64,000 nt of DNA from contig JAJFKX010000034.1 in the NCBI GenBank assembly GCA_021772985.1, positions 62,001 through 126,000 on the forward strand, read 5' to 3'. The position numbers were made by a program, and so were the translations under genes. Below, piece after piece: positions 1 through 64,000 of the stretch (positions within the stretch are counted from its first letter, which is position 1; the number at the start of each line of letters is the position of its first letter). The notes beneath the pieces were generated by a model. The model made no database searches. It saw only the letters and a program-made list of their open reading frames with translations, and had not been told where the DNA came from. This DNA comes from Gammaproteobacteria bacterium (GTDB lineage Bacteria > Pseudomonadota > Gammaproteobacteria > Xanthomonadales > Wenzhouxiangellaceae).

Positions 1-820
1 AGCCCTGGACCATATTGACACGATCCAATGCATACTGGCGTGGGCCTTCATTGGCACCGATGTAATAAGCATCAGGCCATACACCATATTTGGGATAGTC
101 CGGCAACCCACCAGTGGCAGAAATAAACTCATACAAAAACCAGGAACCGATCGTCGGATCATCGGTTTGTGAAATGTAGACGCAAAATGAATTGGGAGTA
201 AATTCGGTTACTACCCAGCGGCCGGGTAATGTATCCGGCCCGTTATCCACGGTCTCATCAAAATTAACTATCGGATCACCGGAACCACTCACACAACCGG
301 TGCCTGAACCCGTCGCCAGATCCTCAAGATCAAAAGCCGATACCACAGCACCGGATAACTTTTCTAAAATCAATACTTGGGTGCCACCAATGCCGTTGCT
401 GCCGTTAACTGTCTGCAGGTAGAAATTATTACCAATATCTCCTACCGTATCTGAGGGGTTAACACCTGTAAAACCAACCCCTGGTTCATTAATCGGCACA
501 TCTTCAAAAACTGAGTCGGTCGCAGCGCCGCCTAAGCCAGCATCAAATTGCCGTTGCAACAGCGGATCCAAACCAACCGGTCGCGGCTCACGTTGCGGTG
601 GATTGAAATCCCGTTGCACCATCGGCACCTCACGTACTGGATCACCTGGTTGCCATTGAACAGGTATTGGCAAACTGTTGGGGGCGATATCAATGATCAC
701 TGGATTCACTGGACCGCCCAAGGCCTCCGCACCAACAATCGTATTGGGTTCCTGCGCAAAACCGGCGATTGCAATAGACCATAAGCCACAACTCAATAAC
801 CACAAACCTTTATCGCGCAT
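1..820 (-). CDS. Exported protein of unknown function, C-terminus cut off by window edge
   Basis: An open frame reads from an ATG at 820 off the left edge without a stop. The start is supported by an AGGAA box about six bases upstream and by an N-terminal Sec signal (charged start, hydrophobic stretch, cleavage probably after GFA near residue 22). A proline-rich linker follows (about residues 50-90). Near residues 118-140 a segment containing GVNPSDTVGDIGNNFY begins what looks like a beta-rich domain, with two cysteines (in GTGCVSG and NSFCVY) that could form a disulfide. I recognise the style as an exported protein of this bacterial group but not its function. The C-terminus, where a sorting tail might lie, is outside the window. 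Confident it is a gene, unsure what it does. Confidence 0.75.
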   Translation of the reverse strand, partial: MRDKGLWLLSCGLWSIAIAGFAQEPNTIVGAEALGGPVNPVIIDIAPNSLPIPVQWQPGDPVREVPMVQRDFNPPQREPRPVGLDPLLQRQFDAGLGGAATDSVFEDVPINEPGVGFTGVNPSDTVGDIGNNFYLQTVNGSNGIGGTQVLILEKLSGAVVSAFDLEDLATGSGTGCVSGSGDPIVNFDETVDNGPDTLPGRWVVTEFTPNSFCVYISQTDDPTIGSWFLYEFISATGGLPDYPKYGVWPDAYYIGANEGPRQYALDRVNMVQG

Positions 821-1039
821 AAACATTCCTGATGTTAGACAACTCATGAAGCCGGGCATACTACCTTATAGCTAGTCTAAATGCATTTGCCTCCCCAAGG
901 TGAGCTGCATTTATAGCCCGTAACCACTCACACTCACCTCAGATAACCAAGCCTTTATACGAAAAGAGCTGTAGACTAGCTTTATAACTATCGCTAACAT
1001 GACTCAACTAACCACTCAATAAACAGATTGATATAAATC

Positions 1040-1906
1040 ATGAATATTCCTATTAAGCCAACGGTTATCGCCCTGCTCCTCTGTATTGGAATAACGGCCT
1101 GCCAAAATGAGGCCGATAATAATACCGGCACACCTGCCAGCCAAGATACCGGCAAAACTGAAGCCTCTGCGCAACAGCCCAACACAGAAAATAGCGAAAG
1201 TGCCGTAGCGGAACGGAACCTGATAGCCATGGCATTAGGCTCAGCCAGCCGCACAGCTGCTGATATCGAACGGGATCAGCGAAGCAAGCCTGCAGATGTA
1301 TTGGGTTTATTGGATTTGTCACCCGGTCAGACAGTCATGGATATATTCGGTGGCGGCGGATATTACTCAGAAATCATCGCCCATATAGTTGGACCGGAAG
1401 GTAAAGTTTTACTGCATAACAATCAGCCTTATCTTAATTTTGTCAAAGATGCGCTGGCCGAACGCAAGCAGCGTTTATCACTGCCCCAGCTGGAATATTA
1501 CGACCGCGAAGTGGATGATTTTGGCTTAGCATCTGACAGCCTGGACGCCGCCATGATTATCATGTCATATCACGACCTTTATTATGTAGATCCTGACAGT
1601 GGATGGTCCGCCATAGATAGCCAGAATTTCCTTGAGCAAATCTGCAAAGCTTTAAAACCTGGCGGCAAATTCCTGATTGTTGACCATGCAGCAACTGACA
1701 GCTCCGGCAATACCCATGCACAAACCCTGCACCGAATCGAAGAATCATTCGCTATTCAGGACATCGAAAACAATGGGTTCAAATTGGTTGGCTCATCTGA
1801 TGCGCTGCGCAGTAGCGAAGACGATCACACCATCATGGTGTTTGACGATGCTATCCGGGGTAAAACCGATCGGTTTATTCTGTTATTTGAAAAAAACGCT
1901 GATTAA
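1040..1906 (+). CDS. Class I SAM methyltransferase-like lipoprotein
   Basis: 288 residues. The N-terminus is a lipoprotein signal: hydrophobic segment ending in ITAC, lipidated Cys21, followed by Gln (not Asp), which favours the outer membrane. A Ser/Thr/Gln-rich linker runs to about residue 55. The rest resembles a class I methyltransferase: motif I around VMDIFGGGGYYSEI, an acidic residue after strand 2, and a late LKPGGKFLIVDH strand typical of the fold. The family resembles predicted exported methyltransferases (COG4798 type). SAM is not expected outside the cytoplasm, so the real activity is unclear. The stop codon overlaps that of the convergent FG-GAP gene by four bases. No strong ribosome site is visible. 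Confidence 0.8.
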   Translation: MNIPIKPTVIALLLCIGITACQNEADNNTGTPASQDTGKTEASAQQPNTENSESAVAERNLIAMALGSASRTAADIERDQRSKPADVLGLLDLSPGQTVMDIFGGGGYYSEIIAHIVGPEGKVLLHNNQPYLNFVKDALAERKQRLSLPQLEYYDREVDDFGLASDSLDAAMIIMSYHDLYYVDPDSGWSAIDSQNFLEQICKALKPGGKFLIVDHAATDSSGNTHAQTLHRIEESFAIQDIENNGFKLVGSSDALRSSEDDHTIMVFDDAIRGKTDRFILLFEKNAD

Positions 1907-3456
1907 CCCTCAAAACCATCATTAAGCATGACTTCCGGGTCCGCTGCGACAGTAATGGTCTGATTCGCTGACACATTTGCAAGCACTGTTTGCATGCCAT
2001 TGCTCCAGTCAACCCGCAGTTCATCGATGATGGTCGCTGCACCTAAACCAAAGTGGGCCGAAAGCTCGCTTTGGCTTAGGTAATTACTGCCTCCGTCGAC
2101 CCTCCCGATCAAAGTCCGGCTACCCAGGGTAATGGTAACCACTGAGCCAATACCATTGGGTGCAATATCATTGATACCACTATGATCCAGAAACACCCGT
2201 AGCCAATTGGTATCGGGCGTAGCTAAATCATTGCGGAACAGTTTTACCGAACCGGCATGCGGAAATACGATGATGTCCTGGTCGCCGTCATTATCGTAGT
2301 CAAAATTCGATATCCCACGGCCATCGATGGCATCACCAATTCCAATTGACTGAGCAACTTCATCAAATTCGAGATTACCGCCGTCGGTGATGTTGACAAA
2401 GGCAAAATTACGCCCGTTTTGGGCAGTGGCGATGATATCCACCAGAGTGTCATGATTAAAATCCACCGCTACCGTTCCCCAACCCCAATCTGTATCGTTG
2501 ACACCAGCCGGGTTTGCCTGGTTTTGATAAACGTTGCCGCCCTGGTTGATATACAGATTATTGCTGTTAATGGTGGTTACGTAGAAATCAAAATCGCCGT
2601 CTTCATCCCAATCCGCCACCGTCATGCCCATTTCGGTGCCATCCTGATTGGTATTGGAACTGCTGGTTACATCGGTAAAAGTGCCATCACCATCATTGGC
2701 GTAATAATGCCCGGTGGTAAAATCACCGATCCAGATAAGCTCCGGGAACTGGTCACCATCCATATCTGCAAACCTGGGAGCAAAGCCATTGGTGCCTGCC
2801 AGACTGCCAAGCCCGGCACTGCTAGTCACATCAGTAAAAGTACCGTTGCTGTTATTGCGAAACAACTTGTTGCCATCATTGGTTTCGTTCCAGCCCGAAA
2901 CAGCCAGATCCAAGTCTCCGTCCAGGTCATAGTCGCCCCACGCTGCTCCCCAACCGTCTGGTCCTTGGGCCGAGCTTTGGTTAACACCTGCAGCCACAGC
3001 CACATCAGTAAATGTATTGTTTAAGTTGTTGCGATAAAGCTTGTGATGACCGGCCTCTGCTCCTGCTATCGGTCCTAAGCTGGTAACAAAAATATCCAAA
3101 CGACCATCGCGGTTGTAATCTCCCACCGCAGCTGCGGTAGAACGGTGCTCAAGCGCAATATTCCAGGCACTGGCCTGATCACTGAAAGTACCATCACGGT
3201 TATTGATGTAGAGCTTATCGGCACCATCTCCACCGGCCGGGTAAAACACATCCTGCCAGCCATCGTTATTGAAATCGCCAACCACTCCACCGGCTAAAAA
3301 ACCGGCCATTGCAGTATTGAAACTTGCATTGATTTGACTGCTGCTGGTTTGATCAGAAAATGCACCATTACCTTGTTGCGCTGAAACCTGCATGACTCCA
3401 GCCGAGACTGCAGTGAAGATTAACAATCGTAATATCAATCTGCTGTGAGGTAGCAT
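1903..3456 (-). CDS. Exported FG-GAP/VCBS repeat protein with ASPIC/UnbV domain and GFE tail
   Basis: 517 residues with a Sec signal (MLPHSRLILRLLIF..., cleavage near VSAQ). It contains many FG-GAP/VCBS blades with calcium-loop motifs such as GDFNNDGWQD, GDYNRDGRLD, GDYDLDGDLD and DYDNDGDQD, consistent with a seven-bladed propeller. The C-terminal part, from about NWLRVFLDHSG to VDWSNGMQTV, matches the ASPIC/UnbV domain of the CRTAC1-like family. The protein ends EVMLNDGFEG, one of five GFE-type tails in this window. GGAG lies about 11 bases upstream of the ATG. Likely extracellular or surface-bound and calcium-binding; a partner is not predictable. Confidence 0.88.
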   Translation of the reverse strand: MLPHSRLILRLLIFTAVSAGVMQVSAQQGNGAFSDQTSSSQINASFNTAMAGFLAGGVVGDFNNDGWQDVFYPAGGDGADKLYINNRDGTFSDQASAWNIALEHRSTAAAVGDYNRDGRLDIFVTSLGPIAGAEAGHHKLYRNNLNNTFTDVAVAAGVNQSSAQGPDGWGAAWGDYDLDGDLDLAVSGWNETNDGNKLFRNNSNGTFTDVTSSAGLGSLAGTNGFAPRFADMDGDQFPELIWIGDFTTGHYYANDGDGTFTDVTSSSNTNQDGTEMGMTVADWDEDGDFDFYVTTINSNNLYINQGGNVYQNQANPAGVNDTDWGWGTVAVDFNHDTLVDIIATAQNGRNFAFVNITDGGNLEFDEVAQSIGIGDAIDGRGISNFDYDNDGDQDIIVFPHAGSVKLFRNDLATPDTNWLRVFLDHSGINDIAPNGIGSVVTITLGSRTLIGRVDGGSNYLSQSELSAHFGLGAATIIDELRVDWSNGMQTVLANVSANQTITVAADPEVMLNDGFEG

Positions 3457-3581
3457 TGCTCTGAATCTCCTTCAGTGGATAACCGGGTTGCGGTATGCGG
3501 GCTGATGAGTGTACTTCAGTAACCGTCAAAATATCATCAACAGACCAATTGTCGGCCTGCAGATAACAGTTTTGTGATGGC

Positions 3582-5369
3582 TTATTGTTCCAATCTTCGA
3601 GTACTTCTACGGTCGGGTATTTTAGGTTGGATTACGGGTGCCAAACCTTCAAAACCATTTTTAAACAATTCGGGGAATATGTCGCCGCCACTCAGTACAA
3701 TTAAATTACCCACATCGTTGGTTCCCGGTGCAACACCATCACCCACCATTTCATTGGTAATAATGTCGATGATGCCATCACCATTTAGATCCCCGTCTGC
3801 ACCACTGTAGGAAAGCGTATCTCCTTCATTGGCACCGTCCCTACCCTTGGCACCATGCACCTCCAGAATTTCGATCTGGCTGGAATCAGGGAAATTTACC
3901 GGCGCCAGATCAGACACCAACGGCCAAAAACCATTTCGCCCCAACAGGATATGCAGGGTACCTCCATTAATGCGCCCAAACGGTGTGGCGTGCGGAGAGG
4001 CAATCGCCAGGTCATCAATGCCGTCACCGTTAAAATCGCCATGCATGGCAGTATCAGCTGCAATCGCGCCATTTACTGGCCCAATCAAAGTTGCCATATT
4101 AAAACCCGCTGGTGGAGAATCCAAATCAAAATCCAGCCCCTTAAGCGTAAAAGCATTGTAAATAATATGACCCAGACCAGCATTAGGCCGGTTAACTGCG
4201 CCAGTGCCGTCAGCCGTCAGATCACCTATAAACAAATCAGCATTGCCGTTGTTGTCGTAATCCAGACCGCCAAGCAGTTCCTCACCAAAAGCATCGTTAT
4301 CATTGCCGCCGTCAATCGCGGTAAAGCTGCCGGGGCCGTTATCAATCACAAAATCCAACACCGGTAACCAATCACCACCAAAATTATCATCCCAGGCGAT
4401 AAACAATGTCCCTTGTGGTGAACCACCTGAGCCATTTCCGCTGCCACCTGGCGGCGGTAATGATGCGCCTGCACGGTTCAGTGTGGTGGCTGCCAGCACT
4501 TCACCCAAACCGTTACCATCCAGGTCTGCGATTTGCACTGTGGCACCAAAGTGGTGGTCAACACTGGGCGCTCGTGGACGGATACGGGCAAGATTGCCGG
4601 GTAAGGCGGTACTACCGAAATCTGCCAGATCGACTGTCTGCGCCATCATCAAATGGCTTCCGCCCCGAATCACATACACTGCCCCGGAATCGGACTGGCC
4701 ACTTTGTGTCTGGCGATCTGCGCCAACCGCGATATCGTCAATATTATCCCCGGTAAGATCGCCATTTCGCGCCCAGATACACAACCGATCAGAGGCATTC
4801 GCACCAACCAGTGTGGTTATTTGCAAATTGGCCGCAGGCGATCGTAAATCGATAACGGTATTGTTCATTGCCAACGTCCGCAATAGTGCGCTACCAGGTA
4901 AAATGCTGATCGCACCGGCACCGATCCGACCTGCTGGTGAGAAATTCTGACGGCAAATCAATAAATCACCCAGACCATCGCCAGTGACATCCGCCATCCA
5001 GATTTCGCTACCCGCATTTTCCTGGCTATGATCACCCCAGATCGTCAGCACCCGCGGGTCATCCACAGCAGTATCAATCTCGCCCTGGATGGTGCCATCA
5101 CCAAATACCAAAAACACCTGCCCAGCACTGGTCCGGCCATCGGGGGAGGCGCGCATAGCAGCAAACGCATAATCCCTGGAACCATCACCATCAACGTCAA
5201 ACCCACCTGCCACCGGCACTCCAGACGAGCCATTGCCAACCGAGCCATATACGCGGCGCAGCGTACCGTCATCAGCATTTACATTAGCCAGGTCAATGGT
5301 TGCAATCGGTTGTGACTGACATTCCAACCCAACCATCATCAGAATAATAACCAGCAGCGTGCGAAGCAT
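3582..5369 (-). CDS. Exported integrin-alpha-type FG-GAP protein with internal GFE motif near the C-terminus
   Basis: 595 residues from the ATG at 5369. I chose this start over ATGs 15 and 42 bases upstream because it directly precedes the signal peptide (MLRTLLVIILMMVG) and has GAGAGG seven to eight bases before it. FG-GAP repeats carry motifs such as GGFDVDGDGSRD, ADVTGDGLGD, GDLTGDNIDD, GLDYDNNGNAD, GDFNGDGIDD and GDLNGDGIID, as in integrin-like propellers. The end contains PELFKNGFEG, the tail motif shared with four other proteins here, but followed by about 19 extra residues rich in Arg and Pro. It lies head to tail with the preceding FG-GAP gene, about 125 bases away, so both may be co-transcribed. 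Confidence 0.85.
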   Translation of the reverse strand: MLRTLLVIILMMVGLECQSQPIATIDLANVNADDGTLRRVYGSVGNGSSGVPVAGGFDVDGDGSRDYAFAAMRASPDGRTSAGQVFLVFGDGTIQGEIDTAVDDPRVLTIWGDHSQENAGSEIWMADVTGDGLGDLLICRQNFSPAGRIGAGAISILPGSALLRTLAMNNTVIDLRSPAANLQITTLVGANASDRLCIWARNGDLTGDNIDDIAVGADRQTQSGQSDSGAVYVIRGGSHLMMAQTVDLADFGSTALPGNLARIRPRAPSVDHHFGATVQIADLDGNGLGEVLAATTLNRAGASLPPPGGSGNGSGGSPQGTLFIAWDDNFGGDWLPVLDFVIDNGPGSFTAIDGGNDNDAFGEELLGGLDYDNNGNADLFIGDLTADGTGAVNRPNAGLGHIIYNAFTLKGLDFDLDSPPAGFNMATLIGPVNGAIAADTAMHGDFNGDGIDDLAIASPHATPFGRINGGTLHILLGRNGFWPLVSDLAPVNFPDSSQIEILEVHGAKGRDGANEGDTLSYSGADGDLNGDGIIDIITNEMVGDGVAPGTNDVGNLIVLSGGDIFPELFKNGFEGLAPVIQPKIPDRRSTRRLEQ

Positions 5370-5673
5370 GGAAAGCCCTCTCATAGAAGTGCGTTTTATC
5401 CAAAAAAGCATTATATACGCAATCTTACGTATTAACTGTCAGCGCCATGTCAACGGTTGGATAATCGGATACCAACGGACGTCGGCCCGGCAACTGATGA
5501 TGAATCCAAAAGATTACTTAATAAAGATTTCTCACCACAGATACGATATATGGCCCAGCTTACTTATCACCGTAATATCTAACTTTTACAGGCAATACCT
5601 TAATTACCAATTACTTAAAATCGATCTGACTGGATTGCATATCTAGATTCCTTTCTGGGCTGATGAACAAGGG
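5370..5673. other. Intergenic, nothing recognised
   Basis: About 300 bases between the FG-GAP gene and the serine hydrolase gene. The short frames crossing it have no ribosome site or domain signature. No clear terminator or promoter was seen. Confidence 0.5.
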
Positions 5674-6999
5674 TTATTCAACTCTAGGCATTCGATAAGT
5701 GCCTCCCCACATCAGCGCTGTGACCGTGCCACTGGGATCGCGCTCAACACCAACACTGGTATAAAGCTGGCGGTAGAAGAATTCATCTTCACCAATCGCT
5801 TCAAGCGGCAAAAAACTACCAATTTGTCCTTTCAGCAAAAGCCCCTCCATACCATTTTTTACTTCGATAACATTGCCCGGAAATATTTCAAAGCGACCCA
5901 CAAAATCCGTCAATTCGGCCTCTGAAATCATATAAGTTGATCGAATTAATGGTGGTATGGCTTTCTCATTAAAGGCAATCGCCGCAACGCCGGCACCAAT
6001 AGCACTTACTGATTCCGATTCAATATTGCTAAGCACAACAACGCAAGTATTACTGTCCGGATAAGCACGAATATGTGCGCTGAACCCTGGGTTTCTGCCT
6101 GATTGTTCTGCATGGCGATGATTATTCTCGTTTCGAGCACCCCACCCATAAAGAAAAATTGGCGATTCCTGATTCAGGAAGTCAGCATTAAATGCCTCAC
6201 ACCATGCCAGCAAGTCACTGGCTGTCGATTTCAACGACCCTGCACCAACTAAAATTGATGGATCATAAGCCGCATTACGCCCAATACCTGATGATCCATA
6301 AGCAGGACTATAACCAAGCGCATCAGCATCATTTCTGAATTCACCTGTCTCCATTAATCCTGCGAGCGGATATACATGCTGTGCCAGATAATCATGGTAT
6401 TTTTGCCCGGATGCCTGTTCGATAACAGCAGCAAGTAATGCATAACCTGAATTGCTATAAGCATTGTCGGACCCTGGTTCATAATCCAGTGGTTTGGGGC
6501 CCAGCCATTCAGCCAGCTCACCCAGCGATATTTCACGAGCAGAATATTCTGAAACGTCAGGCAACGCCCAGTAATCTGGAACACCAGATGTGTGCTCCAA
6601 AAGATGAGCAATAGTTATCTTTCCTGCATTAGGGAAATTGGGAAGATACTTTGCTAGTGGGTCATCGAGTGATACCTGTTGTTGTGCCATCAAATGCCTG
6701 ATCGCAGTTGCAGTAAACGTTTTGGTTATTGAAGCAATATGAAAACTTGTATGAAGACCAATAGCTTCCCGCCTATCAAAATCCGCAAACCCGAAAACCA
6801 CTTCACCGGTTATTTTTCCGTGCTGTGAAACTGCGATAACACCGGAAAAATCTTTATTGATATAAAACGGTTTAACAAACTCCTGTAGTTTTACATTATG
6901 TCCATGCTCGACAACTGCAGTCGCGGCCGGTTTGCAACCCGATAACATAATTACCACAAAACCATACAACAAGAACTTACCGTACTGGTGCGCAATCAT
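5674..6999 (-). CDS. Serine hydrolase lipoprotein of the class C beta-lactamase/PBP4* type
   Basis: 441 residues with a lipoprotein signal (lipobox LSGC, Cys22). The beta-lactamase/DD-peptidase-like domain shows Ser90-Ile-Thr-Lys93 (SxxK nucleophile motif) and Tyr181-Ser-Asn183 (YxN), with LLEHTSGVPDY between them as usual in this family. GRNPGFSAH is a candidate for the third motif. A small beta domain follows (about residues 350-441). Members act on peptidoglycan peptides, esters or D-amino-acid peptides, so the substrate cannot be named. Its ATG overlaps the stop of the TetR gene by four bases (ATGA), so both form one translationally coupled unit, probably under the dyad at 7678-7703. Confidence 0.87.
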   Translation of the reverse strand: MIAHQYGKFLLYGFVVIMLSGCKPAATAVVEHGHNVKLQEFVKPFYINKDFSGVIAVSQHGKITGEVVFGFADFDRREAIGLHTSFHIASITKTFTATAIRHLMAQQQVSLDDPLAKYLPNFPNAGKITIAHLLEHTSGVPDYWALPDVSEYSAREISLGELAEWLGPKPLDYEPGSDNAYSNSGYALLAAVIEQASGQKYHDYLAQHVYPLAGLMETGEFRNDADALGYSPAYGSSGIGRNAAYDPSILVGAGSLKSTASDLLAWCEAFNADFLNQESPIFLYGWGARNENNHRHAEQSGRNPGFSAHIRAYPDSNTCVVVLSNIESESVSAIGAGVAAIAFNEKAIPPLIRSTYMISEAELTDFVGRFEIFPGNVIEVKNGMEGLLLKGQIGSFLPLEAIGEDEFFYRQLYTSVGVERDPSGTVTALMWGGTYRMPRVE

Positions 7000-7670
7000 C
7001 CTGTTTTCTCCCGATACTTGGTTATAGAGCCCCTCCCTAAATAGCCTAAAACCATCTCTGATAATTCCCGTTTGAAACTATTTAGCGTTTGCTCAACAGC
7101 TCCAGGGTTTGGCGCCGGTTTAAGTACCAGGGCATCGCGGCATGAAGCGCCAATAACAGCGATGGCCATGCGCGCAGCTTTTTCCGGGTTCGGATGGTTG
7201 ATTTCACTTTGCCCTCTAAGTAATAACTTTGCTGCCTGATCATAAATATGATCCAAGCGTTCTCCGAATAGACCACCAAACTCTTCTGGCTTTGACCAGA
7301 AGCGGAGCAGAAATGTCCGCAATACACCTCTATGTTCCTGCATTAAGTTCACCACTTTCGTTACTACAGTAGAAACACGCTCGGCTAATGGTTTCAGCCA
7401 GATATCCGATTCAAAAAACTCTTCAAAATACGCTATACGTTGCTCTTCATAACGTTGATGAAGCATTAATAAAAGCGCATCCTTGGATGTAAAACGTGCA
7501 TAAAAGCAACCAACAGAGAGGTTCGCTTCTTTGGCGATATCAGTAATCAGGATATCTTCCCAAACCATAGCTTTCATTAAAGATGTAGCAGCATCAAGCA
7601 AGCGTTGTTGTGATGCTTTACTGCGTAACTGCTGCGGCTGACGTAGCTGGGGTAACGTTTCTTGCTGCAT
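6996..7670 (-). CDS. TetR/AcrR-family transcriptional regulator
   Basis: 224 residues from the ATG at 7670. An N-terminal helix-turn-helix (SQQRLLDAATSLM ... ITDIAKEANLSVGCFYARF) is followed by a helical ligand-binding domain of ordinary length. In-frame ATGs further upstream (for example at 7706) would translate the palindrome at 7678-7703 into an odd Ile/Leu/Arg repeat, so the start at 7670, just downstream of the palindrome, is preferred. It overlaps the serine hydrolase gene by four bases and probably represses both. The ligand is unknown. Confidence 0.85.
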   Translation of the reverse strand: MQQETLPQLRQPQQLRSKASQQRLLDAATSLMKAMVWEDILITDIAKEANLSVGCFYARFTSKDALLLMLHQRYEEQRIAYFEEFFESDIWLKPLAERVSTVVTKVVNLMQEHRGVLRTFLLRFWSKPEEFGGLFGERLDHIYDQAAKLLLRGQSEINHPNPEKAARMAIAVIGASCRDALVLKPAPNPGAVEQTLNSFKRELSEMVLGYLGRGSITKYREKTG

Positions 7671-7677
7671 TGTTAAA

Positions 7678-7703
7678 ATAAGAATAAGAATTCTGATTCT
7701 TAT
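7678..7703. promoter_or_regulatory. Probable TetR operator (inverted repeat)
   Basis: A perfect inverted repeat ATAAGAAT-N10-ATTCTTAT, with an inner palindrome AGAATTCT, starts eight bases before the preferred ATG of the TetR gene. Position and symmetry fit an autoregulatory TetR site controlling the regulator and the coupled serine hydrolase. Binding is inferred. Confidence 0.65.
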
Positions 7704-8054
7704 CATATCAATTGCTGAATACCAGTCAAGGCCCGCACAGCTTCGACTACATCCAATGACCCGGGACAACAAGTAGAAACACTAGCTGCTTAAACGGCTG
7801 CTAGGTGAAAACCGTAAGGATTAAACCAGAACCAGAAACAGAGCCCATCAAATAGCTATGCGATATTTAACCGCAACTGATTTTGCCCTCGTCATATAAA
7901 TGCCAAATCACCATCACTACGGGCGATCCAGGTAACCACCTGTTTAAATTGGACCAAGCCTGATGCCCCGTCTTACATGAGGTAAAACCTGAATTCCCTG
8001 TTCAAGCCTCACTCAGCCCTGAACAAGAATGCTTCACACTAATACCTAACTGAA

Positions 8055-8083
8055 TTGACAAAATTTTAACATTATAGTAAAAC
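8055..8083 (+). promoter_or_regulatory. Candidate promoter for a leader RNA or the sigma operon
   Basis: TTGACA at 8055-8060, 17 bases, then TAAAAC at 8078-8083. TATAGT at 8073-8078 is closer to the -10 consensus but leaves only 12 bases of spacer. Seen by eye only; the transcript would begin near 8090 and reach the hairpin at 8298 after about 200 bases. Confidence 0.35.
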
Positions 8084-8297
8084 CACATAATACTCATAAT
8101 AAAACAAAGTGCCATATCGAGAACTGGCGGCATGATCGAAATAATGAAGCGATTACCGATTGTTTTTTCCACTTTTGAGTTTCAATAGTGGGTTTTGGTT
8201 TGTACGCGCGAGTGTAGATTTATTTTAAAAAATATATTCAGTGTCTGGCTCGCCACGTGTCGGGCGCTGATAACACCCTCAGTTAACCGCGTACATC

Positions 8298-8330
8298 GCC
8301 CCGATGGCTCTGCCGTCGGGGCAATTTTTT
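8298..8330 (+). terminator. Rho-independent terminator or attenuator upstream of the sigma gene
   Basis: A perfect stem GCCCCGA (8298-8304) with TCGGGGC (8316-8322), an 11-base loop, then AATTTTTT. It lies about 150 bases before the sigma factor start and points toward it, so it may end a small RNA or attenuate the operon. No gene lies immediately upstream on the plus strand. Confidence 0.6.
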
Positions 8331-8480
8331 CAGTATCGGGCTGATCTGGGAAGCCAACAAACCACCTGAGAGAAAAATTCCTGACCAAGACAAATCAAGA
8401 ATTTTTTTATCTGACTTGCTTTGCCGACATCACCCGGCAACAATTAACTTCTAAAAACTGACTTCAGGCCACTTACACCT

Positions 8481-9044
8481 GTGCCGAAATATGCTTCCGA
8501 TCAGGATTTGATTGCCGCTGTCTGCGCTGGATGCGAACAAGCTGCACATACCTTTTTTACTCGTTATCGCCCTTTGACTGCAGGCTTGGCAGTTGGACGC
8601 TTCAAATTTTCCGATACCGAGGTAGAAGACCTTTTCAATCAACTGATCATGATCTTATGGCAACGCGATTTTCATGCCTTGCGAGCATGGCGTGGCCGCG
8701 GGCGGTTTTCGACCTATTTAACCGTGATAGTGTTGAACTTGTGTCATCGGCAACTGAAAACCGAATCCAGAACCCAGCCTCTGGATGAACAGCAGCTTGC
8801 CCAACAAGTTTCCACCGAACCCAGCCCGGAACAACATGCAGCGAGCTGCCAGGACAGAATGCAACTGGAACAGGTTTTGGCTGAATTGTCGGCACGTGAT
8901 CGTTTATTGATCAAGCTGCGTTACCATGATGACTGCTCCCCGCAACAAATTGGACAAGTCCTGGGCATAACAGGTGGCTCCGTTCGCAAAGCGGTTTTTG
9001 ATGCTTTGCGACGGCTGCGTAAACGCTGGCCGGACTTAGCATGA
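8481..9044 (+). CDS. ECF-type RNA polymerase sigma factor
   Basis: 187 residues from a GTG. Region 2 covers about residues 20-80 (FFTRYRPLTAGLAVGRF, LMILWQRDF-like segment, RGRGRFSTYLTVIVLNLC). Region 4 is a C-terminal helix-turn-helix (LSARDRLLIKLRYHDDCSP...QIGQVLGITGGSVRKAVFDALRRL). There is no region 3, as in ECF factors. It directs polymerase to an unknown promoter set, probably including its own operon and perhaps the exported protein at 12.5 kb. The next gene, 81 bases downstream, is a membrane anti-sigma factor. The ribosome site is weak, so the start is not certain. Confidence 0.87.
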   Translation: MPKYASDQDLIAAVCAGCEQAAHTFFTRYRPLTAGLAVGRFKFSDTEVEDLFNQLIMILWQRDFHALRAWRGRGRFSTYLTVIVLNLCHRQLKTESRTQPLDEQQLAQQVSTEPSPEQHAASCQDRMQLEQVLAELSARDRLLIKLRYHDDCSPQQIGQVLGITGGSVRKAVFDALRRLRKRWPDLA

Positions 9045-9125
9045 TGTAACGCCACAATTGGTTGCGACTCTCATTAAATATGCTTGACCCAGCCCTAGAC
9101 CGCCAAATAATGAAAGAACCCGTCA

Positions 9126-10046
9126 ATGACCAACTATGAACAACGATTAAAAAAGTTATTCCAGGCTTCCCAGACAAGCCTGGAAACGCATGAACCAGAT
9201 ATTGAAGTACTTGCAGCGTTTGTCGATGGCGCTTTGAAGCCACGTGAACGGCAGCAGATGCTGACCCATCTGTCCGATTGTGAAGCGTGTCGCAAACTGG
9301 TGATAGCAGCCTCGGAAGAAGTCAGCCAGCCGGTGGTCGTCGCCAAACCGAAACGACGCCCATGGTGGCAGCTGAATTGGTGGGTGCCGGCTTTGGCAGG
9401 CACTGCAGCTGCCGCAGCAGCAGTGCTTATTTTTATCCAACCAGAGCAGGATAAACCTGCTGGATGGTTCCATACAGCACCATCATTGGCTTTTGCTGAT
9501 GTCTGGCAAAACACTTCAGGTAATACTTATCGCAGCATTGGCACTGATGTAGTGATAGCACCATTGAGCCCGCGCTGGTCGGTGGCTGAAAGCCTGACAC
9601 CCAAACTGACCTGGAAATCCAACAGCAACCAGCCATTACACAATGCCGAGATTCTGATTATTGATGAAAACCAGGCATTGGTTACCAGTTGGAAGCCAAT
9701 GGAAGTCGCTGGAAAGACAGTATGGCCGGATACCTTGCCGGCATTAGAGCCTGATAGAACTTATGCCTGGAAAATCAGCTACTGGACTGAGGACCGCCCG
9801 CACACTAGTATATTTGTCCCCTTTCGCACGCCTTCTGAGCAAATTTCGTCACCGACCGCCAACCAAAACCTGCAACAACAATTACAGAACTTTATCACTT
9901 CCGGCCAGTTCGGCAAGGCGTTCTCACTGTGCCTGCAACGCCAGGCAGAATTGCCTGAACAAACCTATCAAGCAATGATCAACGAGTTAAGTCAACGTAT
10001 GCATCTAAGCCCCGGAGAGCAAGCACTGCTGGGTATCAAGCTGTGA
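9126..10046 (+). CDS. Zinc-finger (ZAS) transmembrane anti-sigma factor
   Basis: 306 residues. The N-terminal cytoplasmic domain has the zinc-binding anti-sigma pattern: His22, then His48-x3-Cys52-x2-Cys55 (HLSDCEAC), with FVDGAL before it as in zf-HC2 domains. A basic stretch (KPKRR) precedes one membrane helix at about residues 86-104, placing residues 105-306 in the periplasm. That part holds a fibronectin-like beta domain (about 130-230: LTPKLTWKSN, LEPDRTYAWKISYW) and a C-terminal helical segment. It should hold the upstream sigma factor inactive. Its stop overlaps the GTG of the CHAT gene by four bases. Proteolysis of the outer domain would be the expected release route. Confidence 0.85.
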   Translation: MTNYEQRLKKLFQASQTSLETHEPDIEVLAAFVDGALKPRERQQMLTHLSDCEACRKLVIAASEEVSQPVVVAKPKRRPWWQLNWWVPALAGTAAAAAAVLIFIQPEQDKPAGWFHTAPSLAFADVWQNTSGNTYRSIGTDVVIAPLSPRWSVAESLTPKLTWKSNSNQPLHNAEILIIDENQALVTSWKPMEVAGKTVWPDTLPALEPDRTYAWKISYWTEDRPHTSIFVPFRTPSEQISSPTANQNLQQQLQNFITSGQFGKAFSLCLQRQAELPEQTYQAMINELSQRMHLSPGEQALLGIKL

Positions 10047-12367
10047 CAACCCGCCACCAGTTGGCGGCAGTGCTGGTGTTTTGCTCAATCTTGGGAGTCA
10101 TTTCAGCAACACAAGCGGAACCACCGTTGGATGCCCTGGGCAAACAGTATTTAACCCAGGCACGACAGCTGATCAGGGCTACCGAATTTGAACAAGCATG
10201 GATACAGCTGAACTGGGCAAAACAATATTTTGAAGAACACGGTGATATCGATGGGCATATCGAAACGCTGATTGCCACCGCAGATTATTACGCCAATAGT
10301 GGTGGTGGTCAGCAGGCCCACCAAGCTTTAGACCAGGCCAAGGCGCTGGCACGCGAGCAGCAGCGGCCGCTGTTGCTGGCTGCCGCACTCAGACAGTCCG
10401 CACAATATCTGGCTGGGGATCAAAACTTTGTTGCAGCCTGGCAGGCTTTGGATGACGCCCGTGTTATTTTCGGTGAATTAGAGCTGCACGAAAAGTTACT
10501 GGAACTGGATGCCTTTGCCAGCCTGCTGGCTTCCCGCCAGGGAGATCACCAAAAAGCAGCTGAACTGGCTGCAGCTGCTATCCCGCCATTGCAGGCAGCT
10601 GGTAACCAGCGGATGGAAATGAATGCTTTGGCGGTACTTGCTTACAGCCAACAGCGCTTGGGGGATTATCCGGCTGCGCTGATGAGCTATCAAAGTCTGA
10701 TACCAAAGGCCTGGGCATTGAATGACCAGCTGCAATTAAACAGTGCCTATTGCACCATTGCCGAGGTCAAACGCCAGTTGGGTATGGATACAGCTGCTGA
10801 ATCAGATTTACGCCATGCTATTGAATCCCTGAGCAAAGCCCGCCAGCGTTTGCCGCGAACACCGCAAGAACGAAGCATTTTCGTTGAACAACAAATTCTG
10901 GCCTTTTCCCGGCTGGCTGAGTTGCTGGTTGACAGTTATCGCAGCGATGAAGCACTGGACCTTATCGAACAATTCCGTGCGCAAGCGTTTTTCGATAACC
11001 TGGCATTGGTGGAAGTCAGCCGCCAACACGATATCGAACCATCGTTGCGCAGCCGTGAACAAGCTTTATTGCGTGCGTTGGCGGAAGCGCAGCTGGCCAA
11101 CGCCGAACTGCGACCCACACAACCTATCGATGACCTGGAAGCCGATATTCAAACCTTACGTGCTGACTATTGGCAACGTCACGGGATTGCCCCCGCAGTT
11201 GCACGGCAAGGTGTCAGCATCAATAAAATTCAGGCTTTGCTGGCAGTTGATGAGGCAGCAATCAGCTATTGGACCCTGGCAGATAGAGTATTGGCCTGGG
11301 TAATTACCAATGAAAAAGTGGAGTTTGCCAATATTCCAGTCAGCGAAACCGACTTGCATAACGCAGTAACCCAATTTGTGGCGCCTCTGAAGTGGCCGTG
11401 GCTGGCACGCGACCAGGCGATCAGCGGTAACGAACAACAGCATATTCAAACCGGCAGCAAACTGTATCGTTGGCTGATCGATTCCCTGCCCGGCACGGCT
11501 CACAGTGCAGCACGCTGGATTATTATCCCAGACGGCATAATGAATGCGCTGCCATGGTCAGCATTGATTCGCGACTGTGCTGCGACGGCAGATGATCAGA
11601 ATCGAATTCATGGCATCTATTCAGGCTGCCACTACCTGATCGAAGAGCATACATTGCGCTATAGCTCCTCACTTTCTGCGCTGGTGCAATTGCGTCAGCG
11701 CAACCTTCAGCAAACCGAAGTCAGAGAAGATTCAGCACTGGTGCTGGCACCTAATTTTGATGCCTATGACAAACTGCAACTGGCACCACTACCGGCGGCA
11801 GTACGTGAAGTCAAGCACCTGGAGCAATGGTTCGACCACACTCAGCGATTACTTGGTGATGACGCCAGCGAAGCTCGTTTCAAGCAACAAGCCGGTCAAT
11901 TCAAAATAATTCACCTCGCCACACATGGTTTGATCGAAGAAAATTACCCGCTCAGTTCCGGTGTGCTATTAAATCCGGGGGAACAAGACGATGGTTTACT
12001 GCAAGCCCACGAAGTATTAGCCCTGAAACTGGATGCCAATCTGGTTACGCTGGCCGCATGCCGCTCAGCGGATGGTAAATTCAGCCGGGCTGAAGGATTG
12101 GTTGGACTGAGCCAGGCATTTTTATACGCCGGTGCGGATACCGTTCTGGCCAGCATTTGGGATTTACAGGATGCCCATAGTGCTACTTTGCTGCAACCGT
12201 TTTACCAGTCGAGACATACAGGCCTGGGCAATGATCAAGCTTTACGTGAAGCACAGTTGGGCATGTTGCACAGCCAGGGCATGGAGTTACTGGTGACCCA
12301 GCCGGTGCTGACCAGTTTCGCGCACCCGCGTTTTTGGGCCGGTTACCGCTTAATCGGCGCACCTTAA
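10043..12367 (+). CDS. Exported TPR-CHAT (caspase-like) protein
   Basis: 774 residues from a GTG that overlaps the anti-sigma stop. A Sec signal (cleavage near ATQA, about residue 25) predicts export to the periplasm. Residues about 30-300 are tetratricopeptide-like helical pairs; a linker follows. The C-terminal third is a CHAT domain with the caspase-like dyad His628 (HLATHG) and Cys673 (TLAACRS), plus GLVGLSQAFLYAGADTVLASIW and a terminal ARFWAGY-like segment (PRFWAGYRL), all typical of CHAT. Both catalytic residues are present, so it is probably an active cysteine peptidase. Coupling to an anti-sigma factor whose outer domain lies in the same compartment suggests a regulatory protease; the substrate is inferred. 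Confidence 0.88.
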   Translation: MTTRHQLAAVLVFCSILGVISATQAEPPLDALGKQYLTQARQLIRATEFEQAWIQLNWAKQYFEEHGDIDGHIETLIATADYYANSGGGQQAHQALDQAKALAREQQRPLLLAAALRQSAQYLAGDQNFVAAWQALDDARVIFGELELHEKLLELDAFASLLASRQGDHQKAAELAAAAIPPLQAAGNQRMEMNALAVLAYSQQRLGDYPAALMSYQSLIPKAWALNDQLQLNSAYCTIAEVKRQLGMDTAAESDLRHAIESLSKARQRLPRTPQERSIFVEQQILAFSRLAELLVDSYRSDEALDLIEQFRAQAFFDNLALVEVSRQHDIEPSLRSREQALLRALAEAQLANAELRPTQPIDDLEADIQTLRADYWQRHGIAPAVARQGVSINKIQALLAVDEAAISYWTLADRVLAWVITNEKVEFANIPVSETDLHNAVTQFVAPLKWPWLARDQAISGNEQQHIQTGSKLYRWLIDSLPGTAHSAARWIIIPDGIMNALPWSALIRDCAATADDQNRIHGIYSGCHYLIEEHTLRYSSSLSALVQLRQRNLQQTEVREDSALVLAPNFDAYDKLQLAPLPAAVREVKHLEQWFDHTQRLLGDDASEARFKQQAGQFKIIHLATHGLIEENYPLSSGVLLNPGEQDDGLLQAHEVLALKLDANLVTLAACRSADGKFSRAEGLVGLSQAFLYAGADTVLASIWDLQDAHSATLLQPFYQSRHTGLGNDQALREAQLGMLHSQGMELLVTQPVLTSFAHPRFWAGYRLIGAP

Positions 12368-12510
12368 TGGCAGCTGCAACCAGTACTCATAAAACCCACG
12401 GTTGTTCTGCTCTTTCATCGTCGCAACCCGGTTTTTCCACAATCACTACATAACTGGTAACGCAAGCCTCTTTCACTGCTCTTATTGACAGGTTAACTAA
12501 TGAGGTGTGC

Positions 12511-15500
12511 ATGATGCGGGGCTTAATTCTAGGTGTATTTTGGATCCTGGCTGGATCAGTATCGGCTGCTGTTGAAGTGATCAAGGATTTCGATCCGGTA
12601 ATGCTGCAACGCCCGGATTTAGATCTGACTTATCACAACATGCCCGAGGCCATAGCGGCCGGTAGCCAGCAATCCGCATTGCGCGCTGTCACTATTGGTG
12701 ATTTCAATACTGATGGCCGACAGGATATTTTAGGCATCACTGCAGGCGGTCAAGTAGTGTTACTGAAGGGTAATCCCACACACCCAAATTACAATACTCG
12801 CATTGATCACTGGCAAGCATTTGCGGCACCTGAAACAGTTGATCTTCGACTGACCAGCGGTGGTTTGCTGGGACTGGAAAGTGGTGATTTTAACGCCGAT
12901 GGTTTACTCGACTGGGCAGCCGCTTATGCACAGGGACACGTAAACTTTTATCAGGGCGACGGTACTGGTGCATTTGTATGGCTTCGCCGTTTACATTTTG
13001 ATGGCGAGTTGGTCGCCATACACAGTGGTGATTACGGCAGGCGTGATAATTTAACCGATATAGCGCTGATCAGCACCAACGCCGGTGCGCATTTGCTGCA
13101 CCTGCTGACTTCCCGAAATGGCGCGGCAGCAGCCCCCATAAAAACGCAGATGCTTACCCATCCGGCCACAAATATCGTAGCCGGTCGTTTCGATGACGAT
13201 ATTCACTACGACCTTGCCATTGCCGGAGGAACTTCACTGAGTATCTATGCAGTTCCCGATAGTTTACCGGCGCGTGTGATTCAGCAAGTCAATTTACCCA
13301 TGACAGCTAAGGGACTGAACTTTGCAAAGCGTGGCCAGCTGCTGGTTGCCGGCAGTGATACAGGTTTTTGGGACATCAATACCATTGGCCATACACGGCA
13401 TAACGACAATAGTTCCAATACGCCAATAATGACTTCCGGGCAAAGCTATTATTTTCGAATTGATGGTGACGCCCTTAAAGACAGGCTGCTGCTTGATCAA
13501 GCCGGCGGCATCAGCATAGCCTTTGCACGATCTGCGCTATTTGCTACTTTCGGGGTGGACAGCACCGGCGATAGCGGCGACGCACTACCCGGTGACGGCA
13601 GCTGTTCAGCAACCGGTGGTGGCTGTACATTGCGTGCCGCAATCGAAGAAAGTAATGCTTCAGCCGGTATGGATATGATCACTGTCACAGTAGCCGGCAC
13701 CACCGTACCGTTGACGCCTTACACCATTACCGATCCGGTTATCATTGATGGAACCGGCGGCAGCACCGTGATCGAACAGGGTTCAACCGAAGGTCCGGGT
13801 GTCGGAATCAAACCAGTATTCGCAATTTCAGCAGGCGGCACAACCATTCGTGGCCTGACTGTTATGGGCCCGGATGGCGATTCTTTTGCACGTCTCACCA
13901 GTGGTGACGGCAACCTGTTTACCGGCAATGTCTTTGCTATTACCGATTCCACCAACTTTGGTGGTTTTGAAATTGAAACAGCGGACAATATTATTGGCGG
14001 CACCACAGTCAGCGAACGAAATATCTTTGCCGGGGTGATTTTTGATATTGATGGCGGCACCATTGATACCGCTACCGGCAACCGCGTTATCGGTAATTAC
14101 TTCGGTGTTGATGCAGGCGGCGCCAGCCGGCTTGGCACAGGTTCGTGTGTAGCAGTCAGAGATCGCGACAATGAAATCGGCGGATCGGTTGCCGGCAGTG
14201 GCAATGTGATCACCGGGTTCGACGGCATGAGTTTACTGTGCATCCCGTTGCGGGTGGAACGTTTCGGTGAATCACTCGGCACACTGGTTCAAGGCAATAT
14301 GATTGGCACCAACGCGGCCGGCACTGCTGCCATCGGCAACCCGACTCAAGGCATACTTGTCTCAGATGCTCGGGATGTAACGATTGGTGGTTCCACACCG
14401 GCGGCTGGTAACCTGATATCAGGTAATGGCAATGCCATATTGAACGGCAACGAACACGGCATCCATGTCACTGCTGCGACATCACGAGGCGATGGTTTGG
14501 TTATCCAGGGAAATTATATCGGCACGGATATTACCGGTAGCACCGCCATCGGTAATACCGGTCACGGGGTTTTTATCGATGATGTCGACGGCAGTCTGAT
14601 CGGCGGCTCATCAGCAGGGGCTGGAAACCTGATTTCGGGCAATGGTGAAGATGGTATCCATCTGGAAGGCTTTAGTGGTTTTTCATTGGCTGCACCACGT
14701 ATCCAGGGTAACCGCATTGGTATTAACCTGGCTGCTGACAGCGCCCTGGGCAATACTGGTGATGGCTTGCACCTGTTGTTTGTCGATGATGCTCAAATCG
14801 GTGGCACCACTGCAGCCGCAGGCAACTTGATCGGTGCCAATACCGGCAACGGAATAATCCTGGAAAGCCCGGGTTCACGCCGAAACATCATCGAAGGCAA
14901 CCACATCGGCACTGCAACTGACGGGCAAACCGATCTTGGTAACGGTGAGCATGGTATCCGTGTTTTTTCTGCTCAGATGGGCCGTATCGGTGGTGTTGCA
15001 AACGGTGCCGGCAACCGTATCGCATTTAATGCATTGGCAGGAATTGCGGTGCAGGGCCTTGGTTCATTTGGACGTGAAAATCAGATTACACGGAACCGAA
15101 TCCATGACAATGTTGGTCTGGGCATTGACCTGGTTGGCAATGGCGTTGTCGATGTCAACGATCCGGGTGACACTGATGCAGGGCCAAATCTGGGGCAAAA
15201 TTTTCCGGAAATCACTGCCCTAACCGGCGGCGATATGCTTACCGGCTCACTCAACAGTGCCGCCAGCAGCACATTTACCATTGAGTTTTTCAGCAGTACC
15301 AGTTGTGATGCCAGTGGCAATGGTGAAGGCGGTGTATTTGTTGAAAGTATCTCTGTCACAACCAATGCTGCCGGTGATGCCGGTATTACTCATACCTTAA
15401 GCGCACCGATACCTGAAGGACTGCAACTGACTGCCACTGCCACCGATGCTGATGGAAATACATCAGAGTTCTCGGAATGTATCAGCGTGGTTGATTCTGA

Positions 15501-15528
15501 AGTGTTTTTAATTGATGGATTTGAGTAA
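12511..15528 (+). CDS. Exported CSLREA-like/right-handed beta-helix protein with N-terminal FG-GAP part and GFE tail
   Basis: About 1005 residues. I prefer the ATG at 12511 (or 12514) over the GTG at 12505 because GAGG ends at 12505. A signal peptide is followed by FG-GAP-like motifs (GDFNTDGRQD, GDFNADGLLD) to about residue 330, then a CSLREA-like segment (GDGSCSATGGGCTLRAAIEES), where the usual C-x-LREA reads CTLRAA. Parallel beta-helix turns follow, with repeats of the type IGGTxxxxGNLISGNxxxGI and VIQGNYIGTD. After a final beta domain the protein ends EVFLIDGFE. It is likely surface-exposed or secreted. It lies 140 bases after the CHAT gene on the same strand and may be an output of the sigma module. 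Confidence 0.85.
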   Translation: MMRGLILGVFWILAGSVSAAVEVIKDFDPVMLQRPDLDLTYHNMPEAIAAGSQQSALRAVTIGDFNTDGRQDILGITAGGQVVLLKGNPTHPNYNTRIDHWQAFAAPETVDLRLTSGGLLGLESGDFNADGLLDWAAAYAQGHVNFYQGDGTGAFVWLRRLHFDGELVAIHSGDYGRRDNLTDIALISTNAGAHLLHLLTSRNGAAAAPIKTQMLTHPATNIVAGRFDDDIHYDLAIAGGTSLSIYAVPDSLPARVIQQVNLPMTAKGLNFAKRGQLLVAGSDTGFWDINTIGHTRHNDNSSNTPIMTSGQSYYFRIDGDALKDRLLLDQAGGISIAFARSALFATFGVDSTGDSGDALPGDGSCSATGGGCTLRAAIEESNASAGMDMITVTVAGTTVPLTPYTITDPVIIDGTGGSTVIEQGSTEGPGVGIKPVFAISAGGTTIRGLTVMGPDGDSFARLTSGDGNLFTGNVFAITDSTNFGGFEIETADNIIGGTTVSERNIFAGVIFDIDGGTIDTATGNRVIGNYFGVDAGGASRLGTGSCVAVRDRDNEIGGSVAGSGNVITGFDGMSLLCIPLRVERFGESLGTLVQGNMIGTNAAGTAAIGNPTQGILVSDARDVTIGGSTPAAGNLISGNGNAILNGNEHGIHVTAATSRGDGLVIQGNYIGTDITGSTAIGNTGHGVFIDDVDGSLIGGSSAGAGNLISGNGEDGIHLEGFSGFSLAAPRIQGNRIGINLAADSALGNTGDGLHLLFVDDAQIGGTTAAAGNLIGANTGNGIILESPGSRRNIIEGNHIGTATDGQTDLGNGEHGIRVFSAQMGRIGGVANGAGNRIAFNALAGIAVQGLGSFGRENQITRNRIHDNVGLGIDLVGNGVVDVNDPGDTDAGPNLGQNFPEITALTGGDMLTGSLNSAASSTFTIEFFSSTSCDASGNGEGGVFVESISVTTNAAGDAGITHTLSAPIPEGLQLTATATDADGNTSEFSECISVVDSEVFLIDGFE

Positions 15529-15571
15529 CCTGCTGATGGATAGCATGTAAACAATTCTCCATCAGCCATAT

Positions 15572-15600
15572 GTGCCCCGGCGATACTATCACCGGGGTAC
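15572..15600. terminator. Hairpin between convergent genes
   Basis: CCCCGG at 15575-15580 pairs with CCGGGG at 15592-15597, extended by three more pairs including one G-T. There is no T-run on either side, so termination is only likely from its position between the beta-helix and methyltransferase genes. Confidence 0.45.
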
Positions 15601-15626
15601 GCTCTTACTGATTACAGTGCATAGCA

Positions 15627-16358
15627 TTACTTTTTGATTTCAATCAGCCAGGCTATCTCATTCAAATCGTGGAACAGCACATCCTTTTCTGCAATCCCGC
15701 ACCCCTGTAAATTAGACAACAGGCTGGCCCTGGTCCAGCGTACCGACCAAAAATTCTCAGCAGTTACCACAAACCTGCTACCCGGCGGTGTAACCACATG
15801 CTGACCGGTTTTTTTGTAAAAGTCATACTGGGCAGCTTCCGTTACAGGCAGGTCTTTGTATATCGTCAGAAACATCAGCCCAGCGGGTTTTAATGCCTGG
15901 TAAAAGTCTGAAAATATTTTGATAAAAACCGGGTTATTGTCCAGATATTGATCATCATAAATACTTAAATCCTCGGAAAAATCACGAAAATTCCCAGGGG
16001 TAAAATACATGCATAAAACCAGATCATAAAAATTGTCTTGCAGCTTTGTCTGAGTGACATCACCCAGGAAAATCCGGCAATTGTCCAAACCCTGTTGCTG
16101 CCACCTTAGCCGGGCTATTTCTGCAATTTCAGTTGATATTTCAAAGCCATGGTATGAACTGCAGCCACTTCCAAATATCAACCCATGATGCCCGGTTCCA
16201 CAACCGATATCAGCAATCGCAAAAGGCTTACCTTGAAAGCGCTGAATTAAAATTTCATCCTGCTTTTCTCTGGCTTGCCTGATTGCCGGTGTGATATAGG
16301 CTGATTCCAATGATTGCAGCACTGCCATGGCTTCCGCTTTCTTTCCAACATCATTCAT
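15627..16358 (-). CDS. Class I SAM-dependent methyltransferase
   Basis: 243 residues from the ATG at 16358, chosen because AGAGGA lies about eight bases upstream. An upstream frame extension would add an unlikely hydrophobic stretch. Motif I is IADIGCGTGHHGLIFG, followed by an acidic strand-2 end (GFEIS), IFLGDVTQ, and the fourth-strand motif YDLVLCMYFTPGNF. The late segment ALKPAGLMFLTIYKD fits strand 5 of the fold. There is no signal peptide, so it is cytoplasmic. The substrate is unknown, and it stands alone next to a tRNA gene. Confidence 0.82.
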   Translation of the reverse strand: MNDVGKKAEAMAVLQSLESAYITPAIRQAREKQDEILIQRFQGKPFAIADIGCGTGHHGLIFGSGCSSYHGFEISTEIAEIARLRWQQQGLDNCRIFLGDVTQTKLQDNFYDLVLCMYFTPGNFRDFSEDLSIYDDQYLDNNPVFIKIFSDFYQALKPAGLMFLTIYKDLPVTEAAQYDFYKKTGQHVVTPPGSRFVVTAENFWSVRWTRASLLSNLQGCGIAEKDVLFHDLNEIAWLIEIKK

Positions 16359-16502
16359 GACCAAATTCCTCTTGACGCTAATCCCTGCAAGGGTAATGTA
16401 ACTAAGAATTATCCAGCAAATGATGCTACAAGCAAGTGCGCCCACAAACTATGCCGATGAATTTATTGCAAGCCGGTCAATATTGGTGTATCAATTAATC
16501 AT

Positions 16503-16578
16503 GCGGGAGTAATTCAGTTGGTAGAATGCAAGCTTCCCAAGCTTGATGTCGCGGGTTCGAATCCCGTCTCCCGCTCCA
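16503..16578 (+). tRNA. tRNA-Gly (anticodon CCC), CCA encoded
   Basis: A 76-base cloverleaf. Acceptor GCGGGAG (16503-16509) pairs with CTCCCGC (16568-16574), followed by discriminator T and encoded CCA. The D-arm is ATTC...GAAT, the anticodon stem is CAAGC/GCTTG with loop TTCCCAA (anticodon CCC, reads GGG), and the T-arm has GGTTCGAATCC. The anticodon loop matches the bacterial glyU type. A 12-base perfect palindrome (TTGTAATTACAA, 16588-16599) follows closely. Confidence 0.96.
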
Positions 16579-16683
16579 TTTTTCCTATTGTAATTACAAC
16601 AGCCAAGCTTGCATTGCTTAAACTTGACTAGATAACTAGTTCAGTAGGACACTGTTACTTATCTTCTAACCAGGATTTGGTCT

Positions 16684-17091
16684 TTGCAGTTCGACCCCAA
16701 GCGCCCGATATACCTGCAAATTATGGAGGCGATCAAACGCCCGGTGATTCGTGGTGAGCTGAAACCAGGAGCTGCCTTAAAGTCAATCCGGGAAATGGCA
16801 CGGGAGATGCAGGTCAATCCAAACACCATGACCCGTGCATTCGCCGAACTTGAACGGGAAGGTTTTATCCATACCCAACGCGGGACCGGCTCCTTCATTA
16901 CCGGAGACCAACAGCGCATCGAACAGGAACGTTCCCAGATGGTGACCGCAGTAGCTGAACAGTTTCTACAACAAATCAGCGAACTGGGTTTGAGTCGTGC
17001 ACAAACCATAAAGCTTTTAAATGAAATGAAAAAGCAGGACCTATATGTAGTGGAATCGATTCCACTAAGTAAGCGGGATACCGGCACATGA
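16684..17091 (+). CDS. GntR-family regulator, YtrA type
   Basis: 135 residues from a TTG with AGGA about eight bases upstream. A winged helix domain at about residues 1-75 (PIYLQIMEAIKRPVIRG, SIREMAREMQVNPNTMTRAF, RGTGSFI) is followed by only about 55 residues of helical tail, the short C-terminus of the YtrA subfamily. Such regulators repress an adjacent ABC transporter and lack a large ligand domain. Its stop overlaps the start of the ATPase gene by four bases. The signal is unknown; related systems respond to cell-wall stress. Confidence 0.88.
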   Translation: MQFDPKRPIYLQIMEAIKRPVIRGELKPGAALKSIREMAREMQVNPNTMTRAFAELEREGFIHTQRGTGSFITGDQQRIEQERSQMVTAVAEQFLQQISELGLSRAQTIKLLNEMKKQDLYVVESIPLSKRDTGT

Positions 17092-17783
17092 GTTTGATAG
17101 AAGCACGCGGTTTAAGCAAAAATTACGGCCCTACCCGAGTCCTCAATGATCTGAATTTTCAACTGCAGCGTGGCAGCGTGGTTGGACTGTTAGGCCGAAA
17201 CGCATCGGGCAAAAGCACTCTGTTTCGTTTAATCGCAGGCGTAACCCGCCCGAGTCAAGGCAAACTGCTGATTGACGGACAACCTGCCGGGCCGGTAACC
17301 CGCCGATGGGTAATGTATGCACCGGAAGTACCCTGTTATTACCCAGCTATGCAGGTGTATGAACAACTGCTGTTCCTAGCACGCTTCTACCCCAGTTGGG
17401 ACCATGACAAAGCCCAGGCGCTGCTGGGCGAAATGGAGTTAGACCCCAAGGCAGTGATTGGGGAACTCTCGAAAGGCCTGCGGGCCAGACTAAAACTGGT
17501 ACATGCCTTTGCCTGGGATAATGATGTGGTGCTGCTGGATGAGCCGTTTGAAGGCATTGACCAACCATCCCGGCAGAAAATTGTGCAGTTACTTTTCAAT
17601 GAATACCGGCATCAGCGACAAACCATTATTTTGGGCACCCACCATATCGACGAAACGGAACAGCTGTTTGACCAGGTATTGATCTTGAAAGCCGGACGTC
17701 TGGTTTGCCAGCGCCCGATTGATGAGCTGCGTGACACCTATCAACAACCGTTGGTCCAAACCCTGAACGATTTAACCTTATGA
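17088..17783 (+). CDS. ABC transporter ATP-binding protein
   Basis: 231 residues. Walker A is GLLGRNASGKST (residues about 34-45), the signature-like segment is ELSKGLRARL, Walker B is DVVLLDEPFEGID, and the switch His follows in LGTHHIDE. The LSKG form replaces the classic LSGGQ, as in YtrB-like exporters. It should power the membrane protein encoded next. It overlaps both neighbours by four bases, so regulator, ATPase and permease are tightly coupled. Confidence 0.92.
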   Translation: MSLIEARGLSKNYGPTRVLNDLNFQLQRGSVVGLLGRNASGKSTLFRLIAGVTRPSQGKLLIDGQPAGPVTRRWVMYAPEVPCYYPAMQVYEQLLFLARFYPSWDHDKAQALLGEMELDPKAVIGELSKGLRARLKLVHAFAWDNDVVLLDEPFEGIDQPSRQKIVQLLFNEYRHQRQTIILGTHHIDETEQLFDQVLILKAGRLVCQRPIDELRDTYQQPLVQTLNDLTL

Positions 17784-18511
17784 CGCAGTTGTTGTTTCTG
17801 CTGCAAAAGGAATGGCGACTGCGCAGTAAGCCGGTTCTCATCAGCCTTGCGCTGACGCTGGCAGCTGGCATGGTCAGCTGGTTTTATGCCGGAGACATAA
17901 CCTCGATGATCGGTGTATTAATAGCTCCAGCAATCGCCAGCCTGGTGCTGTTTGCAGTGCTGCTTGCAGGGTCATTCACCAGTGAATGGCAGCAAAACAC
18001 TCATTACCAGCTACTTGCCCTGCCAATCTCTCCGTCGCTGATCGCAATTGCCAAATATCTGTATTATTTGTTGGCGGGGTTATTGATGCTGGGTATCTTA
18101 TCGTTCTGTCTTGCATTCAGCTCCAGTGAGCAGACACAGGTCACAACGGCTTTACCGGGTTCCGGATTTAGCATCGTGCTGCTAGCACTGGTTTGTTATT
18201 ACCTTTCTATATTGTCATTGTTGCTGGGTGTCAGCCTGTTTTCCCAGGCGTATACCATCGGGCGGGCTTCTTACCGAGGTATTTTGTCTAAATCATTGCT
18301 GTTGCTGCTGTTATCCGCCACAGCACTATTGGCTGTTCCAATAACCTCATTAATGGATGGCCTGGGTTATTATGAGATCGATATTAATGGTGCCTATGCG
18401 AGCTTGACTGAAATCAGCTTTTACCCGGCGTTTTTTATTTATGCCACATTAGCGGGTCTGACTTTCACACTAGCCGGTTTGTATCTGTTCCAGCGCCGGA
18501 TGGACCTTTAA
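17780..18511 (+). CDS. ABC transporter permease
   Basis: 243 residues with about six membrane helices, beginning at residues 20-38 and 44-66 and ending with a helix near the C-terminus (FFIYATLAGLTFTLAGLYLF). There is no periplasmic binding domain. It is probably the membrane half of an ABC-2-type exporter with the preceding ATPase. The last 47 bases overlap the 3' end of the convergent DUF418 gene, so transcripts from the two strands would be complementary there. Confidence 0.85.
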   Translation: MTQLLFLLQKEWRLRSKPVLISLALTLAAGMVSWFYAGDITSMIGVLIAPAIASLVLFAVLLAGSFTSEWQQNTHYQLLALPISPSLIAIAKYLYYLLAGLLMLGILSFCLAFSSSEQTQVTTALPGSGFSIVLLALVCYYLSILSLLLGVSLFSQAYTIGRASYRGILSKSLLLLLLSATALLAVPITSLMDGLGYYEIDINGAYASLTEISFYPAFFIYATLAGLTFTLAGLYLFQRRMDL

Positions 18512-19982
18512 TTACCGTTGCCGGAGCATTGCGCAATGGCACCCATTGTCGATAAGTACCACACCGCCAAAGCCACTCCAAAGGCCCGATCCGATAATAG
18601 TTGAGCCAAAGGTTGCTTAACAGCGCCAGCAATACGAACACTGATAATGCCAATAACATCAGATTCCACCTGGACAGCTGACCAAACCAACCCAGCTGGT
18701 TAGCCAATATCATCATCACCAGCGATTGACCGATATAATTGCTCAAAGCCATCCGCCCGGCACTGGCCAGCAGTGTTTTGAGTCTATCCAGCCGCTCACC
18801 CTGCCCCCATAGCAAAAAACCCGCCGCTATCCCTGTTGCAATAAAAATACTGCTCAGTTCGTGTAGAACCCTGCCAAAACTCAGCCAGGGCAAATCATTT
18901 AAATAATGTGCTGCTGACATCCCAGTGGCCAGCAAAGACAATGGCAACCCGAATCCAAGCCCAAGCTTTGCTGTGGTTCGCCACAGATCAGCATGTTGAG
19001 CCTTAAGAATCCCCCATTTTACCAGTCCTGCTGCAAGCAAAAACAGCCCCAACGTACGCCAGCTGAAATAAAACAAAAAGACAATTATCAAATCAGTAAA
19101 AGTATCCGCCCGCAGCTGGTTACGCAACCACTGCGGACCTGCACGATAAGCCGTTTGTTCCAGCTTGATCTGGTCGGCGCTGTCACCCTGTTGCCGAATC
19201 TGTTCAATCTGGTCCCGGTTCAACGGCAAGCGATAGTCAGCAATGCTGGTCTGCAATTGCTGATCGGGCATAGCAGATAGCTGGTTTGCCACTTGCTGTA
19301 ATTCAACAAGCTCACTTCCCGGTTCAGTTATCACCGGAGCCAGCCAGAACTGGATCATTAAAACAGCCGCTAATGCCGCCATTGCCACACTGCTGAAGAC
19401 CAGCGGGCGTCGCTTGCGTACCAACCATATCGAACCTATCAGCACAGCTACGCAGGCCAGACTTTGCAACGCGTATATGGTTGAAGTGTATTCCAGCAAA
19501 TACAATTCCAAAACCGTTAACATAAACAGCGTGGTTCCTGTAGTAATCATTGTTACCACCGACCAATTGCGGCACAGATATAAGGTCCCGCCACATACGG
19601 CATACAAAAACAAAACATCAAAAGAGTACAACCACAGTGCATGACCAATGCCAAACAATGCCAGCAATAGCAAACGCCGCCAGTAGAGCCACCGGAAACT
19701 GGATGGTTGCAAGCTATGACGATACCAGTGCAGCATAAACCCGGCACCAAACAGCATCGAAAATAACGCCAGGAACTTTAAATCGAACAGGCTGTGCAAT
19801 ACAAACCAGGCCGACCAGACACCAGCCTCACTGTCGAGTACCGCCACTGGTAAATTTGCGTATTCAGCTGGAATAAACATTTGCAACGCATTCACCAGCA
19901 AAATACCCAACAGTGCAAAACCTCTTAACGTATCCAGACTTTGCAGCCGGTCTTGTGAGTCAGTCAATTGCGTGCCGGACAT
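18465..19982 (-). CDS. DUF418 (YeiB-like) multi-pass membrane protein
   Basis: 505 residues from the ATG at 19982, chosen because AAGGA lies about seven bases upstream and because it begins before the family's opening motif (SLDTLRGFALLGILLVNALQMF). About ten membrane helices follow, with a large loop around residues 195-260. The C-terminal DUF418 domain includes MALSNYIGQSLVMM and a terminal RIGPLEWLWR, highly characteristic. Function is unknown; it is presumed to be a transporter or acyl-transfer-like membrane protein. A 38-base palindrome sits upstream, and the 3' end overlaps the ABC permease gene. Confidence 0.9.
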   Translation of the reverse strand: MSGTQLTDSQDRLQSLDTLRGFALLGILLVNALQMFIPAEYANLPVAVLDSEAGVWSAWFVLHSLFDLKFLALFSMLFGAGFMLHWYRHSLQPSSFRWLYWRRLLLLALFGIGHALWLYSFDVLFLYAVCGGTLYLCRNWSVVTMITTGTTLFMLTVLELYLLEYTSTIYALQSLACVAVLIGSIWLVRKRRPLVFSSVAMAALAAVLMIQFWLAPVITEPGSELVELQQVANQLSAMPDQQLQTSIADYRLPLNRDQIEQIRQQGDSADQIKLEQTAYRAGPQWLRNQLRADTFTDLIIVFLFYFSWRTLGLFLLAAGLVKWGILKAQHADLWRTTAKLGLGFGLPLSLLATGMSAAHYLNDLPWLSFGRVLHELSSIFIATGIAAGFLLWGQGERLDRLKTLLASAGRMALSNYIGQSLVMMILANQLGWFGQLSRWNLMLLALSVFVLLALLSNLWLNYYRIGPLEWLWRCGTYRQWVPLRNAPATVIKGPSGAGTDTNRLV

Positions 19983-20003
19983 GATTTTCCTTATTGGTTG
20001 CTC

Positions 20004-20041
20004 GTTTACTACTGTACTATCTACATAGTGCAGTAGTAAAC
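20004..20041. promoter_or_regulatory. 38-base near-perfect palindrome upstream of the DUF418 gene
   Basis: GTTTACTACTG (20004-20014) and CAGTAGTAAAC (20031-20041) are exact inverted repeats; inner bases also pair, with only one G-T and one C-C mismatch. It starts about 22 bases before the DUF418 start codon. It looks like an operator rather than a terminator. The nearby YtrA-type GntR protein is one candidate binder. Confidence 0.6.
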
Positions 20042-20428
20042 ATGACTGATGTCCTATTAATGCTGATTTCACTGAAGTTGCCTGGCTTGTGAAACAGACC
20101 ATTGAGCTTTCGCCGCCGGCAACTGTAGCGATCAGTTCTCAAGCCTGGATAATGACTGACATGAAATCCAAACCGAGATTAACAATGACTTCCTTTTCGC
20201 TGGTCTTTTGCTTACTGGTAACCAGTGATATCAACGCAGGTGAGCACAACCTCGACACTATTAACCAAGCAGCTTGCATTCCCACGCGGGAGCATGGGAA
20301 CCAGATAGGTGTGAACCTTTACAACATGCTGTGCTTGCGGAGTGCACACACAACCGATGAGCCCAAACGGGTAGCAGTCTGCCACATAAGAATAGCTGTC
20401 AACTCACCGGTTCGGTTAGAATTCACTG
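20042..20428. other. Intergenic before the deo operon; contains a REP-like hairpin
   Basis: About 390 bases with no convincing gene. A 121-residue frame (20089-20454) runs through it and into deoB but crosses the extragenic hairpin at 20279-20300, so I do not accept it. The promoter and control sites of the deo operon should lie here, but I could not pick a clear one. Confidence 0.5.
20279..20300. repeat. REP-like extragenic palindrome
   Basis: TTCCCA-N10-TGGGAA within GCATTCCCACGCGGGAGCAT and the adjoining GGGAACCAG. From memory this core resembles a TTCCCACGC...GCGTGGGAA hairpin common between genes in many proteobacteria. Only one copy is seen here. Confidence 0.5.
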
Positions 20429-21661
20429 ATGCAACAAGCTTTTACACAGATTAAAGCACGCCGCGCCATTATCCTGGTGCTCGACTCGCTGGGCATTGGT
20501 GAGTCCGCCGATGCCAATCAATTCGGAGATGTCGGTGCGGATACTTTTGGACACTTGACTGCAGAATTCACCAAGCAGGGGGACGGTAACCTTTCGCTAC
20601 CCAATTTAAGCGCTCTGGGACTGGTGCATGCGCACCAACAAAGTACCGGCATTCGCGCCCCGGTGGCACCACAAGACCCAGAACTGATCGGTGCATGGGG
20701 TTATGCGCAGGAACTGTCCAGCGGCAAAGACACCCCCAGTGGTCATTGGGAAATGGCTGGCGTACCGGTGTTGTTTGATTGGGGGTATTTCCCTGCCCAG
20801 GATAATTGCTTTCCAGCAAGCCTGCTGGATGCGCTGATCGAGCGTGCCGGACTACCCGGCGTGATCGGTAACCGGCACAGTTCCGGCACCGTGATTCTGG
20901 ATGCGCTGGGAAAACAGCACATGCAAACCGGCTGTCCGATTGTCTACACCTCGGCTGACAGCGTGTTTCAGATTGCTGCCCACGAACAGACTTTTGGTCT
21001 TGAACGGCTGTATTCAGTTTGTGAAATCGCCCGTGAACTGGTTGATGAGTACAATATCGGCCGGGTGATCGCAAGACCGTTTATCAGCAATGATGAAGGT
21101 CACTTCCAACGAACCGGGAACCGCCGTGATTATGCGGTACCACCGCCGGCACCCACCGTTTTGGATAAACTGGTAGCTGCTGGTGGTGAAGTGGTATCGG
21201 TCGGTAAAATCGCCGATATATTTGCCCACCGGGGAATCAGTCATAAGTTTAAAGCTGACGGCATTGATGGTTTGTTTGATGCCACTATGACAGCACTGGC
21301 TGACGCTGGTGGCCGGACAATCGTATTTACCAATTTTGTTGACTTCGACTCCAGCTATGGCCACCGCCGCGATCCCATCGGTTATGCCCGGGCACTGCAA
21401 CAACTGGATCGCAGGTTGCCGGAGTTACTGGCAGCCATGCGTGCTGATGATCTGTTGATCATCACTGCCGACCATGGCTGTGACCCGACCTGGCCCGGCA
21501 GCGACCACACCCGTGAGCATATTCCGGTTTTGGTATACGGCAGTGGTGTTGAACCCAGATCATTGGGACTACGCGAAACCTTTGCCGACATTGGCCAAAG
21601 TCTGGCCGGTTTCTTTGAGCTGGCGCCGATGGATTACGGCAGCTCGTTCCTGGACGTATAA
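20429..21661 (+). CDS. deoB: Phosphopentomutase
   Basis: 410 residues, the usual length. It interconverts ribose or deoxyribose 1-phosphate and 5-phosphate in nucleoside breakdown. Alkaline-phosphatase-superfamily metal motifs are clear: [13 protein letters not shown] at the start, [12 protein letters not shown] carrying the phosphorylated Thr, and the C-terminal [19 protein letters not shown] with metal-binding Asp and His residues. It is cytoplasmic. It is the first gene of a six-gene run (deoB, deoC, two aldehyde dehydrogenase genes, deoA, deoD), with deoC starting only seven bases after its stop. The upstream ribosome site is weak. Confidence 0.96.
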
Positions 21662-21668
21662 TGTAGTT

Positions 21669-22550
21669 ATGCGTACTGTCACTGTAGACCGAGTAATGAT
21701 CGAAGCCCGAGCGGCTTCGTTTACCCGTCGTTCGATCAAAGAAGCCGCCAAACTGCAAGGCTTGTGCATGGCCCTGTCAATGACCGACCTGACCACCCTG
21801 GAAGGCAAGGATTCGCGGGAACGAATCAGTGCATTGTGCCGCAAGGCCAGACAACCGGCCGCCGACATGCCGGATTTGCCACAGGTCGCTGCGGTATGTG
21901 TATACCCCAATCATGTAGCATTGGCGTGTGAGTTATTAGCCGGCACCGGCATTCATATTGCCAGTGTTGCGACTGCCTTTCCCAGTGGGCAGTCACCATT
22001 GGAATTGCGCCTGGAAGAAGTCCGGCAGGTTGTTGCCGATGGTGCTGATGAAGTCGATATGGTGATCAACCGCGGGGCGTTTCTGGCTGGGGATTACCCC
22101 ACCGTTCAGGGTGAAATCGAAGCCATCAAACAGGCCTGTGGCGATGCTCACTTGAAAGTTATCCTGGAGACCGGCGAATTGGAGACTTTTGATAAAATCC
22201 GCTTGGCCAGTGATCTGGCGATTGAAGCCGGAGGAGATTTCATCAAAACCAGCACCGGTAAAATCCAACCAGCAGCTACCATTCCGGTAACACTGGTGAT
22301 GCTGGAGGCGATCCGCGATCACTTTCTGGCAACCGGCAAGCGCGTCGGCATGAAACCGGCCGGCGGCATCAGCAAAGCAAAAACCGCTTTGCATTATCTG
22401 GTGATGGTCAAGGAAACCCTGGGTGACGACTGGCTAACCCCGGATTTATTCCGTTTCGGTGCTTCCTCACTGGTGAATGACATAGTGCGGCAGGTTCGCT
22501 GGAAGCGCACCGGCAATTACACCGCAAATTACGACGTTTCAATCGGATAA
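21669..22550 (+). CDS. deoC: Deoxyribose-phosphate aldolase
   Basis: 293 residues from the ATG at 21669, seven bases after deoB; a longer frame into deoB is a read-through artefact. It cleaves deoxyribose 5-phosphate to glyceraldehyde 3-phosphate and acetaldehyde. The Schiff-base lysine lies in GGDFIKTSTGK, with KVILETGEL before it and the proton-relay lysine in VGMKPAGGI. The length fits the longer class of DeoC. The following aldehyde dehydrogenases may oxidise the acetaldehyde released. It is cytoplasmic and co-transcribed with deoB. Confidence 0.95.
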   Translation: MRTVTVDRVMIEARAASFTRRSIKEAAKLQGLCMALSMTDLTTLEGKDSRERISALCRKARQPAADMPDLPQVAAVCVYPNHVALACELLAGTGIHIASVATAFPSGQSPLELRLEEVRQVVADGADEVDMVINRGAFLAGDYPTVQGEIEAIKQACGDAHLKVILETGELETFDKIRLASDLAIEAGGDFIKTSTGKIQPAATIPVTLVMLEAIRDHFLATGKRVGMKPAGGISKAKTALHYLVMVKETLGDDWLTPDLFRFGASSLVNDIVRQVRWKRTGNYTANYDVSIG

Positions 22551-22554
22551 CGGT

Positions 22555-24009
22555 ATGGCTCAATCATTACAATTTGAACACAAATGGGATTACGCACCTG
22601 CACCGGAAAAAATTCCAGTACAAATAGATGACCGTTACGGGTTGTTTATCAACGGGCGTTTCATTGAACCTGCGAGCGATAAATGGGCGGACTCCATCAA
22701 CCCTGCTACTGAGCAATCATTATTCAAGTTTGCCGTAGCTGATCAGTCAGATGTTGAAACAGCGGTAGCCGCCGCCCGCAAGGCACTGCCCGGCTGGTCG
22801 GGATTGCCCGCCCAGGAACGTGCGAAATACCTGTTCCGGATTGCCCGCCGTATCCAGGAGCGTTCCCGCGAACTGGCTATCCTGGAATCCATGGACGGTG
22901 GCAAACCGATCAAAGAATCACGTGACATCGACTTGCCCGAAGCCGCCAAACATTTTTTTTATCATGCTGGCTGGGCAGATAAGCTGGACTATGCTTTCCC
23001 CGGCAGAAAAGCCGGCCCGGTAGGTGTTTGCGGACAAATCATTCCATGGAATTTCCCGCTGTTGATGGCAGCCTGGAAGATTGCACCGGCACTGGCCTGT
23101 GGAAATACAGTGGTACTCAAACCTGCTGAGACCACTTCGCTGACTGCGCTGCGCCTGGCTGAGATTTTCCAGGAAGTTGAATTGCCGCCGGGTGTGGTCA
23201 ATATTGTCACCGGCGCCGGTCAAACAGGCTCTGCGCTGGCTACAGCCGACATCAATAAACTGGCTTTTACCGGCAGCACCCAGGTAGGCAAGTTACTGGC
23301 CCGGCAATTGGCCGGAACCGGCAAACGATTGACCTTGGAGTTAGGCGGGAAATCTCCGCATATCATTTTTGATGATGCCAGTATCGACCAGGCTGTTGAA
23401 GGTATTATCAGCGGTATTTATTTTAACCAGGGGCACGTCTGTTGCGCCGGTTCCAGATTATTTGTACAGGAATCTATCATGAGCGAGGTGTTGGCCAAAC
23501 TGGATATCCGGTTGGCCTCATTACGGGTCGGTGACCCACTGGATAAGAATACCGATTTGGGTGCTATCAATTCACGCCAGCAATTGGATAAGATCAATGA
23601 ATACCGGAAAATTGGTGTTGAAGAAGGCGCTTCATTACATCAACCTAGTACTTCTGAACTACCGGATAAAGGTTACTGGTCACAGCCCTGTTATTTTGCT
23701 GATGTGCAGCCCGCACACAGACTCGCACGAGATGAAATTTTCGGGCCGGTGCTGGCCGTTATGAGCTTTCGCACGCCGGAAGAAGCCCTGAGCCGTGCCA
23801 ATAACACACCTTTTGGATTGGCTGCAGGGATCTGGACCGACAAGGGTTCAAAAATCTTTGATATCGCTGCAAAACTCAAAGCCGGCGTGGTCTGGTGTAA
23901 CACTTATAATCAATTCGATGCCAGTTCACCATTTGGCGGATTCCGCGAGTCCGGTTTCGGGCGCGAGGGCGGGCGTCAGGGTCTGCGTGCATACTTGGAG
24001 TTAAGCTGA
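22555..24009 (+). CDS. Aldehyde dehydrogenase, probable catalytic half of a split ALDH16
   Basis: 484 residues, full ALDH length. Substrate and NAD motifs are present: GPVGVCGQIIPWNFPL, KPAETTSLTAL, FTGSTQVG, the general base Glu in LELGGKSP, and the catalytic Cys in GHVCCAGSR. The end GGFRESGFGREGG is typical. It probably oxidises an aldehyde (acetaldehyde from DeoC is the natural guess) with NAD. Its stop TGA shares one base with the ATG of the next gene (TGATG), which encodes a truncated ALDH. Together they total 775 residues, close to single-chain ALDH16 proteins. Confidence 0.92.
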   Translation: MAQSLQFEHKWDYAPAPEKIPVQIDDRYGLFINGRFIEPASDKWADSINPATEQSLFKFAVADQSDVETAVAAARKALPGWSGLPAQERAKYLFRIARRIQERSRELAILESMDGGKPIKESRDIDLPEAAKHFFYHAGWADKLDYAFPGRKAGPVGVCGQIIPWNFPLLMAAWKIAPALACGNTVVLKPAETTSLTALRLAEIFQEVELPPGVVNIVTGAGQTGSALATADINKLAFTGSTQVGKLLARQLAGTGKRLTLELGGKSPHIIFDDASIDQAVEGIISGIYFNQGHVCCAGSRLFVQESIMSEVLAKLDIRLASLRVGDPLDKNTDLGAINSRQQLDKINEYRKIGVEEGASLHQPSTSELPDKGYWSQPCYFADVQPAHRLARDEIFGPVLAVMSFRTPEEALSRANNTPFGLAAGIWTDKGSKIFDIAAKLKAGVVWCNTYNQFDASSPFGGFRESGFGREGGRQGLRAYLELS

Positions 24010-24884
24010 TGGCTGGCCGGTTGCGAGTACTGAAAACTTACAAGTTATACATTAACGGTGACTTTCCGCGCAGCGAATCCGGACGCACCAGCAAAGTGCT
24101 TGGCTCAGACGGAAAATTACTCGCGCATGTGTGCAAGGCATCACGTAAAGATTTACGTGATGCAGTAAGCGCTGCACACAGCGGGCTGTCAGGCTGGGCT
24201 GCCCGCACAGCATATAACCGTGGTCAGGTGTTATATCGCATGGCTGAAATGCTGGAAGGCAAATCGGCGGAGTTTTCAGACATCCTAAGCACCACCATCA
24301 GTGGTGGCAGGCGACGTGCCGAGCGTGAAGTTGGCCGGGCAATTGAAAGGCTGGTCTGTTTTGCCGGTTGGTCGGATAAATACTCTCAGGTGCTGGGTTG
24401 CAACAACCCTGTGGCGGGTCCGTTTTACAACTTTACAGTACCCGAACCAACCGGTGTCATTGGTATTGTCGCACCCGACGAACAACCATTGCTCGGGCTG
24501 GTTTCATTGATAGCGCCCGTGCTTTGCGCTGGCAATAGCGTGGTAGCAATTGGTAGCGATCAACACCCTTTGGCAACGGCGGTAATGGGTGAAGTATGTG
24601 CAACTTCAGATGTGCCGGCGGGGGTAATTAATTTGCTCACTGGCGATCGCCAGGAACTGGCCGGCATTTTGGCAGACCACCGTGAAGTCCAGGGCATCCA
24701 CGCTGCCGGCGTTGATACCGACACCAGGATAGCCCTGGAAGCAGGTGCCGGGGAAAACATGAAACGGGTAACCGTGCGCAACATCACGGGCAAGGGCTGG
24801 TACGATGACCGCGATTGCCACTCGCCCTATTGGATCGAACCATTTATCGAGTACAAGACCATCTGGCACCCTTCAGCCTGCTAG
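24009..24884 (+). CDS. Truncated aldehyde dehydrogenase-like protein, probable second half of a split ALDH16
   Basis: 291 residues, about 60 percent of a normal ALDH. The N-terminal NAD-binding part is recognisable (YKLYINGDFPRSESGR, WAARTAYNRGQVLYRMAEML, EPTGVIGIVAPDEQPLLGLV, VPAGVINLLTG), but the catalytic Cys domain is absent. After a short segment the protein ends in YWIEPFIEYKTIWHP, an end I associate with shortened ALDH copies rather than random truncation. The reading frame is clean. Probably not a dehydrogenase itself; a structural or regulatory partner of the preceding enzyme. Coupling by TGATG fits stoichiometric expression. Confidence 0.85.
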   Translation: MAGRLRVLKTYKLYINGDFPRSESGRTSKVLGSDGKLLAHVCKASRKDLRDAVSAAHSGLSGWAARTAYNRGQVLYRMAEMLEGKSAEFSDILSTTISGGRRRAEREVGRAIERLVCFAGWSDKYSQVLGCNNPVAGPFYNFTVPEPTGVIGIVAPDEQPLLGLVSLIAPVLCAGNSVVAIGSDQHPLATAVMGEVCATSDVPAGVINLLTGDRQELAGILADHREVQGIHAAGVDTDTRIALEAGAGENMKRVTVRNITGKGWYDDRDCHSPYWIEPFIEYKTIWHPSAC

Positions 24885-24931
24885 CCGGCAGCCAGCTTTC
24901 AACCCAACTGCCAAGGAAGCTTGATAAGTTA

Positions 24932-26212
24932 ATGGATGACCACCGTATCGTTGAAATCATTCGCAGCAAGCGCGATGGTTGTGTTTTAAGCGCTGCTGAT
25001 TATCAGTATCTGACTACCTGTATTGCTGCTGATCAAATCACCGAAGCGCAACTGGGTGCGTTTCTCATGGCCACCTACTGTCAGTCGCTGTCTGTCACTG
25101 AGAGCGCTGCACTGACCCAGGCTATGGCTGCTTCCGGCTGGCGATGCAACTGGGATAGTTTTGCACTGACAGGACCAGTATTGGATAAACATTCCACCGG
25201 CGGACTTGGTGATATCGTCAGCTTTCTGCTGGCACCAATGGTGGCTGCCTGTGGCGGGTTTGTGCCAATGATATCCGGCCGTTCACTGGAACATACCGGA
25301 GGAACCATAGACAAGCTGGAAAGCATTCCTGGTTACAACCCGTTCCCGACGCCTGAACAGTTTCAACGAGTTGTAGTTGATCATGGTTTAGCGATCGTCG
25401 GCCAAACCGGACAAATGGTGCCGGCTGATCAGCGGATTTATGCAGTTCGCGGGCAGACAGCCACGGTGGATTCGCTGCCGCTGATCGCGGCCTCAATTCT
25501 ATCCAAGAAACTGGCTGAGGATCTGGATGGACTGGTGATCGACCTCAAAATTGGTGGTGGTGCATTCATGTTGAATGAAACTCAGGGACAACCACTGATG
25601 GATATGCTCAACAGTGTTGCAAAGGCCTGCGGACTGAACTGCAAAGTAGTCTTCACGGCAATGGACCAACCGCTGGCCAACTGTATTGGTGACGGCGTCG
25701 AAATGCACGAGGCGGTACGCTACCTGACCGGTGAACGGCGCACTCCCCGGTTACATCAAACCACTCTGAAATTGAGCACAGAGCTGCTGTTATCAGGCGG
25801 GCTGGCGGAGGAAGCAGACTGCGCCAGGGCAAAGCTGGAATCAGTACTCGATTCAGGGCTTGCGGCTGAGTATTTTCAAACCATGGTTGCCGCACTGGGC
25901 GGTCCTGTGGATTTTCTTGAAAACCCCAAAACACACTTGTCTCAGGCTGCAACTATCCATCCGGTTAATGCACCATCAGATGGTTTAGTAACGGCGATTG
26001 ACGGTCGGCTGTTGGGTAATGCAATTCACCAGATAGCTACACTTAAAGCTGGTTCCGGTTTCGACCATCGTGTCGGTATTGCAGAATTATGCCAACTGCA
26101 GGATCAGGTTAGCGCTGATCAGCAAATCGCATTAGTCCACGCACGCTGCGAAGATGAATATCAGCAGCTGGCTAATATTGTCAATCAGGCGATCACTATT
26201 ACGCCACACTAA
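24932..26212 (+). CDS. deoA: Thymidine phosphorylase
   Basis: 426 residues from the ATG at 24932, which gives the usual start (MDDHRIVEIIRSKRDG); AAGGAAG lies upstream with a slightly long spacing. An in-frame extension to 24815 would overlap the ALDH-like gene and has no family similarity. The glycine-rich signature region contains DKHSTGGLGD and SGRSLEHTGGTIDKLE, as in pyrimidine nucleoside phosphorylases. It splits thymidine to thymine and deoxyribose 1-phosphate, feeding DeoB and DeoC. It is cytoplasmic and part of the deo run. Confidence 0.95.
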   Translation: MDDHRIVEIIRSKRDGCVLSAADYQYLTTCIAADQITEAQLGAFLMATYCQSLSVTESAALTQAMAASGWRCNWDSFALTGPVLDKHSTGGLGDIVSFLLAPMVAACGGFVPMISGRSLEHTGGTIDKLESIPGYNPFPTPEQFQRVVVDHGLAIVGQTGQMVPADQRIYAVRGQTATVDSLPLIAASILSKKLAEDLDGLVIDLKIGGGAFMLNETQGQPLMDMLNSVAKACGLNCKVVFTAMDQPLANCIGDGVEMHEAVRYLTGERRTPRLHQTTLKLSTELLLSGGLAEEADCARAKLESVLDSGLAAEYFQTMVAALGGPVDFLENPKTHLSQAATIHPVNAPSDGLVTAIDGRLLGNAIHQIATLKAGSGFDHRVGIAELCQLQDQVSADQQIALVHARCEDEYQQLANIVNQAITITPH

Positions 26213-26232
26213 TATTTAGCGGAGATTGGATT

Positions 26233-26943
26233 ATGTCCACACCACATATAGAAGCGGAACCCGGTGCATTTGCAGAACTGGTTTTATTGCCTGGTGATCC
26301 ATTGCGGGCGGAGCACATCGCTACCAATTACCTCTCAGATGTGGTTCGAGTCAATACAGTCCGTAATATGTACGGCTTTACCGGCACCTACAAGGGCCAA
26401 CCGGTATCAGTTATGGGTTCTGGAATGGGTATGCCTTCACTGCTGATCTACACCACCGAACTGGTGCAGCAATATGGGGTGAAACGGGTAGTCAGAGTAG
26501 GTACCTGTGGTTCGGTATCCAATAAATTGGGGGTCGGTGATTTATTTCTCGCTAACGCCGCCGGCACCGACTCCAACGTCAACCGGATAAGATTTCAAGG
26601 TTATGACCTCGGCGCCTGCGCCAGCTTCGAACTATTGTATCGGGTCTACCATCACGCCCTGAAGAATGCTATCCCGGTACAGGTTGGCAGTGTGTTTTCA
26701 ACCGACATCTTTTATACCGCCGACGCTTCTTTGCTGGAGACACTGCAGCGATTCAATTTTCTGGGTATCGAAATGGAATCTGCGGCGCTTTATGCACTGG
26801 CCATGCAGGAGGGTTTCGAAGCATTGACTGTACTCACCGCCAGTGATCATCTACTACACGATGAGTCGGTATCCGCTGAAGTCCGGAAAAATGCCCCTGA
26901 AAGGACTGTCAGACTGGTGCTTGATTCGCTGTTGTTTGATTAA
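26233..26943 (+). CDS. deoD: Purine nucleoside phosphorylase, DeoD type
   Basis: 236 residues, the normal length of hexameric purine nucleoside phosphorylases. It has the phosphate and ribose site motifs GDPLRAEHIA, GTCGSV, FLGIEMESAALYALA and the late SDHLLHDE with the base-contacting Asp. It releases purine bases and ribose or deoxyribose 1-phosphate. GGAG (in GCGGAGATTGG) lies about nine bases before the ATG. It closes the deo run; no clear terminator was seen after it. Confidence 0.95.
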   Translation: MSTPHIEAEPGAFAELVLLPGDPLRAEHIATNYLSDVVRVNTVRNMYGFTGTYKGQPVSVMGSGMGMPSLLIYTTELVQQYGVKRVVRVGTCGSVSNKLGVGDLFLANAAGTDSNVNRIRFQGYDLGACASFELLYRVYHHALKNAIPVQVGSVFSTDIFYTADASLLETLQRFNFLGIEMESAALYALAMQEGFEALTVLTASDHLLHDESVSAEVRKNAPERTVRLVLDSLLFD

Positions 26944-27076
26944 CCCGGATATTGCATGAGTTGTCTGAAATCTCGGTTCAGCAGCAAATAGCTTGTGACG
27001 CACTGAAACCCTTGAATACTGGCAGTTGCTGACGGCATTCGGCATAATGAAATTCAAATTTCCAAGGAGAGGAAAC

Positions 27077-27286
27077 ATGAGCCTATTACGTATATTGTTG
27101 TTGTTAATGACTTTGCTGTTCACGGTCACCGTTATCGCTTCTGAGTATCCAACCAACCGCTTCGATGCAATAGATGCTCTGGAAATTCAAAATTCAAGTG
27201 ATGACGATGATGACGATGATGACGATGATGGTGATGATGATGACAACGATGATGATGATGACGATGAAGGCAGCAGCGACAGATAA
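27077..27286 (+). CDS. Small exported protein with an Asp-rich tail
   Basis: 69 residues from the ATG at 27077, which has a strong AAGGAGAGG site. A Sec signal (MSLLRILLLLMTLLFTVTVIAS) leaves a mature peptide of about 45 residues. Roughly the last 30 are almost only Asp, with a few Gly, Asn, Ser and Glu, encoded by mixed GAT and GAC codons (about 27198-27267). Such tails bind divalent cations or basic partners; the role is unknown. It stands alone between deoD and the AraC-type gene. Confidence 0.7.
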   Translation: MSLLRILLLLMTLLFTVTVIASEYPTNRFDAIDALEIQNSSDDDDDDDDDDGDDDDNDDDDDDEGSSDR

Positions 27287-27557
27287 CTGCTGCTGCTGAA
27301 CCAAGCAGCGGCCTGCAATGATCATACTATTGTTATTTACCAGCTCTGGAGTTTCATCGCTAAAGAATTGCTAAGCAGAGCAAACCACACCAAAATCATC
27401 AACGTTGTTGTTATTGACCCGTTACCCCCGATTGTCCCTTCCAGCTTCACAAGATTCGTCAAGAATTCAATCGCTGAGTTTGTTAAAACTACAGTATGGA
27501 TAAACACCGTTGCAATAACACCGGTTTGAACTTGATGCTCAACACACACTTGAGCGG

Positions 27558-28460
27558 ATGAAACCGTCAAACATCATAGATGCCGCCATTTTTGCCCAGG
27601 CACATCTGGATGAAGCCTTGCCTTTGGCTCGCCTGGCGGCAATCGGCGGATCATCACCACACCACTTTCACCGATTGTTTACCCAGGCAACCGGCGAGAC
27701 ACCAGCAACCTTTGTACAGCGATTGCGCCTTGAAAAAGCCGCATTCCGGCTATTGCTGCATGATGATCAGATTATCAGTATTGCACTGGACTGCGGCTAT
27801 ACCAACCATGAAACACTGAGCCGGGCTTTTCGCCGGCAGTTCGGTTGCTCGCCACGTGATTATCGCCGCCAACAACGCCTGAATATTATTTCCCGGCGCG
27901 CAACAGCCAGACAGGAAACTGCAACCAGCGCTTACCAACTTTCCAGCACCCGCATTGTGCAACTGCAGCCTTTGCCGATTGCTTATATACGCTCAACAGG
28001 GCCCTATGAACAGGTGGATACAGACTTGTGGGTTCGCTTAAATCAATGGGCTGATCAAAATGATTTACCCAGGCAAAGGATGCTGATCGGAATCGGCCAT
28101 GACGCTGTTAGCGTGACCAAACCTGAACAATTACGTTTTGATGCATGCATTACCGTACCCATCGACAGCAAAGGCAGCGATAAGATACGGATTGGCAAAC
28201 TACCGGCACTGATGTGTGCCGTCACTACCCATGTCGGTGGCTATTCCACACTGCCGGCTGCCTATCCGGAAATCTTTGGCCGGGCGATTTCACAGCCTGG
28301 CTATAAAATTATTGGCCTGCCTGCCATCGAGATCTACCGGGACACCAGTGTTGATAATCTGCGTGCAGTCAGCACCACCGACATCTATCTGCCGGTGCAA
28401 CAAAGCACAGCAACCGATCCGCTGATGATGAGCATCAAAACTGATTCCAACGGAACATGA
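27558..28460 (+). CDS. AraC-family regulator with C-terminal GyrI-like ligand domain
   Basis: 300 residues. The N-terminal AraC double helix-turn-helix covers about residues 8-110 (LPLARLAAIGGSSPHHFHRLF, ISIALDCGYTNHETLSRAFRRQFGCSPRDYRR). The C-terminal GyrI-like or effector-binding domain covers about residues 130-290 (VQLQPLPIAYIRSTGPYEQV, ...TDIYLPV), as in SbmC/Rob-type regulators binding small molecules. Its stop overlaps the start of the membrane protein gene by four bases. It probably senses a toxic small molecule and activates the following two genes. Confidence 0.9.
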   Translation: MKPSNIIDAAIFAQAHLDEALPLARLAAIGGSSPHHFHRLFTQATGETPATFVQRLRLEKAAFRLLLHDDQIISIALDCGYTNHETLSRAFRRQFGCSPRDYRRQQRLNIISRRATARQETATSAYQLSSTRIVQLQPLPIAYIRSTGPYEQVDTDLWVRLNQWADQNDLPRQRMLIGIGHDAVSVTKPEQLRFDACITVPIDSKGSDKIRIGKLPALMCAVTTHVGGYSTLPAAYPEIFGRAISQPGYKIIGLPAIEIYRDTSVDNLRAVSTTDIYLPVQQSTATDPLMMSIKTDSNGT

Positions 28461-28864
28461 CCATGCAAAACCATTGGTTGCGTATCCTGATAGCCGTTAT
28501 TGCTGCAGAAGCTGCACCGCTACTTCTATTGGTTGCACTGGTTACTATATTCGGCCCTGGCACAACTGCTGCGGATATGCATTTTGCCCAAACACTTGGT
28601 CAATGGGTCGGCCCGTTAGGTGGTGCTCTGGCGACCCTGTTTATGGCTTATTGGGCACTCAAACCGCTGTCATTTAATTGCATTGCATATGGCGCACTAA
28701 TCGGACTGCTGGTGGCAATACTCGATGCCGGCATCCTGGTATTCAGTGGAACACCTTTCCAGTGGCTGTTTCTGGCTGCCTGGATCGGTCGCTTATTTGC
28801 CGGTATTGTGGGCGGCGCAGCTGCCGGTAGCATTAAAAACCTTACTGAAGGAGTTATAGGATGA
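28457..28864 (+). CDS. Small four-helix membrane protein
   Basis: 135 residues with four predicted membrane helices (starting near residues 7, 52, 74 and 100). The last helix is glycine-rich (RLFAGIVGGAAAGSI). It overlaps the AraC gene before it and the GyrI-like gene after it by four bases each (ATGA), so it is part of a tight three-gene unit. I do not recognise the family. The context suggests membrane-level protection or efflux linked to small-molecule sensing. Confidence 0.75.
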   Translation: MTMQNHWLRILIAVIAAEAAPLLLLVALVTIFGPGTTAADMHFAQTLGQWVGPLGGALATLFMAYWALKPLSFNCIAYGALIGLLVAILDAGILVFSGTPFQWLFLAAWIGRLFAGIVGGAAAGSIKNLTEGVIG

Positions 28865-29370
28865 GTCTGGACATCACTATCGAACAACAAAACCCTCAAC
28901 ACGTGCTGGAAATTGCTGTCCAGATACCACTGTTTAAAATTCCTAAAGTATTGGGCGATTGTTTCCCAAAAATAAAACAGCATATTGAGTCGGCCGACGC
29001 AGATCTGGCCGGAGCTCCGTATGCACGTTACCTTGAGATTGACTGGGACACAGTCCGTAAGCAAGGCATGCTGGGGCAAATCTGGCAGTTGCTGACCCAC
29101 AAACAGAAAATGCGTATAGGTTTTCCGGTTGCCTCGCAAACTATCGGCTCTGACAATATTGAATCAACTGAACTGGCAGCAGGCCGGTATGTTAAAGCAG
29201 TACACACCGGCCCTTATCATAAGGTTGGCGAAACCTATAAGCTAATTGCCGAATGGGCTGCAGGCCAGAATATTACAATGGCTGACAACACCATCGAAAA
29301 CTACATCACCGACCCAGGTGAAATACCGGCCGATAAGCTGGAAACTTTGATTCTGATACCGCTTACCTGA
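28861..29370 (+). CDS. GyrI-like small-molecule-binding protein
   Basis: 169 residues without a DNA-binding domain or signal. The GyrI-like fold is suggested by ESTELAAGRYVKAVHTGPYHKVGETYKLIAEW and the end TLILIPLT, as in SbmC/GyrI proteins (quoted motif is split over residues about 100-131). It may sequester or hydrolyse a toxic compound, or bind the same ligand as the AraC protein of its operon. The ATG overlaps the membrane protein stop. A ten-pair hairpin follows at 29395-29422. Confidence 0.82.
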   Translation: MSLDITIEQQNPQHVLEIAVQIPLFKIPKVLGDCFPKIKQHIESADADLAGAPYARYLEIDWDTVRKQGMLGQIWQLLTHKQKMRIGFPVASQTIGSDNIESTELAAGRYVKAVHTGPYHKVGETYKLIAEWAAGQNITMADNTIENYITDPGEIPADKLETLILIPLT

Positions 29371-29394
29371 ACATCCGGCAGCTACACAAACGCA

Positions 29395-29422
29395 AATCAG
29401 GCCGAATTTAACCGGCCTGATT
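29395..29422. terminator. Hairpin between convergent genes
   Basis: AATCAGGCCG (29395-29404) pairs perfectly with CGGCCTGATT (29413-29422) around an eight-base loop. It lies between the 3' ends of the GyrI-like gene and the minus-strand membrane gene and could serve both. A strong T-run is absent. Confidence 0.6.
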
Positions 29423-29446
29423 GTTGTATGGCATGTTTAAACAAGC

Positions 29447-30124
29447 TTAATCCTGTGCCCGTAAAGCCCCCCATACCATCAATACGCCTGTCATCAGGTA
29501 CCAGATACTGTTGGCCACGACTACAATCGTCATACCAAGTACATGCAGCTGTAGATGCCCGGTAACCAGCAATACAGCCGGCAACGCAGCCACCATGATT
29601 CCGACAACCCCAGCGAGCCTCACTAGGCTCTGCCGGAGCAACATCGCAACTGACCAGCATAAAATACCCAGGGACGTGCCAATCAGACCAGCATTGGCAA
29701 ATGCCTGATTGGCTGCCCAGTTTGCTCTTAGAAAACCACCAGCCTGCTGCATTTCAGCTACTGGTGCTCCAGCAAAATACAGTGCAATCTCCGACACGAT
29801 AAAACCACTGACCAAAGCAGCCAACATGTATGCAAATACCCCCAGAGTAAACAACATAAAACCCAGCACCGGCAAGGTATGCCCGGAACCCAGACGCCGG
29901 GTCAGTCCATAACAGCCGAACCAGATACCGGCCAGCACCAGAATAAGTAGCCCATGCACCCAGGCGGAGATAGCTGCTTCATGACCAATTTCATCCAGCG
30001 CACCGGCTAAATCCCCGGCACTGGTACTGGGATGATGCAACATAAAAAATACCGTCAGCAACGCACCGGCAATCAAGGCAAGACCACTGACTGTGGTCAG
30101 TCGGGAATTTGATAAGGTATGCAT
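29447..30124 (-). CDS. Multi-pass membrane protein of unknown function
   Basis: 225 residues with about six membrane helices, starting with LTTVSGLALIAGALLTVFFML. I do not recognise the family beyond similarity in style to small uncharacterised membrane proteins next to TetR regulators. It is transcribed divergently from the TetR gene at 30228, and the shared 100-base spacer holds an inverted repeat, so this gene is probably the regulator's target. Confidence 0.75.
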   Translation of the reverse strand: MHTLSNSRLTTVSGLALIAGALLTVFFMLHHPSTSAGDLAGALDEIGHEAAISAWVHGLLILVLAGIWFGCYGLTRRLGSGHTLPVLGFMLFTLGVFAYMLAALVSGFIVSEIALYFAGAPVAEMQQAGGFLRANWAANQAFANAGLIGTSLGILCWSVAMLLRQSLVRLAGVVGIMVAALPAVLLVTGHLQLHVLGMTIVVVANSIWYLMTGVLMVWGALRAQD

Positions 30125-30200
30125 AATCGTGATCCATTAAACTATTCACCACAATGTGCAATATTCACCAACACTTGGGAAGCGTGTTCTTTGAGATAAT

Positions 30201-30222
30201 GGACAAACCGCTGATATTGTCC
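30201..30222. promoter_or_regulatory. Probable TetR operator in a divergent promoter region
   Basis: GGACAA (30201-30206) and TTGTCC (30217-30222) form an exact inverted repeat with a ten-base spacer, ending five bases before the TetR start. Size and position fit a TetR-family site between two divergent genes. Confidence 0.5.
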
Positions 30223-30227
30223 GGAAA

Positions 30228-30770
30228 ATGACCCAGCATACTTTTCATAACGAAGCTGACAGCCGTGCCCAGCGAACCCAGCAAGCATTATTTGAAGCTT
30301 TTACCACGCTGGTATTGCAACGACCGTATGACGATATCCGGATTGCAGATATTATCCAGCAGGCTGGTATTGCGCGTTCCACTTTTTACCAGCATTACCG
30401 TAATAAGGACGATATCCTGGTTAACAGTATGCACGGTATGCTGGTTGTGCTGGCAGATGCCGCAACTGGGCGCGGCAGGCACGGTGCGGTGCAACATATA
30501 CTCGAGCATTTTTGGGAAAACCGTCAATTAGGGCGGATTATCCTTAACAGTCCCGCTTACCGGCGTATCACAACTGAGCTCGCTCAAATCATCGAAGCCC
30601 GCTGGCAGGAAACACCACCGCCGGCATCAGGCATCCCTGCCCGGCTGCTGTCGATCCAATTGGCAGAAGGCCAATTTTCTGTGATTCGCACCTGGTTGTC
30701 CGGAACCATTGGTTGCCGGGTGGATGCACTTGCAACACATTTACTGGGAACACCTGCAGGAGCCATGTAA
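30228..30770 (+). CDS. TetR/AcrR-family transcriptional regulator
   Basis: 180 residues. The N-terminal helix-turn-helix is typical (AQRTQQALFEAFTTLVLQ, IRIADIIQQAGIARSTFYQHYRNKDDIL). The C-terminal ligand domain is short. It is divergent from the membrane protein gene at 29447-30124 and probably represses it from the dyad at 30201-30222. The ligand is unknown. Confidence 0.88.
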   Translation: MTQHTFHNEADSRAQRTQQALFEAFTTLVLQRPYDDIRIADIIQQAGIARSTFYQHYRNKDDILVNSMHGMLVVLADAATGRGRHGAVQHILEHFWENRQLGRIILNSPAYRRITTELAQIIEARWQETPPPASGIPARLLSIQLAEGQFSVIRTWLSGTIGCRVDALATHLLGTPAGAM

Positions 30771-30872
30771 CATTGTTAATAAAAGATAAAAGTCACCTGC
30801 AAGTATGACTTAGATAACAATTTCATAGTATTCTGTAACGCTAATATAACAACAATCGCAAATACAACACCC

Positions 30873-33800
30873 ATGAAAAACCAGCATAGATTAACTCTTT
30901 TTGCTGTTGCTTTGGCATTGCTTATACCATCGACAGCATTCGCAGTATTGACCACCCTGGCCCAAAGCGGCCCCAGCGGCACCATCGATCTGGACAGCAG
31001 CGGTGTAGATGATATCCGTGGCTACACATGTAATTGTCCGACAGCTACCGGTATCCGGGCGATCAACGGCACCCTGAGGGCATTTTCCAATATGAACTGG
31101 GCCAATACTGATCTCGCAGTTGCCCAGGGAAGAACTTATGTAACCGACCCCTCCAATGGCGGCGCCATTCCCAGCGATGGTGATGTATTGTTATACCAAA
31201 CCCCTGGTAATAGCTTTTATAAGTTGCGCTTACAGGTAGGTGGTACCAATACCTCTGCAGGTATTGAAATCGAATATGAGTTTCTCGGCATGGGCGCGGT
31301 TACTCCGCCGGTTGCGAGTTTCACTTCATCCAGTGTCGATATCTATGCATCGTTCAGCGATACCTCGACCGAATCGCCCAGTTCCTGGGCCTGGACATTC
31401 GGTGATGGCGGTACCAGCGGCAGCCAAAACCCCAGTCACAATTATCCGGCAGCCGGCACTTATAATGCCTGTTTGATAGCCAGCAATGCAGGAGGCCCTT
31501 CGCCACAAGTCTGCAACAACATCACCGTAACTGCCGATCCATCTTCAGTTACCATCGCGCCTGGATCAGGCATTGATTTTGATAATGACATGTTGGACGA
31601 TTTAGCCGTTGAGATGGTAGTGGGCTGTGGTGCAGGCAGACCTAATCGACTGAACCCAATGAATTCATCCGAATGGGCTGAACTAAGTAAAAACTATGAC
31701 CTGGTGGTGTTGGCCGATGCCCAGGCTGCTTCAACCAGCACATCACCGTTCTGCAGTGAAGAAGGCAACCCAAATAGCCCGCTTGTGGTGTTGGCCAGCA
31801 GCGGTAATTTTTATAAAGTCTGGACTCCGACCAACGATGCCGGCGGCATACGTTTTATCTTTGCATTGCTGGGTACGCCACCGCCTGTGCCAACCGCCGG
31901 CTTTACTTTCACCACCCTGGATTTGATTGCATCTTTTACCAATACCTCAACCGGAACGGTAACCAGCAACAACTGGGATTTTGATGATGGCAGCATGTCC
32001 ACCAGTAATTCACCTTCGCATGCATATGTCACAGCCGGCACTTACAACGTCTGTCTGATCGCGGGTAACGCCGGTGGCGACAGTGCGCCGTTCTGCGATA
32101 ATGTCACGGTATCCGAAGTGCCGTCGACCACAGTGCCGGCCAATATGACTATCGATTTTGATATGGATGGCACCCAGGATCTGCTGGTTGAACCAACCGG
32201 GGCTTGTGGCTCTATTCCCAATAGGTTTGTGGTTCAGAATGGTACGCAATGGAGTAGCATTTCCCAATCGTTTGCCAGCGTCGATTTGGCCGATGCCCAG
32301 GGGCTTGCTTATGGCAACAGTCCATTTTGTCATGCGATAGCCAACCCAAATGATGTATTTGTGGTACTGACTTCATCCGGCAATTACGTCAAAGTTTGGG
32401 TGCCACAGCACAATGGCAGCGGCGCACGCTTCCAGTTTGAAGTACTGATCGACACTACCCCGGATGCATTTAGTTTTACGGATGTAACAGGCGCACCGTT
32501 AAACACTCTGACCACTTCCGATACGATCACTGTATCTGGAATCAATGCACCAGTATCCGTGTCGGTTACCGGTGGTTTATATTCCATCAACGGTGGCGGC
32601 TTCACAGCGGCGCCAGGGATGGTCAGTAGTGGACAAATGGTTGCAGTACAAAATACTTCGTCAACCAACTTCTCAACCACTACCAATACCACTTTGGACA
32701 TCAACGGGGTGATGGACACTTTCAGCGTGACCACTGCCGCCGAAGATTTGATACCCAATCCCTTTATGTTTGCCGATCAGACCGATGTGGATTTGAATAC
32801 CTTGGTTACTTCCGCACCAGTGATGATAACCGGGCTGAACTCCAATCCAATGATTTCCGTCACCGGCGGCATGTATTCTATCAATGGTGGACCGTTCACT
32901 TCTGCACCGGGAACCATCACCGATGGGCAGACGGTAACCCTGCAACAAACATCATCCGCCAATTTCTCGACCACTACCGATACTGTGCTCACTATTAATG
33001 GTGTGACTTTGAGAGGCACCGCAGTAATGGATACCTTCAGTGTCACCACCCTGGCTGAAGACCTGGTACCAGATCCATTCATGTTTACCGATCAAGTCGA
33101 TGTGGATTTGAGTACGGTAGTCACGTCTGACAGCATCACCGTCAGCAATATCAATTCCAATGCGCTGATATCGATTAGTGGTGGTCTGTATTCCATTGAC
33201 GGTGCCCCATTTACCGCTGCAGGAGGGACCGTAACTGATGGCCAGATGGTAACGGTTCAACAGACATCATCTGCAAACTTCTCAACCACCACTGATACGG
33301 TACTGGATATCGGTGGAGTAATGGACACCTTCAGCATCACCACCCTGGATGAGGATTTGGTACCTGAACCATTTATGTTCACCGATCAGATTGATGTGGA
33401 ATTGAGTACCGTGATTACTTCCAATGCGATTCAGGTTGCCGGGGTCAATTCAAATCCAATGATTTCCATTTCCGGAGGTATGTACTCGATTGACGGCGGG
33501 CCTTTTACAGCAACACCTGGAACCGTCACTGATGGTCAGATGGTAACTGTACAACAGACTTCATCAGGAAACTTCTCAACCACCACGGATGCAATACTGG
33601 ATATCGGCGGGGTGATGGACACCTTCAGCGCCACCACAGTGGCTGAAGACCTGGTGCCTGAGCCGTTTATGTTCACCGACCAGATTGATGTGGATTTGAG
33701 CACCGTGATTACTTCCGATGCAATTCAGGTTGCCGGAGTCAATTCAAATCCGGTGATTTCCATTACCGATGGTCTGTACTCAATTGACGGCGGGCCTTTT

Positions 33801-34640
33801 ACTGCCAATGCCGGAACCGTAACAGATGGCCAGATGGTAACAGTACAACAAACGTCATCTGCAAACTTCTCCACCACCACTGATACGGTATTGGATATCG
33901 GCGGCGTGATGGATACCTTCAGTGTTACCACCCTGGATGAGGATTTGGTACCTGATCCATTTATGTTCACTGACCAGCTTGATGTCGATCTGAGCACTCT
34001 GATCAGCTCTGATGCGATAACCGTATCAGACATTAATTCCAATGCACCAATATCAGTAACCGGTGGCCTGTACTCGATCAATGGCGGACCATTTACCGGG
34101 GCTCCCGGCACCGTCACCGATGGCCAAATGGTAGTCGTACAGCAAACCTCTTCGGCAAACTTCTCCACCACCACTGATACGGTATTGGATATCAGCGGCG
34201 TGATGGATACCTTCAGTATCACCACGCTTGACGAAGACTTGATCCCAGACCCATTCGTGTTCCCACCGGTGGAAGGTGTAATGCAAGGTGATATGGTGAT
34301 GTCCTCTCCAATTACTGTCAGTGATATCAATTCACCGACCATGATTTCCATCATTGGCGGCGAGTACTCAATTAATGGTGGCCCTTTCACATCCACGGAT
34401 GGCACCGTTATTAATGGAGATATCATCGTGGTTAAGGTTCAGGCGGCAGATACTGCAGTGACCAGCGTGACTGCAACTTTGACCATTGGTGGTGTATCCG
34501 GTGATTTCACAGTGACTACCGGTGTGTTTATTCCGCTCGATGTGCCCACCCTGTCTCAGTGGGGCTTATTGCTGATGGCTTTGCTGTTGGTTTTATTTGG
34601 TGCAATTTTTACATTGCGGCGAGCTGAACAACCCGATTAA
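30873..34640 (+). CDS. Large exported repeat protein with PKD domains and an IPTL-CTERM tail
   Basis: 1255 residues. A signal peptide (cleavage near AFA) is followed by three copies of a beta module that starts with an IDLDSSGVDD- or IDFDxD-type calcium motif, separated by two PKD domains (WAWTFGDGG..NPSHNYPAAGTYNACL and NNWDFDDGS..SPSHAYVTAGTYNVCL). From about residue 527 come seven Ig-like repeats. Units 3-6 are exactly 294 bases (98 residues) apart; unit 2 has a 21-base insertion and unit 7 has diverged. The end VPTLSQWGLLLMALLLVLFG plus a basic tail is a classic IPTL-CTERM sorting signal. Likely displayed on, or released from, the outer surface. A strong terminator follows. Confidence 0.9.
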   Translation: MKNQHRLTLFAVALALLIPSTAFAVLTTLAQSGPSGTIDLDSSGVDDIRGYTCNCPTATGIRAINGTLRAFSNMNWANTDLAVAQGRTYVTDPSNGGAIPSDGDVLLYQTPGNSFYKLRLQVGGTNTSAGIEIEYEFLGMGAVTPPVASFTSSSVDIYASFSDTSTESPSSWAWTFGDGGTSGSQNPSHNYPAAGTYNACLIASNAGGPSPQVCNNITVTADPSSVTIAPGSGIDFDNDMLDDLAVEMVVGCGAGRPNRLNPMNSSEWAELSKNYDLVVLADAQAASTSTSPFCSEEGNPNSPLVVLASSGNFYKVWTPTNDAGGIRFIFALLGTPPPVPTAGFTFTTLDLIASFTNTSTGTVTSNNWDFDDGSMSTSNSPSHAYVTAGTYNVCLIAGNAGGDSAPFCDNVTVSEVPSTTVPANMTIDFDMDGTQDLLVEPTGACGSIPNRFVVQNGTQWSSISQSFASVDLADAQGLAYGNSPFCHAIANPNDVFVVLTSSGNYVKVWVPQHNGSGARFQFEVLIDTTPDAFSFTDVTGAPLNTLTTSDTITVSGINAPVSVSVTGGLYSINGGGFTAAPGMVSSGQMVAVQNTSSTNFSTTTNTTLDINGVMDTFSVTTAAEDLIPNPFMFADQTDVDLNTLVTSAPVMITGLNSNPMISVTGGMYSINGGPFTSAPGTITDGQTVTLQQTSSANFSTTTDTVLTINGVTLRGTAVMDTFSVTTLAEDLVPDPFMFTDQVDVDLSTVVTSDSITVSNINSNALISISGGLYSIDGAPFTAAGGTVTDGQMVTVQQTSSANFSTTTDTVLDIGGVMDTFSITTLDEDLVPEPFMFTDQIDVELSTVITSNAIQVAGVNSNPMISISGGMYSIDGGPFTATPGTVTDGQMVTVQQTSSGNFSTTTDAILDIGGVMDTFSATTVAEDLVPEPFMFTDQIDVDLSTVITSDAIQVAGVNSNPVISITDGLYSIDGGPFTANAGTVTDGQMVTVQQTSSANFSTTTDTVLDIGGVMDTFSVTTLDEDLVPDPFMFTDQLDVDLSTLISSDAITVSDINSNAPISVTGGLYSINGGPFTGAPGTVTDGQMVVVQQTSSANFSTTTDTVLDISGVMDTFSITTLDEDLIPDPFVFPPVEGVMQGDMVMSSPITVSDINSPTMISIIGGEYSINGGPFTSTDGTVINGDIIVVKVQAADTAVTSVTATLTIGGVSGDFTVTTGVFIPLDVPTLSQWGLLLMALLLVLFGAIFTLRRAEQPD
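32742..34515 (+). repeat. Tandem in-frame repeats of about 294 bases inside the IPTL protein gene
   Basis: Unit starts (codon for the first E of E-D-L-[IV]-P) are at 32742, 33057, 33351, 33645, 33939 and 34233; spacings are 315, 294, 294, 294 and 294. Units 4 and 5 are especially alike in DNA. A more diverged first copy begins near 32454. Such arrays can change length by recombination. Confidence 0.9.
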
Positions 34641-34663
34641 GCCAATCCATAATCAATAACTGC

Positions 34664-34706
34664 GGTCAACCGATTAAATCAGCTCTGAATCGGTTGACCT
34701 GTTTTT
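34664..34706 (+). terminator. Rho-independent terminator
   Basis: GGTCAACCGATT (34664-34675) pairs perfectly with AATCGGTTGACC (34688-34699), followed by TGTTTTT. It lies 24 bases after the stop of the large IPTL protein gene. Confidence 0.88.
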
Positions 34707-34853
34707 ATAGTTAACTGGAATGGCTGTATCTTCCAGAATTGCGATGGCCTGCTAATCCGCAGCTTCGGTGAATGGTTGTTAGCAATGATTGCAGGTACAA
34801 AATGGCCGATTGAATAAACGCAACCGTTCAAAGCCTGTTAATACACTATTGAA

Positions 34854-35993
34854 TCAAGTGAAACGATCAGCTAACCGGTTAATCAAATACCCGCTTTCAT
34901 GTAAGGCCTGGGTAGCAAATTTTCCGAAGAAATCGGTAACCCCTTCGAACTCTCTGATAAATCCTTCACGGTCATTATTTTTTACCAATTCAGCAAGTTT
35001 TTGATGGTGTTCAAAAAACTGTATCAGCAACTTTCGCCGTTGTTCATCAGCAAACACGATGTCTGCGTACAGTTCTGCGCTTTGGGCAAAAATACGCCCG
35101 TTCATCATCAGTTCTGCACGGTAAATCGGACTGGAATATTCGAGTATTTCAGCCGGTTTTAAAGCATAGTGCTGCATAAATGAACCATGCAGCAAGGCCA
35201 CATAGTGGCGCAGTCCTTGCACCATATTCATCACATGATCATGTTGCTGTTGTTCTGCATTAATTACCCGCATCCCCCAAAGCCTGCACTGATCAACAAA
35301 CCAATCAGCCTGCTCGGTTGCTCTGCCCGGGCAAACAACCATCAGTTGTTTGGAAAGGTTTTCCACATCCGGCCCATGCATCGGATGCAAGCCTATCACC
35401 GGGCCTTCATGGGCCTCCAACATGGCTTTGATCGGTGCTGATTTATTGCTGGTGAAATCAGCCAGAATGGTTTTGTTGTTAAGCCTGCCCGTCAATCTAC
35501 CCACAACCTGCTCAGTAACGTTAATCGGTACGGTCACTATGACCATGTCGAGTCTAGGCGCCAGCGCTTCCAGTTCATACCAATTGGATTTATCAATACT
35601 GTAGGTATGATGGCCGGTCTGCCGAGCAATTCTGCTGTATAGCCGGCCCATGCTGCCTTCACCACCTATGAATAAAATCTGCTTCGGTTGGCTGGTGGCA
35701 ATCGGAAATTTCTGCCTTGATTGGATGCCTCTGGATGAGGCCATTATCATGCGCAGGAAATCTTCTGCCCACTCTGGGTCGATACCCTTTTCAGCAGCCA
35801 TTTTTTTGAATGCAGATGATTTTTCCTGCTCTCTTTCAGGTGCAAATATCGGTAGCTGTTGAGCAACTTTTTTCTCAATAATGTTGACAACCACTTTCGA
35901 CCGCTCGGCCAACAGATCAAGAATCTGTCCATCGATTTCATCAATTCGTTGGCGCGGATTTGCTAAGGCTTTATCACTGTCTGGCATTTCCAT
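34854..35993 (-). CDS. tyrA: Bifunctional chorismate mutase/prephenate dehydrogenase (T-protein)
   Basis: 379 residues from the ATG at 35993 (another in-frame ATG is six bases downstream), close to the 373 of the E. coli enzyme. The chorismate mutase helix bundle is N-terminal (about residues 10-95: RQRIDEIDGQILDLLAERSKVV, APEREQE). The NAD-binding motif follows (ILFIGGEGSMGRLYSRI), then VPINVTEQVVG, LADFTSNKSAP, GLHPMHGPD and LRHYVALLHGSF, all matching TyrA. It makes 4-hydroxyphenylpyruvate for tyrosine synthesis in the cytoplasm. It stands alone; no Tyr-rich leader was seen. A longer frame to 36092 has no family support. Confidence 0.94.
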   Translation of the reverse strand: MEMPDSDKALANPRQRIDEIDGQILDLLAERSKVVVNIIEKKVAQQLPIFAPEREQEKSSAFKKMAAEKGIDPEWAEDFLRMIMASSRGIQSRQKFPIATSQPKQILFIGGEGSMGRLYSRIARQTGHHTYSIDKSNWYELEALAPRLDMVIVTVPINVTEQVVGRLTGRLNNKTILADFTSNKSAPIKAMLEAHEGPVIGLHPMHGPDVENLSKQLMVVCPGRATEQADWFVDQCRLWGMRVINAEQQQHDHVMNMVQGLRHYVALLHGSFMQHYALKPAEILEYSSPIYRAELMMNGRIFAQSAELYADIVFADEQRRKLLIQFFEHHQKLAELVKNNDREGFIREFEGVTDFFGKFATQALHESGYLINRLADRFT

Positions 35994-36263
35994 CAACTCT
36001 GTTGTGCTCCACGCACTGAAGCAATGAGTATTGCATGGTTTGTGTGCAACCATCATGAATACTCCAAAGCATGCCCAGAATAGCAGCAACAAAGTAGACC
36101 TTGGCTTCTGAGTTAATCAATATAAAAAACAAAGATTTCGTGATACCATACTGCGCCGTATGGTCGTGGTCGGCTGTTGACTTTGCCGGCATCTGAACAA
36201 GGGTTTTATTGAAAGTGTCGACGCAGTTGTGTGTCAGGACACAAATTTTTAAGGATGAAAATT

Positions 36264-38192
36264 ATGGATAAAAAAAGCTATTTATATCTGCTGTCAATGT
36301 TGTTTCTGCCACCAACTGTCGGCTATTCACAAGACACGGGACCTATTCCCAAACAACTTGCCGGCCCACCATCAGAATTTGAGGCAATGCGCCCCAATAA
36401 TCCGATTGGGAATGCCGTTCATTCAAAAAGCGCACTGTTACCAATCCAGTTGAGCGTTCACATTAACGGTCTATGGTCATGGCAAACCGATTTGCCAATA
36501 GATGGCGATCAGCTGCAAATGCTGGTTTTCTCTGATAATTCTACTGACTGGAATATCAGTCTGCGTGCGCCCTCGGGCTTTCGATCGCAGACTTTGGACA
36601 GCCTCACATCAGATTCCCGCAAAACGGATTTTGGGATCAGCGGTGAGAGCTACCCTGCAGATTACTATCAACTGGATCAAGTCGCCAAGGGCTCATGGGA
36701 ATTTACAGTTCAAGCAAGTAACCCCAAACAAAAACAAGGTTTTCTGCTGGTTAGCAGTGACAGCCCGCAACGTATCATGTCATACCAGACGTCCAAACAG
36801 CATTTAACAGGTAACCGGGTTGGTTTTGCTGCTTATGCTTACAGTGATGACAACTCACGCAGCAGTATCAATACCGCGGCTATTAACATTACCGGACCAG
36901 ATGGCGATTCACTGACCAACCAGCCGATGTATGACGATGGCCTGCACAACGATGGGCATGCCAATGACGGTGTTTACGGTGCTGATTTTGCGGCTGTCAA
37001 TGCCGGCAATTACAATGTCCAGATAGTCATGACCGGCGTCGCTGCCGATGGTGCCGCGTTTATCCGCACCACCGAACACCTGGTACCGGTAATCGCCTCA
37101 GATTTACGCATCAGTTCCAGCATTGCTTACAGCAATGAATTCAATGAAAACCGGTTGCTGATTAATCTCCCGGTTGACAGCTATAACAATTCAGCAAAAT
37201 ACCATGTATATGCAGAGGTTTGGGGGCGCTCAGTCAACAACCCGAAACTACAGACAGCGATTTCCTGGATTGGCGGCATGGTTAACGATGATAATGGCTA
37301 TCTGCAATTGGGCCTGGATACCCGCTGGATTGCCAGAGCCGAGGCTACCGGGCCTTTTGAGTTACGCAATGTCCGGATTGAAGACCCAGACCATTTCATT
37401 CCAATCGCCGAAGCCAAATCAATACCTCTGTCTGTACCTGTGCTGCCGGAAACCGCCACACGTGCATTCTCCGGGGCACTTGATCAGGAAATGCTGATGG
37501 GACAACAACCACTGGTAACCAATCGTGGTGTTGGATCCAAATTGCTGCTGGTGCACGGGTACTGCTCTGGAAATGTTTGGGGGTCGGTGGCCAATCAGTT
37601 CACTGATGAAGCCATATTTATGGACTTGAATCAGAACCGCTCTCATGATCAATTTGCAATCAGGATTCATAACTTTGGCAGCACCTATAATTCGTATGGA
37701 ATTGTAGCGCACAGCCAAGGTGGTGCAGCTGCTACACACTTGTATACGTATTACTGGAGCGGTTTGGACAATGCCACAGGGTCACGTTTGATCCAGTCGG
37801 TAGGCACGCCTTATCAAGGAACCGCTCTGGCAGGTAACCTGGCAGCATTGGGGAGCGTGTTTGGTGTTGGTTGCGGCAGTAATACCGACTTAACTTACAA
37901 TGGCGCAGCTTCCTGGCTGGCCGGTATCCCTTCGTGGGCGCGCAGTGCGGTTAACTATTATTCCACCTCATTTACTGATGTCTGGTGGCGTTATGATTAC
38001 TGCCATCTGGCTACCGATCTGCTGCTTAGTGATCCAGAAGACGGCACCACAGAAAAAGCTTACGCACAGTTGTCGGGCGCCATCAATCGCGGTCATAAAA
38101 CCGGCTGGTGTCATACCAGTGGCATGCGTGACCCGGCACAGACCACCGATAGCAGCCGCAACAGTACTATGAATGCTACCGCTGCCCGGTAA
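36264..38192 (+). CDS. Exported alpha/beta hydrolase (lipase-like) with choice-of-anchor X-type N-terminal domain
   Basis: 642 residues from the ATG at 36264, which has AAGGATG about seven bases upstream and opens directly into the signal peptide (MDKKSYLYLLSMLFL). Residues about 40-290 form beta domains, including the motif DDGLHNDGHANDGVYGADF, seen in choice-of-anchor X proteins. The hydrolase part starts near LLLVHGYCSGNVWG (oxyanion region) and has the nucleophile elbow AHSQGG, like PGAP1/lipase-type enzymes. The substrate is probably a lipid or ester outside the cell. There is no IPTL or GFE tail. The flanking hairpin at 38239-38259 may end its transcript. Confidence 0.82.
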   Translation: MDKKSYLYLLSMLFLPPTVGYSQDTGPIPKQLAGPPSEFEAMRPNNPIGNAVHSKSALLPIQLSVHINGLWSWQTDLPIDGDQLQMLVFSDNSTDWNISLRAPSGFRSQTLDSLTSDSRKTDFGISGESYPADYYQLDQVAKGSWEFTVQASNPKQKQGFLLVSSDSPQRIMSYQTSKQHLTGNRVGFAAYAYSDDNSRSSINTAAINITGPDGDSLTNQPMYDDGLHNDGHANDGVYGADFAAVNAGNYNVQIVMTGVAADGAAFIRTTEHLVPVIASDLRISSSIAYSNEFNENRLLINLPVDSYNNSAKYHVYAEVWGRSVNNPKLQTAISWIGGMVNDDNGYLQLGLDTRWIARAEATGPFELRNVRIEDPDHFIPIAEAKSIPLSVPVLPETATRAFSGALDQEMLMGQQPLVTNRGVGSKLLLVHGYCSGNVWGSVANQFTDEAIFMDLNQNRSHDQFAIRIHNFGSTYNSYGIVAHSQGGAAATHLYTYYWSGLDNATGSRLIQSVGTPYQGTALAGNLAALGSVFGVGCGSNTDLTYNGAASWLAGIPSWARSAVNYYSTSFTDVWWRYDYCHLATDLLLSDPEDGTTEKAYAQLSGAINRGHKTGWCHTSGMRDPAQTTDSSRNSTMNATAAR

Positions 38193-38238
38193 CGGTCATC
38201 GCAAAAGTATTTTTATTAACACACTGAATGTATTCAGG

Positions 38239-38259
38239 CAGGCGCACGCTGTGCGCCTG
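38239..38259. terminator. GC-rich hairpin between convergent genes
   Basis: CAGGCGCAC (38239-38247) pairs perfectly with GTGCGCCTG (38251-38259) around a GCT loop. There is no T-run on either strand. It lies between the lipase-like gene and the helicase gene, which converge. Confidence 0.5.
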
Positions 38260-38303
38260 TAATACCCATCAGAAAATCTGATGATCCGCTAAAGTTGTTC
38301 CGA

Positions 38304-39710
38304 CTAGGCAGCGCGAGCTTGTCGATAGGGAGAATTCCCCTGGGTTTCCGCAGATTTTCCATGTCCACGCTTGCCTTTATTTTTAGATGATGTCCGCTTG
38401 CCTTTGAACCGGTTTGACCCTGCTTCCTGTTGACCTGTGCCAGCTTTTTTGGCTGCAGATCGGCTACGCTGCTTGTTTGCGGCGTGTTTCCCTGGCTGAG
38501 AGCGCCCTCTGTTGCTATTACGCCCCTGGTTATTACCTCCCTGCTTAATCGGCTGGGCAACTATACTGGGATCAGGTTCATAACCTTCCAACACCAGTTT
38601 GGGAATTTCGCGTTTCAACAATCGTTCAATATCACGTAACTGCTTGAGCTCATCCACACACACCAGTGAAACGGCCTCGCCCTGATTGCCGGCACGGCCG
38701 GTGCGGCCAATCCGGTGTATATAATCTTCCGGAACATTGGGCAGTTCAAAGTTCACCACATGCGGCAGTTGATCAATATCCAGTCCACGGGCTGCAATGT
38801 CAGTGGCAACCAATACACGCACACTGCCGTTCTTGAAGCCCGCCAGCGCCTTGGTCCGGGCGCCCTGGCTTTTATTGCCATGAATAGCTGCTGCGCTTAA
38901 ACCATCTTTATCCAATTGCTGGGCCAGCCGGTTGGCGCCATGTTTGGTTCTCGCAAACACCAACACCTGTCGCCAATTACGCGATCCAATCATGTGGCTG
39001 AGCAATTCGCGTTTACGGTTTTTGTCTACCGGATGCACCACCTGGCTGATCTGTTCTGCGGTGGTATTTCGGCGCGCCACTTCAATCAGCTCCGGCTGGT
39101 TCAATAATTTATCTGCCAATTGTTTGATTTCATTGGAGAATGTTGCTGAAAATAGCAGATTTTGGCGTGCCTTACCCTTCGGCAGCATTGCCAGTACTTT
39201 ACGGATATCGTGAATAAAACCCATGTCCAACATCCGGTCCGCTTCATCCAGCACCAGAATTTCAACCTGGGATAGATCAACCGTCTTCTGACGTGCATGA
39301 TCCAGCAGCCTGCCTGGTGTAGCCACCAGAATATCAACGCCACGGCGCAGCTTATCAATCTGTGGATTGATCTTGACTCCGCCGAAGATAACAGTCGATT
39401 TCAACGGCAGATAACGCCCGTAGTCGGTAACACTGGCGGCTACCTGGGCGGCCAACTCACGGGTTGGTGTCAGCACCAGCGCACGCACCGGGCGTCGCCC
39501 ATTATTAATGTTTTTCCGGCTCAAGCGTTGCAACATTGGCAACGTGAAAGCAGCCGTTTTACCAGTACCCGTCTGGGCACCGGCCAAAATATCCCGGCCT
39601 CCCAGAATGACCGGTATCGCCTTGCTTTGGATAGGCGTTGGTTGGTTATAGCCCTGCCCGCTGATCGCGCGCAGAAGTTCGGCCGACAGGCCGAGAGTAT
39701 CAAATGACAT
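38304..39710 (-). CDS. DEAD-box RNA helicase, RhlE type
   Basis: 468 residues. Motifs in order: Q motif (GYNQPTPIQ), AQTGTGKT (Walker A), [46 protein letters not shown] and [10 protein letters not shown]. The core of about 375 residues is followed by a basic low-complexity tail ([27 protein letters not shown]) for RNA contact. It unwinds RNA in ribosome assembly or decay. The family assignment to RhlE rests on the N-terminal MSFDTLGLS start and tail type. It has a long structured upstream region. Confidence 0.93.
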
Positions 39711-39903
39711 CAGATTAATGACTCCAGTGTTGCCCTCCGGGCGGCAATAGTTGCTCGCTGGAGCCGATTCGGGCTGTGTAAGGAATTGATTAGATTAAGT
39801 GGAAACCCCTGCGGGCGTACGACTCAAGCGTCTTTCCGGCGGCTTAAAGCCGCATGGGCGCTAATCGGACAAGCACCCGGAAAAGTTGGCAGTATACCAG
39901 AAA
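39711..39903 (-). promoter_or_regulatory. Structured upstream region of the helicase gene
   Basis: About 190 bases between the hydrolase terminator and the helicase start, with several hairpin-forming segments: GCGGCTTTAAGCCGC (minus-strand sense, near 39840-39854) and TTGCC...GGCAA close to the start codon. It could be a long 5' leader as seen for other DEAD-box helicase genes; regulation is inferred. Confidence 0.35.
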
Positions 39904-39927
39904 GTCAGGTGCATCAATACACCTGAC
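39904..39927 (-). terminator. Terminator-like hairpin after the alpha/beta hydrolase gene
   Basis: GTCAGGTG (39904-39911) pairs with CACCTGAC (39920-39927) around eight bases. Read on the minus strand it lies 17 bases after the hydrolase stop and is followed by only three Ts, so its strength is uncertain. Confidence 0.55.
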
Positions 39928-39944
39928 CCATTAACAGTTGAATG

Positions 39945-40943
39945 TTACTCTTCGTGCTGCTGTGCCGCCTGTGACCGATATACTGGCTTGATCAACTTGC
40001 CGGCAATAAAATCCTCGATCACCTGATCAAGAACGGCAGGCTGATCTTCCATCACAAAATGGCCTGATCCCAGGATAATGGTTTGCTGCAGATTATCCCC
40101 GATACCGGTGGATTGCAGTTCAAGGGTTCGCTGCCGAGCCACTGTGAGCAGGTTTTTTTCTTCACGCACTGCATCAATATCCAATACCGGCATCTTCAAT
40201 TTTGCCAACACCTGATCAACATCAAAAAAAAGGTTTTCTGACCAATAAGCAAACAATGCCCGCCGGTCGGTGGCCATAAACATACCGTGATACAACAGTT
40301 GCCGCTCGACATTGGAGATGCGCGGCAGGTTAAATTTACGCCACTGTTCAGCATCGTACAGAGGCTGCATGGCTGGGCCATGGGTTTCCTCAACCAACAC
40401 CTGCATTTGTTCCTCAGGTGTATCTGGAATTCGCCAGATGCCTTCGCCTCTACCCCAGGCGATGAATCCATCAACATTAATCACCCCGGTGACGCGTTGC
40501 GGATAACGATCAGCCAGCTCAACTGCAAATGATGAGCCGAATGAATGACCGATAATAAATAATTTTCCTTTATTGTGTTTGCCAACCACTGCTGACAAAG
40601 CTGCCAGAGCATTATTCCGCCATGGTCGCTGGTCCGGCTGATACGACAAATCCGGCAGTGGTGTGCCACCAAAACCCGGCAAGGTAACTGCAATCATTCG
40701 ATAACGCTGGCTATTACGCTGCATAAATTCATCAAACTGGCGCCAGCGACAAGACATGCAGGGAATCAACAATAAGGTGACATCGCCTGTACCCATGATT
40801 TCAATTTCCGGCAATGTTGCTGGCAATTGAACCGGTGCGGTCGGAATTTCCACAGCAGCGCAATTCAATGAAATCACACATAACAAAAACAAAATCATGT
40901 GACCAGGAAAACCTGGTGACCACATCCTGCATGAATACGCCAT
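39945..40943 (-). CDS. Alpha/beta hydrolase, probably exported
   Basis: 332 residues; GGAG lies about eight bases before the ATG. A hydrophobic N-terminal segment (MILFLLCVISLNCAAVEIP) suggests export or membrane anchoring. The fold is supported by the oxyanion-type segment, the nucleophile elbow IGHSFGSSFAVELAD, and the late ILGSGHFVMEDQP with the catalytic His. The substrate is unknown. The gene is divergent from the CadC-like regulator at 41118, with about 170 bases between, so the two may be functionally linked. Confidence 0.85.
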   Translation of the reverse strand: MAYSCRMWSPGFPGHMILFLLCVISLNCAAVEIPTAPVQLPATLPEIEIMGTGDVTLLLIPCMSCRWRQFDEFMQRNSQRYRMIAVTLPGFGGTPLPDLSYQPDQRPWRNNALAALSAVVGKHNKGKLFIIGHSFGSSFAVELADRYPQRVTGVINVDGFIAWGRGEGIWRIPDTPEEQMQVLVEETHGPAMQPLYDAEQWRKFNLPRISNVERQLLYHGMFMATDRRALFAYWSENLFFDVDQVLAKLKMPVLDIDAVREEKNLLTVARQRTLELQSTGIGDNLQQTIILGSGHFVMEDQPAVLDQVIEDFIAGKLIKPVYRSQAAQQHEE

Positions 40944-41117
40944 TGCTTTATCTCCAGTAACTGTAAGCTTGCAAAATAACTGCCGAAATGACGGGAAGTA
41001 ATGAATTCAGGCTGAAAAAAGCTGAAAACCAGCTGATAAGCGCTGGCAAGGATACAATTCACTTGTACTGTTGTAATAGCAATTTATGATTGAATCATGC
41101 CAACTGAGAATCCAAGC

Positions 41118-41999
41118 ATGGATAAAAAATACAGACTGGGTAAGCACCTGATTGATTTCGCTGCCGGCAATATCCAAACCGGAAATCAAATCAAACCGAT
41201 TTCTCGACACGCCATGCATGCTCTGCAACTGCTGGTCGAGCAAGCAGGTAACACCGTTGAGCGCCGGGTATTTCATGCAACTGTCTGGGAAAATCAGTTT
41301 CGCACCGAAGATGTGTTGAACCAGGTGATCAGGGAATTGCGCCGGGCATTGGACGATAATACCGCCAACCCTGAATTCATCCGCACCGAACCAAGAGTTG
41401 GTTACCGCCTGCTCTGCCGGCCACGCCCTGCTGATACATTCGATTGGCTGCCAACAGCAGGGTTTTTCCGCCCTGTTGTAATCAGATATGCATTACTGGC
41501 AGGTATTTTTGCCGCCTGCTGTTTGCTGCTGTTGATGTTTCAGCCAGGTGCTTCCGGCAATAATCAGCCATTGACCGACTGGCCTTTAATTCTAACCAGT
41601 ATTCAATTCGATAATCAGGATCTGGAAACCATCAGCATGGCGGATCGGTTCGACAATATTCTGGCAAAAAGTCTGGATACATTGAGTGACCATCAAGTAG
41701 TTGTGGCTGGCCAGGTTGATGCCGGCATGGCTGGCAGCAATTATTCCAGCTCAGCCTATGGTGAAACCAAGCTGTTGGCCGGCAATCTGGCCCGCGCCGG
41801 AGGTGAGTATCAATTACAGGTCAGATTAATGGAAATCAATACCCGGCAGATCATCTGGGAATCTGTCTACAATTTCCCTGAAGCGGGTAACCATGAACTG
41901 GAAAATACCGCAGTCAAAAACATTACCGCCAGGCTCAACGATTTACTGACCATAAAATGCATGCAGCATTTACTACAGCAGCAATCATTGAGCAGCTAG
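41118..41999 (+). CDS. CadC-like membrane-bound winged-helix regulator
   Basis: 293 residues from the ATG at 41118 (one upstream ATG at 41097 is also possible). The N-terminal OmpR/PhoB-type winged helix covers about residues 1-100 (ISRHAMHALQLLVEQAG, LNQVIRELRRALDDN, IRTEPRVGYRLLCR). One membrane helix follows near residues 120-140, then a periplasmic domain of about 150 residues with beta-alpha character (QYQLQVRLMEINTRQIIWES-like segment). It senses an outside signal and acts on DNA directly. It is divergent from the alpha/beta hydrolase gene, a likely target. Confidence 0.82.
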   Translation: MDKKYRLGKHLIDFAAGNIQTGNQIKPISRHAMHALQLLVEQAGNTVERRVFHATVWENQFRTEDVLNQVIRELRRALDDNTANPEFIRTEPRVGYRLLCRPRPADTFDWLPTAGFFRPVVIRYALLAGIFAACCLLLLMFQPGASGNNQPLTDWPLILTSIQFDNQDLETISMADRFDNILAKSLDTLSDHQVVVAGQVDAGMAGSNYSSSAYGETKLLAGNLARAGGEYQLQVRLMEINTRQIIWESVYNFPEAGNHELENTAVKNITARLNDLLTIKCMQHLLQQQSLSS

Positions 42000-42008
42000 C
42001 AGTTATGC

Positions 42009-43493
42009 TCAATGACGTGACGGATTTCCGGTTGCCTGTACACGCTGATAAGCCACCAGCAACATAATCAGGATAAAAATATACAGTCCTGTCCGAGAGA
42101 AAACTGGCACCTGTGCAGGTTCTGTTATACCCCGCCAGTTGCCCGTGAGAAAATTGAACCCTGCTGGAGTAAGCACCAGATCACCACATGCACTGGTGTT
42201 GGCCGCACCAATTCCGGCAACATCCATGTCAGGAATGGTATCAATCACAGATTGTGGATCACCCTGTGCAGGGGTTGGTGCCTCACGCAAAGACAATCTC
42301 CATTCAACGATATCACCGCCACCATCAGTAGTTACCTGGAAAGCACAGATTGTTGTATCGTCCAGGTTACGGGTATGTACACCGTCGGTAAAACTTAAGC
42401 TCAGCAATGATGTACTTAAATCCGACACCGCGATATCGGGAGGTATCGGCCGGTTAACCGTAATAGAACCCGTAATCCGATCATTGGTTGTATAAGGTAA
42501 TTCGACGGCTGTGAATCGCTGGCCGGTGTATTCATATACCATGGGTTGTACCGGTAAAATTGCGCTACTGGCCCAACTGCCTCCGGCATCCGTCAGCGCA
42601 GCAGTAATGGTCAGTACAATATCGCCACAAGCTGTTGTATTGGCAGGGCCTACACCGGCCAAATCAAAGTCAGTTGTCACATCCAAAATCTGTTGTGGAT
42701 CTCCAGGAATGGAGGGTGGTGTTGCACGCAGGCTGATCCGCCACTCCACAAGGTTTCCGGTTGCATCAGTTCCGGCCGAAAAATCACAAATAGTAGAATT
42801 CGCCTGGGTGCGGGTTTGCTGGCCATCGGTAAAGCTGAAATCCAGCAAAGCGCTGGTCAGATCCGTCCTCGGCAAAAATGCAGGTAACTTTCCTGTTAGC
42901 GTGAAACCACCGGTAATATTGTCACCAATAACATAAGGTGGTTGTGCAAAAGTGAACGGAGCACCGGTGTAATCATAATCAGTGGGCATAGCGGGCGGCA
43001 GCATCGCGCTCCAGTTACCACCAGTTGCATTTACGGCCACTACGGTTGCTGCAATAGTGTCACACGCTGTCCCCGGCGACGGGCCAGTGCCAACCTGATC
43101 CATAGCTGTGGCCAAATCCATAAACTGCTGCGGATCACCCACCGCCGGCGTTGGTGCCTCACGCAACAGCACCAGCCAGTCTACGATATTTCCAGCGGCA
43201 TCTGTTGCCACCTCAAAACCGCATATGGTGGTGTTTGCCGGTGTACGGGTTTGCTGACCATCGGTGAAGCTAAAATCGGTTATAACCGAACTGATATCGG
43301 TCATAGGCAATGAAGGTTTAATCGGTAGTGCAACGCTGAATTCGCCATTGACCCTGTCACCCACGGCATAAGGCGGATCAGCAACGGTAAAAGGATCGCC
43401 CTCATATTGATAAATGGCATCGGCCTGTACACAAAATACCGGCAACACCATTAAAGCGAACGCAACAATCCAACCCCGGTAGCGCACTATCAT
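42009..43493 (-). CDS. Exported protein of three tandem repeats with an IPTL-like tail
   Basis: 494 residues with a strong AAGGAAAAAAT start site and a Sec signal. Three repeats of about 150 residues follow, each with [EY]YTGxxF / PPYxxGDxxxG, SFTDGxxTR, TTIC.F and CGD-type Cys motifs. The two conserved Cys per repeat probably form a disulfide. The end VPVFSRTGLYIFILIMLLVAYQR with a basic tail has the layout of an IPTL-CTERM signal but lacks the usual Leu-Ser-x-Trp-Gly. Likely surface-sorted; function unknown. Converges with the CadC-like gene nine bases away. Confidence 0.78.
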   Translation of the reverse strand: MIVRYRGWIVAFALMVLPVFCVQADAIYQYEGDPFTVADPPYAVGDRVNGEFSVALPIKPSLPMTDISSVITDFSFTDGQQTRTPANTTICGFEVATDAAGNIVDWLVLLREAPTPAVGDPQQFMDLATAMDQVGTGPSPGTACDTIAATVVAVNATGGNWSAMLPPAMPTDYDYTGAPFTFAQPPYVIGDNITGGFTLTGKLPAFLPRTDLTSALLDFSFTDGQQTRTQANSTICDFSAGTDATGNLVEWRISLRATPPSIPGDPQQILDVTTDFDLAGVGPANTTACGDIVLTITAALTDAGGSWASSAILPVQPMVYEYTGQRFTAVELPYTTNDRITGSITVNRPIPPDIAVSDLSTSLLSLSFTDGVHTRNLDDTTICAFQVTTDGGGDIVEWRLSLREAPTPAQGDPQSVIDTIPDMDVAGIGAANTSACGDLVLTPAGFNFLTGNWRGITEPAQVPVFSRTGLYIFILIMLLVAYQRVQATGNPSRH

Positions 43494-43719
43494 ATTTTTT
43501 CCTTTTTGACTGACAGTTGATTGGTATCAACTTATTGTTTTTAAATGCGATTATAGCCTACGATGATCAAAATTCATTCACACAATAGGTAGTGAGTAAA
43601 CATTTTCGGGGCAAATCTGTGCAGTAATCACTGACAGTTACCGAATGATGCTGGCCGTCTGACTGACCGTTCTATATCATCAATGTGCACTGATAATCTT
43701 TACTCAGCAGATTTCAACC

Positions 43720-44652
43720 ATGAAAAAGCCTATGTCTGAAATGGCACCAGTAGACTCGCATACCCTTGCAAAAATGATTTGCGCAGCAGTGCTGATCGCC
43801 ATTTACTCTATTGGTTATAGTAATGAAATATACAAATACAAAGACCAGGACGGCAACTGGGTGTTTACTGATAAACAACCGGAATCTGAACAACAGGCAC
43901 AAACCATTCAAATCAAATCAACCCAACAACAGTTGGCCCAGCCTGAGGCATTTGCACAGCAAGTCGGCAATAACAACGTGCTGGGAGTCAAAAACCCATT
44001 AAGCGCACCCATAGAAGTTGAAGTATCTTCACCTGTGTTTGCAAACCAGAGCCACCGTCAAACCATACCGGCGTTATCCACTGCGAATTTATATCAGGGG
44101 AAAAGCGCGATTCCCAGTTTCAGTTTTCGTTGGATTATCGGTGACCCTCAGGCGCAGCAGGATAACCATAGGTACCGCTTACCTCTGCCGGCAAATGGCA
44201 GCTACCAGATATCACAGACATTTAACGGGCGCTTTTCACATCGGCAGCAACCAAGCCAGTTCGCGGTGGATTTTGCCATGCCGGTTGGCACCGATATTCA
44301 GGCTGCCCGTGAAGGCAGGGTCATTTTGGTTACGGATAATTATAGTTTTGGCGGCAAAGATGAATATTTTCTAAACAAAGCCAACTATGTGATGGTGCTG
44401 CATGCAGATGGCACTTATGGCATTTATGCGCATATTCTGCCTGGCTCAGCATATGTGAAACCTGGAGACAACATAGCCGCCGGTCAGCGGCTGGCCAGGT
44501 CCGGCTCTTCAGGTTATTCGAGTGGTCCTCATCTGCATTTTGCGGTACTTAAAAACACTGGATTCAAGACCGTATCAGTCCCCTTCTCGTTCGTTGACAG
44601 TAACGGTAAATCATTTTCACCAAGCGCAGGAATGGAACTCACTGGCAGGTAA
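43720..44652 (+). CDS. M23-family (LytM-type) metallopeptidase with DUF4124 N-terminus
   Basis: 310 residues. The N-terminal signal or anchor is followed by a DUF4124-like segment (IYKYKDQDGNWVFTDKQP). The C-terminal LytM domain begins near FSHRQQPSQFAVDFAMPVG (zinc His and Asp) and has GIYAHI and GPHLHF (zinc HxH), with APSGYSSGP-like loop (SGSSGYSSGPHLHF). The zinc ligands are all present, so it is probably an active peptidoglycan endopeptidase in the periplasm or an activator of amidases. No neighbouring cell-division gene is seen. Confidence 0.88.
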   Translation: MKKPMSEMAPVDSHTLAKMICAAVLIAIYSIGYSNEIYKYKDQDGNWVFTDKQPESEQQAQTIQIKSTQQQLAQPEAFAQQVGNNNVLGVKNPLSAPIEVEVSSPVFANQSHRQTIPALSTANLYQGKSAIPSFSFRWIIGDPQAQQDNHRYRLPLPANGSYQISQTFNGRFSHRQQPSQFAVDFAMPVGTDIQAAREGRVILVTDNYSFGGKDEYFLNKANYVMVLHADGTYGIYAHILPGSAYVKPGDNIAAGQRLARSGSSGYSSGPHLHFAVLKNTGFKTVSVPFSFVDSNGKSFSPSAGMELTGR

Positions 44653-44843
44653 TATAACCGCCCTGCTGTAAATATTTTTCGAGCCACATGACCAGCCAGC
44701 AAGTTTAATTATTCCTCCTATCAACACACATTTATGCTGCGTTTACCCCGTTCGTCGCGGAATCAGCCCGCTGGTCAGCTTGCCCATTGCGGTGCAATCC
44801 AAGCGATGCTTACATGACATTCTCTTGGCATGGATTAAACCAC

Positions 44844-47800
44844 ATGAACAAAAAGCCGAGTGTCTATTTCTCAAGAACTTTGCTGCTCTGCTGTTTATTG
44901 TTCAGCTGCACGCTGAGTTGGGCCGCTGGAGCCCGATTGTATAAATCAGGTCCAATCCAAATCACTGCCGATGGCGCCAGTGTTTGGTTCGTCAATCAGG
45001 ACAATGATTCTGTTGGACATCTAAATACCGCAACGCTGGCAATCACTGAATTTCCGCTGCCGGATATCGGTATAAAACATACCCCATTGGGAATTGCTGT
45101 CAGTGATGATGGCAACCAGATTTGGGTAAGCTGCCGTGACAGTGACCGTGTATATCTGCTGGACGGCAGTGATGGCTCAATCGATGCCAACATCAACCTG
45201 CCCTGGGGCACCGGGCCTTATTCAATTGCGCTTGCACCTCCACAAAGCGGCCAGCAAAACCATGCCCTGGTGACTGGTTTTCGCAGTGGCGAATTGATCA
45301 GCATTAACACTGCCAACCGTACTATCGCTGGTAGTACACATGGAGCTCTGGCGCCCGCAGGCATGGTATTTGCCGATGATCAAAGCGTCTGGATCACTCA
45401 TCTGTTTGCCTTTGGTGAGCACAGTCGGCTCAGCCGGGTCGATTTCAGCAACCCGGCAGCACCGGTTATCACGACTTTCCAGCGCGTAACCGCTGTGCAA
45501 CCACAACAAAGCGGCGATACCAGTCCACGGCCAGCTGAAGGCGGATATGTAACCTTGCGCGGGCACCCAGCGCAAGTTCCAGGTGGTGCCGACAACGGTC
45601 GTATCTGGTTACCAGTGCAGTACCAGAATATCCATAACCAGCAACCCGGGCCAGATGCCGCCATCCAGTCCGTGATTCGTAAAGTTAATCCGGGCACCCG
45701 GGTTTTGGTTGCCGGCAATAACCTGACTAGCAATCCGGAACACCCCGCCAAAATTATCTTTACAGCAACCGAAGTTCATGACCCGACCTCATCCGGCAAT
45801 AATCCTACTTATGACGGCTCCGGCTGGAACGCCCAGGTATCAGGCCCTGTGGATCTGGCCTTCTCCAGTGATGGTTCACTTGCCTATCTGTTGCACGAAC
45901 AAAGTGAAGATCTGCTGATTGTTCCGACCAACACCACGCCGATAAAGCCGGTCGCAGCCAGCCCATTGGTTGAAATTGGAGTTGGCCGGCGCCCTACCGG
46001 CATTGTCACTTCACCAGTTGATGACCGGGCTTTTGTTTTGAATACATTATCCCGCAGCATTTCAGTTATTAATCTGGCGACCCAATCAGTCACCAATCAG
46101 CTGGCTGCCACACCGATAACAAGCGAACCGTTCAGTTCCCAGCAATTGCGAGGTGCTGAAATTTTTCATTCCTCCAATGAAGATGCCATTTCACTGAATC
46201 GGAAAGTTGCATGTGCTTCCTGCCATATCAATGCGGAACACGACGGCCGTAGCTGGGACAATAATTTTCTGACCGGTGTCACCAGCGGACCACGTGAAAC
46301 CATGACCATGCTAGGTGCTGGAGCAAGCTTCGGTCCGGTTGATCCAGCGACAGGTTTTGGCCAGCTGCATCGTTCCGGTGATCGCGATGAAGTACAGGAT
46401 TTCGAACACACCCTGCAGGGTGATCGCATGAATGGGCAAGGTTTTCTAGGTGCTGCAGTAAATCCAAGCCTGGGAATCGCCAATAGCGGCCTGAGCAACG
46501 ACCTGGATGCATTATCGGCTTATACCCTTGGCTTGCCTGCTATTCCGCGCAGCCCATACCGTAATGCCAACGGCTCGCTCACCGAGGCAGCCGTTCGGGG
46601 AGCTGTGATGTTTCGAGGCAGTAACTCTGGTAGCCCAGCCGATGCAGGCTGCGCAAGTTGCCATGTTCCCGCAACTGGATTTACCGATCAGCAATTTCAC
46701 GATGTCGGGCAAATGGTTGTTCCCGGCGAACAGGAACTGCAAAACCGTAATCCACCCAATCATGTTAATACCCCATCGCTGACCGGTGTATGGGCTACCC
46801 CCCCATATAACGGCGTTACCCAGTTCGATCTTCCAGATATGATTTCCACTCTGCTGAACTTTGCCAACCGCCCAGGCGCCCGTGCGCCCCACGGCAGCCT
46901 GGCCGGACTAACCGGCAAACAGCTGGGTGATTTGTCTGCATTTGCACTATCCATTGATGGTGATATGACTGCTGCCGAAGTGAACACTGCAGCAGACCTG
47001 ATAGCACCACGTATACAGCGGGTAGTAGCCACTGGCCCGGAACGTCTGGAAATTTGGTTTAATGAAAGCGTCTCGCAAACAGATGTTGAAAACCTGTCTG
47101 CATGGTCTATTACGCATACATTTGATGGTTCACCAGTGGCCATCACAGGTGCCGTGTTCGATACCCAGAATGGCGACCGGGTAACGCTTAATGTAGACCG
47201 TTTCTCAATTCACTGCGGCACTGTGCAATATGCCTTGCAACCGATCGGGCCAATTTCTGACCTGGCTGGCGACACCAGCAGTGGTACTGCAAACACTTTA
47301 CAAAATGGAGCGCCGTTTCTATTTGAAGTTGGCGAAATCCTGGATATCAAGCTGGGCGCATCAGGCTACGAAAACATTACTGTCCCGGTACACGATGCCA
47401 GCGTGCTTTCCGGTCTGACCAGCTGGAGCCACGGATCAATGTGGTTCGGCCGTGCCGGTTCTATCGCCACCACCGCGTTTGTGCGTTTTGATTGGCGAGA
47501 TGCATTTGCTGCCGCCACCGGGGTTACCGATAGCAGCCAGATTCTCGAAACCAAGTTTACTTTAACACCTTACCTGGGCGACCTGGTCACGCTAGAGTTC
47601 CGTCGCGTACTGCAACAATGGCACGACCATCGGGGCAGCGATTTCAACAGCAATCCGATAGATCCAATTACCGGCCACGGTGGCCCCACCTGGAATGAAA
47701 GTGAACGCAATGTACGCTCCTGGAACATGACCAATGCTCGAGCGACCACAGCCGGTGTGCAAGGCGATCAGCCCAGCGATTATTTCGGTACTGATGATAC

Positions 47801-48083
47801 CGCCCACCTGCCCGATGCTGCAGTTGCTCTGCAGGCAGTAGACAGACGCTTGGAGATCAGCAATGTAACTGTCACCGATGCCTTCCGGTTCTGGTTTGAT
47901 AACCCGGCACAGGATTATGGTTATGCAGTCAGGTTGACTGCCGGTGACGATGCGCCAATACGTTTTCAACCGGTGGAACACGGCTTGCAGGATCTGGGAG
48001 CTGTTTTGCGTGTGCGTTATCGAACCGCTGACAGTCCGGGTATTTGTGGATCTGAATTATTATTGAGCGATGGCTTTGAATAA
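44844..48083 (+). CDS. Exported propeller/diheme cytochrome c fusion with C-terminal beta domain and GFE tail
   Basis: 1079 residues from the ATG at 44844, which opens the signal peptide (MNKKPSVYFSRTLLLCCLLF). Residues about 30-420 are beta-propeller-like (ITADGASVWFVNQDNDSVGHL, GIAVSDDGNQIWVSCRDSDRVY). Two heme-c sites follow: Cys457-x2-Cys460-His461 (CASCH) and Cys603-x2-Cys606-His607 (CASCH), in a MauG/peroxidase-like context (NTPSLTGVWATPPYNGV). After that come a beta domain and a terminal DNRLRE-like region (low certainty), ending ELLLSDGFE. It should be an exported redox protein. Function is not predictable. Confidence 0.85.
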   Translation: MNKKPSVYFSRTLLLCCLLFSCTLSWAAGARLYKSGPIQITADGASVWFVNQDNDSVGHLNTATLAITEFPLPDIGIKHTPLGIAVSDDGNQIWVSCRDSDRVYLLDGSDGSIDANINLPWGTGPYSIALAPPQSGQQNHALVTGFRSGELISINTANRTIAGSTHGALAPAGMVFADDQSVWITHLFAFGEHSRLSRVDFSNPAAPVITTFQRVTAVQPQQSGDTSPRPAEGGYVTLRGHPAQVPGGADNGRIWLPVQYQNIHNQQPGPDAAIQSVIRKVNPGTRVLVAGNNLTSNPEHPAKIIFTATEVHDPTSSGNNPTYDGSGWNAQVSGPVDLAFSSDGSLAYLLHEQSEDLLIVPTNTTPIKPVAASPLVEIGVGRRPTGIVTSPVDDRAFVLNTLSRSISVINLATQSVTNQLAATPITSEPFSSQQLRGAEIFHSSNEDAISLNRKVACASCHINAEHDGRSWDNNFLTGVTSGPRETMTMLGAGASFGPVDPATGFGQLHRSGDRDEVQDFEHTLQGDRMNGQGFLGAAVNPSLGIANSGLSNDLDALSAYTLGLPAIPRSPYRNANGSLTEAAVRGAVMFRGSNSGSPADAGCASCHVPATGFTDQQFHDVGQMVVPGEQELQNRNPPNHVNTPSLTGVWATPPYNGVTQFDLPDMISTLLNFANRPGARAPHGSLAGLTGKQLGDLSAFALSIDGDMTAAEVNTAADLIAPRIQRVVATGPERLEIWFNESVSQTDVENLSAWSITHTFDGSPVAITGAVFDTQNGDRVTLNVDRFSIHCGTVQYALQPIGPISDLAGDTSSGTANTLQNGAPFLFEVGEILDIKLGASGYENITVPVHDASVLSGLTSWSHGSMWFGRAGSIATTAFVRFDWRDAFAAATGVTDSSQILETKFTLTPYLGDLVTLEFRRVLQQWHDHRGSDFNSNPIDPITGHGGPTWNESERNVRSWNMTNARATTAGVQGDQPSDYFGTDDTAHLPDAAVALQAVDRRLEISNVTVTDAFRFWFDNPAQDYGYAVRLTAGDDAPIRFQPVEHGLQDLGAVLRVRYRTADSPGICGSELLLSDGFE

Positions 48084-48117
48084 CCAGACCGATGTCAACA
48101 GACCTCTGATTGCTCAA

Positions 48118-48147
48118 TTGAGCAGTCAGAAGTATCTTTGCTATACT
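48118..48147 (+). promoter_or_regulatory. Candidate sigma-70 promoter
   Basis: TTGAGC at 48118-48123, 18 bases, TATACT at 48142-48147. The -35 overlaps the palindrome TGCTCAATTGAGCA, a possible operator. A transcript would start near 48154 and lead into the small ORF and the gene at 48356. Confidence 0.5.
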
Positions 48148-48219
48148 GCATCGACACAGGGGTAGTCTAAAACCCCGCCAAAACTCCAAAATCTAATAAT
48201 AATAATAGGGAGTGCATAA

Positions 48220-48267
48220 ATGAAAAAAAAGATTCCTGAGATAGTGCTTGCGGGCTCCAATAAGTGA
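48220..48267 (+). CDS. Possible 15-residue small ORF
   Basis: ATG at 48220 with GGGAG about seven bases upstream encodes a 15-residue peptide (MKKKIPEIVLAGSNK) and a TGA stop. It may be a leader peptide or a remnant; the strong start site is the only evidence. Confidence 0.3.
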   Translation: MKKKIPEIVLAGSNK

Positions 48268-48355
48268 CTCTAAAGCATTTATTCATATCAGTTGTGTATC
48301 CGCAGCAAAAATTTTGTCAGTATCAGCTTGGTATAGATAAGCGGCAGGCAAGCAT

Positions 48356-48868
48356 ATGAAGTTATCCTACACATTACATGTCTTGCAGCTGATTGTAATT
48401 ACCCTGCTGTTACTCAAATTGGCCCAGATGGATGGGCATTTGCAACAACTCATGTCTGACTCCAGTGCTGCGCATCCAATCACTACAATAGAGCAAGGCG
48501 AAGGCGAAATAACTGGGGTTACTCAACAACCGGAAACAATCGTCACCAACGGCTTAATACCCCCAACACTTAAACAAATCCAAACCATGATTCGTCAGGA
48601 ATTGGCTATTTTGAAACAGGCATCGCCAGGCAATATACGTTCTGATCAGTTCGAATATAGCGATGCGCAGGATTTGATTGATCAGGAAATTCAACTGCAA
48701 CTGGTAACAGAAGAATTGGATTTCTATATCGGTCAAGGCGTGATTTCAGCGCAGGAAATGAGCAACCTGCAGATTGAAATTGCAAAACTCGACTCTGAGG
48801 GGCAAAAACAGATGATGCGAAAACTTGTCGGGGCTCTTAATTCCGGCGAGCTTGAGGGTCAGCTGTAG
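48356..48868 (+). CDS. Unknown protein with N-terminal membrane anchor
   Basis: 170 residues. A single hydrophobic segment (about residues 7-22, LHVLQLIVITLLLLKLAQ) is followed by a hydrophilic, Glu/Gln-rich and probably helical region. It may be a membrane-anchored periplasmic or cytoplasmic protein. No family recognised. It lies 38 bases before the Gly-Asn-tail protein, so the two may be co-transcribed from the promoter near 48118. Confidence 0.6.
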   Translation: MKLSYTLHVLQLIVITLLLLKLAQMDGHLQQLMSDSSAAHPITTIEQGEGEITGVTQQPETIVTNGLIPPTLKQIQTMIRQELAILKQASPGNIRSDQFEYSDAQDLIDQEIQLQLVTEELDFYIGQGVISAQEMSNLQIEIAKLDSEGQKQMMRKLVGALNSGELEGQL

Positions 48869-48906
48869 ACCTCTGCACAATAACTATAAAAAAGAGAATA
48901 ATAATC

Positions 48907-49383
48907 ATGAAAATTAAAAGCTTTATGTTAATTTCAGCTATCACCTTGATCACCTTTACCGCCAATGCCGGGCTGATTCAACCTGCGATCGTCAATGTCG
49001 ATCTGGTAAACATGACCGCCAACGGTGATATGGCCACTGCACGCTTTTCCGATAATGACGTCGAATTTATCGGCTGTGGCACACGTAATATCCTGAATGC
49101 TGATGGCACAGTCACATCTTTTGGTTTTTGTCAGGCAGAAGATGCTGAGGAAGAGCAATTCACCTGTTTCAGTTTTGATACCGCCTTGGTTGAAAAAATG
49201 AGCACCGGCAATGATTTTTCATTCGTCACCTTTAACTGGAATGAAGATGGCGATTGCACCCGTGTGGGCTTCTCAACTCAATCGTTCTATCTGCCTGAAT
49301 TCCAGGGTGATGGAAATAATGGCAATGGCAATGGCAATGGCAATGGCAATGGCAATGGCAATGGCAATGGCAATGGAGGTTAA
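48907..49383 (+). CDS. Small exported protein with a Gly-Asn repeat tail
   Basis: 158 residues with a Sec signal (MKIKSFMLISAITLITFTANA). The mature part has about 110 ordinary residues with four Cys (FIGCGT, GFCQAE, FTCFSF, GDCTRV), probably two disulfides. It ends in a Gly-Asn run of about 23 residues encoded mainly by nine perfect GGCAAT units (49321-49374). The function of such tails is unknown; they could be flexible linkers or cell-surface contacts. A strong terminator follows. Confidence 0.75.
   Translation: MKIKSFMLISAITLITFTANAGLIQPAIVNVDLVNMTANGDMATARFSDNDVEFIGCGTRNILNADGTVTSFGFCQAEDAEEEQFTCFSFDTALVEKMSTGNDFSFVTFNWNEDGDCTRVGFSTQSFYLPEFQGDGNNGNGNGNGNGNGNGNGNGNGG
49321..49374 (+). 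repeat. Nine tandem GGCAAT units
   Basis: Perfect hexanucleotide repeat coding Gly-Asn in frame at the C-terminus of the preceding protein. Because the unit is six bases, length changes would keep the frame. Confidence 0.95.
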
Positions 49384-49416
49384 TCGTTCCAGTTTATCTT
49401 TGACCATTTAACCATT

Positions 49417-49446
49417 AAAAATGCTCCTGAAAAGGAGCATTTTTTT
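49417..49446 (+). terminator. Rho-independent terminator
   Basis: ATGCTCCT (49421-49428) pairs with AGGAGCAT (49433-49440) around a GAAA loop, followed by six Ts; the A-run before it extends the stem. Confidence 0.9.
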
Positions 49447-49542
49447 AGCACTGAACAATTACCTGCAAAGCTTTCTTTCAATTTATCTGGTTATTTTGTG
49501 ATAAACAAATTACCGCCAAGCCAGCATTATTTTGCATATGAT

Positions 49543-49941
49543 TTAATCAATACGTGCATTGTCTGTGGTTTTACTAAAATCGTAATAATTATGCATAACG
49601 CTTAACACCAGCAAAGGGACACTATTAACCAAAGCACTGACAACTGATAAATTACCCATAAAAAAGTCCATCCAGTGGAGCAGTGAAAACAACCCAAAAA
49701 ATACCACCAGTATTAAATTAATCGCCTTACATTTTCCCAGGTTATAACTGCACCAAAAAGACACCAGGCCCAGAAATACAAGTGCACAACCAAATTCCTG
49801 CAAAATATGCACCTTATGGCTGTAAAAAGCCTCTGCGATTGCGGGAAACAGTCCAAACATCATTAAAAAAGTCATCAAACCTGCAAGCACAGCTATGCTT
49901 CCAATTAATCGGTAAATTGATTGATAAATCAATGTTTTCAT
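49543..49941 (-). CDS. Small four-helix membrane protein
   Basis: 132 residues from the ATG at 49941, chosen because AGAGG lies about six bases upstream. Four membrane helices are predicted (IGSIAVLAGLMTFLMMFG, FGCALVFLGLVSFWCS, INLILVVFFGLFSLLHW, LVNSVPLLVLSVM). It resembles small uncharacterised integral membrane proteins; function unknown. It is separated from the FG-GAP gene by about 25 bases and could share its transcript. Confidence 0.7.
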   Translation of the reverse strand: MKTLIYQSIYRLIGSIAVLAGLMTFLMMFGLFPAIAEAFYSHKVHILQEFGCALVFLGLVSFWCSYNLGKCKAINLILVVFFGLFSLLHWMDFFMGNLSVVSALVNSVPLLVLSVMHNYYDFSKTTDNARID

Positions 49942-49965
49942 ATAAACCTCTGCTGCTGCCAAAAC

Positions 49966-51204
49966 CTAGGGTGAACAACTGATGGCTGCACCTTCAAAAC
50001 TATTCCGGTAAAGTGTTTCAACAACCACGCTGCCCAGCAATAACTTATCAGTACCACTGAATATGCCCAGATATAAGTCGATTGCCCCATCACCATTAAC
50101 ATCACGGGCTTCAATATCTATACCGCTGCCGGTAGCACTAGCAGGTAATACCTCGCTGGTGGCATCGCTATAGATGCCGGCACCATCATTAGTAAAGACC
50201 TGAAATGTTCCATCAAAAGCTGTCGCCAGCAATAAATCCAGATAACCATCACCATTCACATCCAAAAAATCCGCATCTGCAGTATTCAGGTTAAATACCG
50301 GTAATGCTGCTGCGCTTATATCAGTAAAAAAACCACAGCCATCATTGCGCAATAAACGATTGCGCCCGGTATTCCCAGCGGCAAAATGCACATTGGCGAA
50401 GACCAGATCCAAATCCCCATCATTATCAATATCACCGAGGTCGGCCTCACGGGTTTCCTCACCGGCCACCAGTGGCAGCTGCGCTCCGGTAACGTCAACA
50501 AATACCCCAGAGCCATTGTTCAGCCATAGCCGATTACCGTTTTCGCTGCCGACAACAATATCGGTGTCATGATCGCCATCAACATCCCCGGCTTCCAGGT
50601 CCTGGGTGATTTCGTTATTTACCGGCAAACGCAATGCTGATTCATTGCTGAACTCGCCAGCACCATTGTTGATCAGCAAAACATTGGCACCAGCGTTACC
50701 GATCAAGATATCCAAATCGCTGTCATGATCCACATCTACCGCCAAAGTCGCATTGGATGTGCCGGTGGTGCTTAAACGCGCTGTCTCATCGGTGAAGGTA
50801 CCGTTAACATTGAAATACAGTTCGTTGATCCGGTCATCTTCAGCAACAAACAATACATCCGGTTGATCATCGTGATTGTAATCTCCAATCGCGATATCTT
50901 CACTGTCATGTGATGGTTGGGGTTGTGGCAATCGCGCAGCTGATTGATCACTGAAAATACCGCTGCCGTTGTTGATTAATAATTTGTTGGTGCAAAACTC
51001 ACACGCGATCAAAATATCAAGATCACCATCCCGATCTACATCCGCCATTTCCACATCCATACTGTTTCCGCCCAATACAGCCAAAGGCAATGCTCCGGCT
51101 GATACATCGGTATACAACGGCTCACCTGCATATATAAAACCACTGATCAAACCAGTGATCAGTAAAGTAACAAAGTTGTCAGGTCTCATCTGTTGCGATT
51201 CCAT
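49966..51204 (-). CDS. Exported FG-GAP/VCBS repeat protein with degenerate GFE tail
   Basis: 412 residues (an in-frame ATG at 51189 is an alternative start). After a signal peptide come FG-GAP/VCBS motifs (ADVDRDGDLD, GDYNHDDQPD, VDVDHDSDLD, GDVDGDHDTD, GDIDNDGDLD, LDVNGDGYLD, RDVNGDGAID), giving about seven blades. The end reads ETLYRNSFEG plus nine residues, a variant of the tail found in four other proteins here. Likely a calcium-binding surface or secreted propeller. Confidence 0.85.
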   Translation of the reverse strand: MESQQMRPDNFVTLLITGLISGFIYAGEPLYTDVSAGALPLAVLGGNSMDVEMADVDRDGDLDILIACEFCTNKLLINNGSGIFSDQSAARLPQPQPSHDSEDIAIGDYNHDDQPDVLFVAEDDRINELYFNVNGTFTDETARLSTTGTSNATLAVDVDHDSDLDILIGNAGANVLLINNGAGEFSNESALRLPVNNEITQDLEAGDVDGDHDTDIVVGSENGNRLWLNNGSGVFVDVTGAQLPLVAGEETREADLGDIDNDGDLDLVFANVHFAAGNTGRNRLLRNDGCGFFTDISAAALPVFNLNTADADFLDVNGDGYLDLLLATAFDGTFQVFTNDGAGIYSDATSEVLPASATGSGIDIEARDVNGDGAIDLYLGIFSGTDKLLLGSVVVETLYRNSFEGAAISCSP

Positions 51205-51274
51205 ACTGAATAATTTTAACTATTTTCAATAGCATACTCCTCCACTGCTGTAACTGCCTTACCCCGGAGATTAT

Positions 51275-51385
51275 ATGCCTGATGTCAGTAACAACCCTTT
51301 ATGCCCTATCCAGTTCTACAGCTGGCTCAGAATCAACACCCTGGTCTTGCTTGCTTTCCCGGCATTGCCGATAATCCCGACATGA
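51275..51385 (+). CDS. Short upstream ORF coupled to the CadC-like regulator gene
   Basis: A 36-residue frame starts at the ATG at 51275 with GGAG (51265-51268) six bases upstream and ends in a TGA that overlaps the regulator's ATG at 51382 (ATGA). The peptide is hydrophobic in its second half and has no family. The regulator itself has no strong ribosome site, so translation may depend on this leader. It is therefore a likely translational-coupling ORF rather than a functional protein. Confidence 0.5.
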   Translation: MPDVSNNPLCPIQFYSWLRINTLVLLAFPALPIIPT

Positions 51386-52776
51386 CGCTTTCTATAAAAC
51401 AGTCAAAAAACCTGCTGAGTTTTGATCAATTTTCATTTGATCCGGAAACACTCGAGTTATTTAAACAGCACCAGCGAATAGCACTGGCGCCGAAACCAGC
51501 CCAATTACTGCATGCACTAATCAAAACAGCGCCGGGTGTTGTTAGCCGGGCAAATGCCCAGACTTTACTTTGGCCCAATTCGGCGTTCATTGAAATCGAG
51601 CAAGGCTTGAATGCATGTGTCCGGCAATTACGCACTGCACTCGGCGATAACGCAAATTCACCCAGTTATATCGAAACCTTACCCAAGCGCGGGTATCGAC
51701 TTATCGTACCTGTTCGGGTTGCAACAGAGCCCACTGCCAATGCCCGATATTGGCCCACTAGCATGGTTGCCGGGTTAATTCTGTTTATTATTGCAATTGT
51801 TGTTTTGCTGAACTGGAATAACAACAAAGTGGACCAGGACCTGGCTACCCAAAACACCAAATCTTTGGAATACCTGACCCGGGCCCAAGCATTGAGAGAC
51901 CGTAATCAGAACGAAGACATGGAAAATGCCTTGGCGTTGTATGAGGCATTGAGTCTGGAACTGCCACGCTCAGCAGCCGCACTTGCAGGCAAAGCATTTA
52001 CCCTGTCACAGCTGGCTGTCCGAAACTGGTCAAGTGCTCAACAAAACTATAACCTGGCATTGGAATTTGCCCGTGCAGCAGATACTATTCAGCCACTGCC
52101 TGACGCTGCGGCTGCACAAGGGTTCGCACAACTGAATGGCGCTTTGAATCCGGAGCTTGCATTGGCTCATTTTCAAGCAGCCCTGAAACTCGATAACAAC
52201 CACATCGATGCTTACCTCGGAATGGCGGCAGCATTGAGCGCGCTGGGGCAACACAGTCAAGCCATTGATGCAGCAACCACTGCAGCCCGACTGAGCCCAC
52301 GATCTTATTCAGCCCGTTCCGACAGATGCTGGTATATGCTGTTTGATGATCGCTATGCCGAAGCGCTGGATGCCTGTAGCTGGGCAACAGAGATAGATGG
52401 CAATCACAGCTTTTCATACCTGGGAGTTGCCCTGGCTGCTGAAAATGATCCCCAGCGAGCGGAACAGGCACTCCAGAATTACTTACTACACAGTCAGGTG
52501 CAATTTAAATCAGGTGATATTCAAAATGGCGGTATCAGCTGCAACCCTGCTGCGCGGATGGTGGAGCATGCTGAGACTGGGAAAACCTCAAGCTATGAAA
52601 CCGCTGCCTTGTATGCGCTTTGCGGGCAATTGGAGCAAACCCGTTTCTGGCTCATGCAGGCAACTCAGGAACAATACCCCGCGATAATGTATTATCCGGC
52701 TGATCCGCGTTTTGATAGCCTGCGTTCTCAACTGCCATCATTAAAAACATTGTTACCGACATCACCTTTTGATTAA
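51382..52776 (+). CDS. CadC-like winged-helix regulator with TPR periplasmic domain
   Basis: 464 residues from the ATG at 51382, which overlaps the stop of a short upstream ORF; an in-frame ATG at 51301 is less likely. An OmpR-type winged helix covers about residues 1-110 (LAPKPAQLLHALIKTAPGVVSR, LNACVRQLRTALGDNANSP, IETLPKRGYRLIVPV). One membrane helix near residues 125-143 follows, then TPR-like helices (ALYEALSLELPRSAAALAGKA, LALAHFQAALKLDNNHIDAYLG). Its family couples outside signals to transcription. Target unknown; its direct neighbours are the FG-GAP gene (divergent) and the peptidase gene. Confidence 0.85.
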   Translation: MTLSIKQSKNLLSFDQFSFDPETLELFKQHQRIALAPKPAQLLHALIKTAPGVVSRANAQTLLWPNSAFIEIEQGLNACVRQLRTALGDNANSPSYIETLPKRGYRLIVPVRVATEPTANARYWPTSMVAGLILFIIAIVVLLNWNNNKVDQDLATQNTKSLEYLTRAQALRDRNQNEDMENALALYEALSLELPRSAAALAGKAFTLSQLAVRNWSSAQQNYNLALEFARAADTIQPLPDAAAAQGFAQLNGALNPELALAHFQAALKLDNNHIDAYLGMAAALSALGQHSQAIDAATTAARLSPRSYSARSDRCWYMLFDDRYAEALDACSWATEIDGNHSFSYLGVALAAENDPQRAEQALQNYLLHSQVQFKSGDIQNGGISCNPAARMVEHAETGKTSSYETAALYALCGQLEQTRFWLMQATQEQYPAIMYYPADPRFDSLRSQLPSLKTLLPTSPFD

Positions 52777-52925
52777 AACCCTTGCAACGGCCAGGCAATT
52801 GCAGGTCGCCAAAAAACAATTTCATATTTTTTTTAGATAAATTTCATTCTGCCGCCATTGTTCATGTGCATAGATCATTCCATGCTTCAGTCATAACTTA
52901 TGATCGATTCAGGAAGGTCCAGCCC

Positions 52926-55109
52926 ATGTTCAAATTCAACTTTTATAGTCTGTTAATGTCGTTGCTGGCGGCTACAGTATTAGCCACCTCAGCCTGTTCA
53001 TCCAGCACTAAAAACAAGCAACACCTGTACCCACTGACAAAAAGAATTGAAGTGATCAATAATTATCATGGTCAGCGGATTGCAGATCCCTATCAGTGGA
53101 TGGAAACCGGTAATTCTGCAGAACTTGCAGACTGGCTGAGCCAACAGCAGGCACTTACCGATTCATACCTGAACGGCCCAGCATGGACAGCAACCAGTAA
53201 GCGTATTACCGAACTGGAAAATTACACCATTAACACCTCCCCGATAAAGGCAGGTGGAAAATACTTTTTCAGCCAGCATCCATCCATCGCAACTCATCAA
53301 ACCAGTGTTTATGTAGGTAACAACCCATCCGCAGACCCACGTCTGTTGCTGGCTTCGCCATATCATTATCAGGAGTCGATTGATCAGAGCCTGATCCGCT
53401 TCGGAGGTTATCTTCCAAGCCATAGTGGCCGCACTGTCGCATACACCAGTTCCAGTGATGGTTCACGCTGGCATCAAATGCGTTTTATCGATACTCAATC
53501 GGGCATGTTATTGGATGACCAACTGGATGGGTTAAACCCGGCATCCGGCACAGCCTCCTGGGCCCCAGATCAGGAGCAACTCTACTATACAAGTTTTGAT
53601 GAACCTGCTGCAGCTGATAAATTCAGCGCACCGGTAAATAACGGCCGGGTATTAATGCATACAGTCGGACTGCCGGCTGCATCCGATGTGATCATTTTCG
53701 AGCCTGCGAATAGTGACTTGATACCTTCCGCAGTTGCCTCACTGGATGGCCATTACGTGATTATTCATGTATTTAACCCCGGCAATCAAACCAACCAGAT
53801 TTTTCTCAAAGATGCTCATACCGAGCAACCGGCAATAGAACTATTCAGTAACAGTAATGCGCAATTCACATACCTTGATAATGATGCTGGGCAATTTTGG
53901 TTTTACACCAATGACCAGGCGCCCAATGGCCAGATTATCAAACTGGACATCCATGCCGGCATGCAGACTGTGGTTGTAGCGGAACGCAACGAACCGATGT
54001 CGGGTGGTAGTTTTGTTGGTGGGAATGCGATCGGTAAATTTGGTCATCAGTTTGTGATTTTATACATGCAGGATGCTGTTCCGCTAATCCGTATTTTCGA
54101 CCTGCAGGGACATCTGAAAAAGGAATTGAACACACCAACCGGCGGCTCTTTATGGGGAGGTTTTACAGGCCGGGCAGATGACCCGGAGTTATATTTCGGG
54201 TTTCTAGGTATGTTTGATCCAGCAACCATCTACCGCATGGATGCACGATCAGGTGTTTATGAGCTGCTCAACCGTAGCAAGCCAAAAGGTCTGGATGCCA
54301 ATCAATTTGAAACCCGATTGGTTTATTACGATAGTTTTGATGGAACCCGGGTGCCGATGTTTATCGCACATAAAAAAGGGCTTATACCAGATGCTTCTAG
54401 CCCGGCTTTTGTATACGGTTATGGCGCTTTCGGCTGGAACTCGTTTTTATTTTACCAAAGTCATTTAATCGCCTGGATGGAAATGGGCGGTATCTATGCA
54501 CAACCAGGCCTGCGTGGAGGTGGAGAATATGGCCAGGCCTGGCACGCAGCTGGCAAAGGCGCTAACAAAGAAAATACCATCAAGGATTTTATCGCGGCCG
54601 CAGAGTGGTTGATCGACAATGACTATACCCGTGCTTCCAAATTGGTTGCCAATGGTGGCAGCGCCAGTGCCATGCCGGCGGCAATAGCGGTATTACGGCG
54701 CCCGGAACTGTTCAGTGCTGCAATATATGACCGACCCGCTTTGGATATGCTGCGTTTTAATCAATTCACCAATGGGCGTTTATGGTTGGATGAATTCGGC
54801 ACACCCGATACGGTTGAGGGTTTTCATGCGCTACAACGGATGTCGCCTTATCACAACCTGACTCCAGACACCTGTTACTCACCCACGATGATCATGGTCG
54901 GTGAAGTCGACCCGGTCACAATTCCAATGCACGGATATAAATTCACAGCCAGCCTGCAGCATCTGCAAAGCTGCGGCAATCCAGTGTTGTTATATTCAAT
55001 GCCAAAAACAGCGCACTCTTTCGGGTCCACGCCGGAACAAATCATCAAGTCACGAACCGCGATGATTGTCTTTTTACAAAAATCCCTGAACCTCAGGATC
55101 ATTCATTAA
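52926..55109 (+). CDS. Prolyl oligopeptidase-like (S9) lipoprotein
   Basis: 727 residues from the ATG at 52926, chosen for AGGAAGG about eight bases upstream and the lipoprotein signal (lipobox ending SAC). The N-terminal propeller domain covers about residues 40-450; the C-terminal hydrolase has LRGGGEYGQAWHAAG and the nucleophile in GGSASAM (Ser579), with a candidate Asp in GEVDPV and His in KTAHSFG. The usual GGSNGG reads GGSASA and the DDRV-type loop reads DPVT, so the substrate pocket differs from typical prolyl oligopeptidases. It is likely active outside the cytoplasm. Confidence 0.87.
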   Translation: MFKFNFYSLLMSLLAATVLATSACSSSTKNKQHLYPLTKRIEVINNYHGQRIADPYQWMETGNSAELADWLSQQQALTDSYLNGPAWTATSKRITELENYTINTSPIKAGGKYFFSQHPSIATHQTSVYVGNNPSADPRLLLASPYHYQESIDQSLIRFGGYLPSHSGRTVAYTSSSDGSRWHQMRFIDTQSGMLLDDQLDGLNPASGTASWAPDQEQLYYTSFDEPAAADKFSAPVNNGRVLMHTVGLPAASDVIIFEPANSDLIPSAVASLDGHYVIIHVFNPGNQTNQIFLKDAHTEQPAIELFSNSNAQFTYLDNDAGQFWFYTNDQAPNGQIIKLDIHAGMQTVVVAERNEPMSGGSFVGGNAIGKFGHQFVILYMQDAVPLIRIFDLQGHLKKELNTPTGGSLWGGFTGRADDPELYFGFLGMFDPATIYRMDARSGVYELLNRSKPKGLDANQFETRLVYYDSFDGTRVPMFIAHKKGLIPDASSPAFVYGYGAFGWNSFLFYQSHLIAWMEMGGIYAQPGLRGGGEYGQAWHAAGKGANKENTIKDFIAAAEWLIDNDYTRASKLVANGGSASAMPAAIAVLRRPELFSAAIYDRPALDMLRFNQFTNGRLWLDEFGTPDTVEGFHALQRMSPYHNLTPDTCYSPTMIMVGEVDPVTIPMHGYKFTASLQHLQSCGNPVLLYSMPKTAHSFGSTPEQIIKSRTAMIVFLQKSLNLRIIH

Positions 55110-55137
55110 GCTGATATTGACATATTAATATCCGCTT

Positions 55138-55170
55138 AAAAACCGCGACTCATCCTGGTGGGTTTTCTTT
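55138..55170 (+). terminator. Weak terminator-like hairpin
   Basis: AAAACC (55139-55144) can pair with GGTTTT (55161-55166), followed by CTTTT. It lies about 30 bases after the peptidase stop. Confidence 0.4.
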
Positions 55171-55248
55171 TGATCGATAATTATCACCACAATGCCCTAT
55201 TTTGAATACGGATATGCTACAAACAGGCATACTTTACTGGAGTCACGC

Positions 55249-55815
55249 ATGCCAAATCGTTATTTGCTCGCCGTTGTAATTTTGCTGGCACAAGTCCAAA
55301 TTCAGGCACAAACTGATCAACAAGAGACTACAGCAATACCACCATGGGTAGCTGAACATATGGCATTTTTGAGTCAGGGCACAGGCTGCTGGCAAACCAG
55401 TAACAGCGAATATCAATCTGAAGCTGAACCGTTTGATAGCTACTACAACCAATGGGATGCTGGCATTGGTGGCGAACTGCATTTGCAGGGACGGTTGTAT
55501 GGCCAGACCGGATCCCGGCCATCAGATGATTTTTGGAGTTTTGTCAGCTATTGGGATGGCCAGCGTAACCAGGCAGTTACCTTGCAGTTCGGCCGCAACG
55601 GCATAGTCGGTGATGGCACCATGTGGAAAACTGATGACCACCAGTTTGTTCAGGAGCAGGTATTTTCAATGCCCGATGGACGCACCTGGAAAACCCGTCA
55701 TAACCTTCAGGAAACCGCGGATAGTTTTATCACCACCTCGCTGGACTGGCAGGATGATCAATGGCAACAGCGGCGCAGCTATACCTGGCACCGTTGTCAG
55801 TCACCGGCAGGTTGA
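55249..55815 (+). CDS. Small exported protein of unknown function
   Basis: 188 residues from the ATG at 55249, chosen because GGAG lies about seven bases upstream and it opens the signal peptide (MPNRYLLAVVILLAQVQIQA). The mature part is Trp-rich and beta-like (WAGIGGEL-type segment, DFWSFVSYWDGQR, LQFGRNGIVGDG). The style recalls DUF1579-type domains, with low certainty. It may be co-transcribed with the peptidase gene, though a possible terminator intervenes. Confidence 0.65.
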   Translation: MPNRYLLAVVILLAQVQIQAQTDQQETTAIPPWVAEHMAFLSQGTGCWQTSNSEYQSEAEPFDSYYNQWDAGIGGELHLQGRLYGQTGSRPSDDFWSFVSYWDGQRNQAVTLQFGRNGIVGDGTMWKTDDHQFVQEQVFSMPDGRTWKTRHNLQETADSFITTSLDWQDDQWQQRRSYTWHRCQSPAG

Positions 55816-55958
55816 ATACCGGATTTGGGTGGACTGCAATGCAATATCACTCACCAATTAGAGTCACATTTTTTACCAGGTTGTTAGTGAAACTGTAAAT
55901 TTCTGTAAGAAAATACCCGAATACGGCACTATGGCTTTAATAGAGTCTGATTGGCGGT

Positions 55959-56462
55959 ATGTCCGAGCAACCCAACATCGAGCAATTGATTACATTGCAC
56001 TATCCTGCCCTGCAGCGGATAGCCGCCAGCTATGAAGCCAATCATGCTTTACGTGAAGAGCTGGTGCAAGACATGCTGGAATCCATTTGGCTTAGCTGGA
56101 AAAACTTTCGTGGCGACTCAAGCGCCAAAACCTACATCCTGCGAATTGCCCACTACCGGGCTGCCCGGCATATCGAAAAACAAATAAAAAGACAGGAATC
56201 CAATGTTACAGAGACAGTGGAATCCGTTGATCGACAACACCCTGAACACAATGCAGAGCAGCAACAACAAATCAATCACCTGTTAAGCGCAATCCGAAAA
56301 TTACCCATGGTGCAAAAACAATTAATCACCATGTCATTCGATGGTTTGTCATATCGGGAAATGTCGGAGGTTACCGGCTTAAGCAGCAGTCATGTTGGTG
56401 TCAGTTTGAATCGCGCTAAAGCCAGCCTCAAAAAACTTCTGGAGCATCATTATGCAAAATGA
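55959..56462 (+). CDS. ECF-type sigma factor
   Basis: 167 residues. Region 2 is at about residues 10-75 (LQRIAASYEANHALREELVQDML, AKTYILRIAHYRAARH) and region 4 at the C-terminus (LPMVQKQLITMSFDGLSYREMSEV, SSSHVGVSLNRAKASLKKLL). It is the second ECF factor in the window. The next gene overlaps it by 11 bases and encodes a membrane protein without a zinc-binding anti-sigma motif, so its control is of another kind. Confidence 0.88.
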   Translation: MSEQPNIEQLITLHYPALQRIAASYEANHALREELVQDMLESIWLSWKNFRGDSSAKTYILRIAHYRAARHIEKQIKRQESNVTETVESVDRQHPEHNAEQQQQINHLLSAIRKLPMVQKQLITMSFDGLSYREMSEVTGLSSSHVGVSLNRAKASLKKLLEHHYAK

Positions 56463-57042
56463 TCAACAATGGGATGATCTGACCAGGCAATGGCAGCAGC
56501 AGCCGGTCACACAACAACCTGATATTAATTTGATCAAGCGCCGGGTTCGTTGGCACCGCATGCGTATCAGCGGCTTAATTTTGCTGGATCTCCTGATTAC
56601 CGTTGTTACCGCATTTTTCCTGTACTACGGAATAGCTCATGATTACGCATGGAGTTTATTGCTATGGCTGGGGTTCGGTGTGGCTTTTGGTGTATTTATC
56701 GCCTTCCGGGGCATGTTGATTCGCATCAAAAGCTGGCGCCTGCCTGCACTGAGCACCAAATCCTGGCTGGATTATGAAATCCGGCGTGCCCAAAGCCAAC
56801 TCGGATATGCCAATCTGACTCGCATCAGCACCATTGTTTTTATGGTGTTTTTCCATTTATGGCTATTAACCGGTTACTTTTTCGATCCTGAATTTCGGCT
56901 TGATTTTAATATACAGGGGATATTGATATATATTTTCGCGCTACTCTGGATGAGTGTATTCTGGGTAGTCGCGAACAGACTTAAAAAACGCGCAACCAAT
57001 AATATTGACCGCTATTTGGTGGAACAGCATTTACTTCATTAA
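56452..57042 (+). CDS. Four-helix membrane protein, possible anti-sigma partner
   Basis: 196 residues. A basic N-terminal region of about 42 residues (probably cytoplasmic, DINLIKRRVRWHRMRIS) is followed by four membrane helices in two pairs (ISGLILLDLLITVVTAFFLYY, LLLWLGFGVAFGVFIAF; STIVFMVFFHLWLLTGYF, ILIYIFALLWMSVFWVVA). It lacks Cys/His zinc motifs. Overlap with the sigma gene suggests a regulator of that sigma factor. Family not recognised. Confidence 0.65.
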   Translation: MQNDQQWDDLTRQWQQQPVTQQPDINLIKRRVRWHRMRISGLILLDLLITVVTAFFLYYGIAHDYAWSLLLWLGFGVAFGVFIAFRGMLIRIKSWRLPALSTKSWLDYEIRRAQSQLGYANLTRISTIVFMVFFHLWLLTGYFFDPEFRLDFNIQGILIYIFALLWMSVFWVVANRLKKRATNNIDRYLVEQHLLH

Positions 57043-57135
57043 TTCCCGACTGTAATTCACTTGTACAAAAAAATTGGTAATAAATTTTAATAAACATGCA
57101 CTAGCTCCATAACAACAACACATCAGGAGCCCACT

Positions 57136-58545
57136 GTGCGATTAATTATTTTGCGCATTATCATGTTTGCCGGCATTACCTCAGCCAATGCTGAAACTGC
57201 CTATACAGGGTTTAACTGGGTTGACCCGTTAAACCAGCGCACTCAAGCAAACACAACGCTGATTGAACAACGGGGCCGGATTACCTATATCGGTCCGCCG
57301 AAAGATTTAAATCATTCCACCACAGTGGTTGACCTAACCGGCAAATATGTTGTTGCCGGTTTTATCGATACCCATGCGCATGTCACCTTGGGCGCTGTCA
57401 GTATGCAAAAAAACCGAGGCAAGTTAGCCCTGGTGGCCAATCACAGCGATGCTATCGCTCAACATAACGGCCGGGTAATGTTGGCCTACGGCATAACCGA
57501 CATCCGCAATCCCGGCGGCGCCAGCGCCAGAACTGTTGGTTACAAAACCAAAGTCACCAATGGCGAATGGCTTGGGCCTGATGCGTATACCTCGGGTGAA
57601 TTACTGGACAAACACCCGTTTGAGGGCTTAAGCACCGCTGTTGGAAGTGCCAAGGCAATCCAGCATGAAATTGCCCGGCAAAAAGCGCTGGGTGTTGATT
57701 TCATTAAACTGTATACCGGACTGGGCAAAGACCTGCTGGCAGCGGCAATTAAAAGTGCCCATCAGCATAACTTGCCCGCCGTTGCTCATCTGGACGCTAT
57801 CCCTTGGGATGTTGCCGCAGAGTTGGGTCTGGATGGAATCGTGCATGCCATGCCCACCAGCATTGACCTGCTCAACGAACCGGCCAGACAGAATTATCTG
57901 GATACCCGTCGAGTGGGCGCATTTTCTTTTTTTGAATGGTATGAAGCCGTTGAATTTTCAACGCCCCGTTTTCAGCAAATGTTGACCACACTGGCTGACC
58001 ATCAAACAACCCTGGATTTGACCTTGATTGCGTTTCGCAATGCCTTTTGGGGAGATCAAGCAACTGTTACTGAGCATTCCGAGCTGCAACTGGCGCACCC
58101 GGAACTGGTCGAGAACTGGCGGAGTTTCTTCACTTTTACCATTGGCTGGCAGCCCCAGGATTTCACCCGTGCCAAAGCCGTATGGCCCAAGGTTGAACAA
58201 TTCACCCGGTTGTTGCATCAGTCAGGCGTGCATCTGAGCATCGGTACCGACATGGGCAATCCCTGGGTAATTCCGGGCGTGAGTTTTCACCAGGAAATGC
58301 AATTGCTGGCCGAGGCAGGCATTCCTGCATATGACATCTTAACAATGGCCACTCTAAACGGTGCTGAAAGTATTCGGCAGGCGGATCACAAAGGATCTCT
58401 GGCAATCGGAAAATTGGCTAACTTTGTCATTTTGGATAAAGACCCGATTGCTGACATTAACAATACCCAGACAATTTATTCAGTGGTTAAAGGTGGTTCT
58501 TTGTATCAACCGCAGAAGCTGCTGACAGCCATTCAAGCACCATAA
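57136..58545 (+). CDS. Exported metal-dependent amidohydrolase
   Basis: 469 residues from a GTG with AGGAG seven bases upstream, after a signal peptide (cleavage near ANA). The TIM-barrel metal site begins with His80-x-His82 (FIDTHAHV), followed by Lys in DFIKLYTGLGKD, His in AVAHLDAIPWD and IVHAMPTS, and Asp in LSIGTDMGNP. The C-terminal beta part (GSLAIGKLANFVILDKDP) closes the small domain, as in imidazolonepropionase or related amidohydrolases. The substrate is unknown. It is followed 14 bases later by a SnoaL-like gene. Confidence 0.88.
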   Translation: MRLIILRIIMFAGITSANAETAYTGFNWVDPLNQRTQANTTLIEQRGRITYIGPPKDLNHSTTVVDLTGKYVVAGFIDTHAHVTLGAVSMQKNRGKLALVANHSDAIAQHNGRVMLAYGITDIRNPGGASARTVGYKTKVTNGEWLGPDAYTSGELLDKHPFEGLSTAVGSAKAIQHEIARQKALGVDFIKLYTGLGKDLLAAAIKSAHQHNLPAVAHLDAIPWDVAAELGLDGIVHAMPTSIDLLNEPARQNYLDTRRVGAFSFFEWYEAVEFSTPRFQQMLTTLADHQTTLDLTLIAFRNAFWGDQATVTEHSELQLAHPELVENWRSFFTFTIGWQPQDFTRAKAVWPKVEQFTRLLHQSGVHLSIGTDMGNPWVIPGVSFHQEMQLLAEAGIPAYDILTMATLNGAESIRQADHKGSLAIGKLANFVILDKDPIADINNTQTIYSVVKGGSLYQPQKLLTAIQAP

Positions 58546-58559
58546 GCCGGAATACTTCA

Positions 58560-59084
58560 ATGAAAAAAATCCAAACATTTATCACCTTACTGTTGTTGAC
58601 CAGCACAATTAACAGCTCCGCGTATGCCGAGCAGAACAACCAACCATCCGGCGCCGACTGGCAATCGCCTGAGTCTATCGTTGATGCAGTCTATGCAACC
58701 ATCTCCGCCGGGCGCAATGAACAGCGCGACTGGGAGCGGTTCCGGGCCTTGTTCTTTGACGGCGCCACATTTGCGATGAGCATGCAGTCTCCGCAATTCA
58801 GCGGCATTTTGGATTCTGATGTCGAAACCATGATCAACCAGACCGAGAGCTTTTATAAACCGGTTGGTTTTTATGAGCTTGAGTTGGATAAAAAAGTTGT
58901 CAGACACCATCACATGGCCAGTGTCTACAGTACTTTTGAAGTGAAATACAGCCTGCAGGACGAACAACCGCTAATGCGCGGCATCAATCATTTTCAGCTG
59001 CTGCACGATGGTGATCGCTGGTGGATCATATCCAATGTATCCACCTTGGAAAGCGATAATTTTACAATTCCGGAAAACCTCTGA
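58560..59084 (+). CDS. Exported SnoaL-like/NTF2-fold protein
   Basis: 174 residues with a Sec signal (cleavage near AYA). The rest fits an NTF2/SnoaL-like cone: an N-terminal helix (SPESIVDAVYATIS), a DWERFRALFFDGATF start of the sheet, and VVRHHHMASVYSTFEVKYS to WWIISNVSTLE strands. Such proteins bind or modify small ligands. It follows the amidohydrolase gene by 14 bases and is probably co-transcribed with it. Confidence 0.75.
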   Translation: MKKIQTFITLLLLTSTINSSAYAEQNNQPSGADWQSPESIVDAVYATISAGRNEQRDWERFRALFFDGATFAMSMQSPQFSGILDSDVETMINQTESFYKPVGFYELELDKKVVRHHHMASVYSTFEVKYSLQDEQPLMRGINHFQLLHDGDRWWIISNVSTLESDNFTIPENL

Positions 59085-59134
59085 ATAATGCAATAAGACT
59101 TTATAAGTTTTCGACTTAAACAAGGAATTGTTTT

Positions 59135-59779
59135 GTGACTGCTGAATACGTGCTGCTGGCAGACAGCCAACCGCTGTTTCAATCAGATGTTCTGCATCGA
59201 TATTTAACCCAGACCATCAGGCAAAAAAAGCTGGACACTGGTATGTATATCGGTGCCTCGAATCAGGATGATCCCGCATTCTACCGCTTGGCTGCCGCAG
59301 CGTTTCAGCGCTTATCGTTAACCCGGCACTACCATCTACAGGCCACTGATCAACAGGCCCTGCAAATAGTGCATCAACCCACAGTAATTATTCTTGCCGG
59401 CGGCAATCAGGATTTGGGCTGGCAATATCTCAACCAGTCAGCCCTGCGCGCATGGCTGGATGCGCAACAACGAATAGGCAGCATTTTTATTGGCATATCA
59501 GCTGGTGCTTTGCACTTGTCTTCTGGATTAAATGATACCGGCGTACACAGCACTTATTTGAATTGGGTGAATGTAGCAACGGCCGTTCATGAAGAGGCAG
59601 ATGAATGGCCGTCTGTTAAAGCATTAAAATCAGCTGGTGCAAGTAGAATTTTAGGCATCCCGTTTGGAGAAGGAATAATTGCCTACTCACATGAGCTAAG
59701 CAGTCTACATGGCAGAGCCTTCTGGTATTCTGACGAATGTAATATTAAGCAACTGAAAATAATACCTTCGATAACCTAG
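59135..59779 (+). CDS. Peptidase S51-like (cyanophycinase/dipeptidase E fold) protein
   Basis: 214 residues from a GTG with AAGGA about ten bases upstream. The fold resembles class I glutamine amidotransferase-like S51 peptidases: a central nucleophile elbow IGISAGALHL (Ser in G-x-S-A-G-A), preceded by ILAGGNQDLG. It has no signal and is cytoplasmic. Dipeptidase E-like enzymes release Asp from peptides, but the substrate here is unknown. It lies 50 bases after the SnoaL-like gene and may share its transcript. Confidence 0.8.
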   Translation: MTAEYVLLADSQPLFQSDVLHRYLTQTIRQKKLDTGMYIGASNQDDPAFYRLAAAAFQRLSLTRHYHLQATDQQALQIVHQPTVIILAGGNQDLGWQYLNQSALRAWLDAQQRIGSIFIGISAGALHLSSGLNDTGVHSTYLNWVNVATAVHEEADEWPSVKALKSAGASRILGIPFGEGIIAYSHELSSLHGRAFWYSDECNIKQLKIIPSIT

Positions 59780-60083
59780 CTTGCCAGCTTATACACAACA
59801 ATAATTTTCGGTATAGAAAATAACAAAGACATTAATTCTTTTTAAATTTTCATTTCTTTATTAAAGCCTATTTAAACTCCTGCTAAAAGCCATTAAGTAA
59901 AATATGGTTTTCTTCTATAACAAATATAATATAACTTCCACCTGCCTTAATTGACCCATTGGGATCATCTCATAAAGCCCAAGTATTACGTCATCCACGC
60001 CATCCACATAAACATCACATACACCAAGCGCGATACGGCTGGATTAAATAAAGCCTATCCGTTTTGCACAGTTTTTGAACCAA
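59780..60083. other. AT-rich intergenic region, nothing recognised
   Basis: About 300 bases, very AT-rich in the first half. No ribosome site, terminator or RNA structure stood out. Confidence 0.5.
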
Positions 60084-60968
60084 TTAGCCCTTAACTTGGC
60101 GGGGTAACAACGAACCAACCACAACCAATAACAATGCCAACGCAATCAAGCCCCAGGTGCTTAATGCCGGAACCATTCGGGGCGCAAAGTCGACAACTTC
60201 TATAACCATAGGTACTGGCGCTGGTTGATTAACAGCAAAGCTGACTTGCAAACCGATATTTCCCCCAGGCCACATAACCAAATTACTCCACTGGAATGCG
60301 CCGGTAAAATCACCTGGGCCAAAAGGAAAACCCGAACCGTCTAAATCGTCAACGGCAGCATCGCTTAAAATTGGATCCAAGCCTGGAAATGCTAATACCT
60401 GAACTGCATCAGCACCACCAGCGCGGAATTCGCCGAAATCACCGGCATCGGCCAAACTGATAAAATCTGTACCACTGATAGTTGCACTATCACCACCAAA
60501 TGAGCCGCCCAGGTCAATATCAGCAAACGCGAATAGATCAAGCACCATATTGGCAGAGCTAATATTCACAATGGTCAGCGTTGACAACACCGAACCAGCG
60601 GGGCCGCCGCCATCAGCAACCACCTCAACCAGCTCTGCACTGAACCCACGACCATCAACATCAGCCCAGGTAAAGGTTACTGTATCGCCACTATAATCAG
60701 CCGTGTCCGGGTCGGGGAATGGAAATTCACTGGTATCACCATCGACTCGATAAAACCACCAGTTCTCAAACAGATCATCACCGCCACTGGCGCCGGTGAA
60801 ATTGGTGTTGGCCGCATCAATACCGCCAAATGAGGTGTAATCATAACTGACACCACCATCAACAGCACTACCGGTTAAACCGCCAAAGGTTGGCGGGTCA
60901 TCTACTTTTTGTGCTAATCCATTAACAGCAAAAAAAACGGCACCAAAAAAACAAATTCGCCTGAACAT
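60084..60968 (-). CDS. Exported protein with IPTL-CTERM tail
   Basis: 294 residues with a near-perfect AGGAGG start site and a Sec signal (cleavage near GLAQ). The mature part is beta-rich and acidic, with segments such as ADVDGRGFSAELVEVV, DLFAFADIDLGG and FRAGGADAVQVLAFPG. The end VPALSTWGLIALALLLVVVG with a basic tail is a clear IPTL-CTERM sorting signal. Function unknown; probably a surface or released protein. Confidence 0.88.
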   Translation of the reverse strand: MFRRICFFGAVFFAVNGLAQKVDDPPTFGGLTGSAVDGGVSYDYTSFGGIDAANTNFTGASGGDDLFENWWFYRVDGDTSEFPFPDPDTADYSGDTVTFTWADVDGRGFSAELVEVVADGGGPAGSVLSTLTIVNISSANMVLDLFAFADIDLGGSFGGDSATISGTDFISLADAGDFGEFRAGGADAVQVLAFPGLDPILSDAAVDDLDGSGFPFGPGDFTGAFQWSNLVMWPGGNIGLQVSFAVNQPAPVPMVIEVVDFAPRMVPALSTWGLIALALLLVVVGSLLPRQVKG

Positions 60969-61392
60969 CAGTTAAACCCTCCTGGTTAAAACCCTAAGCA
61001 TTGCAATAATAGCAAGCATTCACAGTATAGTGATATGCCTTAAACTATTCCATATGCAATCTTTTCCAATATGAAGTGAGTCTAATTAGCGGGCCTGCTT
61101 GCATAAACGCTCTAAACGTGACATTCCATAATTACATACAGTGTGAGTATCATGTAGTAATACCTGAACCGAATAAACTCCATTTACAATACCGGCTCTT
61201 GATATTACCTGTTCTGATATTTTCTGCATTTCCTTTGCTGTTTTATTTATCTAAATCGGTGATTAATTTCTAATGTTAAACACATTATGTTGTATACCAG
61301 GGTTTCTAAAAACAGACTCAATTAATACACGCCTCCAGCTCTTAATATTAAACCTGATGAGTCCAGCATCACCATATTGATAGAGTGAGTGT
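60969..61392. other. Intergenic region, nothing recognised
   Basis: About 420 bases between two minus-strand genes. Short frames on both strands have no start site or domain. No terminator was clear. Confidence 0.5.
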
Positions 61393-62286
61393 TCAATCTG
61401 CAACATGTACCGGCACATGTTGACGCTCCCGGTACAACATATACATACCTGAACCAATAATGATCGCCATACCAAGATATAACCTGGGCGTTGGTATATC
61501 CCCCCATATCCAATAGCCAATCAGAATCGCCCAAATTATCGCGGTGTAATCAAACGGGGCGATCACTGACGCTACTGCGTAACGAAATGCGAAAGCCAAT
61601 AACACCATAGCAATTGCGCCACTAACTCCAAGCAACATAAATAGTGGCCATTGCGACCAGGTAATGGGCGTCCAAACCGGTTGCGACAACACTCCTGTGA
61701 CTATCGCGAGTACCAGTAAAAAATAAAAGCTTAGTGATGCTACCGACTCGGTGCCACTCAGTTTACGGGTAAAAATTGCCACCAGCGCATAACAAAATGC
61801 AGCCAATAAACCTGCCAACCCTCCAATATCAACCAATCCTTCTCCAGTCGGGTTCAAAATCACTAACACACCGGCAAAACCAATCACTATTGCAGCCCAG
61901 CGATGGCCACCGACCTGCTCGCCAAGCATGGGGATTGACAGAATGGTGATAAACAATGGTGCAGCAAAAAAAATTGCATAGGCATCGGCCAGGCTCAAAC
62001 GGCTGAAACAGAAAATCACCAGTGTCAGCATTACCACCCCCAATAAACTTCTGACCAGGTGCATTTTTAGATGCCGGGTGCGCAAACTGCGATAGCCACC
62101 AAGAACCGGAATAACCAGCATTAATAACGGCAGGGAACTGACAGCCCGAATAAACGCCACCTGCAAGGCATTGTAATCGGCTGCCAGAAACTTCATCACA
62201 GCATCCATGACCGAAAAGAATATCAATGCAACCAGCATACAAATGATGCCTTTGACATTTTGATTGTGATGCGCTGCTTCCAGCAT
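61393..62286 (-). CDS. EamA/DMT-family transporter
   Basis: 297 residues with ten membrane helices in two EamA-type halves: the first from GIICMLVALIFFSVMDAVMK to FCFSRLSLADAYAIFFAAPL, then the second from GLAGLLAAFCYALVAIFTRK to VASVIAPFDYTAIIWAILIGY. It exports metabolites or amino acids; the substrate is unknown. It follows the membrane protein and the GbsR-like regulator on the same strand, about 100 bases after, so the group may be one transcript. Confidence 0.88.
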   Translation of the reverse strand: MLEAAHHNQNVKGIICMLVALIFFSVMDAVMKFLAADYNALQVAFIRAVSSLPLLMLVIPVLGGYRSLRTRHLKMHLVRSLLGVVMLTLVIFCFSRLSLADAYAIFFAAPLFITILSIPMLGEQVGGHRWAAIVIGFAGVLVILNPTGEGLVDIGGLAGLLAAFCYALVAIFTRKLSGTESVASLSFYFLLVLAIVTGVLSQPVWTPITWSQWPLFMLLGVSGAIAMVLLAFAFRYAVASVIAPFDYTAIIWAILIGYWIWGDIPTPRLYLGMAIIIGSGMYMLYRERQHVPVHVAD

Positions 62287-62386
62287 ATATTGCTCAACCC
62301 GGATGTTATATAAGTTATTCGAACATCCGCCTGATGCCCGCAGCCAGTATAACCATATTTCTGATAATACTTTTCGGCGCTGTTAG

Positions 62387-62965
62387 CTAAATCCCGCGCT
62401 GCATCAACCCCAATGCTTCGGAGTAACCTGCGGCAATAGCCAACCCCAAGGAACTCAGTGATGCCAATATGATAAGCACAATATTGGATCCGATAACTTC
62501 TAGCAAAGGTATTCCAGCCCATGGCCCCAGCCAGAAAATAGTAAAACCCAATGACGCCGCCAATATATGGCTGGTCACTTGTAATGCCGCCACCTTTCGC
62601 ACCCAATGACTTAATCCCGGGTCATCCGGGTTGTGCACGGTGACAATTGATGGCACCAGCATACTCGCCAACGGCAGCCAGAACACCATAACCATGCCAA
62701 CAACCAAACTGGCCAGACTCTTCAATACAATCAATACCGACAAAATGACGATACAGGTATTCAGGTCGCCATTAGCCAGCGCCGGCCGGATTCGTGTCAA
62801 CGGCCATACTCTGTCTAATGAACGCATCTTTTGCTGATGCGCCAGCCTACCTAGCCGTAATAAATACCTGTGATTGGCCAGCTGTGAGCCTAACCGCAGC
62901 ATCAGCAGGCAAGCCGCCTGGGTCAACAACCAAACTGTCGTAAATATCACCATCCCGTTCAGCAT
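62387..62965 (-). CDS. Multi-pass membrane protein of unknown function
   Basis: 192 residues from the ATG at 62965 with GGAG about nine bases upstream. About five membrane helices are seen, including VIFTTVWLLTQAACLLML and VLKSLASLVVGMVMVFWLPL. It overlaps the 3' end of the regulator gene by seven bases. Family not recognised; the context makes it a likely target of that regulator. Confidence 0.75.
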   Translation of the reverse strand: MLNGMVIFTTVWLLTQAACLLMLRLGSQLANHRYLLRLGRLAHQQKMRSLDRVWPLTRIRPALANGDLNTCIVILSVLIVLKSLASLVVGMVMVFWLPLASMLVPSIVTVHNPDDPGLSHWVRKVAALQVTSHILAASLGFTIFWLGPWAGIPLLEVIGSNIVLIILASLSSLGLAIAAGYSEALGLMQRGI

Positions 62966-63435
62966 CTCGATTTCTCCAGCTTGGAAAGGTATCGATCGAC
63001 CAAGGCCGGAAATTCCTGTTCAAAAAATGCATAACAATCCCGCATTTCCAATAGCCGGTCTGCACGCTCACCCTGTGCATCGAGCTCCTGAAGACCCAAT
63101 TCCGCCATTGCACGTAATTCTGAAACCAACTGCATGCGCAGCATTAATACCCTGGAAAATGCGCCGTGATTTATCCGGTACCATAATTTGCGCCCACCAG
63201 CCTGGCCATGGCGGTCAACAAATCCGGCAACTTGCAGCAAACGCAACATCGAATTAACAGAACCCGCCGATACTGAAATAGCCTGCTGAAGTTCAGCTGC
63301 ACTTTGTTGTGGTGGGTCGCAGGTTAATAAATAGCCGAATAACTTACCGGCAATACGTGGTTGGCCTATACGATCAAAAAAATCACCCATTTGCTCAACA
63401 AATTTTGAATTAGGTTTTTGTTTAGAGTTAAACAT
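62959..63435 (-). CDS. GbsR/MarR-type transcriptional regulator
   Basis: 158 residues from the ATG at 63435; an in-frame TTG at 63501 would extend it through the dyad at 63434-63459. The winged helix is GbsR-like (GQPRIAGKLFGYLLTCDPPQQSAAELQQAI, GSVNSMLRLLQVAGFVDR), followed by a helical C-terminus (quoted motif spans two helices). GbsR-type repressors control osmoprotectant or efflux genes. It leads an operon with a membrane protein and perhaps the EamA transporter. No strong ribosome site is visible at 63435. Confidence 0.8.
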   Translation of the reverse strand: MFNSKQKPNSKFVEQMGDFFDRIGQPRIAGKLFGYLLTCDPPQQSAAELQQAISVSAGSVNSMLRLLQVAGFVDRHGQAGGRKLWYRINHGAFSRVLMLRMQLVSELRAMAELGLQELDAQGERADRLLEMRDCYAFFEQEFPALVDRYLSKLEKSRC

Positions 63436-63459
63436 ACTTTCAGTACTAATTGAAAGTAT
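63434..63459. promoter_or_regulatory. Inverted repeat at the GbsR-type regulator start
   Basis: ATACTTTCA (63434-63442) and TGAAAGTAT (63451-63459) are exact inverted repeats around an eight-base spacer. The dyad overlaps the start codon and the expected promoter, fitting autoregulation. Confidence 0.6.
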
Positions 63460-63652
63460 CAATTTTACATTGTTTACCAAGTAAAACCAATTACGACCCA
63501 AACCACATGAAAATATAATCCAGAGAAACCGTTGAAATAAGCATGCTCAAGTTTCACTGTCAGCAGCAAGTCGGGCTATCATTCTTTAGGCTTGCTGATA
63601 ACGCCGCCGTTGGCTTGAATCAAGTTACTCTTATTATTTTTGGAGAAATTGA

Positions 63653-64000
63653 ATGAAATCGTTTTTGGTGTTTGTTTCCAGCGCTGTTTTGAGCTGTATC
63701 CCTCAGTTGAGCGCACACCAAGTTTCACCCTTACCGGACCAATCCTGCGCCCATTACCTTGGCAACGAAGGTGTCATGATCAGTTCCGGCGAGACCAAGA
63801 TATTATTTGATGCTTTTTATGCACAAAGTTATGGGCAATATGCCTTGGTCCCGGCAGCCACCCGCAAAGCGTTGATCGAAAGCAGTGCGCCTTTCGATGA
63901 TGTAGATGCACTGTTTGTCTCGCATGTACATGGTGATCATTTCTCCCCTGCCCCCACTCTGGAATACCTGCGTGCTAACCCCAAGGTCAAACTGTATGCC
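63653..64000 (+). CDS. Exported metallo-beta-lactamase-fold hydrolase, C-terminus cut off
   Basis: The frame starts at the ATG at 63653 with TGGAGAAA about six bases upstream and runs off the window, giving 116 codons. A Sec signal (cleavage near LSA) is followed by HYLGNEGVMI and LFDAFYAQSYG, and the zinc motif His-x-His-x-Asp-His in VSHVHGDHFS. The family includes lactonases, sulfatases and glyoxalase-like enzymes; the substrate cannot be told from this part. Confidence 0.85.
   Translation, partial: MKSFLVFVSSAVLSCIPQLSAHQVSPLPDQSCAHYLGNEGVMISSGETKILFDAFYAQSYGQYALVPAATRKALIESSAPFDDVDALFVSHVHGDHFSPAPTLEYLRANPKVKLYA

Follow-up and report, generated by a model that had tools for sequence, protein, structure and literature searches.

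The stretch of 64,000 nucleotides analysed here (the window), from a gammaproteobacterium of the Wenzhouxiangellaceae, contains a three-gene set comprising an ECF sigma factor, a zinc-finger membrane anti-sigma factor and an exported-type TPR-CHAT protein, which we interpret, with a probability of roughly 0.5, as one two-compartment switch in which the exported CHAT protein would trigger release of the sigma factor by cleaving the anti-sigma factor. The grouping is not a chance cluster. In the source genome, a sigma gene lies on the same strand and no more than 6 kb away for four of the six CHAT genes, as compared with an expectation of ~0.065 per CHAT gene derived from 44 region-4 matches in 4.85 Mb (P ~2e-4). 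The features of the locus are as follows.

8481..9044, + strand: ECF sigma factor, 187 aa (TIGR02937, E 6.7e-26; Sigma70_r4, 9.4e-12)
9126..10046, + strand: transmembrane zinc-finger anti-sigma factor, 306 aa (zf-HC2, 2.3e-7; the family profile matches the anti-sigma end of DdvA)
9210..9293, + strand: predicted cytoplasmic zinc anti-sigma domain, residues 29-56, with H48, C52 and C55 (Pfam zf-HC2 stretch)
9381..9437, + strand: single transmembrane helix, about residues 86-104 (hydrophobicity)
9561..9833, + strand: predicted periplasmic Ig/FN3-like beta domain, about residues 146-236 (strands, low-confidence model)
9852..10040, + strand: C-terminal helical tail of the anti-sigma factor, residues 243-305 (model helices, pLDDT ~80; alignment)
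10043..10046, + strand: GTGA stop/start overlap of the anti-sigma and CHAT genes (sequence; overlap of like kind in relatives)
10043..12367, + strand: exported-type TPR-CHAT protein, 774 aa (PF12770, 8.2e-63; model pLDDT 83.8)
10043..10117, + strand: signal-peptide-like N-terminus (MTTRHQLAAVLVFCSILGVISATQA; hydrophobic stretch at residue 4)
10130..11023, + strand: TPR-like helical repeats, about residues 30-327 (model helices; LGN and other TPR fold matches)
11450..12358, + strand: CHAT peptidase domain, residues 470-772 (Pfam stretch)
11924..11926, + strand: codon of catalytic His628 (ATHGL around H628)
12059..12061, + strand: codon of catalytic Cys673 (AACRSA around C673)
12505..15528, + strand: exported-type FG-GAP / NosD-like beta-helix protein with the tail ...VFLIDGFE (NosD, 1.6e-7; FG-GAP_3, 6.1e-6)

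The first-pass annotation had named an ECF sigma factor, a ZAS anti-sigma factor and a TPR-CHAT protein with His628 and Cys673, and this identification is borne out by the coordinates, the Pfam and TIGR matches and the motifs. Its description of the locus as one overlapping unit holds for the anti-sigma and CHAT genes, which share 4 bases, but not for the remainder, since 81 bases separate the sigma gene from the anti-sigma gene and 137 bases separate the CHAT gene from the fourth gene.

The zinc motif of the anti-sigma factor, as read from the sequence, is H48-x3-C52-x2-C55, and the ECF gene adjoins. Approximately 200 residues lie beyond the single hydrophobic helix. Fold comparisons of the beta domain return Ig, FN3 and CopC-type folds at E-values of 1e-3 to 1e-2, none of them <1e-3, and its Pfam matches are likewise sub-cut-off (Ig_Rha78A_N, 0.0019; DUF928, 0.0041), which is why DUF928 was rejected as a name for this periplasmic domain. 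The model of the whole anti-sigma factor is poor (pLDDT 59), and the C-terminal tail, in an alignment of seven, is common only to the window and its closest relative, L054, whose sigma factor is 63% identical to that of the window. The zinc ligands are missing in the anti-sigma factors of two other relatives, L146 and L150.

The N-terminus of the CHAT protein is called signal-peptide-like by hydrophobicity alone. By this measure, the N-terminus is of export type in the window protein and in the majority of the relatives read, which supports the earlier proposal that the protein is probably exported and not cytoplasmic; the start of the L054 protein resembles a signal peptide, yet falls short of the hydrophobicity threshold. 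Pfam TPR matches are weak (E 0.14 and 0.42). The folds nearest the CHAT model are Csx29/Craspase, which is the best match by both Foldseek and VIA, DdvA and separase.

In the proposed switch, the anti-sigma factor would use its cytoplasmic zinc domain to tether the ECF sigma factor to the membrane, while its periplasmic Ig-like domain would dock the exported TPR-CHAT protein. The latter would be a dedicated partner, presumably made in matching amounts because the two genes overlap at stop and start. On sensing a signal, the TPR part would turn the CHAT active site on, active CHAT would cut the periplasmic part of the anti-sigma factor (site 1), and RseP would then cut in the membrane (site 2), with the sigma factor being freed. 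An RseP-type protease gene is present (PF02163, E 1.1e-68). If true, bacterial caspase-like proteases would be dedicated periplasmic transcription triggers, beyond CRISPR complexes.

In the RseA-DegS-RseP system, a membrane anti-sigma factor has a periplasmic part, and DegS is a serine protease. The window resembles this system in that a membrane anti-sigma factor with a periplasmic part occurs beside an exported-type enzyme of protease fold, but the enzyme has a CHAT cysteine-peptidase fold with TPR, and its site-1 role is only proposed. We tentatively suggest, as the lesser chance, that exported TPR-CHATs constitute a class of signal-gated site-1 proteases in the periplasm, plugging into different membrane ECF regulators as a separase-like counterpart of DegS. 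It is similarly possible, but doubtful, that the regulators of such a class would be zinc or zinc-less anti-sigma factors in trans, membrane Ser/Thr kinases, or a DdvA-like fusion. That the Ig-like domain sets one-to-one partner specificity within it is no less speculative. DegS/RseA is also mentioned in PMC10028731.

Conservation of the gene order in related genomes, as the first-pass annotation had anticipated, was found in the two best relatives, L054 and L144, both of which have the whole order of sigma factor, zinc-finger membrane anti-sigma factor and CHAT. This search covered the order's 14 CHAT relatives with E 1e-28 or better, half of which have a same-strand sigma gene adjoining or near (L054, L144, L146, L058, L150, L151 and L154). 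The other seven have none: in L145, the third best by E-value, the only sigma gene is on the opposite strand, 2.4 kb away, and six CHAT genes have a different context (L147-L149, L152, L153 and L155), with L147, the one tested, having a ShlB/FhaC transporter as its next gene. These six genes are the kind of observation expected if CHAT were an output: the operon would then be driven by the sigma factor that it encodes, and the targets of the exported CHAT protein would be other proteins of the envelope or surface, among them perhaps the exported product of the fourth gene. The same can be said of L154 and L114, where a membrane Ser/Thr kinase replaces the anti-sigma factor and the order is sigma factor, kinase and then CHAT gene, and of L010 and L069, where the CHAT gene precedes the sigma gene.

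The reverse search argues against CHAT as an output, which we consider unlikely. When a profile of the Ig-type anti-sigma factor was run against 338 genomes of the order, with up to 8 candidates scored per genome, at least 15 near-full-length Ig-type anti-sigma factors were recovered, and a sigma gene adjoins all 15 listed. Among the matches listed, a CHAT domain adjoins 11 of the 15 (10 co-directional, 1 convergent), two more adjoin a TPR frame that is cut by the contig end before the CHAT part, and the contigs of the remaining two end too soon to show CHAT. CHAT thus tracks the Ig-type anti-sigma factor in 13 of 13 informative loci, 11 seen and 2 partial, versus 1 of the 23 partial-match loci listed (Fisher, 6e-9 for 13/13; 4e-8 for the 11). 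Removal of eight profile-building or near-twin loci leaves, among the matches listed, 5/5 (6e-5), or 3/3 where the CHAT domain itself is seen (0.0015). At L198, CHAT is present and the profile match is only partial. The stop/start overlap, which also ties CHAT to the anti-sigma factor and speaks against a mere output, measures 4 bases in 8 of 12 co-directional anti-sigma/CHAT pairs, with starts taken as read and two ambiguous.

The fourth gene bears on the same question. The first-pass annotation had offered the beta-helix protein as an output, a proposal that finds no support, because the fourth position differs in L054, the closest relative (57% CHAT identity), where it encodes an unrelated exported-type protein. 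As a conserved output the gene is rejected on this one close relative, which also counts against CHAT as an output acting on it, and it is probably not a core part of the switch.

The pairing does not extend to CHAT in general. In a class-wide sample of 67 CHAT genes, which leaves out seven further matches >100 bits and all weaker ones, only seven have a same-strand sigma match, two of them very weak; a general CHAT pairing rule is therefore rejected, whereas the pairing holds for the Ig-type anti-sigma factor. In the Acidobacteria/Armatimonadia CHAT loci L055-L057, L059 and L061, a profile search for an ECF gene found none. Nor is a single origin of all sigma-linked CHAT genes supported. On the CHAT tree, the deep forks of which are unsettled, type A requires a minimum of 4 changes and the other sigma-linked genes a minimum of 13, in both cases fewer than after shuffling (10.7 and 18.7, respectively). 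A reverse search for type B matched only 3 of 340 genomes, too few to count: G000 (known loci and a remnant), G208 (the known L116) and G231 (the L112 locus, in which the CHAT gene is divergent, beside the sigma gene).

The nearest known arrangement is that of DdvA-DdvS of Myxococcus xanthus (PDB 8rot, 8rw5 and 8rlz). According to the solved structures, DdvA is a natural fusion, a transmembrane anti-sigma factor with TPR-CHAT on its own chain; because it carries both on one chain, the link between CHAT and anti-sigma factor is strengthened, and CHAT as an output becomes harder to sustain. The anti-sigma family profile matches DdvA (8rot_B) at residues 7-91 (E 6.9e-7), and for the window CHAT domain the match on this chain is to residues 856-975 (E 0.007). 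Structurally, the CHAT model aligns with DdvA 401-991 (VIA Z 20.6, 528 residues, rmsd 10.7), and Foldseek against 8rot and 8rw5 gives 5e-14 and 1.1e-13. The likeness covers the ECF partner, the anti-sigma domain, the membrane crossing and a TPR-CHAT region of the same fold, which in DdvA is reportedly periplasmic. Unlike DdvA, which is one chain, the window has two genes with a 4-base overlap; the anti-sigma factor itself bears an Ig-like domain, and the CHAT protein has an intact His/Cys dyad.

The DdvA active site is said to be incomplete, and CHAT may therefore act there without cutting. This would suit a quite unlikely alternative in which the CHAT protein is a non-cutting partner, much as RseB is of RseA, that, once bound to the Ig-like domain, masks or uncovers the site at which a general site-1 protease cuts. 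A linker arginine, [LVY]R[small] after the membrane helix, had been a candidate CHAT cut site, and 14 of the 15 type A linkers among the matches listed do contain [LVIYMFQ]R[SNGATQ] (5.1 expected by shuffling), as do 10 of 13 in the other anti-sigma group. The candidate failed its control, however: of 20 control linkers, 19 of which come from loci without CHAT, 15 have the motif (7.0 expected; many are YRTLS), and it therefore marks no CHAT site. Its presence in anti-sigma factors without CHAT is what a common site-1 protease would allow. The His and Cys dyad, on the other hand, is invariant in 22 of 22 CHAT proteins in a chosen, aligned set, and a mere binder would not need it.

The cleavage model has a precedent in type III-E CRISPR, in which, according to PMC10028731, Csx29 cleaves Csx30, an inhibitor of the ECF-like CASP-sigma. 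The two systems share the TPR-CHAT peptidase fold, the His/Cys dyad and an inhibitor that restrains a sigma factor. They differ in that Csx29 belongs to an RNA-guided Cas7-11 complex acting on Csx30 (PMC10028731), whereas the CHAT partner in the window has a predicted export signal and the inhibitor crosses the membrane; no Cas gene or Cas7-11 (gRAMP) effector was found among 14 window proteins scanned. A CHAT link to ECF factors has also been noted for ECF54, in the conserved context of which CHAT proteins occur and proteolytic control was proposed, although ECF54 is described in PMC8999054 without an anti-sigma factor, which the window has. Among the papers listed in literature searches, a set that lacks most subscription papers and those on DdvA and ECF reclassification, which may describe such contexts, none deals with a stand-alone exported CHAT protein as the partner of an anti-sigma factor. 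From sequence and modelling, we see in the window a relative of DdvA that is split, acts in trans and is predicted to be catalytically intact, and that is also like Csx29-Csx30-CASP-sigma. A role in phage defence, with a switch of the Csx29 or DdvA kind whose sigma factor drives defence genes, is very unlikely despite Csx29/Craspase and DdvA being among the closest folds, as the four genes match no PADLOC model at 0.01 and eight of ten neighbours scanned at 1e-5 have no PADLOC match. These 14 window proteins include no clear defence gene. The two neighbours that do match, a methyltransferase (mad2) and an ABC ATPase (mad3, mad8 and AriA), are taken for family-level similarity.

Named Wenzhouxiangella records, XN79A (L058, apparently an isolate) and KhS, carry the three-gene unit. 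For this reason, and because the enzyme and its supposed substrate are separate and the dyad is intact, testing should be simpler with the split genes than with DdvA. A search for a common sigma-dependent promoter upstream of the operons returned none above shuffles, and a sigma-70 promoter scan performed at about chance level (13 found; mean 8.5, sd 3.5). Many weaker matches to the Ig-type profile are confined to the Ig part (positions near 118-203) and lie within long frames; among five that were inspected, three (L173, L179 and L181) are subtilase-like by eye, and in the other two (L176 and L185) Ig-type stretches recur. Weak PDZ matches, below cut-offs, occur at the CHAT N-terminus in two relatives, L150 and L156.

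Four genes of the window are concerned, the first three forming a compact unit:

8481-9044, ECF sigma factor, co-directional with the next two genes
9126-10046, transmembrane anti-sigma factor with an H-x3-C-x2-C motif, a hydrophobic helix, a beta domain and a helical tail
10043-12367, exported-type TPR-CHAT protein with a hydrophobic start, helical repeats and a CHAT (caspase-like peptidase) domain
12505-15528, fourth gene, exported-type FG-GAP/NosD-like protein, after a 137-base gap

A GTGA stop/start overlap joins the anti-sigma and CHAT genes. The anti-sigma factor has a single hydrophobic helix near residue 86, the start of the CHAT protein is hydrophobic and appears to be of the export type, and the catalytic dyad of the latter, His628 and Cys673, is invariant in an alignment of a chosen set of 22 CHAT proteins. 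A strong terminator-like hairpin lies upstream of the sigma gene (8298-8322, + strand), with no obvious + strand gene preceding; an Rfam scan of 7700-8600 gave a sole match, far below its threshold.

The closest relative, locus L054 in a Lysobacterales metagenome bin (JABAAB010000007.1), carries the same three genes with the same order and four-base overlap, at identities of 63% (sigma), 39% (anti-sigma) and ~58% (CHAT). The gene order, whose conservation the first-pass annotation had proposed to test, is likewise found at the other loci of what we term type A (window, L054, L058, L060, L144, L146, L150 and L156), which read sigma, TM/Ig-type anti-sigma, CHAT, with the zinc motif retained in most. 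The same annotation took the exported beta-helix protein of the fourth gene for an output, a role that the comparison does not support: the fourth gene of L054 is also exported-type yet unrelated, with weak LTD and C39-like matches vs FG-GAP and NosD in the window, and the fourth gene was therefore excluded from the core. The genes at 12505-15528, 44787-48083 and 1903-3456, and others elsewhere in the genome, encode long proteins whose C-terminus reads DGFE or DGFEG. Codons for DGFE followed by a stop are found at eight sites in the genome and the reversed pattern at none, and four of the eight sites were confirmed, in short loci, as ends of long frames (two of these being window genes); the ending looks like a C-terminal signal. 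At L193-L196 (genomes G003, G005, G001 and G007), anti-sigma tails carry one to three LFxSDFGG- or VFxDSFGG-like motifs resembling the ends of exported proteins, with CHAT not found nearby; these tails are perhaps decoys that sense the sorting of exported proteins.

The association also holds when approached from the anti-sigma factor. Seven type A anti-sigmas were combined into a profile, with which 338 genomes of the order were searched, up to eight candidates being scored in each. Among the matches listed, 15 places cover most of the profile (the shortest spanning positions 20-158), and a sigma gene adjoins all 15. CHAT is the co-directional next gene in ten of these; L192 also has it adjacent, in convergent orientation. 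The frame that follows the anti-sigma in L186 and L187 runs off the contig, beyond whose end any catalytic CHAT part would lie, and what remains of it aligns with the TPR region of the TPR-CHAT profile (5e-93 and 2e-85). Since the contigs of L188 and L189 stop too early to show the neighbour, 13 of the 15 places are informative, and among these listed full-length matches none has an Ig-type anti-sigma without an adjoining CHAT or CHAT-like TPR gene. When the seven places that went into the profile are set aside, together with L146 as a near twin of one of them, the unbiased count is 5/5, or 3/3 with the CHAT domain seen. For contrast, 24 loci with partial profile matches were taken, or 23 after removal of L193, whose contig ends at the gene; only L198, whose anti-sigma has a periplasmic part that looks Ig-like by eye, has a CHAT gene (1/23). 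Fisher tests against this set give 6e-9 for 13/13, 4e-8 for 11/11, 6e-5 for 5/5 and 0.0015 for 3/3. From this contrast it follows that CHAT presence tracks the periplasm-facing part of the anti-sigma factor.

Stop/start coupling is usual for partners produced in matched amounts. With starts as read, a four-base overlap (GTGA, ATGA or TTGA) joins anti-sigma and CHAT in 8 of 12 co-directional pairs (window, L054, L058, L146, L150, L156, L186 and L190), being ambiguous in L150 and L186, which have alternative in-frame starts further up and further down, respectively. L060 has an 11-base overlap and L144, L187 and L191 none; the partial-match locus L198 too shows the four-base form.

Pairing of CHAT with sigma genes extends beyond type A. 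Of the six CHAT genes in this genome, four lie within 6 kb of a sigma gene on the same strand (window, L008, L009 and L010, the sigma gene being downstream of CHAT in L010), with a chance probability of ~2e-4 given 44 region-4 hits in the genome. As to the other two, L007 sits near a contig start, and the L011 protein is long, has no N-terminal hydrophobic stretch and no sigma gene. Across the family (43 genomes, matches over cut-off) the count is 16/25, which takes in L042, a single fused frame that may be an assembly fault, and five of the nine without sigma have <2 kb of upstream sequence. That L042 frame (1490-3265) unites a sigma factor with a CHAT C-terminus, the genes being separate in the related genome G031 (L043), and is probably an assembly or deletion artefact. 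With L054, from another family, added, 17/26 are sigma-linked vs 7/67 in a class-wide sample (Fisher 3e-7), the latter covering 67 of the 74 matches >100 bits outside this genome (369 genomes). Within the order (398 genomes, outside this genome, E 1e-28 or better), 7 of 14 CHAT relatives are accompanied by a sigma gene on the same strand: the five type A loci L054, L144, L146, L058 and L150, the type B locus L151 and the kinase locus L154. Six have none (L147-L149, L152, L153 and L155), and L145 has one on the opposite strand only, 2.4 kb off. A second long frame lies directly 3' of CHAT at L147-L149 and L152; that of L147, the sole one tested, is a ShlB/FhaC two-partner transporter.

Type B loci (L008, L036, L037, L039, L041, L043, L063, L067, L066 and L151) comprise, in this order, a sigma gene, a TM anti-sigma gene without the zinc motif, in most cases a gene for a small secreted protein, and CHAT; no small gene was seen between anti-sigma and CHAT at L066 and L151. 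Encoded directly ahead of CHAT, this secreted-type protein of ~200 aa (5104-5691 in L008) also occurs at L007, L035-L039, L041, L063-L065 and L067, and in many cases it contains NPNVxCGxxGRP and has a tail rich in GSG. Pfam searches with three of these proteins (L008, L036 and L067) gave no family over its cut-off, and the protein is a possible CHAT substrate or inhibitor. The window's genome also holds a type B anti-sigma remnant with two stop codons (L229, G000:C59:14798-15034). At L154 and L114, a membrane Ser/Thr kinase with DUF4384 replaces the anti-sigma between sigma factor and TPR-CHAT, an arrangement that fits a pluggable input module or a common output alike.

Among the closest known systems is DdvA of Myxococcus xanthus, in which anti-sigma and TPR-CHAT are fused, whereas the window encodes the same two parts as separate genes. 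With the type A anti-sigma profile as query, residues 7-91 of 8rot_B ('CHAT domain-containing protein') are matched at E 6.9e-7 and 8rlz ('Antisigma factor DdvA') at E 0.0011. The values are 0.072 and 0.019 when the query is the anti-sigma of the window by itself, and its CHAT neighbour matches 8rot_B 856-975 through the CHAT domain (E 0.007). Model-based fold comparison likewise points to 8rot and 8rw5, both listed as 'transmembrane anti-sigma factor DdvA'. Their Foldseek values, 1.1e-13 and 5e-14, place the better of the two after four Csx29/Craspase chains and both ahead of separase. By VIA, the modelled likeness to DdvA (Z 20.6, 528 residues, rmsd 10.7) ranks after Csx29/Craspase, separase and several TPR proteins. 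The CHAT region of DdvA reportedly lies in the periplasm and has an incomplete active site; autoproteolysis followed by RseP has reportedly been proposed. According to published work, DdvS, its ECF partner, governs a defence island (PMC12288465), ECF54 sigma factors have CHAT proteins nearby with anti-sigma absent (PMC8999054), and Csx30, an inhibitor of CASP-sigma, is cleaved by Csx29 (PMC10028731). What seems new here is the split, trans form with an intact dyad and an Ig-type anti-sigma.

Most simply read, the CHAT protein would dock onto the Ig-like domain of the anti-sigma factor; the TPR part, once triggered by a putative signal, would let CHAT cut that factor, and RseP would then complete sigma release. 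The genome holds one M50 gene (RseP-type). A conserved arginine motif after the membrane helix was considered as evidence of cutting and rejected, because anti-sigmas without CHAT carry it too. In a phylogeny built from 110 CHAT domains, the window pairs with L054 (100/100); as far as the open deep forks allow, this pair falls outside the main clade of type A, which has seven members, and sigma-linked CHAT genes spread over several lineages; on these sequences, the coupling would thus be either ancient or of repeated origin.
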